Assembly: GCA_903923925.1 (NCBI GenBank)
Contig: CAIXZF010000107.1
Location: forward strand, 1 to 64,000
Reading direction: 5' to 3'
Length of the DNA: 64,000 nucleotides
Source of the DNA: an uncultured Bacteroidales bacterium
GTDB lineage: Bacteria; Bacteroidota; Bacteroidia; Bacteroidales; CAIXZF01
Shown: one piece after another, positions 1-64,000 of the stretch
How the letters are laid out: each line of letters opens with the position of its first letter
Position numbering within the stretch: position 1 is the first letter of the stretch
Notes under the pieces: generated by a model
Told to the model about the DNA's origin: nothing
The model's database searches: none
What the model saw: only the letters and a program-made list of their open reading frames with translations
Translations under genes and position numbers: made by a program

Positions 1-140
1 ACGGGGTTATAAATCAATGCTCGATTACTACTTAAAAGTATCTCCACAATTTAATGAACCGCTGTATACGAGACCCGTACGTACAGTGGTGTGAGAGGCG
101 TACTCCGTCAGGTAATGCTGGCGGAGCCGTCTACTCGATT
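1..140 (+). mobile_element. 3' end of a group II intron (domains V and VI)
   Basis: A domain V-like hairpin occupies 58-90: ACCGCTGTA (58-66) pairs with TACAGTGGT (82-90), with an inner TACG/CGTA stem. It is followed by GTGTGAGAGG and a domain VI-like hairpin, CTCCGTCAG (103-111) with CTGGCGGAG (118-126). The end, CTACTCGATT (131-140), places an unpaired A at 133 about seven bases before the probable 3' splice site near 139-140. This order and wording match bacterial group II intron 3' ends as I know them. The reverse transcriptase part lies outside the left edge. The intron is antisense to the glycosyltransferase gene it interrupts, so splicing could not restore that gene. Confidence 0.82.
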
Positions 141-984
141 CTTCCCGTGTATAAGGTAGAAGACAAATATCTGCTGATTGGATGTATTCGATTAATTGGG
201 GGAGTTCAAGATATCTATTAATCAATGTAATGTTGCTTTGGAGATTAAGTCGATTAATTTGGTCGATTAGTTTTGCTCTATATGTTTTTGAAGATAAATT
301 TTCAGGATGATCGGCACCAATAATAATGTATTGAAAGTCGCCAAGGTCATCCTTTAATGAATGCAAGGCTTCAATTGCAATTTCATAACCCTTGGTTTCG
401 CGCATGAGTCCGCATGAAATGAAGGTAAGTCTGTCTGGACACGACTTTCGCAAAATTGAATCCTGAGGAAGAATGAAGGGTATTTCCGGGACGCCATGAG
501 GGATTACCTGAATTTTATCATTTGATATGCCATAGTTTGTGATAATAAAATCACTGGCTTCTTTAGAAAAAACGAACAATACATTGCTTCTTTCGACTAA
601 TTTCCTGAATATTCGCTCCCGGTTATTGGATAGGGTTTTATTAATGGTATGTAATGTAGTCGCAATGGGTTTGGTGATCCTATCGAGCAGGATTCCGATA
701 TTTTCGCCGTCGGGTTTTCCATATATCTTATATTCGTGCTGGATATCAATAAAATCAAGGTCGAGGGAGTTAATTAATTCAGCAGCCTTATAAAAATCCT
801 CCGGGTGATTATTCCTAATTTCAAATTCTGATTTGGGTTCCTCGTCATTGTTAAAAGTTAAGCTGAACTGTACAATTTCCAAATTGGGTTTCTGTTGTTG
901 AACAGCAGTAAACAAATCGGTGGCATAGGTTGCAATACCGCATTGTGTAGGTGGGAAAGTGCTTATAACTCCTATCTTATTCAT
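28..984 (-). CDS. Glycosyltransferase family 4-like protein, C-terminus lost to a group II intron
   Basis: The N-terminus (MNKIGVISTFPPTQCGIATY) and the central HTINKTL, VFVFSKEASDFI and VIPHGVPEI segments are typical of GT-B glycosyltransferases that transfer sugar from a nucleotide-sugar in the cytoplasm. I chose ATG 984 because the open frame upstream of it lies inside the preceding gene; it overlaps that gene's stop by 8 bases. Homology holds to about ADICLLPYTRE (base ~147). After that the frame reads through intron domain VI and V sequence and ends at 28, so the last ~40 residues are intron-derived. The C-terminal donor-sugar part (E-x7-E region) is missing, so the product is probably inactive. 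Acceptor and donor are unknown. Confidence 0.8.
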   Translation of the reverse strand: MNKIGVISTFPPTQCGIATYATDLFTAVQQQKPNLEIVQFSLTFNNDEEPKSEFEIRNNHPEDFYKAAELINSLDLDFIDIQHEYKIYGKPDGENIGILLDRITKPIATTLHTINKTLSNNRERIFRKLVERSNVLFVFSKEASDFIITNYGISNDKIQVIPHGVPEIPFILPQDSILRKSCPDRLTFISCGLMRETKGYEIAIEALHSLKDDLGDFQYIIIGADHPENLSSKTYRAKLIDQINRLNLQSNITLINRYLELPQLIEYIQSADICLLPYTREESSRRLRQHYLTEYASHTTVRTGLVYSGSLNCGDTFK

Positions 985-1849
985 TCTCAACTCTGATTTC
1001 AATTTCATTGATGTTGATTTCAAATTCATTTCCATCCCCCCAGGCAAGTAAATAAAGCTGCTCCCTGATTTCCCGGTTAATTAATTTTCGAAAAACTTCT
1101 GTTTCATCGAGTTTTAAAAGAAGAAAGCTTTCAGGATCTATTACTAATTCAACTTTAAAGGTATTCTTCGAGGACTTATGTGTGGTAATTAAATCTGGCC
1201 GGAAACGGATGCCATTATTGTAGGTGGTAATAAAGATATCATCCGAGAAAAAGTTTTTACCGATATGGATTACAAAATTGTTGTCCATTGACTGGATGCT
1301 ACCATCTCCGAAAAGTTTTCCATTCAGACGTAATAACTTAAAGCCAAACCTATAGTATTGAGATTGGGTGGAGAGATTGCAGGTAAAACTTCTGAAAAGA
1401 CCAAAATTTAGCGGTATTGGTAAATATGAAGCCCATTGCGGGGTACTATGATTTGTGGTTGCTAACCAGGATTTGGGGCATGATTCGTAATTAAGGTTCT
1501 TGCTTATTAAATTCTCTTTCGAATTACTATGTTCAAAATCCATAGAGACTGATTTAAAAACATGCTGGGCATAATATTCGAGAGTTCTGATTTTGATTAT
1601 TTGGTATTTCCTTTTCGTATCCTCATGAAAAAATTTCACCAATGTTCCTTCAGATATGGACTCTTTGCAGATGTCCAAAATTGAAATTTTCAACTCATGA
1701 TAATAATTGTTATGTCGATTCTTTGAAGTAGGAAGAAATTCACCGTGGTGAAGAATGGAGTATGCTTCACGTACCTGTTGACGCAGATCGATCAGTTTAT
1801 TCAGAGGATAATCAATTATCTGGAGTGGATTGTTTAGCTTGATTTTCAT
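977..1849 (-). CDS. Hypothetical protein, 290 aa, upstream partner of the glycosyltransferase
   Basis: I do not recognise a family. The protein is soluble in appearance, with no signal peptide or membrane segment, and is rich in aromatic and basic residues. The C-terminal third (KVELVIDPESFLLLKLDETEV onward in pieces) looks like alternating beta strands. It starts at ATG 1849 and its stop overlaps the start of the following glycosyltransferase by 8 bases, so the two were probably one translation-coupled unit. This suggests a role linked to glycan or surface polymer synthesis, but that is inference from position only. The region upstream (1850-2096) carries no gene. Confidence 0.6.
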   Translation of the reverse strand: MKIKLNNPLQIIDYPLNKLIDLRQQVREAYSILHHGEFLPTSKNRHNNYYHELKISILDICKESISEGTLVKFFHEDTKRKYQIIKIRTLEYYAQHVFKSVSMDFEHSNSKENLISKNLNYESCPKSWLATTNHSTPQWASYLPIPLNFGLFRSFTCNLSTQSQYYRFGFKLLRLNGKLFGDGSIQSMDNNFVIHIGKNFFSDDIFITTYNNGIRFRPDLITTHKSSKNTFKVELVIDPESFLLLKLDETEVFRKLINREIREQLYLLAWGDGNEFEININEIEIRVENE

Positions 1850-2292
1850 TCTGGTTAATACGATTTCAATTTCATTACAAAGAACTTATTGTTGGAGGAC
1901 AGAACCTGTCTTCGAAGAAATTTAGATTTAGTTTAAATAATGCTCATCGAGTGCATGTTACAAATCTCATTTTTATGACTGGAAGGATTGTTATCATTCG
2001 AAAGCAGATATTCCGGTAGTTGAGATAGTAGTCTCAAATTGTTAAGCAGTGGTTTGACTCAGGCCATGTTGACCGCTACTTTTGCTACAAAATATAAAAC
2101 CCCTCGTGATCAGACGAGGGGTTTAACTAGAACAAATATTGTCCTAGTACCTCAAGAATATATCAGCTATTCCCAGGTATGTCTATTGTACCACAATGTG
2201 GATATAAAAGTCAACTAATTCCACATGATGGAGTACGTCCCTAAAATGCTGAATTATTCCGAGGGTACCGACATCGGAAAGGTGGGGTTAAT
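1850..2292. other. Intergenic region between divergent accessory genes
   Basis: No gene is seen in these 443 bases. They hold the strong inverted repeat at 2097-2124 (listed separately), an 11-bp palindrome CCACAATGTGG at 2191-2201, and GTCAACTAATT at 2210-2220, which recurs exactly at 2840-2850 just after the next gene. A purine-rich AAAGGTGGGG lies just before ATG 2293 and may act as its ribosome binding site. The short repeats could be operator sites for a regulator encoded in the element. Confidence 0.5.
2097..2124. terminator. Perfect 11-bp inverted repeat, bidirectional terminator-like
   Basis: AAACCCCTCGT (2097-2107) pairs without mismatch with ACGAGGGGTTT (2114-2124) across a 6-base loop. 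The A and T flanks make it terminator-like on either strand, though no long T-run follows. It lies 5' of both neighbouring genes, so what it would terminate is unclear; a transposon end or attenuator is an alternative. Confidence 0.5.
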
Positions 2293-2829
2293 ATGGGAGT
2301 CGAATTATCACAACAACTTTATGAAATTATCCGCAAAATAGTGCAGGAGGAATTTCTTCATCAGACTCAGGAAGCTTCGGGATATAAAGAGAGGACTGAA
2401 CAATTCCCTGGTGTCATAACATTTTCAAATCCTATTATCATTAAAAAATTTGGATGGCTTATTTGTAAGGCTTCCATTCAAAAGCTACATGAACTCCTAT
2501 TGTCGAATGGATTTATATTATGTGAATATAAAATGTTCATGTTGCATTTTACAGGTGCTGAACAATCAGTTGAAAAAATTACCTGGCTTGCGAATCTAAA
2601 TGAGTTGACATATTTGTTTACTCGTATTCGTGAAGAAGGAGTAATTCCAAATCACAGATTTCCTCATAAATTATTACAGGAGAATTTTCTTGATAAGTAT
2701 CAAGAACCACTTAATGCCAATAGTTTACGCACATTACTTGAAAAGGGAGTAGCTAATCACAGGCGGGTAGAATTGATTGAAAAAATAATTGCCGCCATAT
2801 TGAATGATACAGATATTGCAAAAAATTGA
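2293..2829 (+). CDS. RteC-like protein of an integrated element
   Basis: 178 aa, no signal peptide or membrane segment. The second half (ITWLANLNELTYLFTRIREE, then ENFLDKY and RTLLEKGVANHRR) recalls the C-terminal domain of RteC-type regulators of Bacteroides conjugative elements, which end in a W-x-x-x-x-x-E-L-x-Y-L pattern, a short acidic helix and an R-x-x-R segment. That match is by eye and weak. Position supports it: the gene precedes a small basic peptide, an excisionase-like gene and an integrase on the same strand. RteC proteins activate excision genes, so a role in excision control is a reasonable guess. The start at ATG 2293 has an AAAGGTGGGG upstream. Confidence 0.45.
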   Translation: MGVELSQQLYEIIRKIVQEEFLHQTQEASGYKERTEQFPGVITFSNPIIIKKFGWLICKASIQKLHELLLSNGFILCEYKMFMLHFTGAEQSVEKITWLANLNELTYLFTRIREEGVIPNHRFPHKLLQENFLDKYQEPLNANSLRTLLEKGVANHRRVELIEKIIAAILNDTDIAKN

Positions 2830-2901
2830 CATAGTTGTCGTCAACTAATTACAACTGTGGTAACTAAATAACAGAGGTCGTGAACTAGTTTTGATAAAAA
2901 A

Positions 2902-3036
2902 ATGAAAATGGAACAACCAGAGGTAAAGTTTTACAAAATTGCTTCCAGAAGACATGTAAAGCTAAATGAATTGTTGAAAGAAGCCTTTGGTGAGAACAAG
3001 GCTAAGAAAGGTAACAGAAAATCAAAACAAGAGTAA
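2902..3036 (+). CDS. Small basic peptide, 44 aa, upstream of the excisionase-like gene
   Basis: An open frame from ATG 2902 to TAA 3036 encodes MKMEQPEVKFYKIASRR and a Lys-rich tail ending in RKSKQE. It ends two bases before the next start at 3039, which favours a real coupled gene over chance. It has no known family; a lysine-rich peptide this size could be an accessory DNA-binding protein. ATG 2908 is an alternative start. Confidence is limited by size. Confidence 0.45.
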   Translation: MKMEQPEVKFYKIASRRHVKLNELLKEAFGENKAKKGNRKSKQE

Positions 3037-3038
3037 AG

Positions 3039-3380
3039 ATGCTGCCAATTATTGCCATAAAGGAATTCTGTCGTGACCTGGGGTACAAAGACGCCAGAGC
3101 CGTTGTAAGATGGTGCGAAAGGCAAGGAATCCAGGTCATTTCATTTCCTGGCAGTAAACCCAAATTTGTTTTAAAAGCAGAATTAGAATCTGTTATTCTC
3201 CAAAAGTTCAGATCTCCTGAAGAATCTCAAAACAGGAATAATCAATTATCAAAATCACAAACAACTAAGGCATGCACCTCCCTTTCTAAATCAAGGAACA
3301 CAGACAAAAACTCAGGGTTTGACTATCATCCCCAAGGGACAATAGAATCAGACTTCCTGTCAATATTGCAAAATATTTAA
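3039..3380 (+). CDS. Putative excisionase / helix-turn-helix protein
   Basis: 113 aa. Residues 1-50 (IKEFCRDLGYKDARAVVRWC, then a short loop and KPKFVLKAELE) look like a MerR-type winged helix as found in excisionases and recombination directionality factors: helix, turn, recognition helix, then a beta wing. Residues 60-113 are polar and low in structure. The gene sits 8 bases upstream of the integrase and 2 bases after the preceding small gene, the usual place for an xis-type gene. Such proteins bend DNA at an attachment site and favour excision. Function is inferred from fold pattern and position. Confidence 0.5.
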   Translation: MLPIIAIKEFCRDLGYKDARAVVRWCERQGIQVISFPGSKPKFVLKAELESVILQKFRSPEESQNRNNQLSKSQTTKACTSLSKSRNTDKNSGFDYHPQGTIESDFLSILQNI

Positions 3381-3388
3381 CCCACGGT

Positions 3389-4819
3389 ATGATGCTCACG
3401 ATGGGAAAAAAGCCACTTAATATTTCAGCAAATAAACGGTGGAAGGGATTGAACATATATTGCTATAAATGTAAAACAAATGTTACAGCAGGGATTTGTA
3501 AAGAAAGTGGGAAACCTTTGAAGGAGTGCATTCATGGAGACAAGCATGTTTTTAAAATATATATTTCTGTTCCGGGTACAAAGAATCAAAGGAAAACCAG
3601 GACAATCGAAACCAGAGATATTAATGAGGCCATTAAAGAAGCGATATTGTTTGAGCAAGAAGTAAAAGGAAAGAATCCAACCGTTCAAAAAATCATGGAA
3701 GCTAAGCCGCAACCGAAGTTGATCGCACAGAGTTCAGTAAGACCAATGTTATTGGTTCAAGCCCTGGCCAGGTATATTGGTTGGTTACACGGAGAAGGTG
3801 TTCCGGTACATTTAATAAAAGAACGAAGCAAGAATCACATCCGGGACGTAGAACGTGGTTTTGAAAAGTCAGTTACAGGCTTGGTTAAAGCTGGTTATGA
3901 TTTAGACAGCCTCAAAGTTGATGATTTAAGGGATGAACACGTAGGAATTATTTGCAGTTATCTCAGAGCTAATGGAATACAGGGCAGAACATTTAATAAA
4001 TATATTAGCTACTTAGTTAGTTGGGCCAAATGGTATAATGAGGAATATGATTTAATTATCAGGAACTGGTTTAAAAGAGTAAAACGGGAGCCTGAAAATC
4101 CAAATAAAGAGGCAATCACTTTTAAAGAGTTTAATGCATTGTTGGCACAAATAACTCCAGAAAATGGTATAAGACATTATGACAATCACATTAAACCAAC
4201 ACGAAGTCTCTATCGTCCTTGGCTCTCACAAGGAATCCGATTGGGGTTTGAGACCGGACGTCGAATAGAGGAAATCGCTAACCTGAAATGGAGTTATATT
4301 GATGAAGAAGAAGGTAATCAGTTTATAAAAATAGAAGACTACAAGGTGAATCATATTCAAAAACGGAATTTGGAGAAGAATAAGAAATACGTGTATATTC
4401 CAATGACCAAGACATTAATTGAGTTATTGAACGAATTAGGATACCAGGAAAAGGGGACATCTGATGAGTATATTTTAGCACCAGAAATCACCCAGAACCG
4501 TAAAAATGTGATATCCGATGTATTATGCCGGGGATTCTCACATTACTTTGAACAGTTGAATTCTAATAAGCACCTGACATTCAAAAGTCTACGGAAAGCC
4601 TACATCACGAACTTAGTATTATACCTTGGAGCAGAAAATGCCCGAAGCGTAACAGGGCATAGTAGCACTCAAATAATCGAGAACAACTATTTGGATAAAA
4701 AGGAAATTGCCAAAGCACTGCGAGGATTCAATCCCAATATGGATTCCGCTAACCGGGCTCAATCCATGCAAGAATTAAGAAATGAAAAATCAAATCCGAA
4801 CGTAAATATTGACCGATAA
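3389..4819 (+). CDS. Tyrosine recombinase / integrase with N-terminal zinc-ribbon-like segment
   Basis: 476 aa. The C-terminal catalytic domain shows Arg291 (TGRRIEEIANLKW), Arg402 (FKSLRKAYIT), His424 (TGHSS) and nucleophile Tyr434 (ENNYL). The first His of the usual H-x-x-R is a Lys here, a variation often seen in Bacteroidota integrases. A core-binding domain precedes it (about 130-230). Unusually, residues 25-60 hold C-x2-C, a further C and a C-x-H...H pattern that looks like a zinc ribbon. ATG 3389 is followed by two more in-frame ATGs (3392, 3401); any may be used. The gene reads toward tRNA-Leu and ends 147 bases before its 3' end, so tRNA-Leu is the likely attachment site. Confidence 0.9.
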   Translation: MMLTMGKKPLNISANKRWKGLNIYCYKCKTNVTAGICKESGKPLKECIHGDKHVFKIYISVPGTKNQRKTRTIETRDINEAIKEAILFEQEVKGKNPTVQKIMEAKPQPKLIAQSSVRPMLLVQALARYIGWLHGEGVPVHLIKERSKNHIRDVERGFEKSVTGLVKAGYDLDSLKVDDLRDEHVGIICSYLRANGIQGRTFNKYISYLVSWAKWYNEEYDLIIRNWFKRVKREPENPNKEAITFKEFNALLAQITPENGIRHYDNHIKPTRSLYRPWLSQGIRLGFETGRRIEEIANLKWSYIDEEEGNQFIKIEDYKVNHIQKRNLEKNKKYVYIPMTKTLIELLNELGYQEKGTSDEYILAPEITQNRKNVISDVLCRGFSHYFEQLNSNKHLTFKSLRKAYITNLVLYLGAENARSVTGHSSTQIIENNYLDKKEIAKALRGFNPNMDSANRAQSMQELRNEKSNPNVNIDR

Positions 4820-4835
4820 ATTGAAAACAATTATT

Positions 4836-4888
4836 AATTTCCGCACCTTAATGAAAAATTTCCGCACCCTGCTGGAAAATTTCCGCAC
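4836..4888. repeat. Three 11-bp direct repeats at exact 21-bp period, candidate integrase arm sites
   Basis: AATTTCCGCAC occurs at 4836, 4857 and 4878. The 21-base spacing is two helical turns, placing the sites on one face of the DNA. They lie between the integrase stop and the tRNA-Leu 3' end, where arm-type binding sites of tyrosine integrases are expected. In one frame the repeats also spell NFRTLMK, NFRTLLE, NFRTYLD, but that frame runs through the tRNA and is unlikely to be a gene. Confidence 0.65.
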
Positions 4889-4925
4889 TTACCTGGATTA
4901 TTTTGAGAAATTTAGGGGAATAAAA

Positions 4926-4964
4926 AAACGCTGGAACTCTTGTTTAGCAAGATTTCCAGCGTTT
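4926..4964 (-). terminator. Intrinsic terminator of tRNA-Leu
   Basis: AAACGCTGGAA (4926-4936) pairs with TTCCAGCGTTT (4954-4964). Read leftward, the stem follows the 3' end of tRNA-Leu at once and is followed by a run of seven T, the standard form of an intrinsic terminator. Confidence 0.85.
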
Positions 4965-4965
4965 G

Positions 4966-5050
4966 TACCCGAGGCGGGACTTGAACCCGCACGACCGCAA
5001 TGGCCAAAGGATTTTAAGTCCTTCGTGTCTACCAATTCCACCACCCGGGC
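4966..5050 (-). tRNA. tRNA-Leu (anticodon UAA)
   Basis: The complement starts GCCCGGG at 5050 and closes with CTCGGGT (4973-4967) and discriminator A (4966). The anticodon stem AAGGA/TCCTT encloses CTTAAAA, giving UAA. An extra arm, as in class II tRNAs, precedes the T-loop GTTCAAGTC. CCA is not encoded. The 3' half faces the integrase gene and is the probable attachment site of the element on the left. Confidence 0.95.
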
Positions 5051-5058
5051 ATTTTTTA

Positions 5059-5104
5059 AGTGAAAAGTGAAAAGTGAAAAGTGAAAAATGAAAAGCGAAA
5101 AGTG
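5059..5104. repeat. GTGAAAA-type simple tandem repeat
   Basis: Six or so copies of a 7-base unit (AAGTGAA, with AAATGAA and AAGCGAA variants) lie between the two tRNA genes. The same motif appears on the other strand at 62442-62478. Confidence 0.8.
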
Positions 5105-5128
5105 CTTTTCGGTTTATTCATTTTCGAA

Positions 5129-5159
5129 AAAAAACCTCTCGGTGGAGGAGAGGTTTTTT
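5129..5159 (-). terminator. Intrinsic terminator of tRNA-Gly
   Basis: AAAAAACCTCTC (5129-5140) pairs with GAGAGGTTTTTT (5148-5159) over a 7-base loop. Read leftward it begins two bases after tRNA-Gly and ends in a run of T. Confidence 0.85.
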
Positions 5160-5160
5160 G

Positions 5161-5233
5161 AGCGAAAAACGGGACTCGAACCCGCGACCCTGACCTTGGC
5201 AAGGTCATGCTCTACCAACTGAGCTACTTTCGC
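5161..5233 (-). tRNA. tRNA-Gly (anticodon GCC)
   Basis: The complement runs from GCGAAAG (5233) to TTTTCGC plus discriminator T (5161), 73 bases. The D-arm reads AGCTCAGTTGGTAGAGC, the anticodon stem TGACC/GGTCA encloses TTGCCAA, and the T-loop is GTTCGAGTC. CCA is not encoded. Confidence 0.96.
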
Positions 5234-5292
5234 TTGTTGCCATTTTGATGGTGCAAAGATAGGAAAAAAATAAAATGTCAAGCAAATTTATT

Positions 5293-7932
5293 TTAACCTC
5301 CCAACATTTTTTTTATTCCGTTTAGTTTCATCAAAGCTTCTACTGGTGTTAAAGTATTGATATCTGTTTTGAGTATATCATCTTTGATCTGTTCAAGCAA
5401 GGGATCGTCTAACTGAATGAAACTCAGCTGATACTGATCGTTTTTGTGACGGGCGGCCTTTGCAACGGATTTTTCTGCAAATTCGCGGCTGGAGTGCGAT
5501 TTCTCAAGCTGAACCAGAATGTCCTCGGCTCTTTTCAGAACACTCTGCGGGATGCCTGCCATACGCGCTACATGTATACCAAAACTGTGTTCTGTTCCGC
5601 CTTGTACCATTTTTCGAAGGAATATTACCTTATTGCCCACTTCTTTTACCGAAACATGGTAGTTTTTAATTCGGTTCATTGTAACTGCCATTTCGTTTAA
5701 TTCGTGGTAATGCGTGGCAAACAGCACCTTTGGATGATGCAGCGGATGCTCATGCAGGTACTCTGCAATTGACCATGCAATGGAGATTCCGTCGTAAGTA
5801 CTGGTGCCACGGCCTATTTCATCCAGAAGTATCAGGCTGCGGCTTGATACATTGTTGAGAATACTGGCGGTTTCATTCATCTCAACCATGAAAGTGGACT
5901 CACCGGATGAAATGTTGTCGGAGGCACCTACACGCGTAAATATTTTGTCGACGATTCCGATAACTGCCTTTGATGCGGGAACATAACAGCCTGTTTGTGC
6001 CATCAGTACGATCAGCGCAGATTGCCTGAGGAAGGCGGATTTCCCTGACATATTCGGCCCGGTAATAATCAGGATCTGCTGACTGTTATTATCGAGGAAA
6101 AGATCGTTTGAAACGAAAGACTCATTTGGCGGAAGCTGCTGTTCAATTACCGGATGCCTTCCGTTTTCGATGGTAAGCTCTGTGGATTCGGTAATCTTCG
6201 GACGGGTGTAATTATTCCTTGTGGCAACATTCGCAAAGGAAAGAAGCACATCCAGCCTTGCCAGTAAACCGGCATTCAGCTGAATTGGCTCTGTATATTC
6301 GGAAAGAGCGAGCACAAGTTCATTGTAAAGTCTGGCTTCTATAATCTGGATCTTTTCTTCGGCTCCAAGAATTTTTTCTTCATAGTCCTTAAGTTCCTCA
6401 GTAATATAACGCTCGCAGTTAACCAGGGTTTGTTTGCGGTGCCATTCAGGAGGAACTTTGTTTTTATGGGTATTGGTTACTTCCAGATAATAACCGAATA
6501 CATTGTTATAGGCTATTTTAAGGGATGAAATTCCAGTTCTGTCGGTCTCACGCTGAACAATCTGCTGCAGATAATCTTTCCCGGAATAGGCAAGCTTTCT
6601 GAGTTCGTCGAGGTCGGGATTAATGCCATCGGCAATTACCCCGCCTTTGCTGAGCAAAACGGGCGGATCTTCTTTTACTTCCCGCGAAATACGTTCGGAA
6701 ATAAGCTTACAGGGATTCAACTGTTCGCTGAGTGTTCTCAATGTAGGCTGATCCGAATTACCACATGCTTCTCTGATGGGCTCTATTGCTTCCAGAGCCC
6801 GTTTAATATATTGAACTTCCCGTGGATTGATGCGCCCCACCGCAACTTTGGAAATCAGGCGTTCGAGATCGCCAATAACCTTGAGGTTCGATTCTATCGT
6901 TTTTTTAAATTGCTCGTTTTCAATATAATGACTAACAATTTCCTGACGTTCCTCTATTGGTTTTGGATCCTTTAAGGGCATCACTATCCATCGGCGGAGC
7001 ATCCGTGAACCCATTGGCGTAATGGTAGAATCGAGGACAGTTAATAAGGTTTTAGCGTTTTCGAACGGACTATGGAGAAGTTCCAGGTTACGGATTGTGA
7101 AGCGGTCGAGCCATACATAATGTTCCTCTTCTATTCTGGAAATGTGAGTAATATGCTGAACACGGTCGTGCTGAGTTTCTGAGAGGTAATGAAGTGAAGC
7201 TCCTGCAGCAATGATACCGTTTTCCTGTTCTTCTACTCCGAATCCCTTCAGAGAAATTGTGCCAAAGTGTTTAACGAGTAAATCGTGGCCGAAATCATGC
7301 GTAAATACCCAATCTTCGAAGGTTGTAAGGTAGAATTTGGGGCCGAATCGTTCGATAAAATCCTGCCGTTTATTCTTCTGAACGATTATTTCGCTGGGGT
7401 GGAAAGTTTGAAGGAGTTTATCAATATAATCATCATTTCCCTGTGCCAGCATAAATTCGCCTGTAGATACATCAAGGAAAGAAATACCTGAATTCCTTGG
7501 AAGCAGGTGGATTGAGGCGAGGAAGTTATTTTCCTTATGCTCCAGAACTTTATCATGATAGGTAACTCCAGGCGTAACCAGTTCTGTAACACCTCTTTTA
7601 ACAATCTTTTTTGTTAGTTTTGGATCTTCCAGCTGATCGCAAATGGCAACTCGGTAACCAGCTCTTACCAGTTTCGGAAGATAGGTGTCGAGCGAATGGT
7701 GGGGAAAACCTGCAAGTTCTACATAAGTTGCTGCGCCATTGGCTCTTCGGGTAAGAACAATTCCAAGGATACCCGAAGCTTTTATTGCATCTTCACCGAA
7801 AGTTTCATAGAAATCGCCGACTCTGAAAAGCAGCAAAGCGTCAGGATATTTCGCCTTAATAGCGAAATATTGCTTCATCAGCGGGGTTTCAACTATTCCT
7901 TTTGTATTTTCCTTCATCTGCTCTTCCTTCAT
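5293..7932 (-). CDS. mutS: DNA mismatch repair protein MutS
   Basis: MutS binds mismatched or looped DNA as a dimer and recruits MutL using ATP. From ATG 7932 the protein has 879 aa, the usual size. The mismatch-recognition wedge is [10 protein letters not shown] with Phe41 and Glu43. The connector, core lever and clamp regions follow, then Walker A GPNMSGKS near residue 620 and Walker [11 protein letters not shown] with the STYDG signature near 700, and a C-terminal helical dimerisation part. The frame stays open 23 codons further upstream, but that stretch is not MutS-like. ATG 7917 is an alternative start, favoured if the TAnnTTTG box at 7937-7944 is the promoter. The gene stands alone, divergent from the TrmH-type gene. 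Confidence 0.97.
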
Positions 7933-7936
7933 AAAA

Positions 7937-7944
7937 CAAAAGTA
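7937..7944 (-). promoter_or_regulatory. Candidate -7 box for mutS
   Basis: The complement reads TACTTTTG, fitting the Bacteroidota TAnnTTTG box. No clear -33 TTTG lies at the expected distance. If used, transcription would begin near 7930, which would make ATG 7917 the start of MutS. Confidence 0.4.
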
Positions 7945-8061
7945 TAATTTCGGTTTCACATAGAAAATCGAATAATGGTTTATGTTGCAATAATTTTGCA
8001 ATAATTTGCGATAATCCGCAACATTCGTGTAATTTGCGTTTCAATTATACAAGCCAGAAGG

Positions 8062-8598
8062 ATGAGGAAACTATTGAACAGTGAGCTGGAAAGGCTGAGT
8101 GTGGAGGAATTCAGGACAGCAGAGAAACTTCCGGCGGTAATTGTGCTCGATAACATCAGAAGTCAGAATAATATTGGATCGGTTTTCCGGACTGCAGACG
8201 CTTTTCTAATGGAGCGTATAGTATTGTGCGGAATTACCTCAGTTCCGCCGCATCGGGAGATTCAGAAGACAGCACTTGGGGCTACAGAGTCTGTTGATTG
8301 GATCTATTTTGAAGATGCCAGGCTTGCTGTAATGCAGTTAAAAAAAGAAGGTTACACGATTTATGCTATAGAACAGGCTGAAGGAAGCGTCATGCTGCAG
8401 GATTTTTTATGGGACAGCCATGATAAAATTGCATTGGTTTTTGGTAATGAGATAGGGGGGGTTAGCGAAGAAGTGATGAGTGTGGCAGACGGCTGTATAG
8501 AAATCCCCCAGTTTGGCACTAAACATTCTATAAATATTGCAGTTAGTGCCGGGATTGTTTTATGGCATATGCGGCAGCAGAATTATAGTATTCGTTAG
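8062..8598 (+). CDS. TrmH-family (SpoU) RNA 2'-O-methyltransferase
   Basis: SPOUT-fold enzyme that methylates the 2'-OH of a ribose in tRNA or rRNA with S-adenosylmethionine. The three SpoU motifs are present: NIGSVFRTADAF (about residues 37-48), LVFGNEIGGVS (about 129-139) and IPQFGTKHSINIAV followed by SAGIVLW (about 150-170), which form the trefoil knot and SAM site. At 178 aa it is a short form without an N-terminal RNA-binding domain, as usual for Bacteroidota TrmH-like proteins. The exact target is not evident. It is divergent from mutS; 8002-8061 holds repeated GCAATAATTT-like words. I start it at ATG 8062. Confidence 0.9.
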   Translation: MRKLLNSELERLSVEEFRTAEKLPAVIVLDNIRSQNNIGSVFRTADAFLMERIVLCGITSVPPHREIQKTALGATESVDWIYFEDARLAVMQLKKEGYTIYAIEQAEGSVMLQDFLWDSHDKIALVFGNEIGGVSEEVMSVADGCIEIPQFGTKHSINIAVSAGIVLWHMRQQNYSIR

Positions 8599-8645
8599 AA
8601 TAAAACTAAATTAGAGAGGAAATGCTTGAATTTTAGACACATTTT

Positions 8646-8675
8646 TTTGTTTTACTCAATTTGTTTATACCTTTG
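8646..8675 (+). promoter_or_regulatory. Bacteroidota-type promoter of the TPR lipoprotein gene
   Basis: TTTG at 8646-8649, an 18-base spacer, and TACCTTTG at 8668-8675 match the -33 TTTG / -7 TAnnTTTG pattern of the major Bacteroidota sigma factor. The expected start of transcription is near 8682, leaving a leader of about 50 bases. Confidence 0.75.
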
Positions 8676-8732
8676 CCTGATAGGGGTAGGACTCTATTTC
8701 TTTTGAAATCAGTTTTTTAACAATTAACATAT

Positions 8733-10616
8733 ATGAAAATGAGGAGGAAAACTAACTTTTTTCAACTGATCATTGTGGCTTTGATGGCTGTCATGTTAAG
8801 CAGTTGCGGCCTGGGTAAGATGGTTAAAAATTACAATCAGGTGAAATTTCAGGCTACACCGACAGTTCTCGAGAATCATGGTGGTAAAGTAAATGTTACC
8901 ATTAAAGGTGAAGTTCCGCCAAAGTATTTTGAAAAAAGTGCTGTAATGGTATTTCAACCTGTTGTTACCTACAATGGTGGTACTAAGGAGTTGAAACCAC
9001 TTACACTGAAAGGTGAGAAAGTGAAGGGTGATGGTGCTATTATTAACAAGAAATTAGGCGGTTCGTTTACCTATACAGAAACATTTGATTTCGTGCCTGG
9101 TATGACTGCTGCTAACCTTGAAATCGCTCCTGCCATTTATAAAGCTAAAGGCAAGGATGAAGTAAAAACCGGTTTAAAAAAGGCTGATGTTAAAATTATT
9201 CCTAAATCAATCGAACTTGGTAACCGGAAACTTGCTGATGGTGTTATCAATACATCACAGAAAATCTACCATGATGAAGATCTGTTGTTAGGCGATCAGA
9301 AAACAGTTACTCAGTATATTAAAGGTTCTGCCGCTGATTTCTATGAGAAAGAAACGATTAAAACCAATGATGCAAAAATTTACTTTGTTGTAAATCAGAG
9401 CGATCTTGCGTTGAATTACAAACCAAATAAGGATAAAGCGTCTAAAGACATCCTTGATTCCCTAAGCTCATTCCTGAAGAAAGAATGGAAAATTAAATCA
9501 ATTGATGTTAACGCATGGGCTTCTCCTGAAGGTGAAGAATCACGCAATCAGGGCCTTTCAGATAAAAGATCTCAGACAGCTAATGCTTATATGACCTCTG
9601 AATTCAAAAAACTTTTAGCTGCGAAAAAGGAAGAAGCTAAAAAAGCTAAGAAGAAAGATAAAACCATAAAGGTAGAAGATGTTAAAATTCAGGATGCTAC
9701 TTACAACCTGAAAGCCAACGGTGAAGATTGGGAAGGTTTTATGCAGGCAATTACTGCATCGAACATTAAAGATAAGAATATCATTCTCAATGTTGTAAGA
9801 TCACAGGCTGATCCTGCAAAACGTGAACAGGAAATCCGCAATATGACTGTTATTTACAAGGAAATTGAAGAAAATATCCTTCCTCCTTTACGTCGCGCCG
9901 AGGTTTCAATCAAATCGTATCTTCCTAAGAAAACGGATGAGCAGATTGCCCGTTTTTCAACTACTAGTCCTGATTCTCTTGATGTAAAAGAACTTCTGTA
10001 TTCCACTGGCCTTACCAGTGATGCAAATACTCAGTTGAAAATCTTCAAGTCAATGACAAACATTTATCCAACCGACTGGAAAGGCTACAACAATGTAGGA
10101 TACACCAGCCTGAAACTTGGTAACCTGGACGAAGCTAAAACCTTCCTTGACAAAGCAAATACAATGTCACCTAATAATCCTCTTGTGCTTAACAACCTTG
10201 GTACTCTGGCTGCAAAGAACAATGATTTTGCGGGTGCTAAAAATTATTACAAAGCTGCTCAGGATCTGGGAATTGATGAAGCCTACAACAAAGGTATTTT
10301 AACAATTCTTGATGGAGATTACAAGAATGCTGCTTCGCTGATGGGATCAAAAAAATGTAACTACAACGTTGCTCTTGTTGAATTACTTTCTGGCAATGCT
10401 GCCAGTGCAGCTTCAACACTTCAGTGTGCTCCTGATAATGCAGAGAAATTCTACCTGATGGCTGTTGCTGGTGCACGCACCGGAAATCAATCTATGGCAA
10501 TGGAAAACCTGAAAAAGGCTGTTTCATCAAAATCTTCACTGAAAGCAATTGCTAAAGATGACAGAGAATTTTTGAAATATTTTGAAAATCCTGAATTTCA
10601 ATCAATTGTGAAGTAA
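8733..10616 (+). CDS. TPR lipoprotein with OmpA-like central domain
   Basis: 627 aa, predicted exported lipoprotein: a hydrophobic signal (LIIVALMAVMLSSC) with the lipid-attachment Cys near residue 26. Residues ~40-200 look like two beta-sandwich units. Residues ~210-360 resemble an OmpA-type fold: YFVVNQSDLAL, a helix, IDVNAWASPEGEESRNQGLS and KRSQTANAYM. The NWG-like peptidoglycan-contact residues are not obvious, and a Lys-rich insertion (AAKKEEAKKAKKKDK) splits the domain. The C-terminal ~200 residues are TPR repeats (for example GYNNVGYTSLKLGNLDEAK and LVLNNLGTLAAKNNDFAGA). It likely sits in the cell envelope as an assembly scaffold; a precise role is unknown. It has its own promoter and terminator, so it is monocistronic. 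Confidence 0.8.
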   Translation: MKMRRKTNFFQLIIVALMAVMLSSCGLGKMVKNYNQVKFQATPTVLENHGGKVNVTIKGEVPPKYFEKSAVMVFQPVVTYNGGTKELKPLTLKGEKVKGDGAIINKKLGGSFTYTETFDFVPGMTAANLEIAPAIYKAKGKDEVKTGLKKADVKIIPKSIELGNRKLADGVINTSQKIYHDEDLLLGDQKTVTQYIKGSAADFYEKETIKTNDAKIYFVVNQSDLALNYKPNKDKASKDILDSLSSFLKKEWKIKSIDVNAWASPEGEESRNQGLSDKRSQTANAYMTSEFKKLLAAKKEEAKKAKKKDKTIKVEDVKIQDATYNLKANGEDWEGFMQAITASNIKDKNIILNVVRSQADPAKREQEIRNMTVIYKEIEENILPPLRRAEVSIKSYLPKKTDEQIARFSTTSPDSLDVKELLYSTGLTSDANTQLKIFKSMTNIYPTDWKGYNNVGYTSLKLGNLDEAKTFLDKANTMSPNNPLVLNNLGTLAAKNNDFAGAKNYYKAAQDLGIDEAYNKGILTILDGDYKNAASLMGSKKCNYNVALVELLSGNAASAASTLQCAPDNAEKFYLMAVAGARTGNQSMAMENLKKAVSSKSSLKAIAKDDREFLKYFENPEFQSIVK

Positions 10617-10634
10617 TTTCATAAGACAATATGC

Positions 10635-10670
10635 AAAAGAGGCTGTTTCGAAAGGAGCAGCCTCTTTTTT
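10635..10670 (+). terminator. Terminator hairpin, GAGGCTG family copy 1
   Basis: AAAAGAGGCTG (10635-10645) pairs with CAGCCTCTTTT (10658-10668), followed by further T. It lies just after the TPR lipoprotein stop. Copies of the same stem occur at 40403-40443 and 56084-56127. Confidence 0.9.
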
Positions 10671-11062
10671 GTTATTAAAAGTTCGTTGCCTGTCCATTCT
10701 ATTGTCATTCAGTTAACAGAACCCCATCGGCGTGATATAAACCGTCATATTGATTTCATTGGTCAATTCAATATGGGGTTTGAACAATAACAAGGCCTTA
10801 TCACGTGAGAAGCCTGTGGATTAGCATGCGCCGTGAAATCTACAGCCCGGAACGGGTTGAAGATAGGCTAACGTTTTGAACGTAGTTTAAGCTAGGTTAG
10901 TCTCGTAAACCTTTGTCCAGTCCCTTCAGGACTGGATGGACTGAGGCAGGTTCCAGCCCCAGGTTGCACCTGGGGTTATTCAAATTGTGCCGCTTCGCGG
11001 CTTGAGACTGCCAGGCATATTTGTAATGCAGAATAGTGGGGAGATCAATAAAATGAATTCTT
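10671..11062. repeat. Non-coding region with a three-hairpin cassette
   Basis: No gene is seen. Three compact hairpins follow one another: CCAGTCC/GGACTGG (10917-10935), CCCCAGG/CCTGGGG (10957-10975) and GCCGC/GCGGC (10989-11001). The block is more GC-rich than its surroundings. I recall similar strings, a hairpin of the form CCCCAGG...CCTGGGG followed by a small GC hairpin, as dispersed repeats in Bacteroidota genomes, which suggests an interspersed element. 10671-10910 holds nothing else I can name. Confidence 0.6.
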
Positions 11063-11734
11063 TCATTTCTGACTATCCTTCTCGATAACAATTCTGTGAA
11101 TTCCGGGAGTGTAATTGCTGAAAATGCAGTCAAGAACAAGCTTGTAATCCCCTTCGTTATTGATGAAGTCCAGGTTGTTAGTGTCGATAATCAGAATGCG
11201 CTGGTTTTGCAAAAGTCTCAGATGCTCCAGGTATCCTGCCTGAATCCGCTCGAGGTAATTGTCTTCAATCTGCTGTTCGTATGATCGACCGCGCTTTCTG
11301 ATATTTCCCTGCAATCGTTCAACATTAACATAAAGATAAACAAGTAAATCGGGGCGGGGGAGAGCACCCATCATAATGTTAAACAGCTTTGCGTAGAGGT
11401 TGTATTCATCCTCATGAAGCGTATTTTTTGCAAAAATCAGGGATTTGTCAATCAGGTAATCGGAGATCGTAAAGGTTTTGAAGAGGTCCTGAGGCGCAAG
11501 CTGATCAATAAGTTGCTGATACCGGGAAGCAAGAAAGGATAACTCTAACGGAAAAGCATATTTGTCCTGGTCATTGTAAAATTTGGGCAAAAACGGGTTA
11601 TCTTCAAACTGTTCAAGGATGAGTTTTGCATTAAATTGTTCAGCTATTTTAGATGCCAGACTGGTTTTTCCCGCACCAATATTACCTTCAATACAAATGA
11701 AGTTATAGGATGTTCTATGATTCTCAGTTGTCAT
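11063..11734 (-). CDS. Deoxynucleoside kinase
   Basis: 223 aa. Phosphorylates deoxynucleosides to monophosphates for nucleotide salvage. Evidence is the P-loop GNIGAGKTS (residues ~17-25) in an N-terminal Rossmann strand, the substrate-site EQFEDNPFL (~40-48), SFLASRYQQL, and the lid region RGRSYEQQIEDNYLERI with its arginines. These fit the dCK/dGK family; which base is preferred cannot be read off. The start at 11734 overlaps the end of folK by 11 bases, so the two are translated as one unit. This folK-kinase order is common in Bacteroidota. Confidence 0.9.
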   Translation of the reverse strand: MTTENHRTSYNFICIEGNIGAGKTSLASKIAEQFNAKLILEQFEDNPFLPKFYNDQDKYAFPLELSFLASRYQQLIDQLAPQDLFKTFTISDYLIDKSLIFAKNTLHEDEYNLYAKLFNIMMGALPRPDLLVYLYVNVERLQGNIRKRGRSYEQQIEDNYLERIQAGYLEHLRLLQNQRILIIDTNNLDFINNEGDYKLVLDCIFSNYTPGIHRIVIEKDSQK

Positions 11735-12215
11735 TTGATAAAACTACGTTTTTTGTGTCAGCACATTCTGTTAATAATTGGTTGATTGATTTTAAAAATA
11801 CAGGATGAACAAAATCACCGGCAATTTCAGACAATGGCTGAAGGACAAACTGCCTTAAATGCATTCTGGGATGTGGTATCACAAGGATTTCACTCTCAAT
11901 AATAGTATCATTGAAAAGTAAAATATCGATATCAATAAGCCTGGAAGTATACTGATTGTTTGTTCGTGTTCTTCCCAGTTTCTGCTCTGTTTCGTGAATT
12001 TTGCTTAATAGCGACAATGCCGAACGTTCTGTTTCTATACAAACAACGATGTTAAGGAAATTGCTTTCTGATTCAAAGCCCCAGGGTTCAGTTTCATACA
12101 AAGAAGATTTTTTGGAAATATGCCCGCATTCTTTCTCAAGAATTGCAAGCGCAAGTCCAACAATCTCAACAGAGTTTCCCATATTTGAACCTAAAAGCAG
12201 GTAGGCTGAATTCAT
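11724..12215 (-). CDS. folK: 2-amino-4-hydroxy-6-hydroxymethyldihydropteridine pyrophosphokinase
   Basis: Transfers pyrophosphate from ATP to 6-hydroxymethyl-dihydropterin in folate synthesis. 163 aa, standard length. Visible HPPK motifs are LLLGSNMGNS at the N-terminus, SLYETEPWGF, LGRTRTNNQYTSRLIDIDIL (pterin and magnesium binding Asp pair) and IPHPRMHLRQFVLQPL. The ATG at 12215 overlaps the waaA stop by four bases, and the gene's end overlaps the downstream kinase, giving a tightly coupled waaA-folK-kinase operon. Confidence 0.95.
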   Translation of the reverse strand: MNSAYLLLGSNMGNSVEIVGLALAILEKECGHISKKSSLYETEPWGFESESNFLNIVVCIETERSALSLLSKIHETEQKLGRTRTNNQYTSRLIDIDILLFNDTIIESEILVIPHPRMHLRQFVLQPLSEIAGDFVHPVFLKSINQLLTECADTKNVVLSNDN

Positions 12216-13471
12216 GATTTCTGAGAATTAACCTGACCAAGTACTTCGCTTACTTTTAGCATAACTTTCCCGGTGGCACCAGTATGAGAAGAAACATAGT
12301 TGCGGCATACAGAAGCCTTTTCCTTCTGTTTGCTGGCATCGTTAATATACGTGCTAATCTGATCTTTAAGCTGGCTGGCAGTTTCAATTGAAAATGCCCC
12401 GCCTTCTTTAATCAGTTCTTTCGCCTCCTGGAATTTTAAATAATTTGGTCCAAAGAAAACAGGACCCACAAAGGTTGCAGCTTCCAGGATATTATGGATG
12501 CCTTTTCCAAAACCACCCCCGATATATACGAAATCGGCATACTGGTAAATGCTGGAAAGAATACCAATATTGTCTATTATTAGTATATCTGCAGTAACAG
12601 CATCCCGCGCACTGATTTCTGAATACCTGATGCAATTAGTACCACAACTGTTCATTAGTTTCACAATTCGGTCTGCATGAACTTCATGGGGAGCAATTAT
12701 TATTTTAAACTGAGAGCGAAAGGAGCTCATAGCTTCCATAAAAACTGCTTCATCGGCTGGCCAGGTACTGCCTGCAATCAGCAATAGTTTGTTGCTTTTA
12801 AAAACAGCTATTTCGGGGATAGATTTTACATTTTGTGCAATACTGTGAACCCTGTCGAAACGTGTGTCACCACTTTCAGTAACACTTTGAATTCCAATAC
12901 TATTTAACAGTTCGAGTGATGACTGATGCTGAACAAAAAACCAGTCAACTTTTTTAAGTTGGGTCCTGAACCAGCTTCCGTAAGCTTTGAAAAAATGTTG
13001 CCCTGGCCGGAATATCGCTGAAATAAATACGACTGGAATATTGCATCTGTTTAGTTCGTGCAGGTAGTTATACCAGTATTCATATTTAATAAAAACAGCA
13101 ATGGCGGGATTGATTTGTGATATAAAAAACCGGGCGTTGGCAGGAGTATCAATTGGCAGATAAAGTACTTTGTCGACGCCGGTATAATTCTTCCGGATTT
13201 CATACCCTGAGGGAGAGAAAAAAGTAAGCAGAATGTAAGTTTCAGGGAATCTTTTGCGGATTTCTTCAATAAGAGGCCGCCCCTGTTCAAATTCACCCAG
13301 GGAAGCTGCATGAATCCAGGCAACTTCCTTTTTCGTTGGGTTTATTGATTTAATGATATTACGGATGTTTTTTCTGCCGTTAATCCAAAATGCTGCTTTA
13401 GTGCTAAAAAGAGCCGCAGCTTTAATCAACATCAAATAAATATAGATAAAGATAGTGTATAATAGCCGCAT
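12212..13471 (-). CDS. waaA: 3-deoxy-D-manno-octulosonic acid (Kdo) transferase
   Basis: Adds Kdo to lipid A at the inner membrane, the first step of LPS core synthesis. 419 aa from ATG 13471; the frame is open 25 codons further, but that part runs into the upstream gene and is not WaaA-like. A short N-terminal membrane anchor (LLYTIFIYIYLMLIKAAALF) precedes the catalytic WIHAASLGEFEQGRPL with its conserved Glu. Later come LIAGSTWPADEAVF, IIAPHEVH, DILIIDNIGILSSIYQYADF and YIGGGFGKGIHNILEAATF, which form the CMP-Kdo site. It starts 19 bases after the barrel protein gene stop, so all four leftward genes are probably one operon. Confidence 0.95.
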   Translation of the reverse strand: MRLLYTIFIYIYLMLIKAAALFSTKAAFWINGRKNIRNIIKSINPTKKEVAWIHAASLGEFEQGRPLIEEIRKRFPETYILLTFFSPSGYEIRKNYTGVDKVLYLPIDTPANARFFISQINPAIAVFIKYEYWYNYLHELNRCNIPVVFISAIFRPGQHFFKAYGSWFRTQLKKVDWFFVQHQSSLELLNSIGIQSVTESGDTRFDRVHSIAQNVKSIPEIAVFKSNKLLLIAGSTWPADEAVFMEAMSSFRSQFKIIIAPHEVHADRIVKLMNSCGTNCIRYSEISARDAVTADILIIDNIGILSSIYQYADFVYIGGGFGKGIHNILEAATFVGPVFFGPNYLKFQEAKELIKEGGAFSIETASQLKDQISTYINDASKQKEKASVCRNYVSSHTGATGKVMLKVSEVLGQVNSQKS

Positions 13472-13490
13472 GTGTAAGGATTCCTGTGGC

Positions 13491-14252
13491 TTAGTAATAA
13501 TAGTAAACCTGTGAAGAACGTTTATAGAATGGCAGTACCCAGCCAACTTTTATACCAATAAGCGCATCAAAACGGGCTTTGGTATCTTTTGCGCCCAGGT
13601 CAAAATCAAAAGCACGCTGACTTTTGGTCCAGGCTTCAACAATTTCAATTCCTCCATAAAAATTATACACCTTTCTGCTGCTGAAAAAGATGTACCCGAT
13701 AAATTGGCTGGCACCCCAGCCATTTGTTAAACGGTCGTAACCTTTGGCGTAGTCACCCTGAACCTGTGGGCTTGTTTTACCGGGATTTTCAATACGGATT
13801 TTATGCTGCAGAAAATTTATTCCCCCGCTTAATAATAGACCGGAATTAGGATCTGTGCCACCGATTGGAATAATCTTACCAACCTTTGCCGAAAGATTCC
13901 AGCCTCTTTCGTAGAGGTATACTTCAGCATAGGTACCTCCCTCATCAATCATATAGCCTTCCGAAGTTTCCATCTTCCTGAAGAGGCTGTCTTCCCTTAC
14001 GTTACCCCCGAAAATGTAATTGATCTCACCCCCAAGAATCCAGTTTTTTGATGTCTTGTAGGAAGCACCGCCTCCAATGGAGGAATTGGGTCCAAAGCGT
14101 TTGGCCATGTCGCCGGCTGGAAACTGATAGGTGTAATTTGTGAAAAACAGACCGGATGAAAATGCTGAATCAGTGCGCGTTTTCTGTGAAAAAGCCGAAA
14201 AACTGAAAAGTAGGGGCACAATAAAAAGTAGAATGAGTCTGTTTCTGAACAT
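13491..14252 (-). CDS. Predicted outer membrane beta-barrel protein
   Basis: 253 aa with a clear signal peptide (LILLFIVPLLFSFSAFSQ, cut after AFSQ). The mature part alternates polar and aromatic residues in strands (SIGGGASYKTSKNWILGGEI, SAKVGKIIPIG, GWGASQFIGYIFF) and ends in a strand with terminal tyrosines (SSQVYYYY), as expected for a barrel inserted in the outer membrane. I know conserved proteins of this sort upstream of waaA in Bacteroidota, but no defined function. Its place at the head of the waaA operon suggests a link to envelope biogenesis. The start is ATG 14252. Confidence 0.75.
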   Translation of the reverse strand: MFRNRLILLFIVPLLFSFSAFSQKTRTDSAFSSGLFFTNYTYQFPAGDMAKRFGPNSSIGGGASYKTSKNWILGGEINYIFGGNVREDSLFRKMETSEGYMIDEGGTYAEVYLYERGWNLSAKVGKIIPIGGTDPNSGLLLSGGINFLQHKIRIENPGKTSPQVQGDYAKGYDRLTNGWGASQFIGYIFFSSRKVYNFYGGIEIVEAWTKSQRAFDFDLGAKDTKARFDALIGIKVGWVLPFYKRSSQVYYYY

Positions 14253-14274
14253 AATTTGTTTTTTATGAGTGCTA

Positions 14275-14282
14275 CAAAAGTA
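14275..14282 (-). promoter_or_regulatory. Candidate -7 box for the barrel protein / waaA operon
   Basis: The complement reads TACTTTTG, fitting TAnnTTTG, 23 bases before the start codon. A convincing -33 element is not visible. Confidence 0.5.
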
Positions 14283-14365
14283 AGAATATTAAAGAAACGT
14301 TGCGTTCTGTAATATTATTCTCCTAATTGGTAAGCTCAATGGTTTATCGCTTAGGAATATATTTG

Positions 14366-14373
14366 TATTTTTG
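14366..14373 (+). promoter_or_regulatory. Candidate -7 box for the surface-sugar cluster
   Basis: TATTTTTG at 14366-14373 and an overlapping alternative TATATTTG at 14358-14365 both fit TAnnTTTG. They lie about 30 bases before the first gene of the cluster. No strong -33 TTTG is present, so confidence is moderate. Confidence 0.45.
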
Positions 14374-14401
14374 TAATTACTAACCTCTAACACGAATTTC
14401 T

Positions 14402-15535
14402 ATGCGGAAAATTCAAATGGTCGACCTGAAAAGCCAGTATGAAAAGATAAAATCAGACGTTGATGCCGGTATTCAGGAAGTAATCGATTCAACTTCTTTT
14501 ATTAATGGACCTGCAGTCCGGAATTTTCAGACCGAACTCGAAAATTATCTTGGTGTAAAACATGTAATTCCATGTGCAAATGGTACCGATGCCTTACAGG
14601 TGTCGATGATGGCGCTGGGCCTTCAGCCCGGTGATGAAGTTATTACCACAACGTTTACTTTTATTGCTACTGCCGAAGTAATTGCCTTACTGAAACTTAC
14701 ACCTGTTGTTGTTGATGTTGATCCCGACTCTTTTAATATTGATCCAATAGCGATACGCAAAGCAATTACTCCGAAAACTAAGGCGATTGTTCCTGTTCAT
14801 CTTTTTGGGCAGTGTGCTGATATGGAAGCAATTACGGAGATTGCAAAAGAATTTAAGCTGGTTGTCATTGAAGATGCCTGCCAGGCAATTGGAGCAGATT
14901 ATATTTTCAAAGATGGTTCGAGGAAAAAAGCCGGTACTGTCAGCGAAATTGGCTGTACTTCATTCTTCCCTTCAAAAAACCTCGGATGCTATGGTGATGG
15001 AGGTGCTATTTTTACCAATGATGATGAACTTGCAGCTCAGCTGAGGGTTGTCGTAAATCATGGAATGACTGTTAGGTATTACCATGATTATATTGGAGTT
15101 AACTCCCGTCTGGATAGTTTCCAGGCTGCTGTACTCAGAGTGAAATTGAGATTGCTCGACGAATATGCTGCTGCAAGAACCTATGCTGCTGATTATTACG
15201 ATAAAGCTTTTGCCAATAATCCTAAACTTAAAACACCTTTCCGCAGCCCATTCTCAAGTCACGTTTTTCACCAGTATACGCTGGTTACAAATGCTATCGA
15301 CAGGAATGCACTTCAAGCCTTCATGACCTCGAAAGATATTCCTGCAATGATTTATTATCCGGTTCCAATGCATCTGCAGAAAGCATACCTCGATCCACGC
15401 TACAAAGAAGGCGATTTTCCTGTAACCGAAATGCTTTGCAGTTCGGTGATCAGCCTGCCAATGCATACTGAACTTGATGAAGAACAACTGGCTTATATTA
15501 CTTCATCACTTCTGGAATTTGTAAATAACTCCTGA
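14402..15535 (+). CDS. wbpE: PLP-dependent sugar aminotransferase (WbpE type)
   Basis: DegT/DnrJ/EryC1/StrS-family enzyme, 377 aa, that aminates a keto-sugar nucleotide. Conserved parts are CANGTDALQVSMMALGL, TTFTFIATAEVIAL, VHLFGQCADMEAI, IEDACQAIGA and the PLP lysine in FPSKNLGCYGDGGA (about residue 199). In the WbpA/B/D/E pathway the WbpE enzyme converts UDP-3-keto-GlcNAcA to UDP-GlcNAc(3NH2)A. I assign it because the next three genes encode the other steps; the sequence alone would allow other keto-sugars. It opens the cluster and ends three bases before the acetyltransferase gene. Confidence 0.88.
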   Translation: MRKIQMVDLKSQYEKIKSDVDAGIQEVIDSTSFINGPAVRNFQTELENYLGVKHVIPCANGTDALQVSMMALGLQPGDEVITTTFTFIATAEVIALLKLTPVVVDVDPDSFNIDPIAIRKAITPKTKAIVPVHLFGQCADMEAITEIAKEFKLVVIEDACQAIGADYIFKDGSRKKAGTVSEIGCTSFFPSKNLGCYGDGGAIFTNDDELAAQLRVVVNHGMTVRYYHDYIGVNSRLDSFQAAVLRVKLRLLDEYAAARTYAADYYDKAFANNPKLKTPFRSPFSSHVFHQYTLVTNAIDRNALQAFMTSKDIPAMIYYPVPMHLQKAYLDPRYKEGDFPVTEMLCSSVISLPMHTELDEEQLAYITSSLLEFVNNS

Positions 15536-15538
15536 ACT

Positions 15539-16111
15539 ATGGAATATTACGCACACGACTCGGCCATTATTGATGAAGGCTGCACTATTGGAAAAGGAAC
15601 TAAAATCTGGCATTTCTCGCACATAATGTCTGATTGTATTATTGGTGAGAATTGTAACATCGGTCAGAATGTTGTGGTTTCACCAAAAGTAGTGCTCGGC
15701 AATAATGTAAAGGTTCAGAACAATGTTTCAATTTACTCGGGTGTAATTTGTGAAGATGATGTTTTTCTGGGTCCATCTATGGTTTTTACAAATGTGGTTA
15801 ACCCCAGAAGCGCTGTAAACCGAAGGGGACAGTATTCCGAAACTATTGTTCGCACTGGTGCCAGCATAGGTGCCAATTCTACAATTGTATGCGGACATGA
15901 GATTGGACGCTTTGCCTTTATCGGCGCCGGTGCGGTAGTTACAAAAGAAGTACCCGCTTATGCGCTTGTTATTGGAAATCCTGCCCGGCAGGCCGGATGG
16001 ATGAGCGAATTTGGCCACCGTTTACACTTTGATGGAAACGGCATTGCAATTTGTCCTGAAAGCGGTGAAAACTATAAGTTGCTGGATAATGTTGTAAGTA
16101 AAATACTTTAA
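15539..16111 (+). CDS. wbpD: UDP-2-acetamido-3-amino-glucuronate N-acetyltransferase (WbpD type)
   Basis: 190 aa left-handed beta-helix acetyltransferase with hexapeptide repeats ([49 protein letters not shown]). It acetylates the 3-amino group made by WbpE, using acetyl-CoA. Length and the [14 protein letters not shown] and [18 protein letters not shown] segments agree with WbpD. It starts three bases after wbpE and is followed by the oxidoreductase gene, so the four genes form one pathway unit. Confidence 0.92.
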
Positions 16112-16135
16112 TTTTATTAAACATACTATATTTAA

Positions 16136-17092
16136 ATGCATAAACAATTAAGATTTGCACTGATCGGCTCTGCTGGATATATCGCAGAGAGACATATGAA
16201 AGCTATTTCAGAAACAGGGAATGATCTTGTTGCTACACTTGACAAGAATGACAATGTTGGAATAATCGACAGTTATTTTCCAAAGGCTGATTTCTTTCTG
16301 GAAACAGAACGCTTCGACCGTCATCTCGATAAATTGAGACGTATTCCTGAAAACAAGATAGATTATGTGAGTATATGCAGTCCGAATTATTTACATGATG
16401 CACATATAAGACTGGCTTTGAGAAATCAAAGTGATGCCATCTCTGAGAAACCAATCGTATTGAATCCATGGAATATTGATGCATTAAAGGAAATTGAGCG
16501 GGAGACAGGGAATAAGGTTTTTAATATTCTTCAACTCAGATATCATCCTTCTATTATTAAGCTTCGTGAGGAGATAAAAAATGCGCCAAAGGATAAAGTT
16601 TTCGACATCGATCTAACCTATATTACCAGCCGGGGTCGCTGGTATTTTATGTCGTGGAAAGGAGATGTAAGCAAATCTGGTGGAATTGCCACGAATATCG
16701 GGGTGCATTTCTTTGATATGCTGATCTGGATTTTTGGTGGTGTTAAGGAGAATATTCTGCATTATTATTCTGCCGATAAAGCGGGTGGTTTTCTTATGTT
16801 AGAAAAAGCCAGAGTTCGCTGGTTTCTGAGTATCGACGAGGAAATGCTGCCTGAAGCAGTTCAGCAGAAGGGTCAACGTACCTATCGTTCTATTACGGTT
16901 GATGGTAATGAGATTGAATTTTCGGGAGGTTTTACTGATCTTCATACGTTGACGTATATGTCGATACTGGATGGAAAGGGCTTTGGTCTGGATGATGCCC
17001 GTCCAAGTATAGAAACAGTTTATCATATCCGAAATAGTAAGCCGGTGGGGCTCAGCGGCGATTATCACCCTATATTAAAAAACATTCGTTAA
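16136..17092 (+). CDS. wbpB: UDP-N-acetyl-glucosaminuronate 3-dehydrogenase (WbpB type)
   Basis: Gfo/Idh/MocA-family oxidoreductase, 318 aa. The N-terminal Rossmann fold begins with FALIGSAGYIAERHMKAI (a G-x-x-G-x-I pattern). SICSPNYLHDAHI and the conserved EKPIVLNPW (with the usual Lys of the EKP motif) mark the family, followed by LRYHPSIIKLREEI and GGIATNIGVHFFDML. WbpB oxidises C3 of UDP-GlcNAcA, giving the substrate of WbpE, with recycling of the cofactor by 2-oxoglutarate in known systems. It lies between wbpD and wbpA on the same strand. Confidence 0.92.
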   Translation: MHKQLRFALIGSAGYIAERHMKAISETGNDLVATLDKNDNVGIIDSYFPKADFFLETERFDRHLDKLRRIPENKIDYVSICSPNYLHDAHIRLALRNQSDAISEKPIVLNPWNIDALKEIERETGNKVFNILQLRYHPSIIKLREEIKNAPKDKVFDIDLTYITSRGRWYFMSWKGDVSKSGGIATNIGVHFFDMLIWIFGGVKENILHYYSADKAGGFLMLEKARVRWFLSIDEEMLPEAVQQKGQRTYRSITVDGNEIEFSGGFTDLHTLTYMSILDGKGFGLDDARPSIETVYHIRNSKPVGLSGDYHPILKNIR

Positions 17093-17154
17093 AAAAAATA
17101 TAAACACAGGCAAGGCAAGCGTATACTCATAGCCAAGCCTTCAAACTAAACAAA

Positions 17155-18450
17155 ATGGATCTTTACAATCAGATAATTAATAAGCAGAATAAAATATCAG
17201 TAATTGGACTTGGGTATGTTGGATTGCCAATTGCACTTGAATTTGCAAAAAAAGTAGGCGTAATTGGCTTTGACATCCGCGAAGACCGTGTTGAGATGAT
17301 GCGCAACAAAATTGACCCCAGCAATGAGCTGGCATCGGATGACTTCGAAGGCTGTGATATACTATTTACATCGAATCCTGACGATTTACGTGATGCTGCA
17401 TTTCATATTGTAGCTGTTCCAACACCTATAGACGACAGTAATATGCCCGACCTCAGACCATTGTTAGGGGCAACGACCACTGTCGGCAGGGTTCTGAAAA
17501 AAGGAGACTATGTTGTGTATGAAAGCACTGTATATCCTGGTGCTACAGAGGAAGATTGTTTACCGATTCTCGAAAACCTATCAGGGCTGAAGCTCGGAAG
17601 CGATTTTAAAATCGGATATAGTCCGGAACGTATTAATCCCGGCGATAAGGAACATACAATCACCACAATTCTGAAAGTTGTGTCGGGTTGTGATACCGAA
17701 AGCCTTGATATTATTGCAAAAGTATACGAGCTTGTGGTTAAGGCAGGAGTGTATAAGGCTTCATCGATAAAAGTTGCTGAGGCATCAAAGATCATTGAAA
17801 ATACGCAGAGAGACGTTAACATTGCCCTCATGAATGAGTTGTCGATTATTTTTAACCGTATGGGTATTAATACGTTTGAGGTTTTGGAAGCAGCAGGGAC
17901 GAAGTGGAATTTCCTTAAGTTTTTTCCTGGCTTGGTAGGAGGTCATTGTATTGGCGTTGATCCGTATTACCTCACCTATAAGGCTAAAAAGTTCAGATAT
18001 CATCCACAGATTATCAATTCAGGGCGTTATGTAAACGATTCGATGGGCTTTTATGTTGCCAAACAGGTTGTTAAGAAGATGATTGCAGCCGGCAAAAATA
18101 TGCTGATCTCCCGTGTTCTTGTGATGGGCGCTACATTTAAAGAAGATGTTACAGATATCCGTAATTCTCGAGTTCCTGACATTATTAATGAGCTGAAGAC
18201 ATATGGTGTTCATGTTGACATTGTTGATCCGTTTGCCTCTTCTGAGGAGTATCATCACGAGTATGGCATCTCAATAGCCGACGGCCCTGCAGGAAAATAT
18301 GATGCAATAATAGTAGCTGTTTCGCATACGCCTTACCTGAAACTCGACGAGAATTATTTTGCAGGTCTGGCGATGGAAAGTGCTGTTGTTGCAGATTTAA
18401 AAGGTATTTTAAGAGGCAAAATAAATAAATTAACTTACTGGAGCTTATAA
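17155..18450 (+). CDS. wbpA: UDP-N-acetylglucosamine 6-dehydrogenase (WbpA/TviB type)
   Basis: NAD-dependent enzyme, 431 aa, that oxidises UDP-GlcNAc to UDP-GlcNAcA, the entry step of the pathway. The NAD-binding start is SVIGLGYVGLPIALEFAKK; other family marks are VPTPIDDSNMPDL, YESTVYPGATEEDC, GYSPERINPGDK, ASKIIENTQRDVNIALMNEL and the catalytic Cys in GGHCIGVDPYYL (about residue 265). The VPTPID and ERINPGDK forms match the N-acetylhexosamine dehydrogenases (WbpA, TviB) more than UDP-glucose dehydrogenases. It follows wbpB after 62 bases. Confidence 0.9.
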   Translation: MDLYNQIINKQNKISVIGLGYVGLPIALEFAKKVGVIGFDIREDRVEMMRNKIDPSNELASDDFEGCDILFTSNPDDLRDAAFHIVAVPTPIDDSNMPDLRPLLGATTTVGRVLKKGDYVVYESTVYPGATEEDCLPILENLSGLKLGSDFKIGYSPERINPGDKEHTITTILKVVSGCDTESLDIIAKVYELVVKAGVYKASSIKVAEASKIIENTQRDVNIALMNELSIIFNRMGINTFEVLEAAGTKWNFLKFFPGLVGGHCIGVDPYYLTYKAKKFRYHPQIINSGRYVNDSMGFYVAKQVVKKMIAAGKNMLISRVLVMGATFKEDVTDIRNSRVPDIINELKTYGVHVDIVDPFASSEEYHHEYGISIADGPAGKYDAIIVAVSHTPYLKLDENYFAGLAMESAVVADLKGILRGKINKLTYWSL

Positions 18451-18523
18451 AATATGTTCAAATGCTTATATTTGGACGATGATATACTAAGAATAAGCAC
18501 TGCAAACTACTAAATATTTGGCT

Positions 18524-19540
18524 ATGAAGATTCTTGTTACCGGAGGAACCGGATATATTGGTTCGCATACAGTTGTTGAATTGCAACAAAAAGGATACCA
18601 GGTTGTTGTAATCGATAATCTGTCAAATTCGAACGAAGCTGTTCTTGATAATATCAGTAAAATTACAGGGATAAGACCGGATTTCGAATGTTTTGACCTT
18701 ATAGAACGGGAAAGGACTCTTGATTTTTTTAGCCGTAACAGTGATATAACAGGCGTTATCCATTTTGCTGCTTTTAAGGCTGTTGGAGAGTCGGTTGCTG
18801 AGCCGCTGAAATACTACAGAAACAATCTTGTATCCTTGATGAACATTCTTGAGGGAATGCAGCTCAATAAGGTTCCTTTCCTTGTTTTCTCTTCTTCCTG
18901 CACAGTATACGGACAACCTGAAGAACTGCCGGTTTCAGAAACATCACCTATTCAGAAAGCATTTTCACCCTATGGAAATACCAAGCAAATTTCAGAAGAA
19001 ATAATTGGTGATTTTCTTGAAACTTCGGATGTGAAGTGCATTGCATTACGTTATTTTAACCCGATAGGAGCGCATGAATCTTCATTAATTGGTGAATTAC
19101 CTCTTGGGATTCCTAATAATCTTGTGCCTTTTATTACGCAGACAGCCATAGGGTTACGTTCGCAGCTTAAGGTATTCGGAAACGATTATAATACGCCGGA
19201 TGGCACTCCAATCCGCGATTACATACATGTAGTGGATCTGGCAAAGGCCCATGTTATCGCAATTGAGCGAATGACTAATGGAAATAACAAAAAGGCATTG
19301 GAAGTGTTTAATCTCGGAACTGGTAATGGACAAACCGTTCTGGAAGTAATTAAATCTTTTGAAAAAGTCAGTGGTGAAAAGCTGAATTATGTTATAGTGG
19401 AGCGACGTGCCGGCGATGTGGAAAAAGTATGGGCCGACACACGTTTTGCTAATGCGGAATTGGGTTGGAAGGCGGCAATGAGCCTTGATGAAATGACCCT
19501 TTCTGCCTGGAATTGGGAGAAAGCTATTGCTAATAAATAA
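18524..19540 (+). CDS. galE: UDP-glucose 4-epimerase
   Basis: Interconverts UDP-glucose and UDP-galactose (or the N-acetyl forms). 338 aa from ATG 18524; the open frame begins at a TTG two codons earlier, which I reject. The Rossmann start is KILVTGGTGYIGSHTVVEL, followed by FAAFKAVGESV, the catalytic Ser in SSSCTVYGQP and the Y-x-x-x-K pair in SPYGNTK. RYFNPIGAHESSLIGE and TPIRDYIHVVDLAKAH are further GalE marks. Upstream there is a TATATTTG box at 18467-18474, so the gene may have an internal promoter as well as read-through from wbpA. Confidence 0.94.
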   Translation: MKILVTGGTGYIGSHTVVELQQKGYQVVVIDNLSNSNEAVLDNISKITGIRPDFECFDLIERERTLDFFSRNSDITGVIHFAAFKAVGESVAEPLKYYRNNLVSLMNILEGMQLNKVPFLVFSSSCTVYGQPEELPVSETSPIQKAFSPYGNTKQISEEIIGDFLETSDVKCIALRYFNPIGAHESSLIGELPLGIPNNLVPFITQTAIGLRSQLKVFGNDYNTPDGTPIRDYIHVVDLAKAHVIAIERMTNGNNKKALEVFNLGTGNGQTVLEVIKSFEKVSGEKLNYVIVERRAGDVEKVWADTRFANAELGWKAAMSLDEMTLSAWNWEKAIANK

Positions 19541-19552
19541 TAAAACTGCCTT

Positions 19553-20617
19553 ATGGAAAAGATGGATAAACTCATTCTCATTACCGGCGGAGCCGGATTT
19601 ATCGGTACTCATGTTATTAAATTATTTGTAAGAAAGTATCCGAATTACAGGATAATAAATCTCGACAAGCTAACATACGCAGGGAATCTTGAAAATCTCA
19701 GGGATGTGGAAAACCTGCCAAATTATGAGTTCGTAAGAGGAGATATTGTTGATAAAGACTTTATTGACAGGCTTTTCGAAAAGCATCGTTTCGATGGTGT
19801 TATTCATCTTGCTGCTGAGTCGCATGTCGACAGATCAATTAGTAACCCATTGGAATTTATCAATACAAATATAGTTGGAACGGTAAATCTGCTTAATGCA
19901 GCGCGTCAAATCTGGGCAAATGATTCGGAAGGGAAACTGTTTTATCATGTTTCAACAGATGAAGTTTATGGTTCTTTAGGTGAAACCGGTTATTTTACTG
20001 AAGAAACTTCGTATGACCCAAGAAGTCCATATTCAGCTTCCAAGGCCAGCTCGGACCATCTTGTTAATGCTTTCCATCACACCTATGGCCTGCCCATTGT
20101 TATGTCGAATTGTTCAAATAACTACGGGCCTTACCAGTTTCCTGAGAAACTCCTGCCATTGTTCATCAACAATATCCGGAATAACAAGGCTTTGCCTGTT
20201 TATGGCAAGGGCGAAAATGTTCGTGACTGGCTTTATGTTGGTGATCATGCAAATGCAATTGATATGATTTATCATAATGGACGGCTTGGCAACAATTACA
20301 ATGTTGGCGGAAATAATGAATGGCAGAATATTATGCTCATTAAGAAGTTAATAGAAATCCTTGACAGGAAACTAGGCCGCGAAGTTGGCACTTCTCTTAA
20401 TCTGCTCAGCTATGTAAAAGACAGAGCAGGCCATGATCTCAGGTATGCCATCGATTCATCCAAACTTCAGAATGAACTGGGTTGGGAGCCTTCAGTGAAT
20501 TTTGAACAAGGACTCGAACTAACTGTTGATTGGTATCTTGATAACGAAGAATGGATGCGGAATGTGACTTCAGGTGAATATCAGAAGTATTACGAAATAC
20601 AGTATATGAAGAGGTAA
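19553..20617 (+). CDS. rmlB: dTDP-glucose 4,6-dehydratase
   Basis: Converts dTDP-glucose to dTDP-4-keto-6-deoxyglucose, the branch point to dTDP-rhamnose and related sugars. 354 aa, standard. Marks are LITGGAGFIGTHVIKLF, LDKLTYAGNLENL, LAAESHVDRSI, the catalytic Thr-Asp-Glu in STDEVYGSLGE and Tyr-Lys in SPYSASKASSDH, then NCSNNYGPYQFPEKL. It starts 12 bases after galE (ATG 19562 is possible too). The other rml genes are not in the window, so the final sugar is unknown. Confidence 0.94.
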   Translation: MEKMDKLILITGGAGFIGTHVIKLFVRKYPNYRIINLDKLTYAGNLENLRDVENLPNYEFVRGDIVDKDFIDRLFEKHRFDGVIHLAAESHVDRSISNPLEFINTNIVGTVNLLNAARQIWANDSEGKLFYHVSTDEVYGSLGETGYFTEETSYDPRSPYSASKASSDHLVNAFHHTYGLPIVMSNCSNNYGPYQFPEKLLPLFINNIRNNKALPVYGKGENVRDWLYVGDHANAIDMIYHNGRLGNNYNVGGNNEWQNIMLIKKLIEILDRKLGREVGTSLNLLSYVKDRAGHDLRYAIDSSKLQNELGWEPSVNFEQGLELTVDWYLDNEEWMRNVTSGEYQKYYEIQYMKR

Positions 20618-20639
20618 GCTTGCTATTGAATGCAAAACT

Positions 20640-21392
20640 ATGAGCCTGTTTAACCAGATTTTTCACAAGAAACCGAATGAGCCGGCCTTAGCCGACTTTT
20701 CGGCTTTGGGTGTGGATATACATTCACACCTTGTTCCTGGTATTGATGACGGCTCTGATAAAGTTGAAACCTCCCTTGAGATTATGAGAGGATTTGAGAA
20801 TCTCGGCTTTAAAAAGATGATAACAACCCCTCATATAATGGAGGATTTTTATAAAAATAATCCGGAAGTTATTAATACAGGGCTTGAAGTAGTGAGGAAA
20901 GCAGCCTTATCAGAAGGGATTACCCTGAAGCTTGAGGCTGCTGCCGAATATAATATTGATGATGGTTTTGAAAAGAAGTTCAAAAACGATAAGTTGATGA
21001 CTTTTGGCGATAATTATATTCTTGTTGAGTTATCTACGTTTACGCCTCATCCGAACCTGCTTACAATTCTTTTCAATCTTCAGCTGGAAGGTTACAGGAT
21101 TGTTCTTGCTCACGCCGAAAGGTATTCTTACTGGTACGATGATATGAAAGGATATGAAGAACTTCGCGACCGCGATGTTCTTTTTCAGGTAAATCTTCTT
21201 TCATTCATCAGCAATCATAAGCCTGCAATTAAAAAGATGGCCGAAAAACTGGCTTCTCACGATATGATTGATTTCCTTGGCAGCGACATTCATAATCCTG
21301 GCAACTTACGATATTATCAAGGCTGCCTCAGCGATAACTGGATAATTCATCTTGTGAGAAGTGGCAGGTTGCTTAATAGCTCATTACTGTAA
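20640..21392 (+). CDS. PHP-domain protein tyrosine phosphatase (CpsB/YwqE type)
   Basis: 250 aa manganese-dependent phosphatase that removes phosphate from tyrosine-rich tails of polysaccharide co-polymerase kinases and so tunes surface polymer export. Metal ligands of the PHP fold are visible: VDIHSHLVPGIDDG, TTPHIMEDFY, EAAAEYNIDD, LAHAERY and LGSDIHN. The gene follows rmlB by 22 bases, which agrees with a role in controlling the glycan this cluster supplies. The partner kinase (Wzc/CpsD) is not in the window. It is followed closely by rsmE. Confidence 0.9.
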   Translation: MSLFNQIFHKKPNEPALADFSALGVDIHSHLVPGIDDGSDKVETSLEIMRGFENLGFKKMITTPHIMEDFYKNNPEVINTGLEVVRKAALSEGITLKLEAAAEYNIDDGFEKKFKNDKLMTFGDNYILVELSTFTPHPNLLTILFNLQLEGYRIVLAHAERYSYWYDDMKGYEELRDRDVLFQVNLLSFISNHKPAIKKMAEKLASHDMIDFLGSDIHNPGNLRYYQGCLSDNWIIHLVRSGRLLNSSLL

Positions 21393-21413
21393 ACCTTCTG
21401 CTAAAAAATTCGT

Positions 21414-22127
21414 ATGTCGCAGTTGCCTTTGTTTTTTACGCATTCTCTTGTATCAGATCAGGTTCTGCTTACCGGCGATGATGCCAGGCATTGTTTCAGG
21501 GTTTTGCGTTTACGCGAAGGCGATGAAATAAGGATGACCGATGGCTATGGTAATGCTGGCACAGCAAAAATACTTGACACAAATATCGACAGATGTGTGG
21601 CAATTATTACAAGAAGAGATGAAATCCAAAACCGTTCACTTAACATTCATATAGGTATTTCGCCGCTTAAAAATGTTGACAGGTTTGAATGGTTTATTGA
21701 AAAAGCCACTGAACTTGGCGTTTCCACAATTACTCCGATTTTAACTGCGCGAACCGAGAAAACTGCTATAAAGACCGAAAGGCTTGAAAAAATTATTATT
21801 TCCGGGCTTAAACAATCGGGTCAATATTGGAAGCCAACACTTTCTGCGCCGGTTTCATTTGATAAGTATCTCGATGAGCATACTGAATGTCAGAGATTTA
21901 TAGCATATTGTGAAGATAAACCACCTTTGCATCTTGCGAATTCCTGCCTGAAGGTAAAAGATGTGAGTCTTCTAATTGGGCCAGAAGGAGATTTTACGAT
22001 GAATGAAGTTGAAAAAGCTCTGAGTAAAAACTATACAATGGTTAGCCTGGGTGAAAATCGCCTTCGTACAGAAACAGCTGGTATTGTGGCTGTTGAAATT
22101 GTTCATATTATTAATTCAATTGTTTAG
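21414..22127 (+). CDS. rsmE: 16S rRNA (uracil1498-N3)-methyltransferase
   Basis: SPOUT-family enzyme that methylates U1498 in the small-subunit rRNA. 237 aa. The N-terminal PUA-like part shows LLTGDDARHCFRVLRLREGD; the knot motifs are GPEGDFTMNEVEKAL and LGENRLRTETAGIVAVEIV. The central KATELGVSTITPILTARTEK is also typical. It starts 21 bases after the phosphatase gene, likely riding on the same transcript, a housekeeping gene after the sugar cluster. Confidence 0.95.
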   Translation: MSQLPLFFTHSLVSDQVLLTGDDARHCFRVLRLREGDEIRMTDGYGNAGTAKILDTNIDRCVAIITRRDEIQNRSLNIHIGISPLKNVDRFEWFIEKATELGVSTITPILTARTEKTAIKTERLEKIIISGLKQSGQYWKPTLSAPVSFDKYLDEHTECQRFIAYCEDKPPLHLANSCLKVKDVSLLIGPEGDFTMNEVEKALSKNYTMVSLGENRLRTETAGIVAVEIVHIINSIV

Positions 22128-22172
22128 CTGCAATAAGAACCGGCTTTTGCCGTAATCTGTTAATTTTGTACG

Positions 22173-22823
22173 ATGAGAAAATTTCTGATTCTAATATTTT
22201 TCCCGGTTTTATATGCTTCGGCACAGGTTCCCTCATTGCAGATAGCTTTGTTGAAGTACAATGGCGGAGGCGACTGGTATGCAAATCCGACTTCTTTACC
22301 TAATCTTGCTGAGTTTTGTAACACGAACCTGGGTACAAATATCGCTACAGATATTCCAACTGTTGATGTTGGAAGTACAGAAATTTTCAATTATCCATTT
22401 CTGCATATGACCGGACATGGAAATGTTGTGTGGTCTGCACAGGACATGCAGAACCTGAGGACTTACCTTATTGGCGGAGGCTTTCTTCATATCGACGACA
22501 ATTATGGCATGGATAAGTTTATCAGACCTCAGATTGCAAAGTTATTTCCTGAGACTCAACTTGTTGAGCTCCCTTTTGATCATCCGATCTACCACCAGAA
22601 GTTTGAATTTAAAAATGGACTGCCGAAGATCCACGAACACGATGGAAAAGCTCCACAGGGGTTTGGTATTGTTTGGGAGGGCCGGCTGGTGCTGCTGTAC
22701 ACCTACGAATGCGACCTTGGTGATGGCTGGGAAGACCCTGAGGTGCACAAAGATACAAAAGAAACCAGGTTGAAAGCCCTTCAAATGGGTGCCAACCTTA
22801 TCCAATATGTTTTCGTTCAATAG
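22173..22823 (+). CDS. DUF4159 domain protein, exported
   Basis: 216 aa with a signal peptide (FLILIFFPVLYASAQ). The mature protein (IALLKYNGGGDWYANPTSLP, YPFLHMTGHGNVVWS, LRTYLIGGGFLHIDDNYGMD) fits DUF4159, a domain related to the glutamine amidotransferase-like fold and common in Bacteroidota and planctomycetes. The function is not known; it may bind or degrade a periplasmic substrate. It follows rsmE by 45 bases and converges on valS. Confidence 0.88.
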   Translation: MRKFLILIFFPVLYASAQVPSLQIALLKYNGGGDWYANPTSLPNLAEFCNTNLGTNIATDIPTVDVGSTEIFNYPFLHMTGHGNVVWSAQDMQNLRTYLIGGGFLHIDDNYGMDKFIRPQIAKLFPETQLVELPFDHPIYHQKFEFKNGLPKIHEHDGKAPQGFGIVWEGRLVLLYTYECDLGDGWEDPEVHKDTKETRLKALQMGANLIQYVFVQ

Positions 22824-22938
22824 TGTCGGTCAAAAAAATACCTGCATAACATCTGCAACAACGAAATACAGTTTGATATTGTCCTGATTTGCTTGTGGAT
22901 AATGAAAACCTGGTTTGTTTAAGTTTAAACCTGACCAA

Positions 22939-25572
22939 TTACTTTTTCAAGCTCAATATCTGATCGTTTAGAACACGAATCCGGGATTCAGCATCTGCCT
23001 TCTTCTTGAATTCCATTTCTTTGACCTTATCTGGAGCACCCGACATAAAGCGTTCATTGTCAAGTTTTCTCATAACAGAGCTCAGGAATCCGTGTGTGTA
23101 AACCAATTCTTCCTCCAGCTTCTTTAACTCAGCCTCCACATCAATTTTGTCGCCAAGCGGAATAAAAAATTCTGTCGACCGCTGAACAAATGAGATAGCT
23201 CCGTTTACTTTTTCGTCGACATATTCTATTGAATCGAGGTTGCAAAGTTTAACCAACAGAGGATCAAAGTAAAGATCGGCCTGTTCTCCGGAGTTCTTTT
23301 TGATCATTAGTTGAATGGAATCTCTGTTCAGGATATTTTTTTCCTTACGGATGTTCCTGATATCAACGATAACTTCTGAAGCGAATTCAAACCGGTTCAG
23401 AATTTCTTTGTCATAAGGGATTGCATCTGGCCATTTTGCAATTATCAGACAATCGTCGCTGTTTCTTTCACGCACAAGACTCCACATCTCTTCTGTAATA
23501 AATGGCATGAAAGGATGTAGCAGCTTCATCAGCGTTTCGAAATAGCCAACTGCCTGAGTATACGTAGTCAGGTCTATCGGCTGCTGATAGGCAGGTTTAA
23601 TCATCTCAAGATACCAGGAGCAAAAATCATCCCAGATGTGCTTGTAAATGGTCATAAGCGCATCCGAAAGCCGGTATTTGGAGAAATGATCTTCAATAAC
23701 TTCAATGGTTTGATTCAGTTTAGCCGAATACCAGGTATTTGCAACAGATGCATATGTTGCTTGTTCAAGTGAAGCATCAATTTGCCAGCCCTTTATAAGT
23801 CTTAGTGCATTCCAGATTTTATTACTGAAATTTCTGCCCTGTTCACAAAGTTCTTCATCAAACGGAAGGTCGTTGCCTGCAGGTGAAGTCAAAAGCATCC
23901 CGACTCTAACGCCATCAGCTCCATATTGGGCAATCAGGTCAATAGGGTCGGGAGAATTTCCCAGCGATTTCGACATCTTCCTGCCTAATTTATCGCGAAC
24001 AATCCCTGTGAGGTAAACGTTACGGAAAGGAATATCATTCCGGTATTCCAGGCCAGCTATAATCATTCGCGCTACCCAGAAAAATAAAATCTCAGGAGCA
24101 GTAACCAGATCATTGGTTGGGTAGTAATAGCTGATGTCCTTATTTTCATTGTCAATAATGCCGTCGAATACTGAAATTGGCCATAACCAGGAACTGAACC
24201 AGGTGTCGAGTACATCTTCATCCTGTTTTAGGTCGTCGAGCGTATAAGCAGTGTTGTATTTTGTATTTGCCAAAGCCACTGCTTCTTCTTTGGATGTGGC
24301 AACAACAATTTCGTGATTGGGAAGGTAATAGGCTGGTATCTGCTGTCCCCACCACAACTGACGCGAGATGCACCAGTCTTTAACATTTTCCATCCAATGC
24401 CTGTATGTGTTTTTGAATTTAGCAGGATGGAACTTTATTGTATCATTCATTACCACTTCAAGTGCAGGCTTTGCCAATTCGCTCATCTGCAAAAACCATT
24501 GCATCGAAAGTTTAGGCTCAATAACCTCGTTTGTGCGTTCAGAGTAGCCTACTTTATTCAGGTAGTCTTCAATTTTTACCAGGTTATTCGAAGCCTTCAG
24601 GTCTTCGGCTATACGTTCTCTTACTGCGAAACGGTCTTCACCAATATAAAGCTGGGCAGCTTCACTCATTGTGCCGTTATCATTGAAGGTGTCGATAGTT
24701 GGCAGATGATGTTTATTCCCTAAGGTATAGTCGTTTATATCGTGAGCAGGGGTAACTTTTAAGGCACCTGTTCCAAACTCGCGGTCAACATATTCGTCGA
24801 AAATAATCGGAACGGATCTGTTTATCAGAGGGATAATTGCTCTTCTGCCTTTCAGGTGAATATAACGTTCATCTTCAGGATGAACACAAACTGCAGTATC
24901 TCCCAGAATTGTTTCTGGTCTTGTAGTTGCTATTGTAATCCATTCATTTTCAGAATCTTCTATCTTATAACGTACATAATAGAGTTTAGACTGAACTTCC
25001 TTATAGATAACTTCCTCATCAGAGAGTGCAGTAAGTGCTTTAGGATCCCAGTTCACCATTCTCACCCCTTTGTATATGAGTCCTTTATTATACAGGTCAA
25101 CAAAAACATGAATTACCTGTTTGTAAAGGCTCTCATCCATGGTAAATTTAGTTCTCGACCAGTCGCATGAGGCACCAAGCTTTTTGAGTTGTTCAAGAAT
25201 AATACCACCATGTTTTTCTTTCCATTCCCATGCATGCTGAAGGAACTCTTCGCGGGTTAATGATGCTTTCTCAATTCCCTGCTGCCTGAGTTTATCCACA
25301 ACTTTAGCTTCAGTTGCAATTGATGCATGATCAGTACCGGGTAACCATAAGGTATTCTTTCCCATCATTCGTTGCCTGCGGACGAGTACGTCCTGAATCG
25401 TATTGTTCAGCATATGCCCCATGTGAAGTACACCTGTAACATTTGGCGGAGGGATTACGATTGTATAAGGCTCCCTGTCGTCGGGAGTAGAACTGAAATG
25501 ACCATTGTCGAGCCAGTATTTATACCATTTGTCTTCGGTTTGTGTGGGAACGTATTTTGGAGGTATTTCCAT
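22939..25572 (-). CDS. valS: Valyl-tRNA synthetase
   Basis: Charges tRNA-Val. 877 aa, normal length. The class I HIGH motif reads HMGH in [17 protein letters not shown] (about residue 50) and the KMSKS motif is [14 protein letters not shown] (about 535). The editing domain lies between, with [17 protein letters not shown]. The anticodon-binding domain follows and the C-terminal coiled coil ([20 protein letters not shown] to the end) is present. It is convergent with the DUF4159 gene and has a good upstream promoter. Confidence 0.98.
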
Positions 25573-25611
25573 CAGATACAGCGATTTAGTGCGGTTTTAT
25601 AAAATAATTTG

Positions 25612-25640
25612 CAAAGGTACGAAAAATCACTTTGCAGCAA
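25612..25640 (-). promoter_or_regulatory. Bacteroidota-type promoter of valS
   Basis: Read leftward, TTG (25640-25638), an 18-base spacer and TACCTTTG (25619-25612) fit the -33/-7 pattern. The expected transcription start is near 25605, about 30 bases before the ATG at 25572. Confidence 0.7.
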
Positions 25641-25670
25641 TCTCGTCAATAGTTTTGAAAAAAAAAGGAA

Positions 25671-26591
25671 TTAACTGATTTTCAGTCGCCTGCCGATTTT
25701 AAGTGCAGTTTTTTTTGTAATTTTATTTGCCTTACAAAGCGCAACGATAGTAGTGTTGTTTTTTTTGGCAATCTTTCCGAGAGTATCGCCCTTCTTTACG
25801 ACATAAACGTCGGCAGGTTCGCTGCTGCTGTTTCCTCTCTGGTAGCCTCGTTTTCCGTTCTTGGGATTTCTGATTTTGGCACCATAACTAAACAAGGCTG
25901 AGGTAATCTGAACAGTATCTTTCGAAAGCGTGAAATTATCAAAATCGATAAAGGTATTCGGGTTAAACGGCTCACCAAGAAACCTGGTTTCGAAATGAAG
26001 GTGATTGGCTGTTGCTCTGCCTGTTCTGCCTCCTAATCCAACAACTTCGCCGGCTTTGACATCATCATTTACATGTACAATAATCTTGGATAAATGTGCA
26101 TAAACGGTTTCAAGACCATTGTAATGCCTTACAACTACAAGGTTTCCATATCCTCTGTATTTTCTGGCTAAACGAACTTTCCCATCGAATGCACTTACTA
26201 CAGTATCTCCAAGATTGAGTTTCAGGTCGACACCTGCATGAAAATGCCTGCCACGGTATCCAAATGGTGAAAGAAACTTCCCGGGGTGAGGAAATACAAA
26301 CTTATTTTCCGAAGGATGAACAAGGTATAAAACTGTGGTATCATCCAGCTGAGCAAGATCCTGTCGCCTCACTCTTACATTCGCATTGTCCCAGGAGTTG
26401 TTGTAAAGTACGTCGGAAGGGATGAAAATCATGTCAGCCGGCATATAATCCGGCATTTCTGCAAGGCTGTCGGAAATATAGTCGGGGTATTCTTCTTCAG
26501 GCCTGCTCGTACTGTCGATCCGAATCTGTTGAGATACAGCTGCTAAGGGTAAAAGAAACAGAAATAAAATATATAATCGAGCGGCTTTCAA
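25671..26591 (-). CDS. M23 metallopeptidase with C-terminal LysM
   Basis: Zinc peptidase that cuts peptidoglycan cross-bridges in the periplasm. The M23 ligands are in RHFHAGVDLKL and ANHLHFETRF, within the LytM fold (about residues 110-235); a LysM repeat (VYVVKKGDTLGKIAKKNN) ends the protein and binds glycan chains. The frame is open from a TTG at 26642, but a good promoter box at 26629-26636 lies inside that stretch, so the start must be further in. TTG 26591 gives a textbook signal peptide (KAARLYILFLFLLPLAAVSQ); I choose it. The gene is divergent from a lysozyme-like gene. Confidence 0.88.
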   Translation of the reverse strand: MKAARLYILFLFLLPLAAVSQQIRIDSTSRPEEEYPDYISDSLAEMPDYMPADMIFIPSDVLYNNSWDNANVRVRRQDLAQLDDTTVLYLVHPSENKFVFPHPGKFLSPFGYRGRHFHAGVDLKLNLGDTVVSAFDGKVRLARKYRGYGNLVVVRHYNGLETVYAHLSKIIVHVNDDVKAGEVVGLGGRTGRATANHLHFETRFLGEPFNPNTFIDFDNFTLSKDTVQITSALFSYGAKIRNPKNGKRGYQRGNSSSEPADVYVVKKGDTLGKIAKKNNTTIVALCKANKITKKTALKIGRRLKIS

Positions 26592-26628
26592 CAGTTTTGT
26601 AATTGTATTGGTTCCTTTATTAATTTTG

Positions 26629-26660
26629 CAAAAGTATTTCAAATAATCTGTTCAAACAAA
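26629..26660 (-). promoter_or_regulatory. Bacteroidota-type promoter of the M23/LysM gene
   Basis: Read leftward, TTTG (26660-26657), a 20-base spacer and TACTTTTG (26636-26629). Transcription would begin near 26622, which rules out the more upstream TTG 26642 as start codon. Confidence 0.7.
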
Positions 26661-26722
26661 TACACCCAAGGTATATATCGCATATATAAAAAGGTGTCAA
26701 TTAATGTTATTTATCAGGAATA

Positions 26723-27814
26723 GTGAAGGATAATTTCATAAGAAACAAGGTATTAAGAAGAATAATTTTTGCTGTAGTTGTCCTGTATGCTCTTGCAGGA
26801 TTCTTTCTCATAACGGTATTTATTGCTGTAAAATTGCATCTTACAAACGATCCGGGAGCTGTTGATTTCAACGACAGGTTCTTTACTGATTTTCATAAAG
26901 GTGAAAATAAAAATGCCGTTTTAGTTGCCAATAATGGTGTTTCTGCTGATTCACAGATACTTAACAGAATCGCTGTTTTGCAGCAATTTCATCCCGGAAA
27001 TGCACGCCTGGTTCTGGAAACCTATTTCCAAACTCAGGATATAGCTTTAACCGAAAAAATGCTGGATGCTCTGGATTTATATCTGAAAGACAATACGTTA
27101 TATCAGGACAAGCTAACCGAGTCTTCGCAGATATTTGCGAAGAATGATGTTATTGCGCTGGATTCGAATATTTTTACCTGGGCCAATACTGAGGAATGGA
27201 GTGTGTTGAAAGAAGCTGTTAAAAAAGATAAGTCAAGAATTGATTCAGTTTCCCGAATTACGGGGCTTTCATCGCGACTGATGACTGCAATGCTAATTGG
27301 TGAGCAGATCAGGCTGTTTGATTCGAAGCGGGAAGCCTTTAAGAAATGGATTTCGCCGCTGAAAATACTGGTGAACGAAACGACACTTTCATTGGGTGTT
27401 ATGGGAATTAAGGAAGAAACTGCCATTCTGATAGAAAATGGGCTTAAAGACAAATCTTCCATTTATTACCTTGGTGAAGAATATGAAAATCTGCTCGATT
27501 TCAAAACAAGTGATCCTAAAACTGAACGCTATCAACGATTAACCAATCCGAGAGATCACACTTATCCTTACTTGTATTGTGCTGTTTATCTGAAACAGGT
27601 AATGCAACAATGGAAACGCAGCGGTTATGATATCAGTGGTAAACCTGAAATTCTGGCGACTTTGTATAATCTTGGGTTTAGTGTTTCCCAACCTAAACCA
27701 AACCCGAAAGTCGGAGGTTCACGAATTAAGGTTGATGGGATTGAATATACTTTCGGACGGCTTGCCTTTGAATACTATTATTCGGGAGAACTAAGCCGGG
27801 AGTTTCCTTTGTAG
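26723..27814 (+). CDS. Membrane-anchored lysozyme-like (lytic transglycosylase-like) protein
   Basis: 363 aa with one N-terminal membrane segment (IIFAVVVLYALAGFFLITVF). Residues ~180-340 read like a distant lysozyme-fold domain: SSRLMTAMLIGEQIRLF with a candidate catalytic Glu, TTLSLGVMGIKEETAI resembling the S-x-G-x-M-Q-I segment, then PEILATLYNLGFS and NPKVGGSRIKV. The match is by pattern, similar to DUF1402-type proteins, and activity is not proven. A GTG at 26723 is the start; no ATG suits. The divergent M23 peptidase gene next door supports a cell-wall role. Confidence 0.55.
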   Translation: MKDNFIRNKVLRRIIFAVVVLYALAGFFLITVFIAVKLHLTNDPGAVDFNDRFFTDFHKGENKNAVLVANNGVSADSQILNRIAVLQQFHPGNARLVLETYFQTQDIALTEKMLDALDLYLKDNTLYQDKLTESSQIFAKNDVIALDSNIFTWANTEEWSVLKEAVKKDKSRIDSVSRITGLSSRLMTAMLIGEQIRLFDSKREAFKKWISPLKILVNETTLSLGVMGIKEETAILIENGLKDKSSIYYLGEEYENLLDFKTSDPKTERYQRLTNPRDHTYPYLYCAVYLKQVMQQWKRSGYDISGKPEILATLYNLGFSVSQPKPNPKVGGSRIKVDGIEYTFGRLAFEYYYSGELSREFPL

Positions 27815-27851
27815 TGTGATAGTGCTGGTGTGCTGGTGTGTTAATGCAATA

Positions 27852-28316
27852 TTACAGGATCATTCGGAAAATAGTCCAGTCGTCCATGGGGATCGCACCG
27901 AGGCTTTTGTAGAAGTTAATGGCAGGTTCATTCCAGTCGAGTACAGCCCATTCGACGCGTCCGCAATCCCGTTCCCGGGCCAGGTTGAGCAGATGGAGCA
28001 ATAAGGACTTTCCGTATCCACCACCGCGTTCTTCGGGTCTGATGTATAAATCTTCGAGGTAGATGCCTGGTTTGCCAGTGAAGGTTGAGAAATTATGAAA
28101 AAATAATGCGAATCCTACAGCCTTACCGGAAACATCAGCAAGGAGAACTTCGGCGTACTTATTATCGCCGAATAGATTTTTTGCAAGAAGCTCCTCAGTC
28201 ATAGTAACAGTATCCCTGAGTTTCTCATATTCTGATAATTCAAGAATGAACTGCCGGATTACCGGCACATCTTCCAGAGTTGCCTTACGGATTATTAAAT
28301 CGTTGAGTTTTTCCAT
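27852..28316 (-). CDS. GNAT-family N-acetyltransferase
   Basis: 154 aa. Transfers acetyl from acetyl-CoA to an amine. The acetyl-CoA loop is RPEERGGGYGKSLLLHLLNL (R/Q-x-x-G-x-G/A) and the C-terminal WNEPAINFYKSLGA is the usual final strand and helix. The order LEDLYIRPEERG and WAVLDWNEPAINFY recalls the diamine/spermidine acetyltransferase branch, but the substrate cannot be told. The stop lies 37 bases beyond the convergent lysozyme-like gene. It begins 11 bases after the membrane protein gene. Confidence 0.9.
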   Translation of the reverse strand: MEKLNDLIIRKATLEDVPVIRQFILELSEYEKLRDTVTMTEELLAKNLFGDNKYAEVLLADVSGKAVGFALFFHNFSTFTGKPGIYLEDLYIRPEERGGGYGKSLLLHLLNLARERDCGRVEWAVLDWNEPAINFYKSLGAIPMDDWTIFRMIL

Positions 28317-28326
28317 GATTCGGGAA

Positions 28327-30078
28327 TTATTGATTTAGAGTGCTCTGACTTTGGTAATATTTTTTTATGCTTTTAAAATTCTCCTCTTCGCTGCCAGCAA
28401 GATCGGGATTAATTCTGAACCCAGATGATATTTCTGTGCCTCTCATTGTTAGTCCTTTACGAATTTGCGGTGTGCATGGCAGTGTTGCATCATATGATTC
28501 CAGCGACACTGCCGGGTCAGCATAATTAAAGCTGATGCTATTGATCGTAGCATTCCTGACATTAGCATTCGGGAAGGAGGGAGGTTTGATAAATCCGAAT
28601 TTTGAAGGATAGTGTTGCATTTCGCCACTGAACTGAGGTTGAAGGGAAAATATCAGCAAAGCAAATACTAGTATTGCTGATAATGCTTTGAATGCCAATA
28701 ATCTGTTGTTGAATGAAAAGGATTCAAGCGGCAGCATCAATGTAATAATAAGTAAGCCAAGTACAAAACGAGGCGAAGGGGCAGTAAGAAACCAGAATAT
28801 TAGTGTTATAATGCAGCTAATCCAGAAGATAAGATAGGATCTGTTCATTTTTCTATGTCTCCGAAAAAAGAATATTACCAATGTCAGCATGGAAATGATA
28901 GTAGCAAGCAGTAAAATCCGAATCTGCAGACCAATCATTTCAAACCAGGCTGGAAACCAATTCAGCACCGGGAAAAATGAAACTGGAGCATCTGGAAGTA
29001 TTGCCTTTAATGCCCATGAACGGATAAGCATCTCTTCATAAATTACCTGAATCTGTGGAATTTTCCAATCGAAATTAAACAGATCAGGACTATGAAAAGG
29101 GTAAAATAAATATCCTGTAAGTATAACATTTCTTATTAGCCAGGGAGTAAGGATGAACAAAGGCAATACAGCAAGGTAGATTTTCTTAGCTGTGAAAGCT
29201 TCTTTGCAACTATAAAGCAGAAAAGCAGCTGGAATGATGAAAATGCAATTGCTTAATTTTATGGTAATCAATAGGATAAATAGAGTTGACAATACAATTT
29301 TGTCGTTTAGCTGTACTTCGTTCTTCATCATATCCCTAACCATAAAGTAGCAGAAGATCAGGATTGATGCTGATGCAGGATCCGGGGAAGATGATGAAAT
29401 CCAAAGGTGAAAATATCTGTATACCATCAATATCACAAAACTCTCGATGAAAATACTTTTAAAGTCGTTCTCCTCAGAATTTCTGATGCTCCGAAGGATT
29501 GCATAAAGCAAAGTTGATATCCAGAGAAAAGCATTAACAGCAAAATAATTCTGACCAATCAGCGGTTTTAAACTAAAAACAGCGTTCCCGATGAATACAC
29601 CGGAATTGTAGGCTGCATTTGAGAAAAAATTACCCAAACCCTTTACAGCACCATATTCCTCTATCCATTTAATTGCCTGTAAATGGTAAAACCAGGTATC
29701 TTTTATCTGAGGCAGCATACTGGCCATAAAAATTGAAAATGCCAGAATAATCAGCAATGGCATGCTAAAAATCAGGCTTTTCCATGATGCCCGATGCGGC
29801 AGCTTCAACGAAAAATTCATCTGTCGGAGTGCAATAAAACGGATTATTACGGCAAAAGAAAGTACAGAAAAACCAAGATTCACCAGGGAGTCTGTCGGAC
29901 CAAACAAAGAAATAAATCCGGCTACAGAAATGCTAATCCCGAATCCTGCCATGCTGATTTTAAGAAAATTTTCGGCACCGCCTGCCTTGATTTTCACCCC
30001 CATCATCCATAGAAACAATAAGCCCATGCCATGGCTTACAAGCAGGATGTTAAGAAAGGAAAGGAGAACTATTAGCAT
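28327..30078 (-). CDS. Polytopic membrane protein, GT-C-like
   Basis: 583 aa with about a dozen hydrophobic helices, the first at residues ~3-25. The layout, many helices with long hydrophilic loops after the first ones (MLPQIKDTWFYHLQAIKWIE near residue 125) and a soluble C-terminus, resembles GT-C-type glycosyltransferases and the LIC_10190-like membrane proteins. The Asp of a typical GT-C first loop is not certain. It starts ten bases after a SAM-methyltransferase gene and precedes the GNAT gene, so it may modify a lipid or glycan. The product is unknown. Confidence 0.6.
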   Translation of the reverse strand: MLIVLLSFLNILLVSHGMGLLFLWMMGVKIKAGGAENFLKISMAGFGISISVAGFISLFGPTDSLVNLGFSVLSFAVIIRFIALRQMNFSLKLPHRASWKSLIFSMPLLIILAFSIFMASMLPQIKDTWFYHLQAIKWIEEYGAVKGLGNFFSNAAYNSGVFIGNAVFSLKPLIGQNYFAVNAFLWISTLLYAILRSIRNSEENDFKSIFIESFVILMVYRYFHLWISSSSPDPASASILIFCYFMVRDMMKNEVQLNDKIVLSTLFILLITIKLSNCIFIIPAAFLLYSCKEAFTAKKIYLAVLPLFILTPWLIRNVILTGYLFYPFHSPDLFNFDWKIPQIQVIYEEMLIRSWALKAILPDAPVSFFPVLNWFPAWFEMIGLQIRILLLATIISMLTLVIFFFRRHRKMNRSYLIFWISCIITLIFWFLTAPSPRFVLGLLIITLMLPLESFSFNNRLLAFKALSAILVFALLIFSLQPQFSGEMQHYPSKFGFIKPPSFPNANVRNATINSISFNYADPAVSLESYDATLPCTPQIRKGLTMRGTEISSGFRINPDLAGSEEENFKSIKKYYQSQSTLNQ

Positions 30079-30087
30079 AGCTTGCTG

Positions 30088-30798
30088 TCAGGCTGTTTTT
30101 TGCCATATTCCAACCAGTGACTTGCCAAAGGTATGGAACAATATTTTATCTGCCAGTATTGAGAAGCGGACAAGAACCTGATCCCAGAATTTGATGACTT
30201 TTGGATTCGCTTTGGAGTTGCTGAAGAGTAATTTGTTCGCCAGGGAGGCAAAGAATCCGGCTGAATCCAGGTAAATGAGTTTTTTTAATTCAAAGCCTTC
30301 TGGTATAGCGGGTCTCAGCGTTTTCTTTACATACCGTCTGTAATGCCCTATTTCTTTATCGAACTCAGTATAAAGTGAGTTAAAAGCAGGCACCAGAATA
30401 ATCAGGCTGCCTCCTTGTTTCAGGAGATTTCGGGCTCTGTTAAGTTCAGCTTTATCATCTTCAATATGCTCAATCACATCAATATACAAAATGGCATCAA
30501 ACTGCTTATCAGCAGGGATATCGGAAGTAGTGCCGCATATAATTCCAAGCAGTTCTGGTAAATGATGCTGTTTAACTTTTTCTTCAATTCTGGATACTAA
30601 AATCCTGTCGGGTTCCAAACAGGTGAAGCTGCTGATGTTGCTGTTTAAGAGATAGGGGGTATTGCTGCCAATACCGGCACCAACTTCTAAAACAGAACCG
30701 CGCAGATAAGATTTGAAAATACTGGTAAAATACTTCTTCCAGTTCGCTGCGCCGGCGAAAACATCTAACTCATTTCCAGTATAGGTGTAATTATCCAA
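30088..30798 (-). CDS. Class I SAM-dependent methyltransferase
   Basis: 236 aa. The SAM-binding motif I is VLEVGAGIGSNTPYLL (about residues 36-51); acidic CLEPDRILV ends the second strand, and DAILYIDVIEHIEDDKAEL with ARNLLKQGGSLIILVPAF gives motifs II and III. The HYRRYVKKTL and GFELKKL segments match methyltransferases found beside glycan genes, often acting on sugars or lipids. It ends ten bases before the membrane protein gene and probably heads that operon. Confidence 0.88.
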   Translation of the reverse strand: MDNYTYTGNELDVFAGAANWKKYFTSIFKSYLRGSVLEVGAGIGSNTPYLLNSNISSFTCLEPDRILVSRIEEKVKQHHLPELLGIICGTTSDIPADKQFDAILYIDVIEHIEDDKAELNRARNLLKQGGSLIILVPAFNSLYTEFDKEIGHYRRYVKKTLRPAIPEGFELKKLIYLDSAGFFASLANKLLFSNSKANPKVIKFWDQVLVRFSILADKILFHTFGKSLVGIWQKTA

Positions 30799-30832
30799 GT
30801 AACCTTGATTCAGAATGAATTTGAAACCAAAG

Positions 30833-31216
30833 TTATTGTTTCTTTATAATAAAAGTGTATTCTTCAACCCGGTTAACATGTCTGCTGTATTCTGGTTTAA
30901 AGGCAAAACTTACAGTAGTTTCGCCTGCTTTCAGGGCTTTAAAGGAGAAAACATCTTTTCCGGGCGAACCTTTTTTTGCAGTATCGCTGTCGGGAATAAA
31001 AATATGCCCTTTACTTATAATAAAATTTGAATCAGGAGGGTAAGCGATGATCCAGACAAAACCTGAAGAAGGTGTAATCGGGAGTTCTACTTTATAAACA
31101 TCATCTACTTTTAACTCAACTCTGATTGGAGAGTTCTTTTGTGCAAAGCCTGAGAAACCGACTGTTAAAAGGATTATCAGAATCCCGAATTGTTTGATGA
31201 TAGTGTTTTTGTTCAT
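30833..31216 (-). CDS. Chagasin-like (I42) cysteine protease inhibitor, exported
   Basis: 127 aa with a signal peptide (LIILLTVGFSGFAQ). The three inhibitory loops of the chagasin family are recognisable: LPITPSSGFVWII (the N-P-T-T-G-Y-x-W loop, with changes), SPGKDVFSFKALKAGETTV, and a basic Arg-rich third loop (FKPEYSRHVNRVEEY) instead of the usual R-P-W. Such proteins inhibit papain-type proteases. Bacterial ones may protect the cell against its own or foreign proteases. The changed third loop leaves specificity open. It lies 34 bases upstream of the methyltransferase gene. Confidence 0.75.
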   Translation of the reverse strand: MNKNTIIKQFGILIILLTVGFSGFAQKNSPIRVELKVDDVYKVELPITPSSGFVWIIAYPPDSNFIISKGHIFIPDSDTAKKGSPGKDVFSFKALKAGETTVSFAFKPEYSRHVNRVEEYTFIIKKQ

Positions 31217-31299
31217 ATGTGTTTAATGATTTTCAATTTAGGTGCTCAAAACTAATAAAAATTCTAATGAAAAAAATTCATTGGGGAAGCTTTGTAAAC

Positions 31300-32901
31300 T
31301 TAGTGCTTTCGTTTCCCGGTTTTAAATTCGGATGTAAAATGGAAAACGATATCTGTAAAATATTGTTGTGCCATTTTTAATCCCCATTCACTTTCTGCAA
31401 AGAAAACCGGATTTTCTTCTTTGTCGTAAGCTATTACAGAGGCTTTACGCTGTTCAAATTCAGCAAGTTTCTTTTTGTCGTCGCTGGTTACCCAACATGC
31501 TTTATGGAAATACAAGGGAGTGAAATCACATTTAGCACCATACTCATGCTCGAGTCTGAACTGGATAACATCAAACTGCAGCTCGCCAACAGTGCCTATT
31601 ATTTTGCGGTTTCCCGGTTGTTGAACGAACAATTGCGCAACACCTTCTTCGGTTAATTGCCTGATTCCTTTATCCAATTGCTTCGATTTGAACAGATCTC
31701 TGTTTACAACCTCCCTGAATATTTCCGGTGAAAAGCTCGGGATTCCTTTATAATGCAATAGCTCTCCTTCAGAAAGAGTGTCGCCTATTTTAAAGGAGCC
31801 GCTGTCGTAGAGGCCAATTACATCGCCGGGAAAGGCTTCTTCAACGAGGTTTTTGTCATTTGCCATAAACATTGACGGAGATGCGAAACGCATCTTCTTA
31901 CCTAAGCGGGTATGATAATAGAAAGTGTTTCTCATGAATTTTCCGGAACAGATTCTCAGGAAAACGATCCTGTCGCGGTGATTTGGGTCAAGGTTGGCGT
32001 GAATCTTGAATACGAAACCGGAAAAAGCCTCCTCTGTTGATGCAACTTCCCGCTCTGCAGTGTGGCGTGTTCCGGGATAGGGTGCTATTTCAAGGAAGGT
32101 CTCAAGCAATTCCTTCACTCCAAAATTATTAATGGCACTCCCGAAAAATACTGGAGCAATATTGCCGGCAAGGTACTCAGCCTTATCTAATGTATGGTAA
32201 ACTCCTTCGATAAGTTCCACATCTTCGCGGAGTTGCTTAACATAGCGTTCGTGGAGCAGCTTTTCGATCGTATTGTCAAATACATTTTCAATATGGATAT
32301 TGTTTTCGGAGATGCTCGTTTTGCTTTCCTCGAAAAGATTAAGACTTTTGTTGTGTAAGTTGTAAACGCCCTGAAAGGTAGAACCCATGCTAATTGGCCA
32401 CGAAAGCGGCCGAACGTGTATGTTCAGCTTTTCTTCGAGTTCATCGAGCAGATCAAAGGGGTCTTTGCCTTCCCTGTCCATTTTATTTACAAAAATGATA
32501 ACAGGCGTATTGCGCATCCGGCAAACTTCCATCAGCTTCTCGGTTTGTTCTTCAACACCTTTCACACAATCTACCACGAGAATTACACAATCCACAGCAG
32601 TGAGCGTGCGGTAGGTGTCCTCTGCAAAGTCCTTGTGACCGGGAGTGTCGAGAATATTCACCTTAATGCCTTTGTATTCGAAGCCCATTACAGAGGTAGC
32701 CACGGAAATACCGCGCTGTTTCTCTATTTCCATGAAGTCGGAAGTGGCAGTTTTCCTGATTTTATTACTCTTTACTGCACCGGCAGTTTGAATAGCACCT
32801 CCAAACAACAGAAATTTTTCAGTTAATGTAGTCTTTCCGGCATCGGGGTGACTAATAATTGCAAATGTTCTTCTTCTCTTTATTTCGTCCTCTAATCGCA
32901 T
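31300..32901 (-). CDS. prfC: Peptide chain release factor 3
   Basis: GTPase that ejects RF1/RF2 from ribosomes after termination. 533 aa from ATG 32901 (the open frame starts at a TTG three codons earlier). G1 is SHPDAGKTT, followed by the RF3 signature [14 protein letters not shown] and [20 protein letters not shown]3 is [14 protein letters not shown] and G4 [10 protein letters not shown]. The C-terminal [20 protein letters not shown] and [11 protein letters not shown] match RF3 rather than EF-G. It stands alone. A TACCTTTG box lies at 32976-32983 on its strand. Confidence 0.97.
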
Positions 32902-33095
32902 AGATACCAATCTGGTGAAAACCTGTATAATCGCTTAATAATCAAATAAATAGATAGGGAAGTTATTTCGGGATGCAAAGGTAAGGAAAAATCGCGGAAT
33001 TGAGAATCAACGCTCATCTTTTACCATGAAATACAGTTTGTGGAAGGATAAGATTAATAAAAAAAACAGTAATATTGTATTTACGGAAATACAGA

Positions 33096-34154
33096 ATGAA
33101 CTGCTTGAACAAAAAGAAGGAAACTGCTATACCATTTGCCAATTCTCCTCTTTACCCACTTGGAGCTGGTCGGAAAGGGGCAGCTAGTGCTTTACTTTTT
33201 TATGGTGTGCCCTGCATAATACTTCTGTTTTTGTTTGGAATTGATTTCAGCTCAACTGCTCAAATTGTTATTAATGAGGTTTGTGCAAATAATGGATCAA
33301 TTATTCAGGATGAAGATAATGACGAGCCTGATTGGCTGGAACTTTACAATACAGACTCAGTTGGGGTATCATTATCGGGTTATGCTTTAAGCGATTCCAC
33401 TAGTTTGAAATGGTTTTTTTCGGATGTAATTATACCATCTCACGGGTTTCTTGTAGTATTTGCTTCTGCAAAGGACAGAAAAGGAAACTTTCTTCATACT
33501 TCATTCAGAATAAATAAGGATGGCGATATACTCAAGTTATTTAATGCAGATGGACTATTGTCGGATAAATTGAAGATTACCGCTAATCAGCTTGATCATT
33601 CATCAGGAAGAAAACCTGATGGGAACACATTAACTGAAGGGATTTTTATGCAGCCTACTCCAGGGACTTCTAATAATTCTTCCGGCTTTTATATTGGATA
33701 TTGCACAAATCCGATATTGTCGTCGGCTGCAGGTTTCTATAAATCTACAGTATTTCTGAGTGTTGACTGCGGTACTTCCTCTCATATATTTTACACACTT
33801 GATGGCAGTATGCCAACAAATGCATCATCGCCATCAATTACGCTTAACTTAGATACGAATACAACATTTACTGCCTGTTTCAACTCGCTTGCAAATTCGT
33901 CTGGATTAACAGTTTTTCCAAACCCGGTGAGTGCTATGTTAAACGCCGGATTTATCCTCAATGAAGAAACAGAAGGAAACTTTATTCTGGTTTCTGCTGA
34001 TGGCCGAAAAGTAATAACGACCGTAAAAAAACAGTATACTCCCGGACTTGTTGAATTTCAAACTGATATCTCCGGATTTAATGCTGGTGTTTATATAATT
34101 TCTTTTTTATCGGATAACCTGACCAAATCGGCGAGGGTCGTTATTATACACTGA
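33096..34154 (+). CDS. T9SS-sorted lamin-tail-domain protein, probably internally shortened
   Basis: 352 aa from ATG 33096 (a TTG lies seven codons earlier). After a long N-terminal part and membrane-spanning signal (VPCIILLFLFGIDFSSTAQ) comes a lamin tail domain, IVINEVCANNGSIIQDE with EPDWLELYNTDSVGVSLSGY (about 65-190), then a chitobiase-C-like domain (FYTLDGSMPTNASSP) and a T9SS type A tail (LTVFPNPVSAM to GVYIISFLS). The chitobiase-like part stops after TTFTACF and jumps to the sorting linker; in the family a CotH kinase or other domain usually stands there, so an in-frame deletion is likely. The stop shares a base with the next start. Confidence 0.75.
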   Translation: MNCLNKKKETAIPFANSPLYPLGAGRKGAASALLFYGVPCIILLFLFGIDFSSTAQIVINEVCANNGSIIQDEDNDEPDWLELYNTDSVGVSLSGYALSDSTSLKWFFSDVIIPSHGFLVVFASAKDRKGNFLHTSFRINKDGDILKLFNADGLLSDKLKITANQLDHSSGRKPDGNTLTEGIFMQPTPGTSNNSSGFYIGYCTNPILSSAAGFYKSTVFLSVDCGTSSHIFYTLDGSMPTNASSPSITLNLDTNTTFTACFNSLANSSGLTVFPNPVSAMLNAGFILNEETEGNFILVSADGRKVITTVKKQYTPGLVEFQTDISGFNAGVYIISFLSDNLTKSARVVIIH

Positions 34155-35131
34155 TGAATATACTTAAACTCACTGTTCTTGGAATCCTGAACGGTCTGCT
34201 GATAAGCGTATCCGCACAATTTGTTGGGCCGTGTAAAGTTGCGGACTTACCTGCAGTTATTCAGGAATCGTAAGGTTTAGAAGTTAATGGAAGGAACAAA
34301 ATCTTTACCCATAATGATAGCGGAGATTTGCCAAGAATTTTCGAATCAGATACACTGGGAAATCTTACCAGGACACTTAATTTTGTTAATAGAACCGGGC
34401 ATTATCCATTTCAGCTACCCCGATCAGTTTCTTTTTCCTCCTGAAGCTTCTGATTTGAATTACGATTGTGAAGCAATGTTTCATTTCAAGGACTCGCTTT
34501 ATCTTTTTTCAAAGAACAGAGGGCTGTCGACATATTGCAAAATGTATCGTTTGCCCGATAAGCCCGGATTTTATACAGCTTCCCTGTTGGATAGTTTTGA
34601 TACCCATTTCTGGATTACAGCTGCTGATATTAGTCCATCAGGAAAGTCTGTGATTCTGATGTCGAATGGAGGATTATGGCTTTTTACAAACTATTCAGGA
34701 ACGAGCTTCTTTAGGGGAAATTCGCGACAGCTTACTTTTGAAAATACGCAAAAAGAAGCAGTTGTATTTGTAAGTGAGACAGAAGTCTACATGACTGATG
34801 AAATAAATTTCAGTGTTGGTGGTAATTTGTATGATATTGATTTGTAGGCATATATAAAGGCAGACCCCACGGCCAACCTTAGAATTCAGGTATATCCAAA
34901 CCCCGCACACGGACAAGTGAATGTTGATGTTTGCGGCAATTTATGTACTTCGGCAGTTGTAGAAGTGTTTAATATTCTTGGGCAAAGAACAGGAGCGAAA
35001 GAAGTTGACATCACTACAGGAACAAACTGCATAACACTATCATTTTTGTTGCTGAAAAAGGGATGTTTTTCGTTTCTGTCCGCAGCAAAGCCTGTTTCGA
35101 AAAAATTACAAAAATCATTAATTCCCGTTAA
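34154..35131 (+). pseudogene. Degraded T9SS-sorted exported protein gene
   Basis: Begins at ATG 34154 with a signal peptide (LTVLGILNGLLISVSAQ). A TAA at 34271-34273 breaks the frame, but homologous sequence continues (NGRNKIFTHNDSGDLPRIF). Near 34400 the frame shifts, probably with loss of sequence, to SYPDQFLFPPEASDLNYDCE, which runs through ADISPSGKSVILMSNGGLWL to a TAG at 34845-34847. A T9SS tail follows in the next frame (LRIQVYPNPAHGQVNVDV, VVEVFNILGQ), shifts once more near 35055, and ends KGMFFVSVRSKACFEKITKI at TAA 35129-35131. At least four lesions make function very unlikely. Intact relatives are secreted proteins of unknown role. Confidence 0.85.
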
Positions 35132-35161
35132 TCCCATCCCCCCAAACGATACATCCCCGTA

Positions 35162-35183
35162 GAGACGTAGCACGCTACGTCTC
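35162..35183. repeat. Palindromic repeat, copy 1
   Basis: GAGACGTAGC (35162-35171) and GCTACGTCTC (35174-35183) form a perfect 10-bp hairpin with a 2-base loop. A second copy at 35343-35364 differs only in the loop. Hairpins of the form GTAGAGACG...CGTCTCTAC are, as I recall, common dispersed repeats in environmental bacteria. Confidence 0.9.
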
Positions 35184-35191
35184 CGCCGGCC

Positions 35192-35287
35192 CATACGAAA
35201 CAGTGTGCATACGAAACAGTGTGCATACGAAACAGTGTGCATACGAAACAGTGCGAATACGAAACAATGCGAATACGACACAGTGCG
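35192..35287. repeat. Tandem array of six 16-bp units
   Basis: CATACGAAACAGTGTG repeats at 35192, 35208 and 35224, followed by variants at 35240, 35256 (AATACGAAACAATGCG) and 35272 (AATACGACACAGTGCG). More decayed words (ATACGATCCAATGC, GCGATACATTTTCAATGCG) continue to about 35330. Divergence increases rightward. No spacers separate the units, so it is not a CRISPR. Confidence 0.95.
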
Positions 35288-35342
35288 AAAAATACGATCC
35301 AATGCCCCATGCGATACATTTTCAATGCGTCACATCATCGTG

Positions 35343-35364
35343 GAGACGTAGCGTGCTACGTCTC
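35343..35364. repeat. Palindromic repeat, copy 2
   Basis: Same 10-bp arms as at 35162-35183 with loop GT instead of AC. The two copies frame the 16-bp tandem array. Confidence 0.9.
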
Positions 35365-35376
35365 TACCGGGTGTGC

Positions 35377-35387
35377 GGGGGGGGGGG
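35377..35387. repeat. Run of eleven G
   Basis: A homopolymer of 11 G touches the stop codon of the leftward His-rich gene. Such a tract is rare in DNA of this composition and may vary in length or be a sequencing or assembly error. Confidence 0.85.
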
Positions 35388-35744
35388 TTATTTTGATCCT
35401 TTCCAGATTGTATTTACTATTCCCTCTATTCCGTTTTCACTGATATATTGGAATAATTTCATGATAAGGGGAAATAACAGGGCTATCACGACTATTAAAA
35501 TCAGGACTATTCCAATTCCGCCAACGATAAGCAGCATTTTAAGTTTAGGGTTGTTTTTGATTTTGTCGAGATAAACATTAGCGAAATCAAATTCTGAGTG
35601 ATGAGCCTGTGTATGATATGATTGTTTATTCTGTTCATTGTAATGGCCATGATCATCATGGTGTTTATTTCCATATTGCTGGTTGTGCCCGTAACCACGC
35701 TTGGAGTGTTTCTGATTCTGTCCGAAAATATTATCGAGGTCCAT
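35388..35744 (-). CDS. His-rich single-pass membrane protein
   Basis: 118 aa. Residues 1-50 carry nine histidines (13, 20, 28, 29, 32, 34, 44, 48, 49) among Gly, Gln, Asn and Tyr, a low-complexity stretch likely to bind metal ions. One strong membrane helix follows (MLLIVGGIGIVLILIVVIAL) and a short C-terminal amphipathic part. With no signal peptide the His-rich tail would be cytoplasmic. The gene starts 70 bases after the cation efflux transporter gene on the same strand, so a role in holding or passing zinc or a like metal to it is plausible but unproven. The stop adjoins a G11 tract. Confidence 0.65.
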   Translation of the reverse strand: MDLDNIFGQNQKHSKRGYGHNQQYGNKHHDDHGHYNEQNKQSYHTQAHHSEFDFANVYLDKIKNNPKLKMLLIVGGIGIVLILIVVIALLFPLIMKLFQYISENGIEGIVNTIWKGSK

Positions 35745-35814
35745 GTTTGTTATTTTAATGTTAGTACTAAAAATGTTGACATGATAATACTTAGTTCATG
35801 TCAGGGAATTAATT

Positions 35815-36705
35815 TTACAAATCATCAGGTATTTCATTCTGTATATGCCTGATATCTTCAGGTTCGGCATGAATGTATACTTCGCTGCGGTCGATACGAG
35901 AACCGATCTCCTTCTCTATTGTATCGCAGATTTCATGCACCTGCAAAAGACTTAAATCGGGTTCGAGGTGAATATTGACTTTGATAAAAGTATCGGCTCC
36001 TGCCGTACGAACCTTTAAACTATGGAAATGCTTTATGGCCGGGAATTCTGCCAGGGTATTTTTTACAAGAATAATTGTTCCGTGAGGTGCTTTATCCAAT
36101 AGAACATCAATTGCTCTTCTGCCGAGCTTGTAACAAATAACCAGCACGATCACTGCAACCATTAAGGCTGCTATCGAATCAGCAAAATAAAATCCGAAGT
36201 TTGCGCAAATCAAACCAAGTAAAACAACTGCCGAACTCCAGATATCTGTTGAGAAATGAAGTGCATCTGCTTCAATAGCCTGACTGTTATATTTCTTGGC
36301 CACCCTGTGTAATGCCCGGGAGCGTGAGATATCCACAATAATTGAACTTATTACAACTATGTAACTCCAGGCACTTATTTCAATGTGAGTATTCCCGGAA
36401 AGCAATCGGTTTGACGCTTCATACACAATCCAAACGCAGGTAATAAGTAATAAAAATGTTTCAATCAGAGCCGAAAGGTTTTCGACTTTTCCATGTCCGT
36501 AATTATGTTCCTGGTCGGCAGGTTTATCGGAAACACTGACAGAGAAATAGGTAATTACAGCAGCAACCAAATCGAGTCCGGAATGAAGTGCCTCTGATAA
36601 TATCCCCAAACTCCCCGTCATAAGTCCAATGATTAATTTGAAGCCAGTTAGAAATATAGCAGCAAAAACAGATATCAGGGTGACCCTCTTTTTTTCTTTT
36701 TCCAT
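35815..36705 (-). CDS. Cation diffusion facilitator family transporter
   Basis: 296 aa, six membrane helices, exchanging Zn or another divalent metal for protons across the inner membrane. The metal site is formed by SEALHSGLDLV (helix II) and ADALHFSTDIW (helix V), the H/D-x-x-x-D pattern of the zinc-type members. The C-terminal cytoplasmic ferredoxin-like domain (HSLKVRTAGADTFIKVNIHL) is present, ending with HAEPEDI. The metal cannot be fixed from sequence, though H-x-x-x-D in both helices is usual for Zn/Cd. It lies upstream of the His-rich membrane protein gene. Confidence 0.93.
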   Translation of the reverse strand: MEKEKKRVTLISVFAAIFLTGFKLIIGLMTGSLGILSEALHSGLDLVAAVITYFSVSVSDKPADQEHNYGHGKVENLSALIETFLLLITCVWIVYEASNRLLSGNTHIEISAWSYIVVISSIIVDISRSRALHRVAKKYNSQAIEADALHFSTDIWSSAVVLLGLICANFGFYFADSIAALMVAVIVLVICYKLGRRAIDVLLDKAPHGTIILVKNTLAEFPAIKHFHSLKVRTAGADTFIKVNIHLEPDLSLLQVHEICDTIEKEIGSRIDRSEVYIHAEPEDIRHIQNEIPDDL

Positions 36706-36808
36706 AATAATATAAGGTTGTAAAACATATTCACATGCCGTTTACTGTAATGCATTATTGTTTAATAATGGAATCAGCAAGGCTAATAAAAAAAACAGGA
36801 AATCAGTA

Positions 36809-37117
36809 TTATGATTGTTTGGGCGGTTGCCAGAACGACGAGGTATAGGAATTTACCAGGGAAACGTTTAGTGCAGGAATGTATTCAATATTGGTATTTG
36901 GCATATCATGCCCATTAAACTGCTTATTTGCCAGTACTTCATGTTCCAGCCCGCCTGAATGTATTTGTTCCAAATGATTTGATAAATCAGTACATTCGGT
37001 ATGGACGCAATTTGAAGTTTGAAAGAATGAAGATTCGTACATTCCACCATCATATAGGAAGTGCATCAGGCTAACTGAAACCAGAATAATGTAAATGATA
37101 TGTGCAACATTTTTCAT
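36809..37117 (-). CDS. Small exported protein, 102 aa, unknown
   Basis: From ATG 37117 the protein starts MKNVAHIIYIILVSVSLMHF, a signal peptide or anchor; the frame is open 36 codons further but that part is basic and not signal-like. The rest is polar with His residues and two Cys (CVHTEC) and ends FWQPPKQS. Small exported proteins with such ends are, in my memory, found next to metal efflux genes in Bacteroidota; here the CDF gene is the next one downstream. No family can be named. A GC-rich inverted repeat (GCCCAG...CTGGGC, about 37188-37223) lies upstream. Confidence 0.5.
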   Translation of the reverse strand: MKNVAHIIYIILVSVSLMHFLYDGGMYESSFFQTSNCVHTECTDLSNHLEQIHSGGLEHEVLANKQFNGHDMPNTNIEYIPALNVSLVNSYTSSFWQPPKQS

Positions 37118-37232
37118 TGCTGCAAATATACTCAAAAAACCTGAGAAGTTTTTAATCTTTTCAGGCTTGCACTTCAATTTGTGGGAAGCCCAGTCAGGCT
37201 TTCTTCCTCTGACCGGGCTGGGCATTCTTGAA

Positions 37233-37637
37233 TTACCGAAGGATAAACGGAACGATAGTGGCGATAACCCCGGTGCATATTACCACCATGATAAAAAGAT
37301 TATACCTGACATTGTAATTGGTTAACAAGCTTGAATCGTAATATTTATCAACGTTCTGATCCTTATACATGGAAATCAGTCCATTAATGAGTTTGTTGCG
37401 GGTTTGACGGCCTTTTACCAGACCAAAAATCACTACAATATTTACCAGAACGATAAGCAACACAAAAACAAACATAACTGCAAGTGAAGATGATTCTGTC
37501 CTTGATTTCTCTACCATCCCTGAATTAACTGCTAATGTGATCAGATTTAGAATGATAGCGGAAAGAATAAAAATAATATCGGTTTTGGTATTTTGTTCCA
37601 ATTCCTTTGTAATGTGGTTATGAACATGTTCAATCAT
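37233..37637 (-). CDS. Membrane protein with three hydrophobic segments, unknown
   Basis: 134 aa. Helices are at about residues 20-40 (IIFILSAIILNLITLAV), 50-72 (LAVMFVFVLLIVLVNIVVIF) and 112-133 (YNLFIMVVICTGVIATIVPF), with a charged loop between the second and third. No family is recognised. It has a perfect Shine-Dalgarno AAAGGAGGT at 37651-37643, five bases before the ATG, which is rare in this phylum and marks the start beyond doubt. It precedes the small exported protein gene after 115 bases. Confidence 0.7.
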   Translation of the reverse strand: MIEHVHNHITKELEQNTKTDIIFILSAIILNLITLAVNSGMVEKSRTESSSLAVMFVFVLLIVLVNIVVIFGLVKGRQTRNKLINGLISMYKDQNVDKYYDSSLLTNYNVRYNLFIMVVICTGVIATIVPFILR

Positions 37638-37651
37638 TTGATACCTCCTTT
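37638..37651 (-). promoter_or_regulatory. Perfect Shine-Dalgarno site
   Basis: The complement reads AAAGGAGGT, a full match to the 16S rRNA 3' end, then five bases to ATG 37637. Most genes in this window lack any such site. Confidence 0.85.
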
Positions 37652-37729
37652 AATAATGTTAGATTTATTTCAAATATAGTATTTTTCGTATTCTGCTGAA
37701 AAAGTTTCTTCATTTATGAAGTATCCTGA

Positions 37730-38644
37730 TTATTCTTTAATAATTTTCTGAAAAGATACACCGTCCATGTTGCTGGCTTTTAACAGATAAATTCCTTTTG
37801 GTAAAGAACTTATGTCGATTTCAAGCGTACTGTTGGAAAATGTTTTTTCGATAATACACACGCCTGTTGAAGTATAGAGTTGCAGGTTGATCATTTTGAG
37901 ATCTGTGTTTTCAATGGTAAAAAATCCTTTTGAAGGGTTTGGATATACTTTAAACTCTTCTTGTTTTAGAGTGGATCCGATTCCGATATTAAGGTCTTTC
38001 ATGCATCGAATGCTCATTCCGATTCTTTTAGGTGTTGGATTTCGGTCGACTCCGGCATACATATTCCAGAAGTATCGGCTCCATGCATAAGCCCCCGTTG
38101 TTGTGCTAGTCCACCATAATCCGTTTTCATTGATGGTTGAAAAGCTGTTGTAAGGACCTCTCATTCCTCCTGGTAGTCCGGTAAATCCACTGCTGTTAGT
38201 AGCCCCGGCATTCGGTGCAAGCCAGTGCATGGTGCCAGCTTCTTTTAGTTTCCCTCCTGCAACAATGGATCCTCCCAGGAAATTCTCAAGGCTGGTCCAA
38301 TCTCCGTCACTGGGAACACGCCACCCTAATGGACAAATAAGATTGCTGTTATGAGCTGCATACCAATTATACAGTGAACCATAAACAGAATCATTTGAAG
38401 CAGAATCATTTCCATAATAACACCTGGCACCTGTGGTCAACGAACCCCAGGTTGTGCTATCGGTAACGTTCGGAATAAGATCGCCATTATTATAATGTAT
38501 TACCTTGAGGTTTTGCATCAACCACGCCTGATTTCCAATATGAACGGTGTCATATAAATTACCATCGTAGTCGTTGACGGTTTGAGCATGGCTTATCGCT
38601 GAAAGGACTAAAAATGCTGAAATTAAAAGTAATGTTCTTGCCAT
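37730..38644 (-). CDS. FISUMP-domain protein with T9SS sorting tail
   Basis: 304 aa, exported: signal LLLISAFLVLSAISHAQ. Residues ~25-215 are a FISUMP domain (Fibrobacter succinogenes major paralogous domain), seen in VHIGNQAWLMQNLKV, GSLYNWYAA, CPLGWRVPSDGDWTSLE, TGLPGGMRG and WWTSTTTGAYAWSRYF ending IGMSIRCMKD. The C-terminus (FKVYPNPSKGFFTIENTDL to LPKGIYLLKAS) is a T9SS type A sorting domain, so the protein is secreted and anchored at the cell surface. The role of FISUMP domains is not known. It is divergent from the HTH-TM gene. Confidence 0.9.
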   Translation of the reverse strand: MARTLLLISAFLVLSAISHAQTVNDYDGNLYDTVHIGNQAWLMQNLKVIHYNNGDLIPNVTDSTTWGSLTTGARCYYGNDSASNDSVYGSLYNWYAAHNSNLICPLGWRVPSDGDWTSLENFLGGSIVAGGKLKEAGTMHWLAPNAGATNSSGFTGLPGGMRGPYNSFSTINENGLWWTSTTTGAYAWSRYFWNMYAGVDRNPTPKRIGMSIRCMKDLNIGIGSTLKQEEFKVYPNPSKGFFTIENTDLKMINLQLYTSTGVCIIEKTFSNSTLEIDISSLPKGIYLLKASNMDGVSFQKIIKE

Positions 38645-38801
38645 ATCTATTTTTTTTTAATTTTGATTTTATTCTGTTTAATTACATTTTCGTTGACAAA
38701 ATTACCATAAGCAGAAAAAATCCATTTGTAATTGCATTGTAAAACACTTGTAAATTGTTTACAGGCGTTTTACGAACATAAATATTAATAATCTACCATC
38801 T

Positions 38802-39740
38802 TTGCAGGAAAAGGAAAAAAAATATTTTGAATTGCTTAAGCAAAAAATTGTAGTGATGATGCAATTATCCTATCCTGGAATTAATCCGTCAATTTCTGAT
38901 TGGAAGGGACAAGAGCTAACAGACTTTCAGGAAGATCTGCGGATAAAGGTGAATGCAAATATAAGTGAGAAGTGGTTTTATACACATATGAAATCGACTC
39001 ATACAGCATTGCCAAGGATTGATATGCTTAATTTCCTGAGCCGATATGCTGGCTATTCAAACTGGGATGATTTTGTTTTTAAAAACAGACCTGAAGAAAA
39101 TGTACAACAGCTATCTCAGCCTAATACGTACAGGTATTTTTATTTAATTCCACTGCTGGCAATTCTTGTTTTAGGAGCTTTGTTCGGATTGTTTAAAATA
39201 TTCAATACAAGGGAGTATAAATTTACTTTTATTGATGCTGACACAAGAGATACCATTAATAATAGTAAAACGGAGGTGATTATACTTCCGGAAACCGAAT
39301 CACCGCTTCATTATCTTGTTCAATCCGATGGTTGTTTCAGACTGAAGACAGATAAAAGTAAAATCAGGATGATTGTCAAATCACCATATTATCAGGCAGA
39401 TACAATATCAAGAATTGTAACGAAGTTAAACAGGGATGAATTGATTATGCTCCGGCCGGACGACTATGCATTGATGATTCATTATTTCTCAACGATGAAG
39501 ATTGATGACTGGGAGAAGCGCCGCAATCGCCTTGATGCTATGATTGATGATGAAGCAATGATTTATCAGGTAATAAATGCACGGAATGAAACCGGGGTAG
39601 CAATTTTCAATAAACAGGAGTTCATCGACAAGCTTACCATGCCTGTTGGCAGTCTGAAGAATATTGAAATTCTGGGATCGAACCTTAGGGCTGGAAAAAT
39701 TATGGTTTTACGTTTTCAACTTAATCGCAGTAAACCATGA
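38802..39740 (+). CDS. Predicted HTH - transmembrane - extracytoplasmic sensor protein
   Basis: 312 aa. Residues 1-95 resemble a DNA-binding-like module common in Bacteroidota: a helical part, then MKSTHTALPRIDMLNFLSRY and AGYSNWDDFVF. One membrane helix follows (FYLIPLLAILVLGALFGLF, about 108-128), and the rest is beta-rich (FTFIDADTRDTINNSKTEV, SDGCFRLKTDKSKIRMIVKS), like a small carboxypeptidase-regulatory or PEGA-type sandwich. This predicts a one-component membrane regulator, by pattern only. The frame opens with TTG 38802; an upstream in-frame stop excludes a longer form, and ATG 38856 is the next choice. Its stop overlaps the next gene by four bases. Confidence 0.55.
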   Translation: MQEKEKKYFELLKQKIVVMMQLSYPGINPSISDWKGQELTDFQEDLRIKVNANISEKWFYTHMKSTHTALPRIDMLNFLSRYAGYSNWDDFVFKNRPEENVQQLSQPNTYRYFYLIPLLAILVLGALFGLFKIFNTREYKFTFIDADTRDTINNSKTEVIILPETESPLHYLVQSDGCFRLKTDKSKIRMIVKSPYYQADTISRIVTKLNRDELIMLRPDDYALMIHYFSTMKIDDWEKRRNRLDAMIDDEAMIYQVINARNETGVAIFNKQEFIDKLTMPVGSLKNIEILGSNLRAGKIMVLRFQLNRSKP

Positions 39741-40393
39741 AATGGCTTTTAAAAATATCAGTTTTGTTGCTGATGTATCTTTTGTTTAGCTCCAAGAGCT
39801 GCGACAATGGTGAGCAAAGGGAGGCAATTCGTGACCTCACCACTCTTAAAACCATCCGCGACAGTATCTGTTCTACGTTCAGTTCAGAAAGACCCTCAGG
39901 ATATGCTTTGGTTGGTTTTGAAGAAAGTGCAAAGATGAAAAGTTCTGATTTGATGGATTACCTGCGAATTGTTTCAGATACCGCAACTGTGCCAACTTTC
40001 AGGAAGCAGGCAAAAAAACTGCTAAAGAATATGTTTGCCTGCAATAATTGCATTATTACCTTTAATTACGGTGACAAAGCGAAGAAAGAAACTGTCGCTA
40101 TCTCTGATTTTGTTGATTTACAATCAGATATCAATAAATATTTTGGAAACTTGGAGGCTGATTCTATATGGCTTATTGACAGACTTCAGCCAGAAGGTGA
40201 TTCTGTTTTTACAGGAAAGCTTGGGTATAGATTAAAAGCAATATCGACGGCAAGCTATTACAGGTATAATACTTATGTTAATGGGACAATAGAATTTTCC
40301 ACAGCAAAGAGGTCGAAAAAGTTTGGCAAACAAGCACTAAGTGTTTGGACGGTTTTGTATAGGAATATAGAGATTTCACCAACTGGGATTTAA
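39737..40393 (+). CDS. Exported protein, 218 aa, partner of the HTH-TM gene
   Basis: The start overlaps the previous stop by four bases (ATGA), so the two are translated together. The N-terminus (LLKISVLLLMYLLFSSKSC) is a signal with a Cys at about residue 22, possibly a lipoprotein, although the Lys before the Cys is not typical of a lipobox. The mature part has a second Cys pair (FACNNCIITFNYGDK). No family is recognised. Residues 90-150 may form a helical then beta unit. The joint arrangement suggests it acts with, or is sensed by, the membrane regulator. Confidence 0.6.
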   Translation: MKWLLKISVLLLMYLLFSSKSCDNGEQREAIRDLTTLKTIRDSICSTFSSERPSGYALVGFEESAKMKSSDLMDYLRIVSDTATVPTFRKQAKKLLKNMFACNNCIITFNYGDKAKKETVAISDFVDLQSDINKYFGNLEADSIWLIDRLQPEGDSVFTGKLGYRLKAISTASYYRYNTYVNGTIEFSTAKRSKKFGKQALSVWTVLYRNIEISPTGI

Positions 40394-40402
40394 GTGAAAT
40401 AC

Positions 40403-40443
40403 AAAAAAGAGGCTGATTCAACTTTTGAATGCAGCCTCTTTTT
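40403..40443. terminator. Terminator hairpin, GAGGCTG family copy 2
   Basis: AAAAAAGAGGCTG (40403-40415) pairs with CAGCCTCTTTTT (40432-40443). It lies between convergent genes and has A and T flanks, so it can serve both. Its loop, read on the other strand, resembles that of copy 3 at 56084-56127. Confidence 0.88.
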
Positions 40444-40522
40444 AAGAAATGTTATTCCAATGGAAATCTGAAAAACTCCTGTTTTAGTTCGTTTCAGGTT
40501 CGGTTCACAATAAATAACTGAA

Positions 40523-42781
40523 TCAGATTGTAATATCCTCGTCTTTTAGCGACCAACCTGTTTTAAGTCCAATTACGAACCATGCAAGTCCAACAGAGCC
40601 TGCAGCAAAGATTGTATCACCAAAAACGCGCATCCATCTGAAAGTCGCCATGGTAGGAGTCTGAAGGAATTCTGCAGAGCGTGCATACCACATTCCATGA
40701 TTAACACTGGCTACTGTTTGAGCCAGTCCTACAGGTAAAAGGCTAAGTAATAACATCAGCATTAAACCTGAATTGATTGCCCAGAATGAGAATTTCATAA
40801 CAGAGTCCTTCCATACTTTACGTACGGTCATGCTGCGTAAAACAAAAAGCATGAGGCCAATGCCCAACATTCCGTAAACTCCGAAAAGTGCTGCATGTCC
40901 GTGCAAAGGTGTAGTATTAAGGCCCTGCATGTAATATAAAGCGATAGGAGGATTGATAAGGAATCCGAATATTCCGGCACCAACGAGGTTCCAGAATGCT
41001 ACTGAAATGAGGCAGTAAATCGGCCACTTATAGGCAATTATCCAATTGGTTGCCCGAGAAATGCGGAGGTTGTGGTATGCTTCGAAGCCCATAAGCACGA
41101 GTGGAACAACTTCGAGTGCACTGAAGGTAGCACCAAGAGCCAGCACGGCAACGGGCGTACCAGAGAAATACAGGTGATGAAAAGTTCCGATTATACCACC
41201 AGCCAGGTATACAATTGTCGCAAAAAGCACTGAACTTGTTGCAGATTTGATTTTCAGCAATCCTAGTCTTACGAAAAGGAAGGCAGACACTACAGTAGCG
41301 AATACTTCAAAGAAACCCTCAACCCAAAGATGAACAACCCACCAGCGCCAGTATTCAGCAATTGAAAGGTGCGTTTGACGACCCCACATTAGTCCTGCTC
41401 CATAGAAAGCTGCAATAGCAACAGAAGCAATAATAAATAAAGTCAGGAGCTGACGGTTTTCAGAAGGAACTTTTAAAGCTGGCAGAAGCGCTCTGACCAT
41501 TAGTACAAGCCACAAAACTAAGCCGATGAATAGAAATATCTGCCAAAATCTGCCGAGATCAACATATTCGTATCCCTGGTGTCCGAACCAAAAATTCTGA
41601 ACATAACCCAATTTCTGCATTACACCAAACCATTGACCAGCAAGCGAGCCCACAACAATTATCAGGAGTGCAAGGAAAAGAAAATTTACACCGAATTTCT
41701 GAAATTTGGGTTCATAGCCTGATACAGCAGGTGCAATATACAATCCAGTGGCCAGCCATGAAGTTGCGATCCAGAAAATGGCAATTTGCACATGCCAGGT
41801 ACGACTAACAGCATAAGGCAGAATATTACTCAAATCAAGGCCGTAAAAGAAATTCCCTTCAACACCAAAATGTGCTGTAATTATCCCAAAAATGACCTGC
41901 ACAACCAATAAAGCAGATACAATCCAGAAATATTTAAGGGTTGCTTTCATAGAAGGCGTTGCATTTATACCCATTAATGGATCTGAAGCCGGAAGGTTTT
42001 CTTTAGATTCTTCATCGGATTTGTGCCTGGCGTAATAATATGCCAGCAATCCAATACCCAGGAGCAACATTATAACGCTGAATCCGGTCCATAACAGCAG
42101 TGAACCAGCTGGCTTATTACCGATTGTTTCATCAGGAGGCCAATTGTTTGTATAGGTAATTGTTTTACCGGGACGCTCAGTAATGCATGCCCAGGATGCC
42201 CAGAAAAAGAAGGCATTCATTTTATTCATCCGGTCAATGCTTTTTACAGAGTTTGCCGGAATAGAATAGGCTGATCTGAGTTTTGCCTGATTCGGGTCGT
42301 TCATAAAAAGACCGCTGTAAAACTTCATATTATCAGCTATAGCAGCAGCCATCAGGCTGTCAATTATAAGTGTTTGCGTTTCTTCATTGTAAGTATTGGT
42401 ACGAATAGCCAGCTTGAGCCGTTCTTTCAGCGCTGCCTGTTTTTCTGCACCAATTTGATTAAACGCTAAATGATAGTCCTTTTGGGAATATGCATTTAAA
42501 ATAAATTCAGATAGCTTATGAAGCCAATCTGCTGTCCAGTCGGGCGCTACATAGGAACCATGCCCCCAAATTGTCCCTACTTCCTGGCCACCGATCGATT
42601 GCCATACGTTCTGCCCGTCTTTAATATCCTGTGATGTGAACAGTAGCTTATGGTCTGCTGTAACTACTTTTTCAGGAATGGGAGGTTTCTGGTGGTATAT
42701 TTCGTATCCGAAATACCCCAGTATACCAAAAGAAATTGTTAGTACTGCTACAAAAATCACCCAGAGTTTGTTTCTTTTCAT
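40523..42781 (-). CDS. norZ: Quinol-dependent nitric oxide reductase (qNOR)
   Basis: Inner-membrane enzyme that reduces two NO to N2O with electrons from quinol; 752 aa, the usual size of the fused form. The N-terminal extracytoplasmic cytochrome c-like fold without heme is seen in FTSQDIKDGQNVWQSIGGQE and VGTIWGHGSYVAPDW. Heme and non-heme iron ligands are in SRTWHVQIAIFW, VVHLWVEGFFEVF (with catalytic Glu residues), GGIIGTFHHLYFSG and HGHAALFGVYG. It serves NO detoxification or partial denitrification; no other denitrification gene is near. An NlpE-like gene lies upstream, with a promoter and palindromic operator between. Confidence 0.96.
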   Translation of the reverse strand: MKRNKLWVIFVAVLTISFGILGYFGYEIYHQKPPIPEKVVTADHKLLFTSQDIKDGQNVWQSIGGQEVGTIWGHGSYVAPDWTADWLHKLSEFILNAYSQKDYHLAFNQIGAEKQAALKERLKLAIRTNTYNEETQTLIIDSLMAAAIADNMKFYSGLFMNDPNQAKLRSAYSIPANSVKSIDRMNKMNAFFFWASWACITERPGKTITYTNNWPPDETIGNKPAGSLLLWTGFSVIMLLLGIGLLAYYYARHKSDEESKENLPASDPLMGINATPSMKATLKYFWIVSALLVVQVIFGIITAHFGVEGNFFYGLDLSNILPYAVSRTWHVQIAIFWIATSWLATGLYIAPAVSGYEPKFQKFGVNFLFLALLIIVVGSLAGQWFGVMQKLGYVQNFWFGHQGYEYVDLGRFWQIFLFIGLVLWLVLMVRALLPALKVPSENRQLLTLFIIASVAIAAFYGAGLMWGRQTHLSIAEYWRWWVVHLWVEGFFEVFATVVSAFLFVRLGLLKIKSATSSVLFATIVYLAGGIIGTFHHLYFSGTPVAVLALGATFSALEVVPLVLMGFEAYHNLRISRATNWIIAYKWPIYCLISVAFWNLVGAGIFGFLINPPIALYYMQGLNTTPLHGHAALFGVYGMLGIGLMLFVLRSMTVRKVWKDSVMKFSFWAINSGLMLMLLLSLLPVGLAQTVASVNHGMWYARSAEFLQTPTMATFRWMRVFGDTIFAAGSVGLAWFVIGLKTGWSLKDEDITI

Positions 42782-42854
42782 ATAGTTTTATTTAAGTTAT
42801 TATTCGTAAATTTTCTTCATAAATTCTAAAAGAAGTAATTAGGTAACGAAATAC

Positions 42855-42884
42855 CAAAATTAAACAATGTTTTGTTTCAAACAA
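42855..42884 (-). promoter_or_regulatory. qNOR promoter with overlapping palindromic operator
   Basis: Read leftward, TTG (42884-42882), a 19-base spacer and TAATTTTG (42862-42855) form a Bacteroidota-type promoter. A perfect 13-bp palindrome TTGTTTCAAACAA (42872-42884) covers the -33 element. The form TTG-N7-CAA suits a CRP/FNR-family regulator, such as an NO- or redox-sensing one. A site over the -33 element could be repression or class II activation. Confidence 0.65.
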
Positions 42885-42908
42885 TAATTTCAGAAAATAA
42901 AAGAAGAA

Positions 42909-43367
42909 TTATTCGAAGTTACCGATCCGGGAAAGTTGGTAATTCTGTTTGGATTTGATTATATTACCCTGATTATCAAGCCAGAGGAGATTTTTTCCCA
43001 TTTGTTTGAGGTAAAGGTTTTCCTGAGGTAATTCGAGAAGGAGATTTCTACTGCCAGTTACCGACCATTGCCCTGCTTCAATAAAAGTGTTATGGTCGGC
43101 TGGTTTGCCAAGATAAGTTGACTTAAGAATGAAAGTACTATCAGGATTCATAGTCAGGGTATATTCAATTCCCGAACAATCAGTACATGGCAACATTCCC
43201 ATATAGATTCCAGGTATTTGAAAAGTAGTGTCAGGCTGTTTGTTATTATCGGCATTACCATGGATATTATCTGTCTTTGTAGTACAGGAAATACCTGAAT
43301 AAAGCAGAAAAATAGTAATTATAACGCGATTTACAAATCTGGGAATACTACGTAAGATTGACGACAT
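42909..43367 (-). CDS. NlpE-like lipoprotein
   Basis: 152 aa from ATG 43367, which gives a signal ending in a lipid-attachment Cys (IITIFLLYSGISC, about residue 28). The open frame is 16 codons longer, but the added part is hydrophobic and unneeded. The core matches NlpE N-terminal domain: IPGIYMGMLPCTDCSGIEYT with its C-x-x-C, YTLTMNPDSTFILKSTYLGK and GQWSVTG. NlpE in enterobacteria senses surface contact and copper; Bacteroidota forms are shorter and of unclear role. It lies 127 bases upstream of the qNOR gene. Confidence 0.85.
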   Translation of the reverse strand: MSSILRSIPRFVNRVIITIFLLYSGISCTTKTDNIHGNADNNKQPDTTFQIPGIYMGMLPCTDCSGIEYTLTMNPDSTFILKSTYLGKPADHNTFIEAGQWSVTGSRNLLLELPQENLYLKQMGKNLLWLDNQGNIIKSKQNYQLSRIGNFE

Positions 43368-43427
43368 GTTGCCTACTTGAGGGGGTAAAAGTATAAAAAT
43401 TAATTCTTTACCCAACAGGAAAAGCAG

Positions 43428-43940
43428 TTAATGAATTACATTATTCTTTTCAGAATGGATAATCACACCGCCCGGAATATTTTTGAGGATTCTCTTGATA
43501 AGGAAATTGTAACCTTCCAGGTGAAATTCATTTTCTTTAACGTGAATAACCAATTCAAAATTATTGGTGGAAAAGATGTTGCTAATAGTTGACCGGATAA
43601 GTAAGACTTCACTTGTTTCACTAACGACTTCGAGATTGTAATTTCTGAGATTTTTTTTAATTACATTCAGGAATGCTGCTCCTGTAGCTGTGGAAATATC
43701 GTATTCAGAGGTTCTGTACCAAATAGTCATAATCATAGCAAACACTATCGATAGAGCTAGTCCACCCAGAATTATTCGTGGAATCTCATCGAAAGGCTCA
43801 TTGAAAAAAACAATTGAGATTAATGTAAATGAAGCCAACGAAAAAATGAGTGTAATTTTCAAACATCGAAGAAAAGTATTGATGTTTGAAAAAAACATTT
43901 GTATGCTAAAATGACTTATTATTATTGCCGGGAACTGCAT
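43428..43940 (-). CDS. Two-helix membrane protein, unknown
   Basis: 170 aa. Two membrane helices at about residues 25-47 (LKITLIFSLASFTLISIVFF) and 57-73 (LGGLALSIVFAMIMTIWY), then a soluble C-terminal domain of alternating strands (YNLEVVSETSEVLLIRSTI, FELVIHVKENEFHLEGYNF). I do not recognise the family. The start may be ATG 43940 or a Met at codon 15 (43898). It lies 60 bases upstream of the NlpE-like gene. Confidence 0.55.
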   Translation of the reverse strand: MQFPAIIISHFSIQMFFSNINTFLRCLKITLIFSLASFTLISIVFFNEPFDEIPRIILGGLALSIVFAMIMTIWYRTSEYDISTATGAAFLNVIKKNLRNYNLEVVSETSEVLLIRSTISNIFSTNNFELVIHVKENEFHLEGYNFLIKRILKNIPGGVIIHSEKNNVIH

Positions 43941-44067
43941 AATCTCTATAAAAAGATAAAATTACGGAAGTAAGAGATATGATCCCTGACGAACTAATAA
44001 ACAGAGTGATTTAATAGGTAGATGGGGTGATTTTATTAATAGATGGTAGATTAAAAAATTTGAGTTG

Positions 44068-46353
44068 TCAGATGCCGAAAGCAATTCTGATTTCTTCCGG
44101 GCTTTTTGATTTTTTTAGCGTTTCTTTGAGATAGCCATTATCCTTTTTCGCAATTGTTATTAGTTTGTTTATCAGAATAATCAGATTATTTACCTGGTCC
44201 TCAGCTTTACCAGGATCCTCTTCCTTATGGAAATTGTCATGGAAATAGTTGTATGCTTTCATGCCTTTCTTCCAGATAAGCTGATTTTCATTGTTGTTTT
44301 TATAGAATTCTTCGCAAACTTTAAGTGAGTTATCTAATTGAATTTCAAGTGAGTCGAGGAAATCGTACTGATTGCTTAGAAACATAAGCTTTTGCCAGAT
44401 AAAAATGGATTGGTCATATTTTTCTCTTGATTGTCCGCTTGAAATGTAGGAATCATATTGAGGTTTGATAATTCCATATTGGACTTTGTGAATTCCTGGA
44501 AAATTTTTCAAGAATTTTTTATTTAAGGGCTTGTAATTAATTCTGATTAGTGAATCAAGGAATGAAATTGTATCATAGGCCTTTATCATTCTTTGGATTG
44601 AGGTACATATTAAATTTCCTGATTCCTGACGTGAGGCCAGTGAGGCACATTTTTTATATTCATTGCATTTCTTTTCAAGCTGAGAATACTCTGTTTTATA
44701 GACTTTTGGGAATTTTTTCTTATACAATGACCCAGCTTTACTAAGGTTAACGATAATTTCTTTTTGCTGAGAATTTAAGACCAATAAATCCTGATTCAGT
44801 GCATTGAATTTTGCAAACAGATTATGAGCTCTTGCGATTTTTAACTCAGTAAATGATTCATTTTCGCAAGTATTAATCTCAACTTCAATAGGTTTAATAT
44901 CATTTAAATAGATTTCCGGATATTGATTCTGATAATCAGTTTTTAATGATTTGTATTTTTTGTCAATTAAAACCTCATATTTCATTAAAGTGTCAAATTG
45001 CTCATCAAGATAATGTAGTAAGCTAAGCAGATGTTTACCTGATTCGAGTTTAATTACAACAGATTCTTCTGATTTGTAGGCTGTTATTTGTTCCTCAAGT
45101 GGTAAGATTTCTGATTTAAAAATTACAGGTTGCTCTGCCAGATAACGTTTTTTTATTCCTGGCAAATATAGATCAATCAAATTATCAATATCTGTAAGTG
45201 ATTGTAATTCAGCAAGTTTTAATAGAAGCGATTTGATTGTCAGTTTACCTATGGCGAGCTTTTCGTTTAGTCTGGTTTCCTCATAATAGGGCTTAACTTC
45301 TAAATTAAGTGCAGTTGTATAGCTAATTGTATTTGAATTTTGTCCTTTGGAAACCAAATCATTCAGCTTTCGTGTAATCGATTTTATACTATCATCAATT
45401 GCCTTTAATTCCGGGTATTTATCGTGATATGGTTTAAACTCATCAATGAGTGACTGTTCTGCAAGAATGTCTACAAGACTGTCGTGCCGTAGAAATGCCT
45501 GAGCTCTCCGGACCAGTGGTTCTAAACGTTCCCGGTGCAGTTTGTCAAATTCATGAACAAAATATTTCTCCGAAATAAACGACAGATTTAGTATAAGAAG
45601 GCTGTCGGTTTGCCTGGATGCAGTAATATGTGTGAGGATATTTTTTAATTTATTGGATAAATCAAACGTTTTATAGTAAAGATTTTCCAGAGAATCCCGG
45701 AATTCATGGGTTTTGCGATGGCTGAGGTCAAGTGGGGCAACAAACTTATCTTGGTTAGGTTTTGAAGGTGAGAAGTTTCTTGCTGAGAATTGAGAAAAAT
45801 AATAGTCGATAAGCGGTTCCTGGATTTTTAATGCGAGATAATCTTCTGCCAGAGAAACCAGGTAATAAATAAGGAAATTACCTCTTTCGAATTTTTCACT
45901 TTCAATTTTAAGGGCTGCATAATCATTTAAATCAGGAGTGAGGTCTTTGCGCATTTGGCTCAGGCCTGGATGATCGGAGAAGTCGTTGTATTTTTTGCAA
46001 AGTTTAAGCAGGGTGTCAATTGCATTCTGCTGCATATTTGGATGAACTTCAATTGACAGGTCCCGCTGGATAATTTTAACATCCGCAAGTTTCCGGGTTA
46101 AATCCTTGTTGAATAAGAATTCCATGCCCCAAAAACTTTCGCCTTCATCGTAATATCCCCATTTTATAATTACGCCATCCTCATTTCTGTAAACACAATG
46201 ACCCTGCTTATGAGATTTGTAAATAGTTTCGTAGGATAAGGGGATTCCTATCGCAGAATAAATTATTTCCTGATTAGCAGGTTTATCGTCGGGTTGTGAT
46301 TGTGCTGTAAAACTGAAGCTCACAGCAAGTAGGATGAAGATATAATGTTTCAT
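44068..46353 (-). CDS. Large exported helical protein with internal repeats, unknown
   Basis: 761 aa with a signal peptide (YIFILLAVSFSFTAQSQ). The middle and C-terminal parts contain four or five copies of a unit of roughly 85-95 residues, each with an aromatic-Pro step and a helix: for example KYKSLKTDYQNQYPEIYLN, LYKKKFPKVYKTEYSQLEKK and PLNKKFLKNFPGIHKVQYG. Each unit then has a run like EESVVIKLESGKHLLSLLHY. High Lys, Glu, Leu and Tyr content fits long helices or coiled coils. The N-terminal ~100 residues (VYRNEDGVIIKWGYYDEGES) look different, perhaps a small beta domain. No lipobox or T9SS tail is seen, so it is likely periplasmic. Confidence 0.6.
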   Translation of the reverse strand: MKHYIFILLAVSFSFTAQSQPDDKPANQEIIYSAIGIPLSYETIYKSHKQGHCVYRNEDGVIIKWGYYDEGESFWGMEFLFNKDLTRKLADVKIIQRDLSIEVHPNMQQNAIDTLLKLCKKYNDFSDHPGLSQMRKDLTPDLNDYAALKIESEKFERGNFLIYYLVSLAEDYLALKIQEPLIDYYFSQFSARNFSPSKPNQDKFVAPLDLSHRKTHEFRDSLENLYYKTFDLSNKLKNILTHITASRQTDSLLILNLSFISEKYFVHEFDKLHRERLEPLVRRAQAFLRHDSLVDILAEQSLIDEFKPYHDKYPELKAIDDSIKSITRKLNDLVSKGQNSNTISYTTALNLEVKPYYEETRLNEKLAIGKLTIKSLLLKLAELQSLTDIDNLIDLYLPGIKKRYLAEQPVIFKSEILPLEEQITAYKSEESVVIKLESGKHLLSLLHYLDEQFDTLMKYEVLIDKKYKSLKTDYQNQYPEIYLNDIKPIEVEINTCENESFTELKIARAHNLFAKFNALNQDLLVLNSQQKEIIVNLSKAGSLYKKKFPKVYKTEYSQLEKKCNEYKKCASLASRQESGNLICTSIQRMIKAYDTISFLDSLIRINYKPLNKKFLKNFPGIHKVQYGIIKPQYDSYISSGQSREKYDQSIFIWQKLMFLSNQYDFLDSLEIQLDNSLKVCEEFYKNNNENQLIWKKGMKAYNYFHDNFHKEEDPGKAEDQVNNLIILINKLITIAKKDNGYLKETLKKSKSPEEIRIAFGI

Positions 46354-46412
46354 TTCTCAAGTTTAACTGCCTGAGTAAATATATGAAATTCAATGAAACT
46401 ATGAAAGTTAAC

Positions 46413-48587
46413 TTAATACTTTATAAGTTTAAAAGTATTGGTCTTATTTTCTGTGATTAGCCGTACCAAATAGATACCCGGCCTGAGAGAGGGATTGTTA
46501 TATTCAATGCTGTATCTGCCTTTGATTCTGTTAGTATGGAGAATAGTTTCAATATGGACCCCGCTGAAATCAAAGATTGAAATGTCGGCAACAGAATTTC
46601 TGTTTATTGAATAGATTATTTTTATACAGCTCTGGTATGGATTTGGAAAACAATAGAAATCATTGTCATAATCCTGAATAGTACTAATGCTGTTCGATCC
46701 ACCGTTACCGGTTTTCAGAATAGTTTCCATCTGACCGAATGCCCAGGCAATATTCTGATTAAGGATGAACATTCCACTAAGGTTCGAACAGGCCTGAAAT
46801 TGCTTAGTCCAGGTGGTTCCACCATCCTCTGATTTTAATATTAGCCCATTGTCGCCGCAGGCATAAATTAGGTGTGCGTTTAATGCATGAATGGAGTTAA
46901 GGTTGGTTGAAACAGTACTGCTCAAAGTTGTCCATGAAACACCTCCATCCGTAGTGTGAATTATAAGTCCGTTCGTGCCACAGGCAAATCCTTCATCTTC
47001 TGAAACAAAGTCAAGGGAAGTAAGGGCGCCGTTATTAAGCGTATAAACATTGAACCAGGAGGAGCCTGAATTCGTTGTTTTGTAGATAAACCCCTGTTCT
47101 GTACTGCCAACAAAGCAATGTCCACCGATATAGGCTGTAGTTGCAGAAGGTAATTTAACGGCCAGTAATTCTATAAATTGACCTGATACTGGTAAGTTAA
47201 AGCTGGAGCTGGTCCAGCTGCTGCCCGAATTGTTTGTTTGCGCAATAAAACCTGATCCTGCAGCAGTTTTTCCAACCACCATTCCCTGATTATTATCTGC
47301 AAAGTGCATGCTGTTATTGCTTGCATTGGTGTCGATGATCTGTTTTGACCAGGTAAATCCACCGTCGATCGATTTAAAAAAGCCATCTTCTGAAGTGATA
47401 AAGCCAGTGTTCTGCTGCAAAAACTGAATGTTGTTAAGCACGGCAAAGGTATCGATGCATCTCACACTCCATGAATTTCCACCATCGGAAGTGGTGTACA
47501 AACCGCCTTTATCACCAACAATAAAACCGCTGTCGGCATCATGGAAAAAGCCGGATTTTAACAATCTTGGCTCAGGCCACACATTCATATTTGTATTGAT
47601 GGTCGACAATTCCTTCCAGATCTGTCCATAGTTGGATGTTTTCAGAATTGAACCAGCTCCGCCCACAATAAAAGCATGCCCATCGGGAGTACCGGCAATC
47701 TGATAATAATTTTCGAAGGAGTACTCAAGGGTGTAGGACCAGCTCTGTCCACCATCTGTTGTCTTCATAATATTCTGAAATTGTCCGCAGGCAATTCCAA
47801 TGTCAGCGTTGAAGAAATAAACGGAATATAGTGAAGTTTCAGAGGGCGTAAAAATTTCAGTCCAGGTTTCTCCACCGTTTGTAGTTTTTAAGACGATATC
47901 ATTAAAGCCCATGTTAAATCCACCGCCAACAGCAAATCCTGTTGAATCATCAAAGAAATATGCATCATAAAGGTTTAAAGTAGTGTTTATCTGCCAGTTC
48001 ATCCAGAGGTTCCATCCATCCCAGCATTTATAAAAAGTGCCGCCCTCTCCGAAGATGAATGCGTCCTTTCCTTGAGGAAACCTGATGGAATAGAGGTTTT
48101 TGGTGCCAAGACCAAATAGATTCCAGTTTAAGCCACCGTCTGTGCTTTGCATTATTGTGCCTCCATCGCCAACGATATAACAATCGTTGCTGGTTTTAAA
48201 ACTAATGCTATTAAGTGTGGTTGTTGCCGGGGAGTTAATAATTTGCCAGCTTAGTCCTCCGTCTGTAGTTCTTCCAATTGTACCATTCGTCCCGGCAAAT
48301 AGACCAAGGCTCGCATTTGCAAATGAAATGGCTTTAATGTTGTACTCTGTGCCTGTGTTAATGCTTATCCAGTTTGTGCCGGCATCTGTTGTTTTGAGGA
48401 GACTTCCTTCGCAGCCAGCAATGAAACCGGTATCAGCATTAAGAAAATAGCTTGCGAACAGCGGATTCCCCTGAGGAAGCGGGTTTTGCCAGGTCCATTG
48501 AGCAGCCAGATTTAGCGGAAGGAGTGAAGTCAGTAAAAGAATCGGAACCAGGAAAAAGGTACTGATACTATTTATCCTGTATCTCAT
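46413..48587 (-). CDS. YCF48/BNR-repeat beta-propeller protein with T9SS tail
   Basis: 724 aa, secreted. Signal peptide (FFLVPILLLTSLLPLNLAAQ) followed by about a dozen repeats of the form G-x-x-G-x-I-x-x-T-x-D-G-G-x-x-W, such as GTNGTIGRTTDGGLSW, VGDGGTIMQSTDGGLNW and CGDNGLILKSEDGGTTW. These are YCF48-like or BNR blades, probably forming two propellers. The last ~80 residues (DFYCFPNPYQSCIKIIYSI to LRPGIYLVRLIT) are a T9SS type A sorting domain, so the protein is displayed on the surface. Such proteins often take part in adhesion or cell-surface assembly, but no ligand is known. The next gene downstream is the helical repeat protein. Confidence 0.9.
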   Translation of the reverse strand: MRYRINSISTFFLVPILLLTSLLPLNLAAQWTWQNPLPQGNPLFASYFLNADTGFIAGCEGSLLKTTDAGTNWISINTGTEYNIKAISFANASLGLFAGTNGTIGRTTDGGLSWQIINSPATTTLNSISFKTSNDCYIVGDGGTIMQSTDGGLNWNLFGLGTKNLYSIRFPQGKDAFIFGEGGTFYKCWDGWNLWMNWQINTTLNLYDAYFFDDSTGFAVGGGFNMGFNDIVLKTTNGGETWTEIFTPSETSLYSVYFFNADIGIACGQFQNIMKTTDGGQSWSYTLEYSFENYYQIAGTPDGHAFIVGGAGSILKTSNYGQIWKELSTINTNMNVWPEPRLLKSGFFHDADSGFIVGDKGGLYTTSDGGNSWSVRCIDTFAVLNNIQFLQQNTGFITSEDGFFKSIDGGFTWSKQIIDTNASNNSMHFADNNQGMVVGKTAAGSGFIAQTNNSGSSWTSSSFNLPVSGQFIELLAVKLPSATTAYIGGHCFVGSTEQGFIYKTTNSGSSWFNVYTLNNGALTSLDFVSEDEGFACGTNGLIIHTTDGGVSWTTLSSTVSTNLNSIHALNAHLIYACGDNGLILKSEDGGTTWTKQFQACSNLSGMFILNQNIAWAFGQMETILKTGNGGSNSISTIQDYDNDFYCFPNPYQSCIKIIYSINRNSVADISIFDFSGVHIETILHTNRIKGRYSIEYNNPSLRPGIYLVRLITENKTNTFKLIKY

Positions 48588-48644
48588 TGAAATTATTGAT
48601 TGTGTTTATTGATAGTGTAACAGCTGCAGCAACTGTTGCTTGTT

Positions 48645-49580
48645 CTAAAATAATTTCTCCCGTTTAAGCAAATATGGAAGTAGTATCTGCTTGAATCCCT
48701 GATTGATATCTGCTTCAACAAAATCGATATTATATTGTCCGCAACGTAATTTGAGATTATTTTTATAGTCGTTTATTGCTTTAATATAATTGTCCTTAAC
48801 TTCATGAGGATGGATTTTTAGTTCCTTTCCGGTTTCAACATCGATAAATCTGTAGGGCCGATTTTCGAAGTTAAAGTCGTATTCTTTGGCCTTATCAACT
48901 ACATGAAAAAGAATGACTTCATGTTTGTTATGCCGCAGGTGCTGCAGAGCAGAAAAAAGTTCATCAGCATTGCCCTGAGTTTCCATCATGTCGCTGAATA
49001 TAACAACTAAAGAACGTTTGTGGATGTTTTCAGCAATTTCGTGAAGGCAAGGTGTTGCACTGGTGGTGCGTTTTTCGTCGGGATTAAGTGGTTTGAGGTG
49101 TTTTTCAAGTTCAACAAAGAGGTATTTATGATGAACAGAACTTGATTTTGCGGGAGTAAAGAGATCTACTTTATCTGTAAATACAGATAGTCCAACTGCA
49201 TCGCGCTGAGTTTTAAGCAAAGCGATTATTGCGGCTGCTGCATAAACAGAAAAGGTTATTTTGTTTGGGTTTTCGAAAGAAATAGAATCTTTTATTGGGT
49301 AATACATTGACGAAGATGCATCAATGATTATCTGGCAGCGAAGATTTGTTTCTTCTTCGTAGCGCTTAGAATAAAGCCTATCGGTTTTTCCGTAGAGTTT
49401 CCAATCAATATTTTTTATGGATTCGCCGGTATTGTAGAGACGATGCTCGGCAAACTCAACAGAAAAACCGTGAAACGGGCTTTTGTGCAAGCCGGTTATA
49501 AAACCTTCAACCACCTGACGGGCTATAAGCTCCAGCTGGCTGAATTGTTGTAACTTGCTTTGATCCAGAATGTAATCCAA
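48645..49580 (-). CDS. DUF58 domain protein (von Willebrand factor A-like)
   Basis: 311 aa. The DUF58 signature is SVEFAEHRLYNTGESIKNID with WKLYGKTDRLYSKRYEEETN, followed by the MIDAS Asp-x-Ser-x-Ser in IIIDASSSMYYP (about residue 90). These proteins usually work with MoxR ATPases in Bacteroidota Bat operons that support aerotolerance or surface protein maturation, although no MoxR or Bat gene is visible here. It begins 17 bases after trxA and is likely the last gene of the dnaE group. Confidence 0.9.
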   Translation of the reverse strand: MDYILDQSKLQQFSQLELIARQVVEGFITGLHKSPFHGFSVEFAEHRLYNTGESIKNIDWKLYGKTDRLYSKRYEEETNLRCQIIIDASSSMYYPIKDSISFENPNKITFSVYAAAAIIALLKTQRDAVGLSVFTDKVDLFTPAKSSSVHHKYLFVELEKHLKPLNPDEKRTTSATPCLHEIAENIHKRSLVVIFSDMMETQGNADELFSALQHLRHNKHEVILFHVVDKAKEYDFNFENRPYRFIDVETGKELKIHPHEVKDNYIKAINDYKNNLKLRCGQYNIDFVEADINQGFKQILLPYLLKREKLF

Positions 49581-49597
49581 AAGGGCGGAGTTGTATA

Positions 49598-49915
49598 TCA
49601 GATTAGTTGGTTCAACATGCCTGTAAGAACAGACTTTGGAACTGCACCAATTTGTTTGTTAGCAACTTCACCATTTTTAAAAAAGAGCAGGGTAGGGATG
49701 TTGCGAATTCCGAAACGACTTGTAATGCCAGGGTTTTCATCAACATCAACTTTTCCGATAACTGCTTTTCCTTCGTATTCTTTACCGATTTCTTCTACTA
49801 CCGGGCCTACCATGCGGCAAGGGCCACACCATTCTGCCCAGAAATCTACCAAAACAGGCTTGTCTGATTTTAACACGAGTTCTTCGAAATTCGCGTCAGT
49901 AATTGTTAGTGCCAT
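49598..49915 (-). CDS. trxA: Thioredoxin
   Basis: Cytoplasmic thiol-disulfide reductant, 105 aa. Active site WAEWCGPC with Cys30 and Cys33, conserved Asp24 and cis-Pro in RNIPTLLFFKNGE. Length and lack of signal peptide fit the general thioredoxin reduced by thioredoxin reductase. It lies between a glycosyltransferase and a DUF58 gene, on the dnaE strand. Confidence 0.97.
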   Translation of the reverse strand: MALTITDANFEELVLKSDKPVLVDFWAEWCGPCRMVGPVVEEIGKEYEGKAVIGKVDVDENPGITSRFGIRNIPTLLFFKNGEVANKQIGAVPKSVLTGMLNQLI

Positions 49916-49961
49916 AAATGTAAGTATTTGGATGTCTTAATATGTCTGTTTGAGTGCAAAT

Positions 49962-51086
49962 TTACGCATTTCTGTAACATCCCATTAATTTAAAACTTAA
50001 CTTTTCAGGTGAAAAATTTTCTATAGCATAGGAATATCCTTTTTCAGCCATTGTTGTTCGTAATGTACAGTCGTTGAGTACTTTTTCTATGCCTGTTTTT
50101 AATTGTTCAAGGTTTGCAGGATCAAAATAAATGGAGTTCGGGCCACCGGCTTCAGGTAAGGATGAAGTTGTTGACGTAAGAACAGGTGTTTTGCATAATA
50201 ATGCTTCGGCAACTGGTAAACCAAATCCTTCGTAGAGTGATGGATAGATCAGGGCGATTGCATTCTGATATACAGATTGAAGGTGAGTATTATTGCTTAA
50301 ACGCTTAATTCGGATCACTGAATTCTGCAAGCCGAGTTCTATAATCATCCTGTCAAGTTCAGTGCTGTACGTCCCGCCTTTTCCTACTATCAGCAGTGGC
50401 ACTCTCAACGACTCCCTGATTTCACTGTAAGCTTTGATAAGAAACGTAAGGTTTTTTCTGGCTTCTACACTGCCAACATATAACAGATATTCTGATGGTA
50501 TATTGTACTGCCTGCAAATGGCATCATTGACACTTTTTTCCTGAAGTTGATAAAACAATGGGTTGCACGACTGATAAATAACTTCAATTTTTTTCGGATC
50601 AACAGAATAGAAGTTTACGATATCCTGTTTCGTACTCTCACTGATTGCAATAATTTTATCGGCAATTCGGCAGCTGTGCCGGAATTTGAGATCGTAGATC
50701 TTGCGGTCGAAGTAAGAATAGGTAGATGGGTAATGCTTGAAAATCAGATCGTGAATAGTGACAATGCTTTTTATTTTTGTGGTTTTTAGCCCAAAAGGAA
50801 GTTCGTGGCTTAGTCCGTGATAAAGAGAAATAGTGTCGTTTTGGAGTTGTTTTACAATTGAAAAACTTCTCCAGTACGATTTGAATGCTGATTTTGAAAG
50901 GATAGTATTAAATGCTTTATTCTCCCTAAAATAGGAGGTTTCTGCAGATTCCCTGATTTCAGGAGTATATAAAAAGAGCTCATTGCCGGGTTGAAATTCT
51001 GCAAGATTTTTGAGCAAAGATCTGCTGTAATTTCCCAGTCCGGTGAAATTGCAGAACAGCCTCTTCGCATCGAATCCTATTCTCAT
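49962..51086 (-). CDS. Glycosyltransferase family 4 (GT-B)
   Basis: 374 aa. Starts MRIGFDAKRLFCNFTGLGNY, with glycine-rich acceptor-site loop. HGLSHELPFGL, TIHDLIFKHYP and AISESTKQDIVNFYSVDPKK follow. The donor domain shows YVGSVEARKNLTFLIKAY and the E-x7-E motif in YPSLYEGFGLPVAEALL. It transfers a hexose-type sugar in the cytoplasm; donor and acceptor are unknown. It starts two bases after the dnaE stop, so the two are transcribed together, an arrangement with no evident functional sense. Confidence 0.92.
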   Translation of the reverse strand: MRIGFDAKRLFCNFTGLGNYSRSLLKNLAEFQPGNELFLYTPEIRESAETSYFRENKAFNTILSKSAFKSYWRSFSIVKQLQNDTISLYHGLSHELPFGLKTTKIKSIVTIHDLIFKHYPSTYSYFDRKIYDLKFRHSCRIADKIIAISESTKQDIVNFYSVDPKKIEVIYQSCNPLFYQLQEKSVNDAICRQYNIPSEYLLYVGSVEARKNLTFLIKAYSEIRESLRVPLLIVGKGGTYSTELDRMIIELGLQNSVIRIKRLSNNTHLQSVYQNAIALIYPSLYEGFGLPVAEALLCKTPVLTSTTSSLPEAGGPNSIYFDPANLEQLKTGIEKVLNDCTLRTTMAEKGYSYAIENFSPEKLSFKLMGCYRNA

Positions 51087-51088
51087 TC

Positions 51089-54000
51089 CTAATTAAATTT
51101 ATATTCGATAGCTGTCCATGGCCTGAGCTTGTGGACAAGATCGGTACAATTTACTGATAATTTGCGTGAAGGCAGATCGACCGATAAATTTTCCTCTGCA
51201 TGCCTTACCTGGAACTTTAATCTGCATTTTCCGGAAGAAGAAGTAATCAGCGATTTCATAGTCATTATAAACTCATCCGAAAGCTCATTCAATGGCAGAA
51301 TCAAGGTCATATCGCGGGCAAATTTTTCGAGAGTTTCTGAAAGAAGACTGATAGCTAACACTTTGAGCTCAAGTGAGTCCGGAGAGTTGTATCTTGAATC
51401 GATACGTGTCCTCAGCAAGAGAAAAGATCCTTCGTTGAGGAAGTGTTTCATTCGCAGGTAATCCTCTGAAAACAGTGTAATGGTGATCGAATCAAAATAA
51501 TCTTCCAACACAAAAGAGCCGAAAGGATTTCCGTTTTTTGCAATTTTATGCGAAACAGCGGTTACCATACCAGCCATGTGGACTTCTCGTCCTTTGTATT
51601 TTGCCATATCCTCTATTAACTCGCCAATAGTGATAGTGCAGAAATTTTTCATTTCAACTTTGAAGTCTTCGAGGGGATGACCAGAGATAAAAAATCCGGT
51701 TACTTCCTTTTCGAATCTCAATTGTTCCAGGCGGGTCCAGGGTGAGCATTCAGGGAATTTGGGTTCATAATCATCCATAACTCCTGAATCACCAAAGAGA
51801 TCGGCCTGGGAACTATTTTGTTTGGATTGTAATGCTGAGGCATACCGCAGTATTTTTTCAAGAAAAGTGGAATCTTCGCCAAGTACCTTATGGAAAAACA
51901 TCGCCCTGTGCATATTGGGATAGCTATCGAAGGCACCAGCCATTGCAAGTGCTTCGGCGCTCTTTTTGTTTACTGAACGGAGGTTCACACGTTTAGCAAA
52001 ATCGAATATGGTTTTATAGGGGCCATTCAAATTCCGTTCGCTGATAATCGCTTCAACAGCAGCTTCGCCAATACCTTTTACTGCTGCCATTCCAAAGCGG
52101 ATTTCACCCTTTTTGTTTACCGAAAACTTAAGATCGCTTTCGTTAACATCGGGTGGAAGCACAGGTAAATTCTGACGCTTACATTCGTCGATAAAAAAGG
52201 TGATTTTTTTAAGATCGTTAAGGTTATGAGTTAGCACAGAGGCCATATATTCAGCCATATAATGTGCTTTCAGATAGCCAGTACTGTATGCAAGAATGCT
52301 GTATGCTGCTGAGTGTGAACGGTTAAAGCCGTAGTTGGCAAACTCCATCATAACTTCGAATACCTTGGTTGCACGCTGCTCGTCGACACCTTTTACTGCA
52401 GCTCCGGCAATAAAAACAGCTTTTTGCTTCTCCATTATATCCATCTTCTTCTTCCCCATAGCACGGCGAAGATTATCGGCTGCTCCGAGAGAGAATCCTC
52501 CCATTACCTGGGCAGCCTGCATGATTTGTTCCTGGTAAACCATGATTCCATAGGTCGGTTTGAGGATTTCCTCAAGCAGTGGGTGAGGGTATTCTACCTT
52601 TTCTTTTCCATGTTTACGGTTGATGTAGAGCGGGATAAATTCCATTGGTCCCGGGCGGAAGAGGGCATTCATCGCAATAAGATCTTCTATACTTGTTGGT
52701 TTCAGCTTTTTTAGATGCTGACGCATGCCTTCCGACTCAAACTGAAAAATTCCGACGGTATCGGCTCTTTGAAATAGTTCAAAGGTTTTCTCATCATCGA
52801 GCGGGATTTTATCGATATCGATCAGATTTCCATGCCTTTGCCGAATATTCTCCAGTGCATCCTTTATTATTGATAAAGTTTTAAGTCCGAGAAAGTCCAT
52901 TTTCAACATGCCAACATACTCAACAAATTTGCCTTCATATTGAGTAACAGGCATATCTGTATCTTTGGCAGTACTGAGCGGAATATATTCCCTGAGGTCG
53001 GACTTACCAATAATAACGCCGCAGGCGTGGGTGCCGGTGTGGCGGGCGCTGCCTTCGAGGGTTTTAGCGAATTCAAGGGTTTTTTTAACGAGAGGGTCGC
53101 CTTTTTTGCGGGCATCATCAAGCTCTTTAACCTCAGTGTAAGCTTTCTTCAGATCCATCCCCGGAACATTCGGGATTAATTTCGCCAGGCGATCGGCCTC
53201 ATGCAGCGGGAGTTTTAGTACACGGGCCACATCGCGGATACTCGACCTGGCTGCCATCGTACCGAAAGTTACAATTTGTGCAACTTTCTCGGCACCGTAT
53301 TTATTAACGACATATTTTATAACCTTGTCGCGGCCTTCATCATCGAAGTCAATATCAATATCGGGCATTGACACACGTTCGGGGTTGAGAAAACGCTCGA
53401 AGAGAAGATTGTACAGAATTGGGTCAACAGTGGTGATCCGGGTACAGAATGCCACGGCCGAACCTGCAGCCGAACCGCGTCCAGGCCCAACAAGCACTTT
53501 CATGTTCCTGGCAGCATTAATAAAATCCTGAACAATAAGGAAGTATCCGGCGAAGCCCATATCTGCAATAACATTCAGCTCAAAATCTAGCCGGTCGCGG
53601 ATGAGATCGGTTAGTTCGGGGTAAGCAACTTTTGCACCTTCATAAGTGAGATGGCGCAGGTACTCATCCTCGGAAGTGAAACCTTCGGGTAATGGGAATA
53701 CCGGAAGAATTACCGGCCGTTCAATCTCATATTCTTCAATTTTATCGACAACCAGCTGGGTATTGGAAATGGCTTCTGGTAAATCTTCAAATAAAGTTGC
53801 CATCTGGTTGGGAGTCTTCATGAACTCCTGACCAGTATAGTGCATTCCCTGTGCATCGCCAAGGTCCTTGCCTGTGTTAAGGCAAATCAGAATGTTATGG
53901 GCTTCACTGTCTTCGGCATTTGTGAAATGAACATCGTTTGTAGCAATTATTTTAAGCTTGTATTTTTCTGCAAGCCTTATCAATACCGGGTTTACCTGCT

Positions 54001-54547
54001 CCTGTTCGGGAAGTCCGTGCCGCTGCAGTTCCAGGTAAAAATCATCACCAAAAATTTCGAGGTATTCCTGAAGAACTTCTTCTGCCTTTTCTTCGCTGCG
54101 ATTTCGAATGGCATCAGGTATTTCACCACCAAGGCAGGCTGAGGAGGCAATAATTCCTTCGTGGTACAAGCGTAACATCTCTTTATCAACCCTTGGCGTA
54201 TAGTAGAAGCCTTCGAGGAAACCGATGGAACAGAGTTTACAGAGGTTATTGTAGCCGGTTAGATTTTTCGCAAGGAGAATAAGATGATGGCCACTTCTGT
54301 CAATTTTACCCCGTTTTTCGAACCTGCTACCTTCTGCCACGTACATTTCGCAGCCAATGATGGGTTTAATACCTTGTTTTTTAGCATGTTGCACAAATTC
54401 CACTACGCCGTACATATTTCCATGGTCGGTTATAGCCATGGATTTCATCCCGTTTTCTTTGGCTTTGTGGAGCAGGCTGTCGATACTGGCAGCACCGTCG
54501 AGCAGGGAATAATGCGTATGCAGATGTAAATGTGTGAAATCGGGCAT
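51089..54547 (-). CDS. dnaE: DNA polymerase III alpha subunit
   Basis: Replicative polymerase, C family, 1152 aa. The N-terminal PHP domain has HLHTHYSLLDGAASI, ITDHGNMYG and NDVHFT. The catalytic aspartates are in SMPDIDIDFDDEGRD (about residues 385-400), with GPGRGSAAGSAVAFC before them and FQFESEGMRQHL and ALFRPGPMEFIPLY after. A helix-hairpin-helix part and an OB fold (VHMAGMVTAVSHKIAKNG) end the protein. The type is DnaE1-like by size. An upstream TACTTTTG box at 54583-54590 may serve as its promoter. Confidence 0.97.
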   Translation of the reverse strand: MPDFTHLHLHTHYSLLDGAASIDSLLHKAKENGMKSMAITDHGNMYGVVEFVQHAKKQGIKPIIGCEMYVAEGSRFEKRGKIDRSGHHLILLAKNLTGYNNLCKLCSIGFLEGFYYTPRVDKEMLRLYHEGIIASSACLGGEIPDAIRNRSEEKAEEVLQEYLEIFGDDFYLELQRHGLPEQEQVNPVLIRLAEKYKLKIIATNDVHFTNAEDSEAHNILICLNTGKDLGDAQGMHYTGQEFMKTPNQMATLFEDLPEAISNTQLVVDKIEEYEIERPVILPVFPLPEGFTSEDEYLRHLTYEGAKVAYPELTDLIRDRLDFELNVIADMGFAGYFLIVQDFINAARNMKVLVGPGRGSAAGSAVAFCTRITTVDPILYNLLFERFLNPERVSMPDIDIDFDDEGRDKVIKYVVNKYGAEKVAQIVTFGTMAARSSIRDVARVLKLPLHEADRLAKLIPNVPGMDLKKAYTEVKELDDARKKGDPLVKKTLEFAKTLEGSARHTGTHACGVIIGKSDLREYIPLSTAKDTDMPVTQYEGKFVEYVGMLKMDFLGLKTLSIIKDALENIRQRHGNLIDIDKIPLDDEKTFELFQRADTVGIFQFESEGMRQHLKKLKPTSIEDLIAMNALFRPGPMEFIPLYINRKHGKEKVEYPHPLLEEILKPTYGIMVYQEQIMQAAQVMGGFSLGAADNLRRAMGKKKMDIMEKQKAVFIAGAAVKGVDEQRATKVFEVMMEFANYGFNRSHSAAYSILAYSTGYLKAHYMAEYMASVLTHNLNDLKKITFFIDECKRQNLPVLPPDVNESDLKFSVNKKGEIRFGMAAVKGIGEAAVEAIISERNLNGPYKTIFDFAKRVNLRSVNKKSAEALAMAGAFDSYPNMHRAMFFHKVLGEDSTFLEKILRYASALQSKQNSSQADLFGDSGVMDDYEPKFPECSPWTRLEQLRFEKEVTGFFISGHPLEDFKVEMKNFCTITIGELIEDMAKYKGREVHMAGMVTAVSHKIAKNGNPFGSFVLEDYFDSITITLFSEDYLRMKHFLNEGSFLLLRTRIDSRYNSPDSLELKVLAISLLSETLEKFARDMTLILPLNELSDEFIMTMKSLITSSSGKCRLKFQVRHAEENLSVDLPSRKLSVNCTDLVHKLRPWTAIEYKFN

Positions 54548-54582
54548 CTTATGAATAAGGGTTTAAAGAATAATACGAATTA

Positions 54583-54590
54583 CAAAAGTA
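54583..54590 (-). promoter_or_regulatory. Candidate -7 box for dnaE
   Basis: The complement reads TACTTTTG, 35 bases before the start codon. TTTG occurs at 54609-54606, only 15 bases away, a shorter spacer than usual. The rest of 54548-54724 shows no gene. Confidence 0.4.
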
Positions 54591-54724
54591 TCATTCCGCC
54601 GCATTCAAATTAACGATGTTGAAAACAAAAGGTCCGGGTGTTGATATCCTGAAGAAATATAGAAAAATTTAAATTGGCGTATGGCCTTGTCCCGGAAATT
54701 ATTAGAAAAAAAACGAGTTGAAAT

Positions 54725-55024
54725 TTAAATTAATTCACTAAAATCCAATCGTTTTGCTGAATGGTGAATTGTTAAAATGTCGATTTGTTTTGCAGAAACA
54801 ATGGTATAAATGATTCTGTAATTCCCAAATATCAGCTCCCTTATTTTTTCGGAATATATCTCCGGCACAATGCGACCGCTATAAGGTAGTTTTGTTAATT
54901 GTTTTGATGTATTCCGTATTCTAAATACTGTAATCTTTGCATACTTAACTGAATCTTTTGCAATGAAGTCAGCAATATTAACAAGATCATGAATGGCTTG
55001 ATCTGTCTAATTTAAACTAACCAT
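54725..55024 (-). pseudogene. RelE/ParE-type toxin gene with amber codon at position 6
   Basis: ATG 55024 reads MVSLN, then TAG (55009-55007), then TDQAIHDLVNIADFIAKDS, YAKITVF, PYSGRIVPEIYSEKIRELIF, GNYRIIYTIV and ILTIHHSAKRLDF to TAA 54725. This is a full 99-codon RelE/ParE-family toxin except for the stop where the family has Trp in the I/N-W-T context, which fits a single TGG to TAG change. The start overlaps the antitoxin end, the usual arrangement. Such toxins cut ribosome-bound mRNA (RelE) or poison gyrase (ParE). As it stands the reading frame is broken; suppression or an internal start cannot be excluded. Confidence 0.82.
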
Positions 55025-55194
55025 TCAGGGAGTTTTTTTTCTAGGTCCTGGTCTGGAGTTACCTGCTTGTTTTCACTTTGCTGAAGGCCTGTTTCGATTT
55101 TATAACATAAATAGATACTGTCAATTACATCCTCAACAGAGAATCTAGATGGGAGATGATTGATGGTTTCGATTAATTTTTCTTTAGTTAGCAT
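55012..55194 (-). CDS. Antitoxin of the RelE/ParE-type module
   Basis: 60 aa, acidic and helical: MLTKEKLIETINHLPSRFSV, then DVIDSIYLCYKIETGL and a disordered tail (QQSENKQVTPDQDLEKKLPE) that could bind the toxin. No clear DNA-binding domain is present; the N-terminal half may be enough for dimers. It overlaps the toxin start by 13 bases. An intact antitoxin beside a broken toxin suggests the module has lost its poison. No upstream operator was clear in 55195-55250. Confidence 0.75.
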   Translation of the reverse strand: MLTKEKLIETINHLPSRFSVEDVIDSIYLCYKIETGLQQSENKQVTPDQDLEKKLPEWLV

Positions 55195-55490
55195 ATCTTT
55201 AAATTATCAATTACAAAGATAGCTTTAATTGTATAATTTTTTGCGTTTAAATGAAACCAGGCGGTTGGTTGTCCTTTGTTTTGGTGGGAATAGTATATAA
55301 ACTTTTTCTTTAACGCAATGAACGCAAAGAAAGAAACATCCTGTGAATTCAAAAATATAATCTCCTGAAAACTTGTTTCCTGTCAAAAGAAACCGGACAT
55401 TTGCACCCCTTTTTAAGGGAAACTAAAGGTAGGGGTAATCCGGGCCTAAAGTTTTAAGGATCAATTTATTTAAATTAAAAAGTTTACAAC

Positions 55491-56048
55491 ATGCCAACAA
55501 AAATGAGATTACAGAGATTTGGTAAAAAGGGAGGTGCTTTTTATCACATCGTAATTGCGGATGGTCGGGCACCACGGGACGGGCGTTTTATTGAGAAGAT
55601 CGGTACCTATAATCCAGTTTCAAAACCTGCAGAAATCAATATCGATTTTGAAAGATCGCTATACTGGTTTCAGACAGGTGCTACTCCTACTGATACGGTT
55701 AAGGCTATCCTTAGCTATAAGGGAGTAATTTACAAGAATCACCTTTTGAAAGGTGTTACTAAAGGTGCATTAACACTGGAACAGGTTGAAACAAAGTTTG
55801 CTGAATGGTTAGAGCAGAAAGAAAGCAAAATCAACAGTAAGAAAAAAGAACTTGAATTATCAGTGAAAGATGGTGATAAAAAACGTCTGGCTGATGAAGC
55901 TAAAATCAATGCCAAAAAAGCTGAAGAATTAGCAAGAAAGCTTGCTAAGGCTGCTCTTAAAGGCCTTGTAATACCTGAAGAAGAAGTTGCTGAAGTGCCT
56001 GCTGAGGAAGAAGCACCAGCCGCTGAAGAAGCTGCTGCTCAGGAATAA
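55491..56048 (+). CDS. rpsP: 30S ribosomal protein S16, C-terminally extended
   Basis: 185 aa. Residues 1-85 are the S16 core: MRLQRFGKKGGAFYHIVIAD, APRDGRFIEKIGTYNP and DRYWFQ-like FERSLYWFQTGATPTDTV. Residues ~86-185 are an extension of Lys-rich helix and a terminal Glu/Ala tail (VPAEEEAPAAEEAAAQE); long S16 forms are known in Bacteroidota. The 296 bases before it (55195-55490) contain no gene; I see no clear promoter box there. A terminator follows 36 bases after the stop, so rpsP is separated from rimM. Confidence 0.96.
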   Translation: MPTKMRLQRFGKKGGAFYHIVIADGRAPRDGRFIEKIGTYNPVSKPAEINIDFERSLYWFQTGATPTDTVKAILSYKGVIYKNHLLKGVTKGALTLEQVETKFAEWLEQKESKINSKKKELELSVKDGDKKRLADEAKINAKKAEELARKLAKAALKGLVIPEEEVAEVPAEEEAPAAEEAAAQE

Positions 56049-56083
56049 ACGACTTATTTGCATCAGCCTGCTGTTGCAATGGA

Positions 56084-56127
56084 AAAAAAAAGAGGCTGTC
56101 TCAAAAGTTGATTCAGCCTCTTTTTTT
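56084..56127 (+). terminator. Terminator hairpin, GAGGCTG family copy 3
   Basis: AAAAAAAGAGGCTG (to 56098) pairs with CAGCCTCTTTTTTT (56114-56127). It follows rpsP. The loop TCTCAAAAGTTGATT matches most of the loop of copy 2 read on the other strand. Confidence 0.92.
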
Positions 56128-56195
56128 GTGCAATAAATTCCATATCTTTAATGCAATAAGTTGTATTAGCTTATTCGATTTAATTATACCGGATA

Positions 56196-58793
56196 ATGAA
56201 TTCAATTTTCAGATTTCCCGGATACATCAATGGAGAGATTAAAAGATTTACTATCCTTATCACAGCCTTTTTCTTAATACAATTTGCCTATAGTGCGCCG
56301 GAAAATAGCAGCATAAGCACCCTGGATTATGATATCTGCCTGTCTGCTGTTCTGCTGCAATCGCCTGTGTGTGCCGGTTTAAGCCCCGTAAGATTTGTTG
56401 TTAAAAATTGCGGGATTAACAGTGTCGACTCAGCCGTAATTAATTGGTCGGTCAATGCTGTGAATCAAATTGGGTTTTCCTGGTCGAAACCAGGCGGATT
56501 AGCTTCCGGAACAACCGACACTGTGACAGTTTCAATTTTCAATCTGCCTCCGGGAAGTGTTTCTTTTTCTGGCATCATCTCATTTACAAACGGCATTGTC
56601 GACTCAAACCTGGTAAATAACAGTATTGCAGATAATATCCTGGTTTTTGATAACCCGCATTTTACAATGCAGCCATCTGATCAGTCTACAGCAAATGGTG
56701 GCGATGTAAGCATCATTGTTCAGGCTTTTGGCTTTGCGCTTTATTACCAATGGCAGCTAAGCACAAACAGCGGTTCAACCTGGACCAATATCCTCAATAT
56801 GGCGCCTTATATGAATGTAAATACAAATACACTGCATATCAATAATGCTACCATTGCAATGTCGGGGTATAAATACCGCTGTGTTGTTACCGGCGAGTGC
56901 CCGGTGCCCGCGGTTTCAAATGCTGTTATCTTAATTGTGGGCGACCAGATTCTGGTAAAAGCCGGAAAAGTATATGCCTGTGCCGGGGGTATTGCTATAG
57001 TACCGGTCACCATAAATAACCTGGTGGATATTACCAGTTTCACACTTAACCTGAACTTTAACCAGAATTATTTGATATTTTTAAACACAACTGCCCTAAA
57101 CACTGCCCTTTCCGGGGGTAGCTGGAGTGCAACTGCTGCCAATGGTGTATTAACAGTGACATGGTTTTCATCAAGCCCCGTGAGCATTGCTTCCGCTACC
57201 TTGTGCAACCTGCATTTCACCTATTATCCTGTCGGAAATTACCCGCTTATCTGGGATACTGCCACAACTGGCGTCTGTAGCTTTTATACAAGTACAAATC
57301 TTGAATTTCCATCTGTTTATGCGAATGGATTCGTTTTTAATGCTGCTGCTTCCATTACGCATCAGCCTTACGCAACAGTTGTGAGTACTCACGAAACTGC
57401 CAGATTTACAGTTAGCAGTTCCGGCGCCCCAACTTACCAATGGCAGCGGAGCACCAATGCCGGTAGTACATGGGTTAATCTTAATAACGGTGTTTTGCCG
57501 GGCGGTGGATCTGCCAACTGTAACGGCGTGTTTACCGACACACTGATGATCTTTCAATGTGAAATTGGATTAAGCAATAACCGCTTCCGTTGCGTGCTGG
57601 CATCATGTGGTAATCCGGTTACTTCTGCCAGCGCACAATTGCAGGTTATCAGCAAAGTAATTACACGGATCGACTCCGTTTGGCAATGCGTTGGGGATAC
57701 AGTAATAGTTCCGATTAAAGTATGGAATTTCGACTCGATTGCTTCCATGTCGCTGGTAATTAATTATTTACCTGCATCACTAACTTGTATTGGATGGCAG
57801 AATTGGTATCCGACTCTTGGTAATGTTTTTATTAATAATCTCAATGGACAATGGAGGTTGGCGTATTGGTCATTAAAAAACATCAGCATTCCTGATAGTT
57901 CTACGATGATTGAGTTGAAATTTATATACAACGGAGGTTGTTCTGCTTTGCAATGGGATACGCTTACTCCAGGGCAATGTGAATATTCTGATCTCAACAT
58001 TAACACACTGCCAGACATTTTTCATAGTGGGGCTGTTTGTGATGGCTTACCGGAGCCAGCCGGAAATATTACAGGCCCTGCAACCATCGTACTGGGAACT
58101 GATTCAGTTACTTATTCTGTTGCTGCCATGCCAAGGGTTTCATCTTATAATTGGACAATTCCGGTAGGAGCTACCATTGTTTCAGGTGCAGGCACCAATA
58201 CCATAACTGTTAATTTCGGTGGTCAGGCTATTTCCGGGTACCTGAGCGTGCTGGGGCAGAATACCTGCGGAACTGGTGCAGATTCCAGCCTTTTTGTAAA
58301 TGTGCTGCCCAGCAGTTCCACGATACAGGGAACGCTTACTTACGATAACATTAATTCGAGTCCGCTTTCCAATTGTCTTGTCACCCTGACGGGTAATAGC
58401 AACAGCTGGCAGGTAAGCACCGATAGTGCAGGCTATTTTGAGTTCAATCAGCTGGGCGCTGGAACGTATACCCTGGTTTCTTCATGTACAAAGCCCTGGG
58501 GTGGCGTAAATGCAGTGGATGCGCTGCTCATTTTAAAGCATTTTGTGAGCGTTGCTGCCTTACAGGGTTTGAAATTGCAGGCTGCCGATACAGATGGCAC
58601 AGGGTATGTGAATTCAGTAGATGCAATGTTTGCTCTAAAAAGATTTGTTAACCTCATCAATAGCTTTCTTCCCGGAGATTGGGTGTCTACGTCAAACACT
58701 ATTACAATTGGTGGGGCATCAACTCTTACGTCTAACCTGAAAGCCATCTGTGTGGGCGATGTGGACGGTTCGTTTGTGCCTCTGGCGAAATAG
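56196..58793 (+). CDS. Secreted multi-domain protein with cohesin-like and dockerin-like modules
   Basis: 865 aa. A signal (FTILITAFFLIQFAYSAPE) leads to a CARDB-like domain, an Ig-like domain (YYQWQLSTNSGSTWTNIL), a cohesin-like domain (VYACAGGIAIVPVTINNL, TSFTLNLNFNQNYLIF), a second Ig-like domain (TYQWQRSTNAGSTWVNL), a second cohesin-like one (VWQCVGDTVIVPIKVWNFD) and a PKD-like unit. Near the end are a carboxypeptidase-regulatory-like sandwich and a dockerin-like pair of calcium loops, NAVDALLILKHF and DTDGTGYVNSVDAMFALKRF. It ends in DVDGSFVPLAK with no T9SS tail. It probably works at the surface; partners are unknown. The gene splits the usual rpsP-rimM pair. Confidence 0.82.
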   Translation: MNSIFRFPGYINGEIKRFTILITAFFLIQFAYSAPENSSISTLDYDICLSAVLLQSPVCAGLSPVRFVVKNCGINSVDSAVINWSVNAVNQIGFSWSKPGGLASGTTDTVTVSIFNLPPGSVSFSGIISFTNGIVDSNLVNNSIADNILVFDNPHFTMQPSDQSTANGGDVSIIVQAFGFALYYQWQLSTNSGSTWTNILNMAPYMNVNTNTLHINNATIAMSGYKYRCVVTGECPVPAVSNAVILIVGDQILVKAGKVYACAGGIAIVPVTINNLVDITSFTLNLNFNQNYLIFLNTTALNTALSGGSWSATAANGVLTVTWFSSSPVSIASATLCNLHFTYYPVGNYPLIWDTATTGVCSFYTSTNLEFPSVYANGFVFNAAASITHQPYATVVSTHETARFTVSSSGAPTYQWQRSTNAGSTWVNLNNGVLPGGGSANCNGVFTDTLMIFQCEIGLSNNRFRCVLASCGNPVTSASAQLQVISKVITRIDSVWQCVGDTVIVPIKVWNFDSIASMSLVINYLPASLTCIGWQNWYPTLGNVFINNLNGQWRLAYWSLKNISIPDSSTMIELKFIYNGGCSALQWDTLTPGQCEYSDLNINTLPDIFHSGAVCDGLPEPAGNITGPATIVLGTDSVTYSVAAMPRVSSYNWTIPVGATIVSGAGTNTITVNFGGQAISGYLSVLGQNTCGTGADSSLFVNVLPSSSTIQGTLTYDNINSSPLSNCLVTLTGNSNSWQVSTDSAGYFEFNQLGAGTYTLVSSCTKPWGGVNAVDALLILKHFVSVAALQGLKLQAADTDGTGYVNSVDAMFALKRFVNLINSFLPGDWVSTSNTITIGGASTLTSNLKAICVGDVDGSFVPLAK

Positions 58794-58835
58794 AATTCTG
58801 CATTCATGGATATAGAAATTGATTACCTTTATTCC

Positions 58836-59360
58836 ATGAACAAAGAGGACTATTTTTTAGCCGGACATATCCCCAAAATTATTGGTTTCAGGGGTGAAGT
58901 ACTCATTATTTTTAATCCGGGACTGCCAGTGGATTACCAGGAACTTGAAACTGTTTTTCTGGATACAGCCTATGGCCTGGTGCCGTTTCATCTCGAAAAT
59001 GTAGAACTTAATAACCGCAACGGTGCTATTGTGATGTTCACAGACGCTAACAGTGAAGAAAAAGCCAAAGAGCTTATTGGCATGGATGTTTATCTGCCAT
59101 CATCGCTTTATTCCGGAATACCAGAAGATGAGTATACAGCTGCAATGCTTGTTGGTTATAAGGTCAGTGATAAACAGAGCGGTAAACTTGGTGTGGTAAA
59201 AGGTGTGATGGATTTACCGGAACAAACACTTCTGGAAATTAAAGATGGTGCAAAGGAATACCTGATTCCACTGGTTAGGGAGATGATTGTTAAGGTTGAT
59301 CATCGGAAAAAGAATATCCTGGTTGACCTTCCTGAAGGTTTGATCAGTTTGAACGACTGA
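58836..59360 (+). CDS. rimM: Ribosome maturation factor RimM
   Basis: Binds S19 in the 30S head and helps 16S processing. 174 aa from ATG 58836 (MNKEDYFLAGHIPKIIGFRG, the normal family start); ATG 58806 in the same frame is an alternative adding ten residues. The N-terminal RimM barrel and the PRC-barrel (DEYTAAMLVGYKVSD, LPEQTLLEIKDGAKEYLIPL, KNILVDLPEGL) are both seen. In most bacteria rimM is next to rpsP and trmD; here the cohesin-like gene stands before it and a tRNA methyltransferase of another family after it. Confidence 0.93.
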   Translation: MNKEDYFLAGHIPKIIGFRGEVLIIFNPGLPVDYQELETVFLDTAYGLVPFHLENVELNNRNGAIVMFTDANSEEKAKELIGMDVYLPSSLYSGIPEDEYTAAMLVGYKVSDKQSGKLGVVKGVMDLPEQTLLEIKDGAKEYLIPLVREMIVKVDHRKKNILVDLPEGLISLND

Positions 59361-59364
59361 ATTT

Positions 59365-60084
59365 ATGCCATCATTCCAGTTCAAGAAATTTTCATTAAAG
59401 GATGATGCTTGTGCCATGAAGATTGGTACTGATGCGGTATTACTTGGATCATGGGCAAGAACAGATGATATTGAAGGCAATGAATATGCAAACATTCTCG
59501 ATGTGGGAACAGGTTGCGGAATTATTGCCCTGATGATGGCACAGCGAACGAAAGCTATGCTTGATGCTGTTGAAATTGATGAGCAGAGTTCTTTGTGTTG
59601 TGCCGAGAATTTTCTTGCTTCTCCATGGCCCAACAGGCTTAAACTGTTTCAGGATGAATTCACTCATTTCGCTGCGAACTCGGTAAAAACTTATGATCTT
59701 ATCTGCTGCAATCCTCCTTTCTTTACCTCCTCTCTTAAAAATCCGGATCCCAAGCGCGCCATTGCCAGGCACGATATTCACCTTAGTTTGAATTCCTTAT
59801 TTCACAGCAGTCTTCCAATATTAAATGCTGGCGGTGTACTGGCCTTAATTTACCCCTTTTTGTCTGTGAAGAACATTTACCAGGCTGCCAGTGAAAATAA
59901 TCTTTTCATAAAAAATACAGCAGCTGTAAGGTCAGCCCCGGGAAAAGAACCTGTACGAATTATGCTCGAACTGTGTAAGAAAGAGGTAGTAACAGCAACT
60001 GAGGATTTCACAATACGGAATGCCGACAACACTTTTTCTGAAGAGTACAGAAATCTGACAAAAGATTTTTACCTCGCATTTTAG
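59365..60084 (+). CDS. trmN6: tRNA1(Val) (adenine37-N6)-methyltransferase
   Basis: Class I SAM methyltransferase of the TrmN6 (YfiC) family, 239 aa. MKIGTDAVLLGSWARTDD with ILDVGTGCGIIALMMAQR forms SAM motif I, VEIDEQSSLCCAENF motif II, and the catalytic NPPF in DLICCNPPFFTSSLKNPD shows N6-adenine chemistry. The C-terminus shows no extra domain. It begins four bases after rimM and probably shares its transcript. Confidence 0.92.
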   Translation: MPSFQFKKFSLKDDACAMKIGTDAVLLGSWARTDDIEGNEYANILDVGTGCGIIALMMAQRTKAMLDAVEIDEQSSLCCAENFLASPWPNRLKLFQDEFTHFAANSVKTYDLICCNPPFFTSSLKNPDPKRAIARHDIHLSLNSLFHSSLPILNAGGVLALIYPFLSVKNIYQAASENNLFIKNTAAVRSAPGKEPVRIMLELCKKEVVTATEDFTIRNADNTFSEEYRNLTKDFYLAF

Positions 60085-60163
60085 TGTATGGCTTAAGATT
60101 TGCTTGTTTGAATTATCTTTGAGGCCGATTAAATACACCGTTTAACCTTTCCTAAAAACAGAA

Positions 60164-60949
60164 ATGAAGAAATTAATCGTATACATATCAATGAGTCTGA
60201 TTTTATTTTCGACAGCTATTATTCATGCCCAGGAGCAGGGCGTTGCAAAACGAATTGCTTTTTCCAAGGCCAGTCCTGACGAGAAGTATTTGCAATATAT
60301 TAAGTGGTTAAAGGAGATAAATGCTGATTATGAATATGTTGATTTAGCAGGAATGTCGTTGGCCGATGCTCAGAAAGAGATGCAGACCTGCTCGGGACTT
60401 GTGGTAACTGGTGGACAGGATGTACACCCTTCGATGTATGGGAAGGCAAAAGATGCGGGGCGTTGCGGGCCCTTTGATCAAAAGCGTGATGCGCTGGAGA
60501 TAACGCTTATCAAGCTTGCATTAGAGAAGAAGATTCCGATTTTTGCCATATGCAGGGGTGCTCAGATCTTGAATGTAACCCAGGGAGGAAGCCTCATAAT
60601 TGATATTGATCAGGATTATCATTCCATAATTCAGCACCGTGTTGCCACCGCCGATGGTGCCACTCACGACATCAATATTGACAAAAAATCATGGCTTTAC
60701 CAGTTAACAAAGCTGGAAAAAGGGAGGGTGAACAGTTTTCATCATCAGGCTGTGGATAAATTAGCGCCTGTTTTTGTTTCCTGGGCGAAAGCACAGGATG
60801 GTATCATTGAGGCCTATGGCTGGAAAGAGCCTGCCGGAAAATCATTCCTTATTGCTGTTCAGTGGCATCCTGAGCGGATGGCGAAGGACGAACCTTTTTC
60901 AAAGATGCTTGCCCTGAAGTTCCTGGAAGCAGTGGCATCGCAAAAATAG
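60164..60949 (+). CDS. Exported class I glutamine amidotransferase-like hydrolase (C26)
   Basis: 261 aa. A signal peptide (YISMSLILFSTAIIHAQ) places it in the periplasm, unlike the cytoplasmic PuuD family it resembles. The catalytic Cys130 is in FAICRGAQILNV, the His235-Glu237 pair in AVQWHPERM, and an oxyanion region in GLVVTGGQDVHPSMYG. Known relatives hydrolyse gamma-glutamyl compounds. A TATCTTTG box at 60114-60121 lies upstream, but without a good -33 element. The substrate cannot be predicted. Confidence 0.88.
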   Translation: MKKLIVYISMSLILFSTAIIHAQEQGVAKRIAFSKASPDEKYLQYIKWLKEINADYEYVDLAGMSLADAQKEMQTCSGLVVTGGQDVHPSMYGKAKDAGRCGPFDQKRDALEITLIKLALEKKIPIFAICRGAQILNVTQGGSLIIDIDQDYHSIIQHRVATADGATHDINIDKKSWLYQLTKLEKGRVNSFHHQAVDKLAPVFVSWAKAQDGIIEAYGWKEPAGKSFLIAVQWHPERMAKDEPFSKMLALKFLEAVASQK

Positions 60950-61275
60950 AGATAAGTAGTACTTATTCAGGATATTGTAGAATAAATAGAATGATTATTT
61001 CTGAACTTCAAATCTAATACCTTACATTACATATATAGCACAGGGGACTTTAATGTCATTAGAAAATGCGGGGTAGGAATAATTATTGCCCTTAGGGCAT
61101 AAATGAAATGTTCCGAATTGTTTTTATCTCAATTGATTAAACACCAAACAAATTTCATTAATCTCCTACGGAGAATTCCACATAAAAAAGAATGGAACAT
61201 CAAGTTGAAAATAACCTGCAATATCCTGTAAAAGAACCAATAGGAAATAGTTCAGAAAATCTGATTCTGTGTCTT
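60950..61275. repeat. Non-coding region with small hairpins
   Basis: No gene is seen in these 326 bases. GCCCTTAGGGC (61088-61098) and TCTCC-TAC-GGAGA (61162-61174) are small perfect hairpins separated by AT-rich words such as CAAATTTCATTAAT. I recall such hairpin and ATTTCATTAAT combinations as dispersed repeats in Bacteroidota genomes, like the cassette at 10917-11001. Confidence 0.45.
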
Positions 61276-61779
61276 TTACCGTGTCAGTGAAATGATCATT
61301 TTTTCGTGTTGCGGGAATGCTCTAACCAGTTCTGCACGGTTTGCAAGGGTGAAATCGTGAAATTCGAAACCTGGCGATACTGTGCATCCCGCCAGGGTGA
61401 AGCTGTCGGGATCCTTTACCCTGGCTGCAAACCAATGCCCGGTTTTTATTACAATCTGCAATTGCTGACCTTCTTCCAAATTAGGCCCTAATTCCAGTTC
61501 ATGGTGATTGCCTATTGTATCGATGCAATAGATTATTAATGGTGTGCCAGCATAGAAATGCCAGATCTCATCTGAGTTAATTTTGTGAAAAGCACCAATA
61601 TCCTTGCTCTCTAGTAGATAATAAATCGCTGTTGAAAAGGTCAGATCGCTTTTGAACCTTGCTGGTAAAGCGTTTTTAGAAATTGTTTCCAGCGATTTAT
61701 ACGATTGCCTGTAATAGCCTCCTTCTGGATGAGGTTTTAAACGAAGTGTTTGTATGTAATAGGATGCAGGATATGTCAT
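61276..61779 (-). CDS. Cupin DUF985 family protein
   Basis: 167 aa, single cupin barrel. LKPHPEGGYYRQSYKS near the start and DIGAFHKINSDEIWHFYAG (metal-type His residues) are DUF985 marks, followed by ELGPNLEEGQQLQIVIK, HWFAARV and FTLAGCTVSPGFEFHDF. Function in the family is not known; many are small enzymes or binding proteins. It lies five bases after the outer membrane protein gene stop, so the two are cotranscribed. Confidence 0.92.
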   Translation of the reverse strand: MTYPASYYIQTLRLKPHPEGGYYRQSYKSLETISKNALPARFKSDLTFSTAIYYLLESKDIGAFHKINSDEIWHFYAGTPLIIYCIDTIGNHHELELGPNLEEGQQLQIVIKTGHWFAARVKDPDSFTLAGCTVSPGFEFHDFTLANRAELVRAFPQHEKMIISLTR

Positions 61780-61784
61780 TGTAC

Positions 61785-62444
61785 TTATTCTTTTTTCTTT
61801 CTTGAGATCTTTTCGTTAATTACGTATATAAGTCTGAAGGTAAGTAAGTTGTTGAATTGTTTGCGGGTCCAGATTTCCTGTTTGTTATTGAAAGTCCTGG
61901 TTCTGATTTTTCCCAACGAATACGCATATCGGAAATTAAATTTCAATCTTTTGTACAGAGCAAATCTTACATCACCCAGAAAGTTCCAGTCGGAACGGGC
62001 ATAAGGGCCGCTCAGTGTTGTAGCTGCAACCCTGTTCCCATGCTCATATTCCTTCACTTCAATTAGTTTACCCCAGGAAACTCCCAGGCCGAATGTCATT
62101 GTCTTTTTATCTTCAAACTGAATTAACAAAGGAACTTCAACATAATTAAGGATCAACCGGTACTCGCCACTTAAGGAATCGGTAAACCTTGGTGGCTGGT
62201 AAGCACCTTTCCTGTTATAGATGTTTTCCAGGCTGATAAACCATTTATCCTTGAATGGAATTTGCACGCCGGCACCCACATTCCATCCGTATTTTTTATA
62301 GCCGAATACTTCATCTCCATCAACTTGCGTTGCGTTAAAACCACAAATCGCAAGACCCCGAAATACCTGAGCATTTGATGATAATACCACAAAAAACAAA
62401 AATGCCAGTACCCCTAATTTCCCTCGTTTAAAATATTTTTTCAT
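61785..62444 (-). CDS. Outer membrane beta-barrel protein (PorT-like family)
   Basis: 219 aa with a signal peptide (LGVLAFLFFVVLSSNAQ). Mature strands are FRGLAICGFNATQVDGDEV, GYKKYGWNVGAGVQIPF, ISLENIYNRKGAY, LNYVEVPLLIQFEDKKTMTF and FLGDVRFALYKRLKFNFRYA, a pattern of the outer membrane beta-barrel family to which PorT-like proteins belong. It is not clear that it is the T9SS PorT. The ATG at 62444 lies within the GTGAAAA-type simple repeat, so the codons before the signal peptide are repeat-derived or next to it. It precedes the cupin gene. Confidence 0.8.
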   Translation of the reverse strand: MKKYFKRGKLGVLAFLFFVVLSSNAQVFRGLAICGFNATQVDGDEVFGYKKYGWNVGAGVQIPFKDKWFISLENIYNRKGAYQPPRFTDSLSGEYRLILNYVEVPLLIQFEDKKTMTFGLGVSWGKLIEVKEYEHGNRVAATTLSGPYARSDWNFLGDVRFALYKRLKFNFRYAYSLGKIRTRTFNNKQEIWTRKQFNNLLTFRLIYVINEKISRKKKE

Positions 62445-62478
62445 TTTTCACTTTTCATTTTTCACTTTTCATTTTTCA
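62442..62478. repeat. GTGAAAA-type simple repeat, second locus
   Basis: CATTTTTCACTTTT repeats between the tex stop and the barrel gene start, the reverse complement of the motif at 5059-5104. Its presence just before a start codon could affect translation if copy number varies. Confidence 0.8.
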
Positions 62479-64000
62479 ACTTCTTTCATCGTAAGTTGAA
62501 TGCGTTTTCTATCCATATCAACATCCAGTACTTTTACTGTAACTTTCATATTTAGTTTCAGTGCTTCATTGGGATCTTTTATGAATGTATTGGATATCTG
62601 GCTTACATGTACCAGCCCATCCTGATGAACGCCAATATCCACAAAAGCACCGAAGGCTGTTATATTAACCACGATACCATTTAATATCATCCCCGGAACC
62701 AGATCTTCTATGGAAGTAATTCCTTTATCGAATTCGAATGTAATAAATTTACTGCGGGGATCGCGCCCGGGTTTATCAAGTTCTGCAATGATATCGGTTA
62801 ATGTAGGTAGTCCAATCGTACTTGTGATATACCTTGAAAGGTTGAGTTTACCTCTTAGTTCTTTGTCGGTAAGAAGATCCTTTATGGAGCAGCCCAGGTC
62901 CTTCGCCATTTTTTCGACAATATGGTAGGTTTCAGGATGGATAGCGCTATTGTCTAAGGGATTTTTTGCTTCATGAATCCTGAGGAAGCCTGCTGATTGT
63001 TCAAAGGCTTTATCTCCGAAGCGGGGAACTTTTTTCAAATTCGCCCTGGAGTTAAACGGGCCGTTAGCTTTACGGAAATCCACAATATTCTTGGCCAGAA
63101 CAGCTCCGATACCGGATACACAGGACAAAAGCTGCTTGCTGGCAGTGTTTAATTCAACGCCAACCTTGTTTACACAACTCACAACGGTGTCTTCGAGACT
63201 TTTCTGCAGTTCTTTCTGGTCAACATCATGCTGGTATTGACCTACTCCAATCGACTTTGGATCAATCTTCACCAGTTCAGCCAGCGGATCCATGAGCCGG
63301 CGGCCGATTGAGACAGCACCACGAACGGTAACATCATATTCAGGGAATTCTTCCCTTGCCACAGAAGAAGCTGAATAAACAGAGGCTCCGTTTTCGTTAA
63401 CCATTACGGCCATAATATCACGATCGAAGCGGATTTTCCGGATAAAATCCTCTGTTTCTCTGCCTGCCGTGCCATTCCCTACTGCAATGGCTTCGATTTT
63501 GTAAGCATTAACAAGGTTCTGAACCTTATTAATTGCTTCTTTAACTTCTTTTTGAGGTGGGTGAGGGTAGATGGTTTCATTATGGAGCAGATTCCCTTGT
63601 CTGTCCAAACAAACAAGTTTACAACCAGAACGGAAACCCGGGTCGAGTGCCAGCACATTTTTCTGGCCAAGTGGCGGCGCAAGCAACAGCTGCCTTACAT
63701 TTTCAACAAATACCCTGATTGCCTCCTTATCTGCCTTTTCTTTTGCGGTCTGGCGGATTTCTGTTTCAATGGAAGGTGCCATTAATCTTTTATATCCGTC
63801 GTGTACTGCAAGTTTTACCTGCTGAGCAGAAGTGCCGTTATTGCGCAGAAATTGTCGTTCCAGAATTTCAAATGCGGTATCTTCCGGAGGGCTAATCGAT
63901 ACTCTCAGGAATTCCTCATTTTCTCCCCTGAACATTGCCAATAACCTGTGCGAAGGAGTTTTGCTGATCTTTTCTTCCCAGGCGAACCAGTTCTGATAAT
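62469..64000 (-). CDS. tex: Tex-family RNA-binding protein, N-terminal part outside the window
   Basis: About 510 C-terminal residues, running off the right edge; the apparent ATG at 63941 is internal, because the frame continues upstream with NWFAWEEKISK and HRLLAMFRGENEEFL, typical Tex sequence. The YqgF-type domain is VLALDPGFRSGCKLVCLDRQ, followed by helix-hairpin-helix segments (LLSCVSGIGAVLAKNIVDFR, RANLKKVPRFGDKAF) and an S1 domain (GMILNGIVVNITAFGAFVDI, DGLVHVSQIS) ending LTMKEVEK. Tex binds RNA and is linked to transcription and ribosome-related functions. The full gene usually encodes about 750 aa. Confidence 0.95.
   Translation of the reverse strand, partial: YQNWFAWEEKISKTPSHRLLAMFRGENEEFLRVSISPPEDTAFEILERQFLRNNGTSAQQVKLAVHDGYKRLMAPSIETEIRQTAKEKADKEAIRVFVENVRQLLLAPPLGQKNVLALDPGFRSGCKLVCLDRQGNLLHNETIYPHPPQKEVKEAINKVQNLVNAYKIEAIAVGNGTAGRETEDFIRKIRFDRDIMAVMVNENGASVYSASSVAREEFPEYDVTVRGAVSIGRRLMDPLAELVKIDPKSIGVGQYQHDVDQKELQKSLEDTVVSCVNKVGVELNTASKQLLSCVSGIGAVLAKNIVDFRKANGPFNSRANLKKVPRFGDKAFEQSAGFLRIHEAKNPLDNSAIHPETYHIVEKMAKDLGCSIKDLLTDKELRGKLNLSRYITSTIGLPTLTDIIAELDKPGRDPRSKFITFEFDKGITSIEDLVPGMILNGIVVNITAFGAFVDIGVHQDGLVHVSQISNTFIKDPNEALKLNMKVTVKVLDVDMDRKRIQLTMKEVEK

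What the first reader, a model, noticed from the sequence alone, without database searches (positions are those of the whole stretch)
54725..55194. Toxin-antitoxin module with a toxin disarmed by one amber codon
The toxin frame is full length (99 codons) and otherwise intact, but codon 6 is TAG where RelE/ParE proteins have Trp (TGG) in the same context. Antitoxin overlap is preserved. This is either a fresh natural knock-out kept with its antitoxin, or a case where translation restarts or a suppressor reads through.
Basis: partly seen in the sequence, partly recalled or inferred. Interest (0 to 1): 0.65.

Follow-up and report, generated by a model that had tools for sequence, protein, structure and literature searches.

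The report
Decaying toxin-antitoxin module, toxin amber-broken
A bacterial toxin-antitoxin gene pair has lost its toxin to a single early stop codon while the antitoxin gene stays whole, a common fate for this gene family and not a special genetic code or a new mechanism.

Summary
On the minus strand, 54725-55024 is a 99-codon ParE-type toxin frame, intact except for TAG at codon 6, where 150 of 168 homologues have TGG. The 60-aa antitoxin gene upstream (55012-55194) is whole, overlaps the toxin by the usual 13 nt, and has a Bacteroidota-type TAnnTTTG box. The best explanation is a recent nonsense knock-out of a horizontally acquired ParDE-like module. It sits between dnaE and rpsP, which are directly adjacent in the only genome searched of the same family. 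Recoding is not supported: RF1 is present, TAG ends six of 32 long frames in the window including neighbouring dnaE, no CUA tRNA was found, and the only standard in-frame restart would give 47 aa. Such breakage is routine here. Of 79 antitoxin loci examined, almost all from one class-wide survey, 50 have an intact toxin, 16 a broken one and 13 none. At least 28 homologues carry in-frame stops at scattered codons. Codon 6 was hit four times independently, as expected because TGG is the most nonsense-prone codon in the frame. Read-level confirmation was not possible. The retained antitoxin may be a remnant or may protect against related toxins; this is undecided. Ordinary, low interest.

The parts
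54725..55024 (-). ParE-type toxin frame, 99 codons plus stop, interrupted at codon 6
   Evidence: predicted fold pLDDT 92.9, the best 22 PDB matches are toxins of ParDE-type modules
55007..55009 (-). In-frame TAG at toxin codon 6, where homologues have TGG (Trp)
55012..55194 (-). Antitoxin gene, 60 aa, uninterrupted; its last 13 nt overlap the toxin start
   Evidence: conserved partner of the toxin across Bacteroidota
55195..55240 (-). Upstream region of the antitoxin with TATCTTTG (TAnnTTTG, Bacteroidota -7 type box) about 20-30 nt before the ATG
   Evidence: 70 of 141 homologous upstream regions carry TAnnTTTG against 5.9 expected from shuffles
54725..54868 (-). Only standard in-frame restart ORF of any length downstream of the amber (GTG, 47 aa, lacks the N-terminal strand and both helices)

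Best explanation
This is a type II (ParDE-like) toxin-antitoxin module, inserted between dnaE and rpsP in the ancestry of this Bacteroidota genome, whose toxin was recently inactivated by a single nonsense change in the Trp6 codon. The antitoxin can still be transcribed and translated. Ribosomes that restart at the overlapping toxin ATG would stop after five codons, so no toxin is made. Shown: the frames, the stop, conservation of TGG elsewhere, absence of the module at this junction in a relative, ordinary use of TAG as a stop, and frequent independent breakage of this toxin family. Inferred: loss of toxin activity, recency, and antitoxin expression.
For: TAG at codon 6 and an otherwise open frame. 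TGG in 150 of 168 homologous frames. The toxin with its stop still scores 141.6 bits, fourth of the matches in 396 genomes, so the rest is undecayed. pN against relatives (0.195-0.257) brackets the range between intact relatives (0.229-0.236), with dN/dS about 0.15 where dS is not saturated. RF1 is present; TAG ends 6 of 32 long frames in the window, dnaE included; no CUA tRNA among 36. dnaE and rpsP are adjacent with about 0.2 kb and no module in G001 of the same family, against 944 nt here. Of 79 antitoxins with sequence downstream, 50 have intact, 16 broken and 13 absent toxins; stops at scattered codons in 28 homologues. All 22 rpsP matches found by the same method have no internal stop.
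Against: No reads were available, so an assembly or sequencing error at one base cannot be excluded. The tRNA list lacks some expected species (no His, Ile or Ala-tgc found), so it is incomplete. No expression data.
Confidence: 0.88

Rival explanations
1. Sequencing or assembly error: the true codon is not a stop and the module is intact.
For: A single base difference, and no other lesion in the toxin frame. No reads available.
Against: Breakage of this toxin family is common in unrelated assemblies, including frameshifts and deletions, while 22 rpsP genes show none, so a high base-error rate is not a general explanation.
Confidence: 0.07
2. Recoding: UAG is read as an amino acid here by a suppressor tRNA or programmed read-through, giving a low, regulated toxin dose.
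For: Full-length open frame with conserved residues after the stop; two other homologues also have TAG at codon 6 (L072, L233).
Against: RF1 present; TAG is a routine terminator, including for dnaE; no CUA tRNA recovered; one further homologue has TGA at the same codon and the rest have TAA, TAG or TGA at scattered codons, which fits nonsense mutation rather than a conserved recoding signal; L072 also has changes at conserved residues and a 4-aa antitoxin deletion.
Confidence: 0.03
3. Translation restarts downstream and yields a shortened active toxin.
For: A GTG at codon 53 opens a 47-aa frame.
Against: It would lack strand 1 and both helices of the predicted fold. Before it only ATT and ATA codons occur, which are very rare as starts.
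Confidence: 0.02
4. An addition to the best explanation rather than an alternative: the antitoxin is kept by selection (anti-addiction, neutralising related incoming or resident toxins) rather than as a passive remnant.
For: 13 of 79 antitoxins have no toxin at all and 16 have a broken one, while only 1 of 78 antitoxin matches carries an internal stop. A second, solitary antitoxin lies in this genome. The promoter-like box is kept. Anti-addiction has been proposed for orphan antitoxins (PMC7192599).
Against: The antitoxin is shorter and was used as the anchor, and breakage of the toxin may be advantageous or neutral, so the asymmetry does not require selection on the antitoxin.
Confidence: 0.3

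Closest known systems
ParE toxins of ParDE modules (Pfam PF05016; PDB 6x0a, 5cw7, 3kxe)
   Same: Same predicted fold (helix hairpin plus sheet), sequence similarity, toxin gene downstream of its antitoxin
   Different: This copy is stopped at codon 6. Its partner does not match the Pfam or NCBIfam antitoxin models above threshold
Degenerating chromosomal toxin-antitoxin systems and orphan antitoxins (reviewed in PMC7167474; surveyed in PMC7192599 and PMC10790755)
   Same: Chromosomal modules acquired by transfer and lost by nonsense mutation or deletion; antitoxins outlasting toxins
   Different: Those two surveys treat Klebsiella and E. coli; this is a Bacteroidota lineage

Membership tests
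ParE/RelE superfamily toxin | Sequence match to the family profile | tested here: met
   PF05016 52.2 bits against cut-off 23; TIGR02385 25.6, below its cut-off 27.9; TAG read as Trp for the search
ParE/RelE superfamily toxin | ParE fold | tested here: met
   pLDDT 92.9; top 22 PDB hits are toxins of ParDE-type complexes, TM (query) 0.74-0.83
ParE/RelE superfamily toxin | Uninterrupted coding frame | tested here: not met
   TAG at codon 6: a pseudogene of the family
ParDE gyrase poison | Inhibits DNA gyrase | not testable with these tools
   Target cannot be read from sequence
Type II toxin-antitoxin operon | Small antitoxin gene directly upstream, overlapping the toxin, conserved as a pair | tested here: met
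   13-nt overlap in nearly all homologous pairs
Named antitoxin families (RelB/ParD, Phd etc.) | Profile match of the antitoxin | tested here: not met
   No Pfam or NCBIfam match for the window antitoxin; only weak RelB_ParD NF050811 (best 0.024) in 3 of 22 relatives
Amber recoding / suppression | CUA tRNA or loss of RF1 | tested here: not met
   RF1 present; no CUA among 36 tRNAs, list incomplete

The most novel reading that the evidence does not exclude
Early nonsense changes at codon 6, the first highly mutable codon after the antitoxin overlap, are favoured as a clean off-switch that spares the antitoxin, and the disarmed modules are then kept as antitoxin-only immunity against related toxins in Bacteroidota.
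Probability: 0.1. Interest if true: 0.4.

Novelty: new member of a known kind. Interest (0 to 1): 0.15.

Why it matters
As a single locus it matters little: it illustrates the known decay of chromosomal toxin-antitoxin modules. The survey made here gives a measure for one family in one Bacteroidota class (about a third of antitoxins lack an intact toxin), which could be used to ask whether solitary antitoxins are selected. The antitoxin matches no curated family model, so annotation would probably leave it unnamed and the toxin unannotated.

Tried and rejected
Suppressor tRNA: 36 tRNAs read, none CUA, though the list is incomplete. Alternative start: none of useful length. Special meaning of codon 6: stops there in 4 of 28 broken frames; a mutation model with transition bias predicts 2.2 to 4.1 (P 0.16-0.61), without transition bias 1.3 (P 0.04), so mutability is enough. 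Phage link: no viral contig gave a relative. Plasmid link: only distant matches below 60% identity. Defence-system models: none.

Full report
Observation. The minus strand of 54725-55024 holds a frame of 99 codons plus stop, with one internal stop, TAG, at codon 6. The other two frames of that strand are full of stops. The antitoxin ORF at 55012-55194 is 60 aa, uninterrupted, and overlaps the toxin start by 13 nt.

Identity. With TAG read as Trp for the search, the frame matches Pfam ParE_toxin (9.2e-14) and weakly, below cut-off, NCBIfam RelE_StbE. AlphaFold2 gives a confident ParE-like fold (pLDDT 92.9), and the best 22 solved structures are toxins of ParDE-type complexes. The target (gyrase for studied ParE proteins, from general knowledge) was not testable. 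The antitoxin belongs to a conserved but unmodelled family of about 60 aa ending in K-W-L/F-x: no Pfam or NCBIfam match for this protein, and only weak RelB/ParD hits in 3 of 22 relatives.

Codon 6. In 168 deduplicated homologous frames that cover it, codon 6 is TGG in 150, TAG in 3 and TGA in 1, with other sense codons in the rest. W6 lies at the end of the first strand of the model. Stopping there leaves five residues. The first standard in-frame start after the stop is GTG at codon 53 (47 aa).

Recoding tested. The genome has RF1 (prfA). TAG terminates 6 of 32 stop-to-stop frames of 250 codons or more in the window, including dnaE, the neighbouring essential gene. Of 36 tRNA genes found by the Rfam model, none has a CUA anticodon. 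The tRNA set is incomplete, since His, Ile and Ala-tgc were not recovered, so absence of a suppressor is likely but not proven.

Origin. In G001, the only genome of the same family among those searched, dnaE and rpsP are divergent neighbours about 0.2 kb apart with no module between. Adjacency is also seen in G015, G018, G021 and G023. In the window the gap is 944 nt and holds the module. The module was therefore probably acquired in this lineage, or less likely lost repeatedly in the others.

Recency. The toxin frame, stop included, scores fourth highest in a survey of 396 genomes of the class (141.6 bits). Its nonsynonymous divergence from relatives (pN 0.195-0.257) is like that between intact relatives (0.229-0.236), and dN/dS is about 0.15 where dS is not saturated. 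Most of its history was under constraint, so the nonsense change is recent on that scale. This is an inference.

How common. I took the antitoxin as anchor in a class-wide survey, adding the G001 locus. The script's count was corrected for the two codon-6 stops that it listed as intact (L129, which is the window, and L233). The result: 50 of 79 antitoxins have an intact toxin downstream, 16 a broken one (stops, frameshifts, deletions) and 13 none recognisable. Only one of 78 antitoxin matches contains a stop. By the same search method, none of 22 rpsP genes had a stop, so assembly error is not the general cause. G001 also carries a module of this family with an amber at toxin codon 20 at a different place. 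The window's own genome has a second antitoxin of the family without a toxin (L186). One case of the reverse order was seen: L011 has an intact toxin frame but a frameshift in the antitoxin.

Recurrence at codon 6. Four of 28 broken frames stop first at codon 6 (window, L072, L233, L279). A mutation model over 138 intact homologues shows that codon 6 is the most nonsense-prone position once transitions are favoured, with 2.2-4.1 expected (P 0.16-0.61); with no transition bias 1.3 are expected (P 0.04). No special cause is needed.

Antitoxin. A TAnnTTTG box, the -7 motif known for Bacteroides promoters (motif from general knowledge; papers using it were found but not read), lies upstream of 70 of 141 antitoxins of the family against 5.9 expected, and is present in the window. 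The antitoxin is probably expressed. Whether it is kept by selection is undecided. Decay of chromosomal modules by nonsense mutation and deletion (PMC7167474) and abundance of orphan antitoxins with a proposed anti-addiction role (PMC7192599, PMC10790755) are described in the literature.

Verdict. A real, correctly described, ordinary pseudogene in a toxin-antitoxin module.

Noticed in passing
G000:C22:4067-4231 (L186:2565-2756): A second antitoxin of the same family (63 aa) in the window's genome, with no recognisable toxin downstream; its C-terminus lacks the usual K-W-L motif.
   Followed up: partly
window 55012-55194 and alignment A2: The antitoxin family is widespread and conserved (about 60 aa, C-terminal K-W-L/F) but has no Pfam or NCBIfam model that recognises it.
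   Followed up: partly
upstream of antitoxins, e.g. window 55195-55240: TAnnTTTG box is strongly enriched upstream of this antitoxin family (70 of 141 against 5.9 expected).
   Followed up: yes
L234 (G001:C32, about 6135-6422): The genome in the same family carries a homologous module at another place, with an amber at toxin codon 20 and a whole antitoxin.
   Followed up: partly
L011:2829-3294: Reverse case: toxin frame open, antitoxin interrupted by a frameshift near its middle, possibly at a run of A.
   Followed up: partly
L072:2843-3300 and L233: Independent TAG at toxin codon 6 in a Chlorobiota MAG and in another genome of the same class; a TGA at the same codon in L279.
   Followed up: yes
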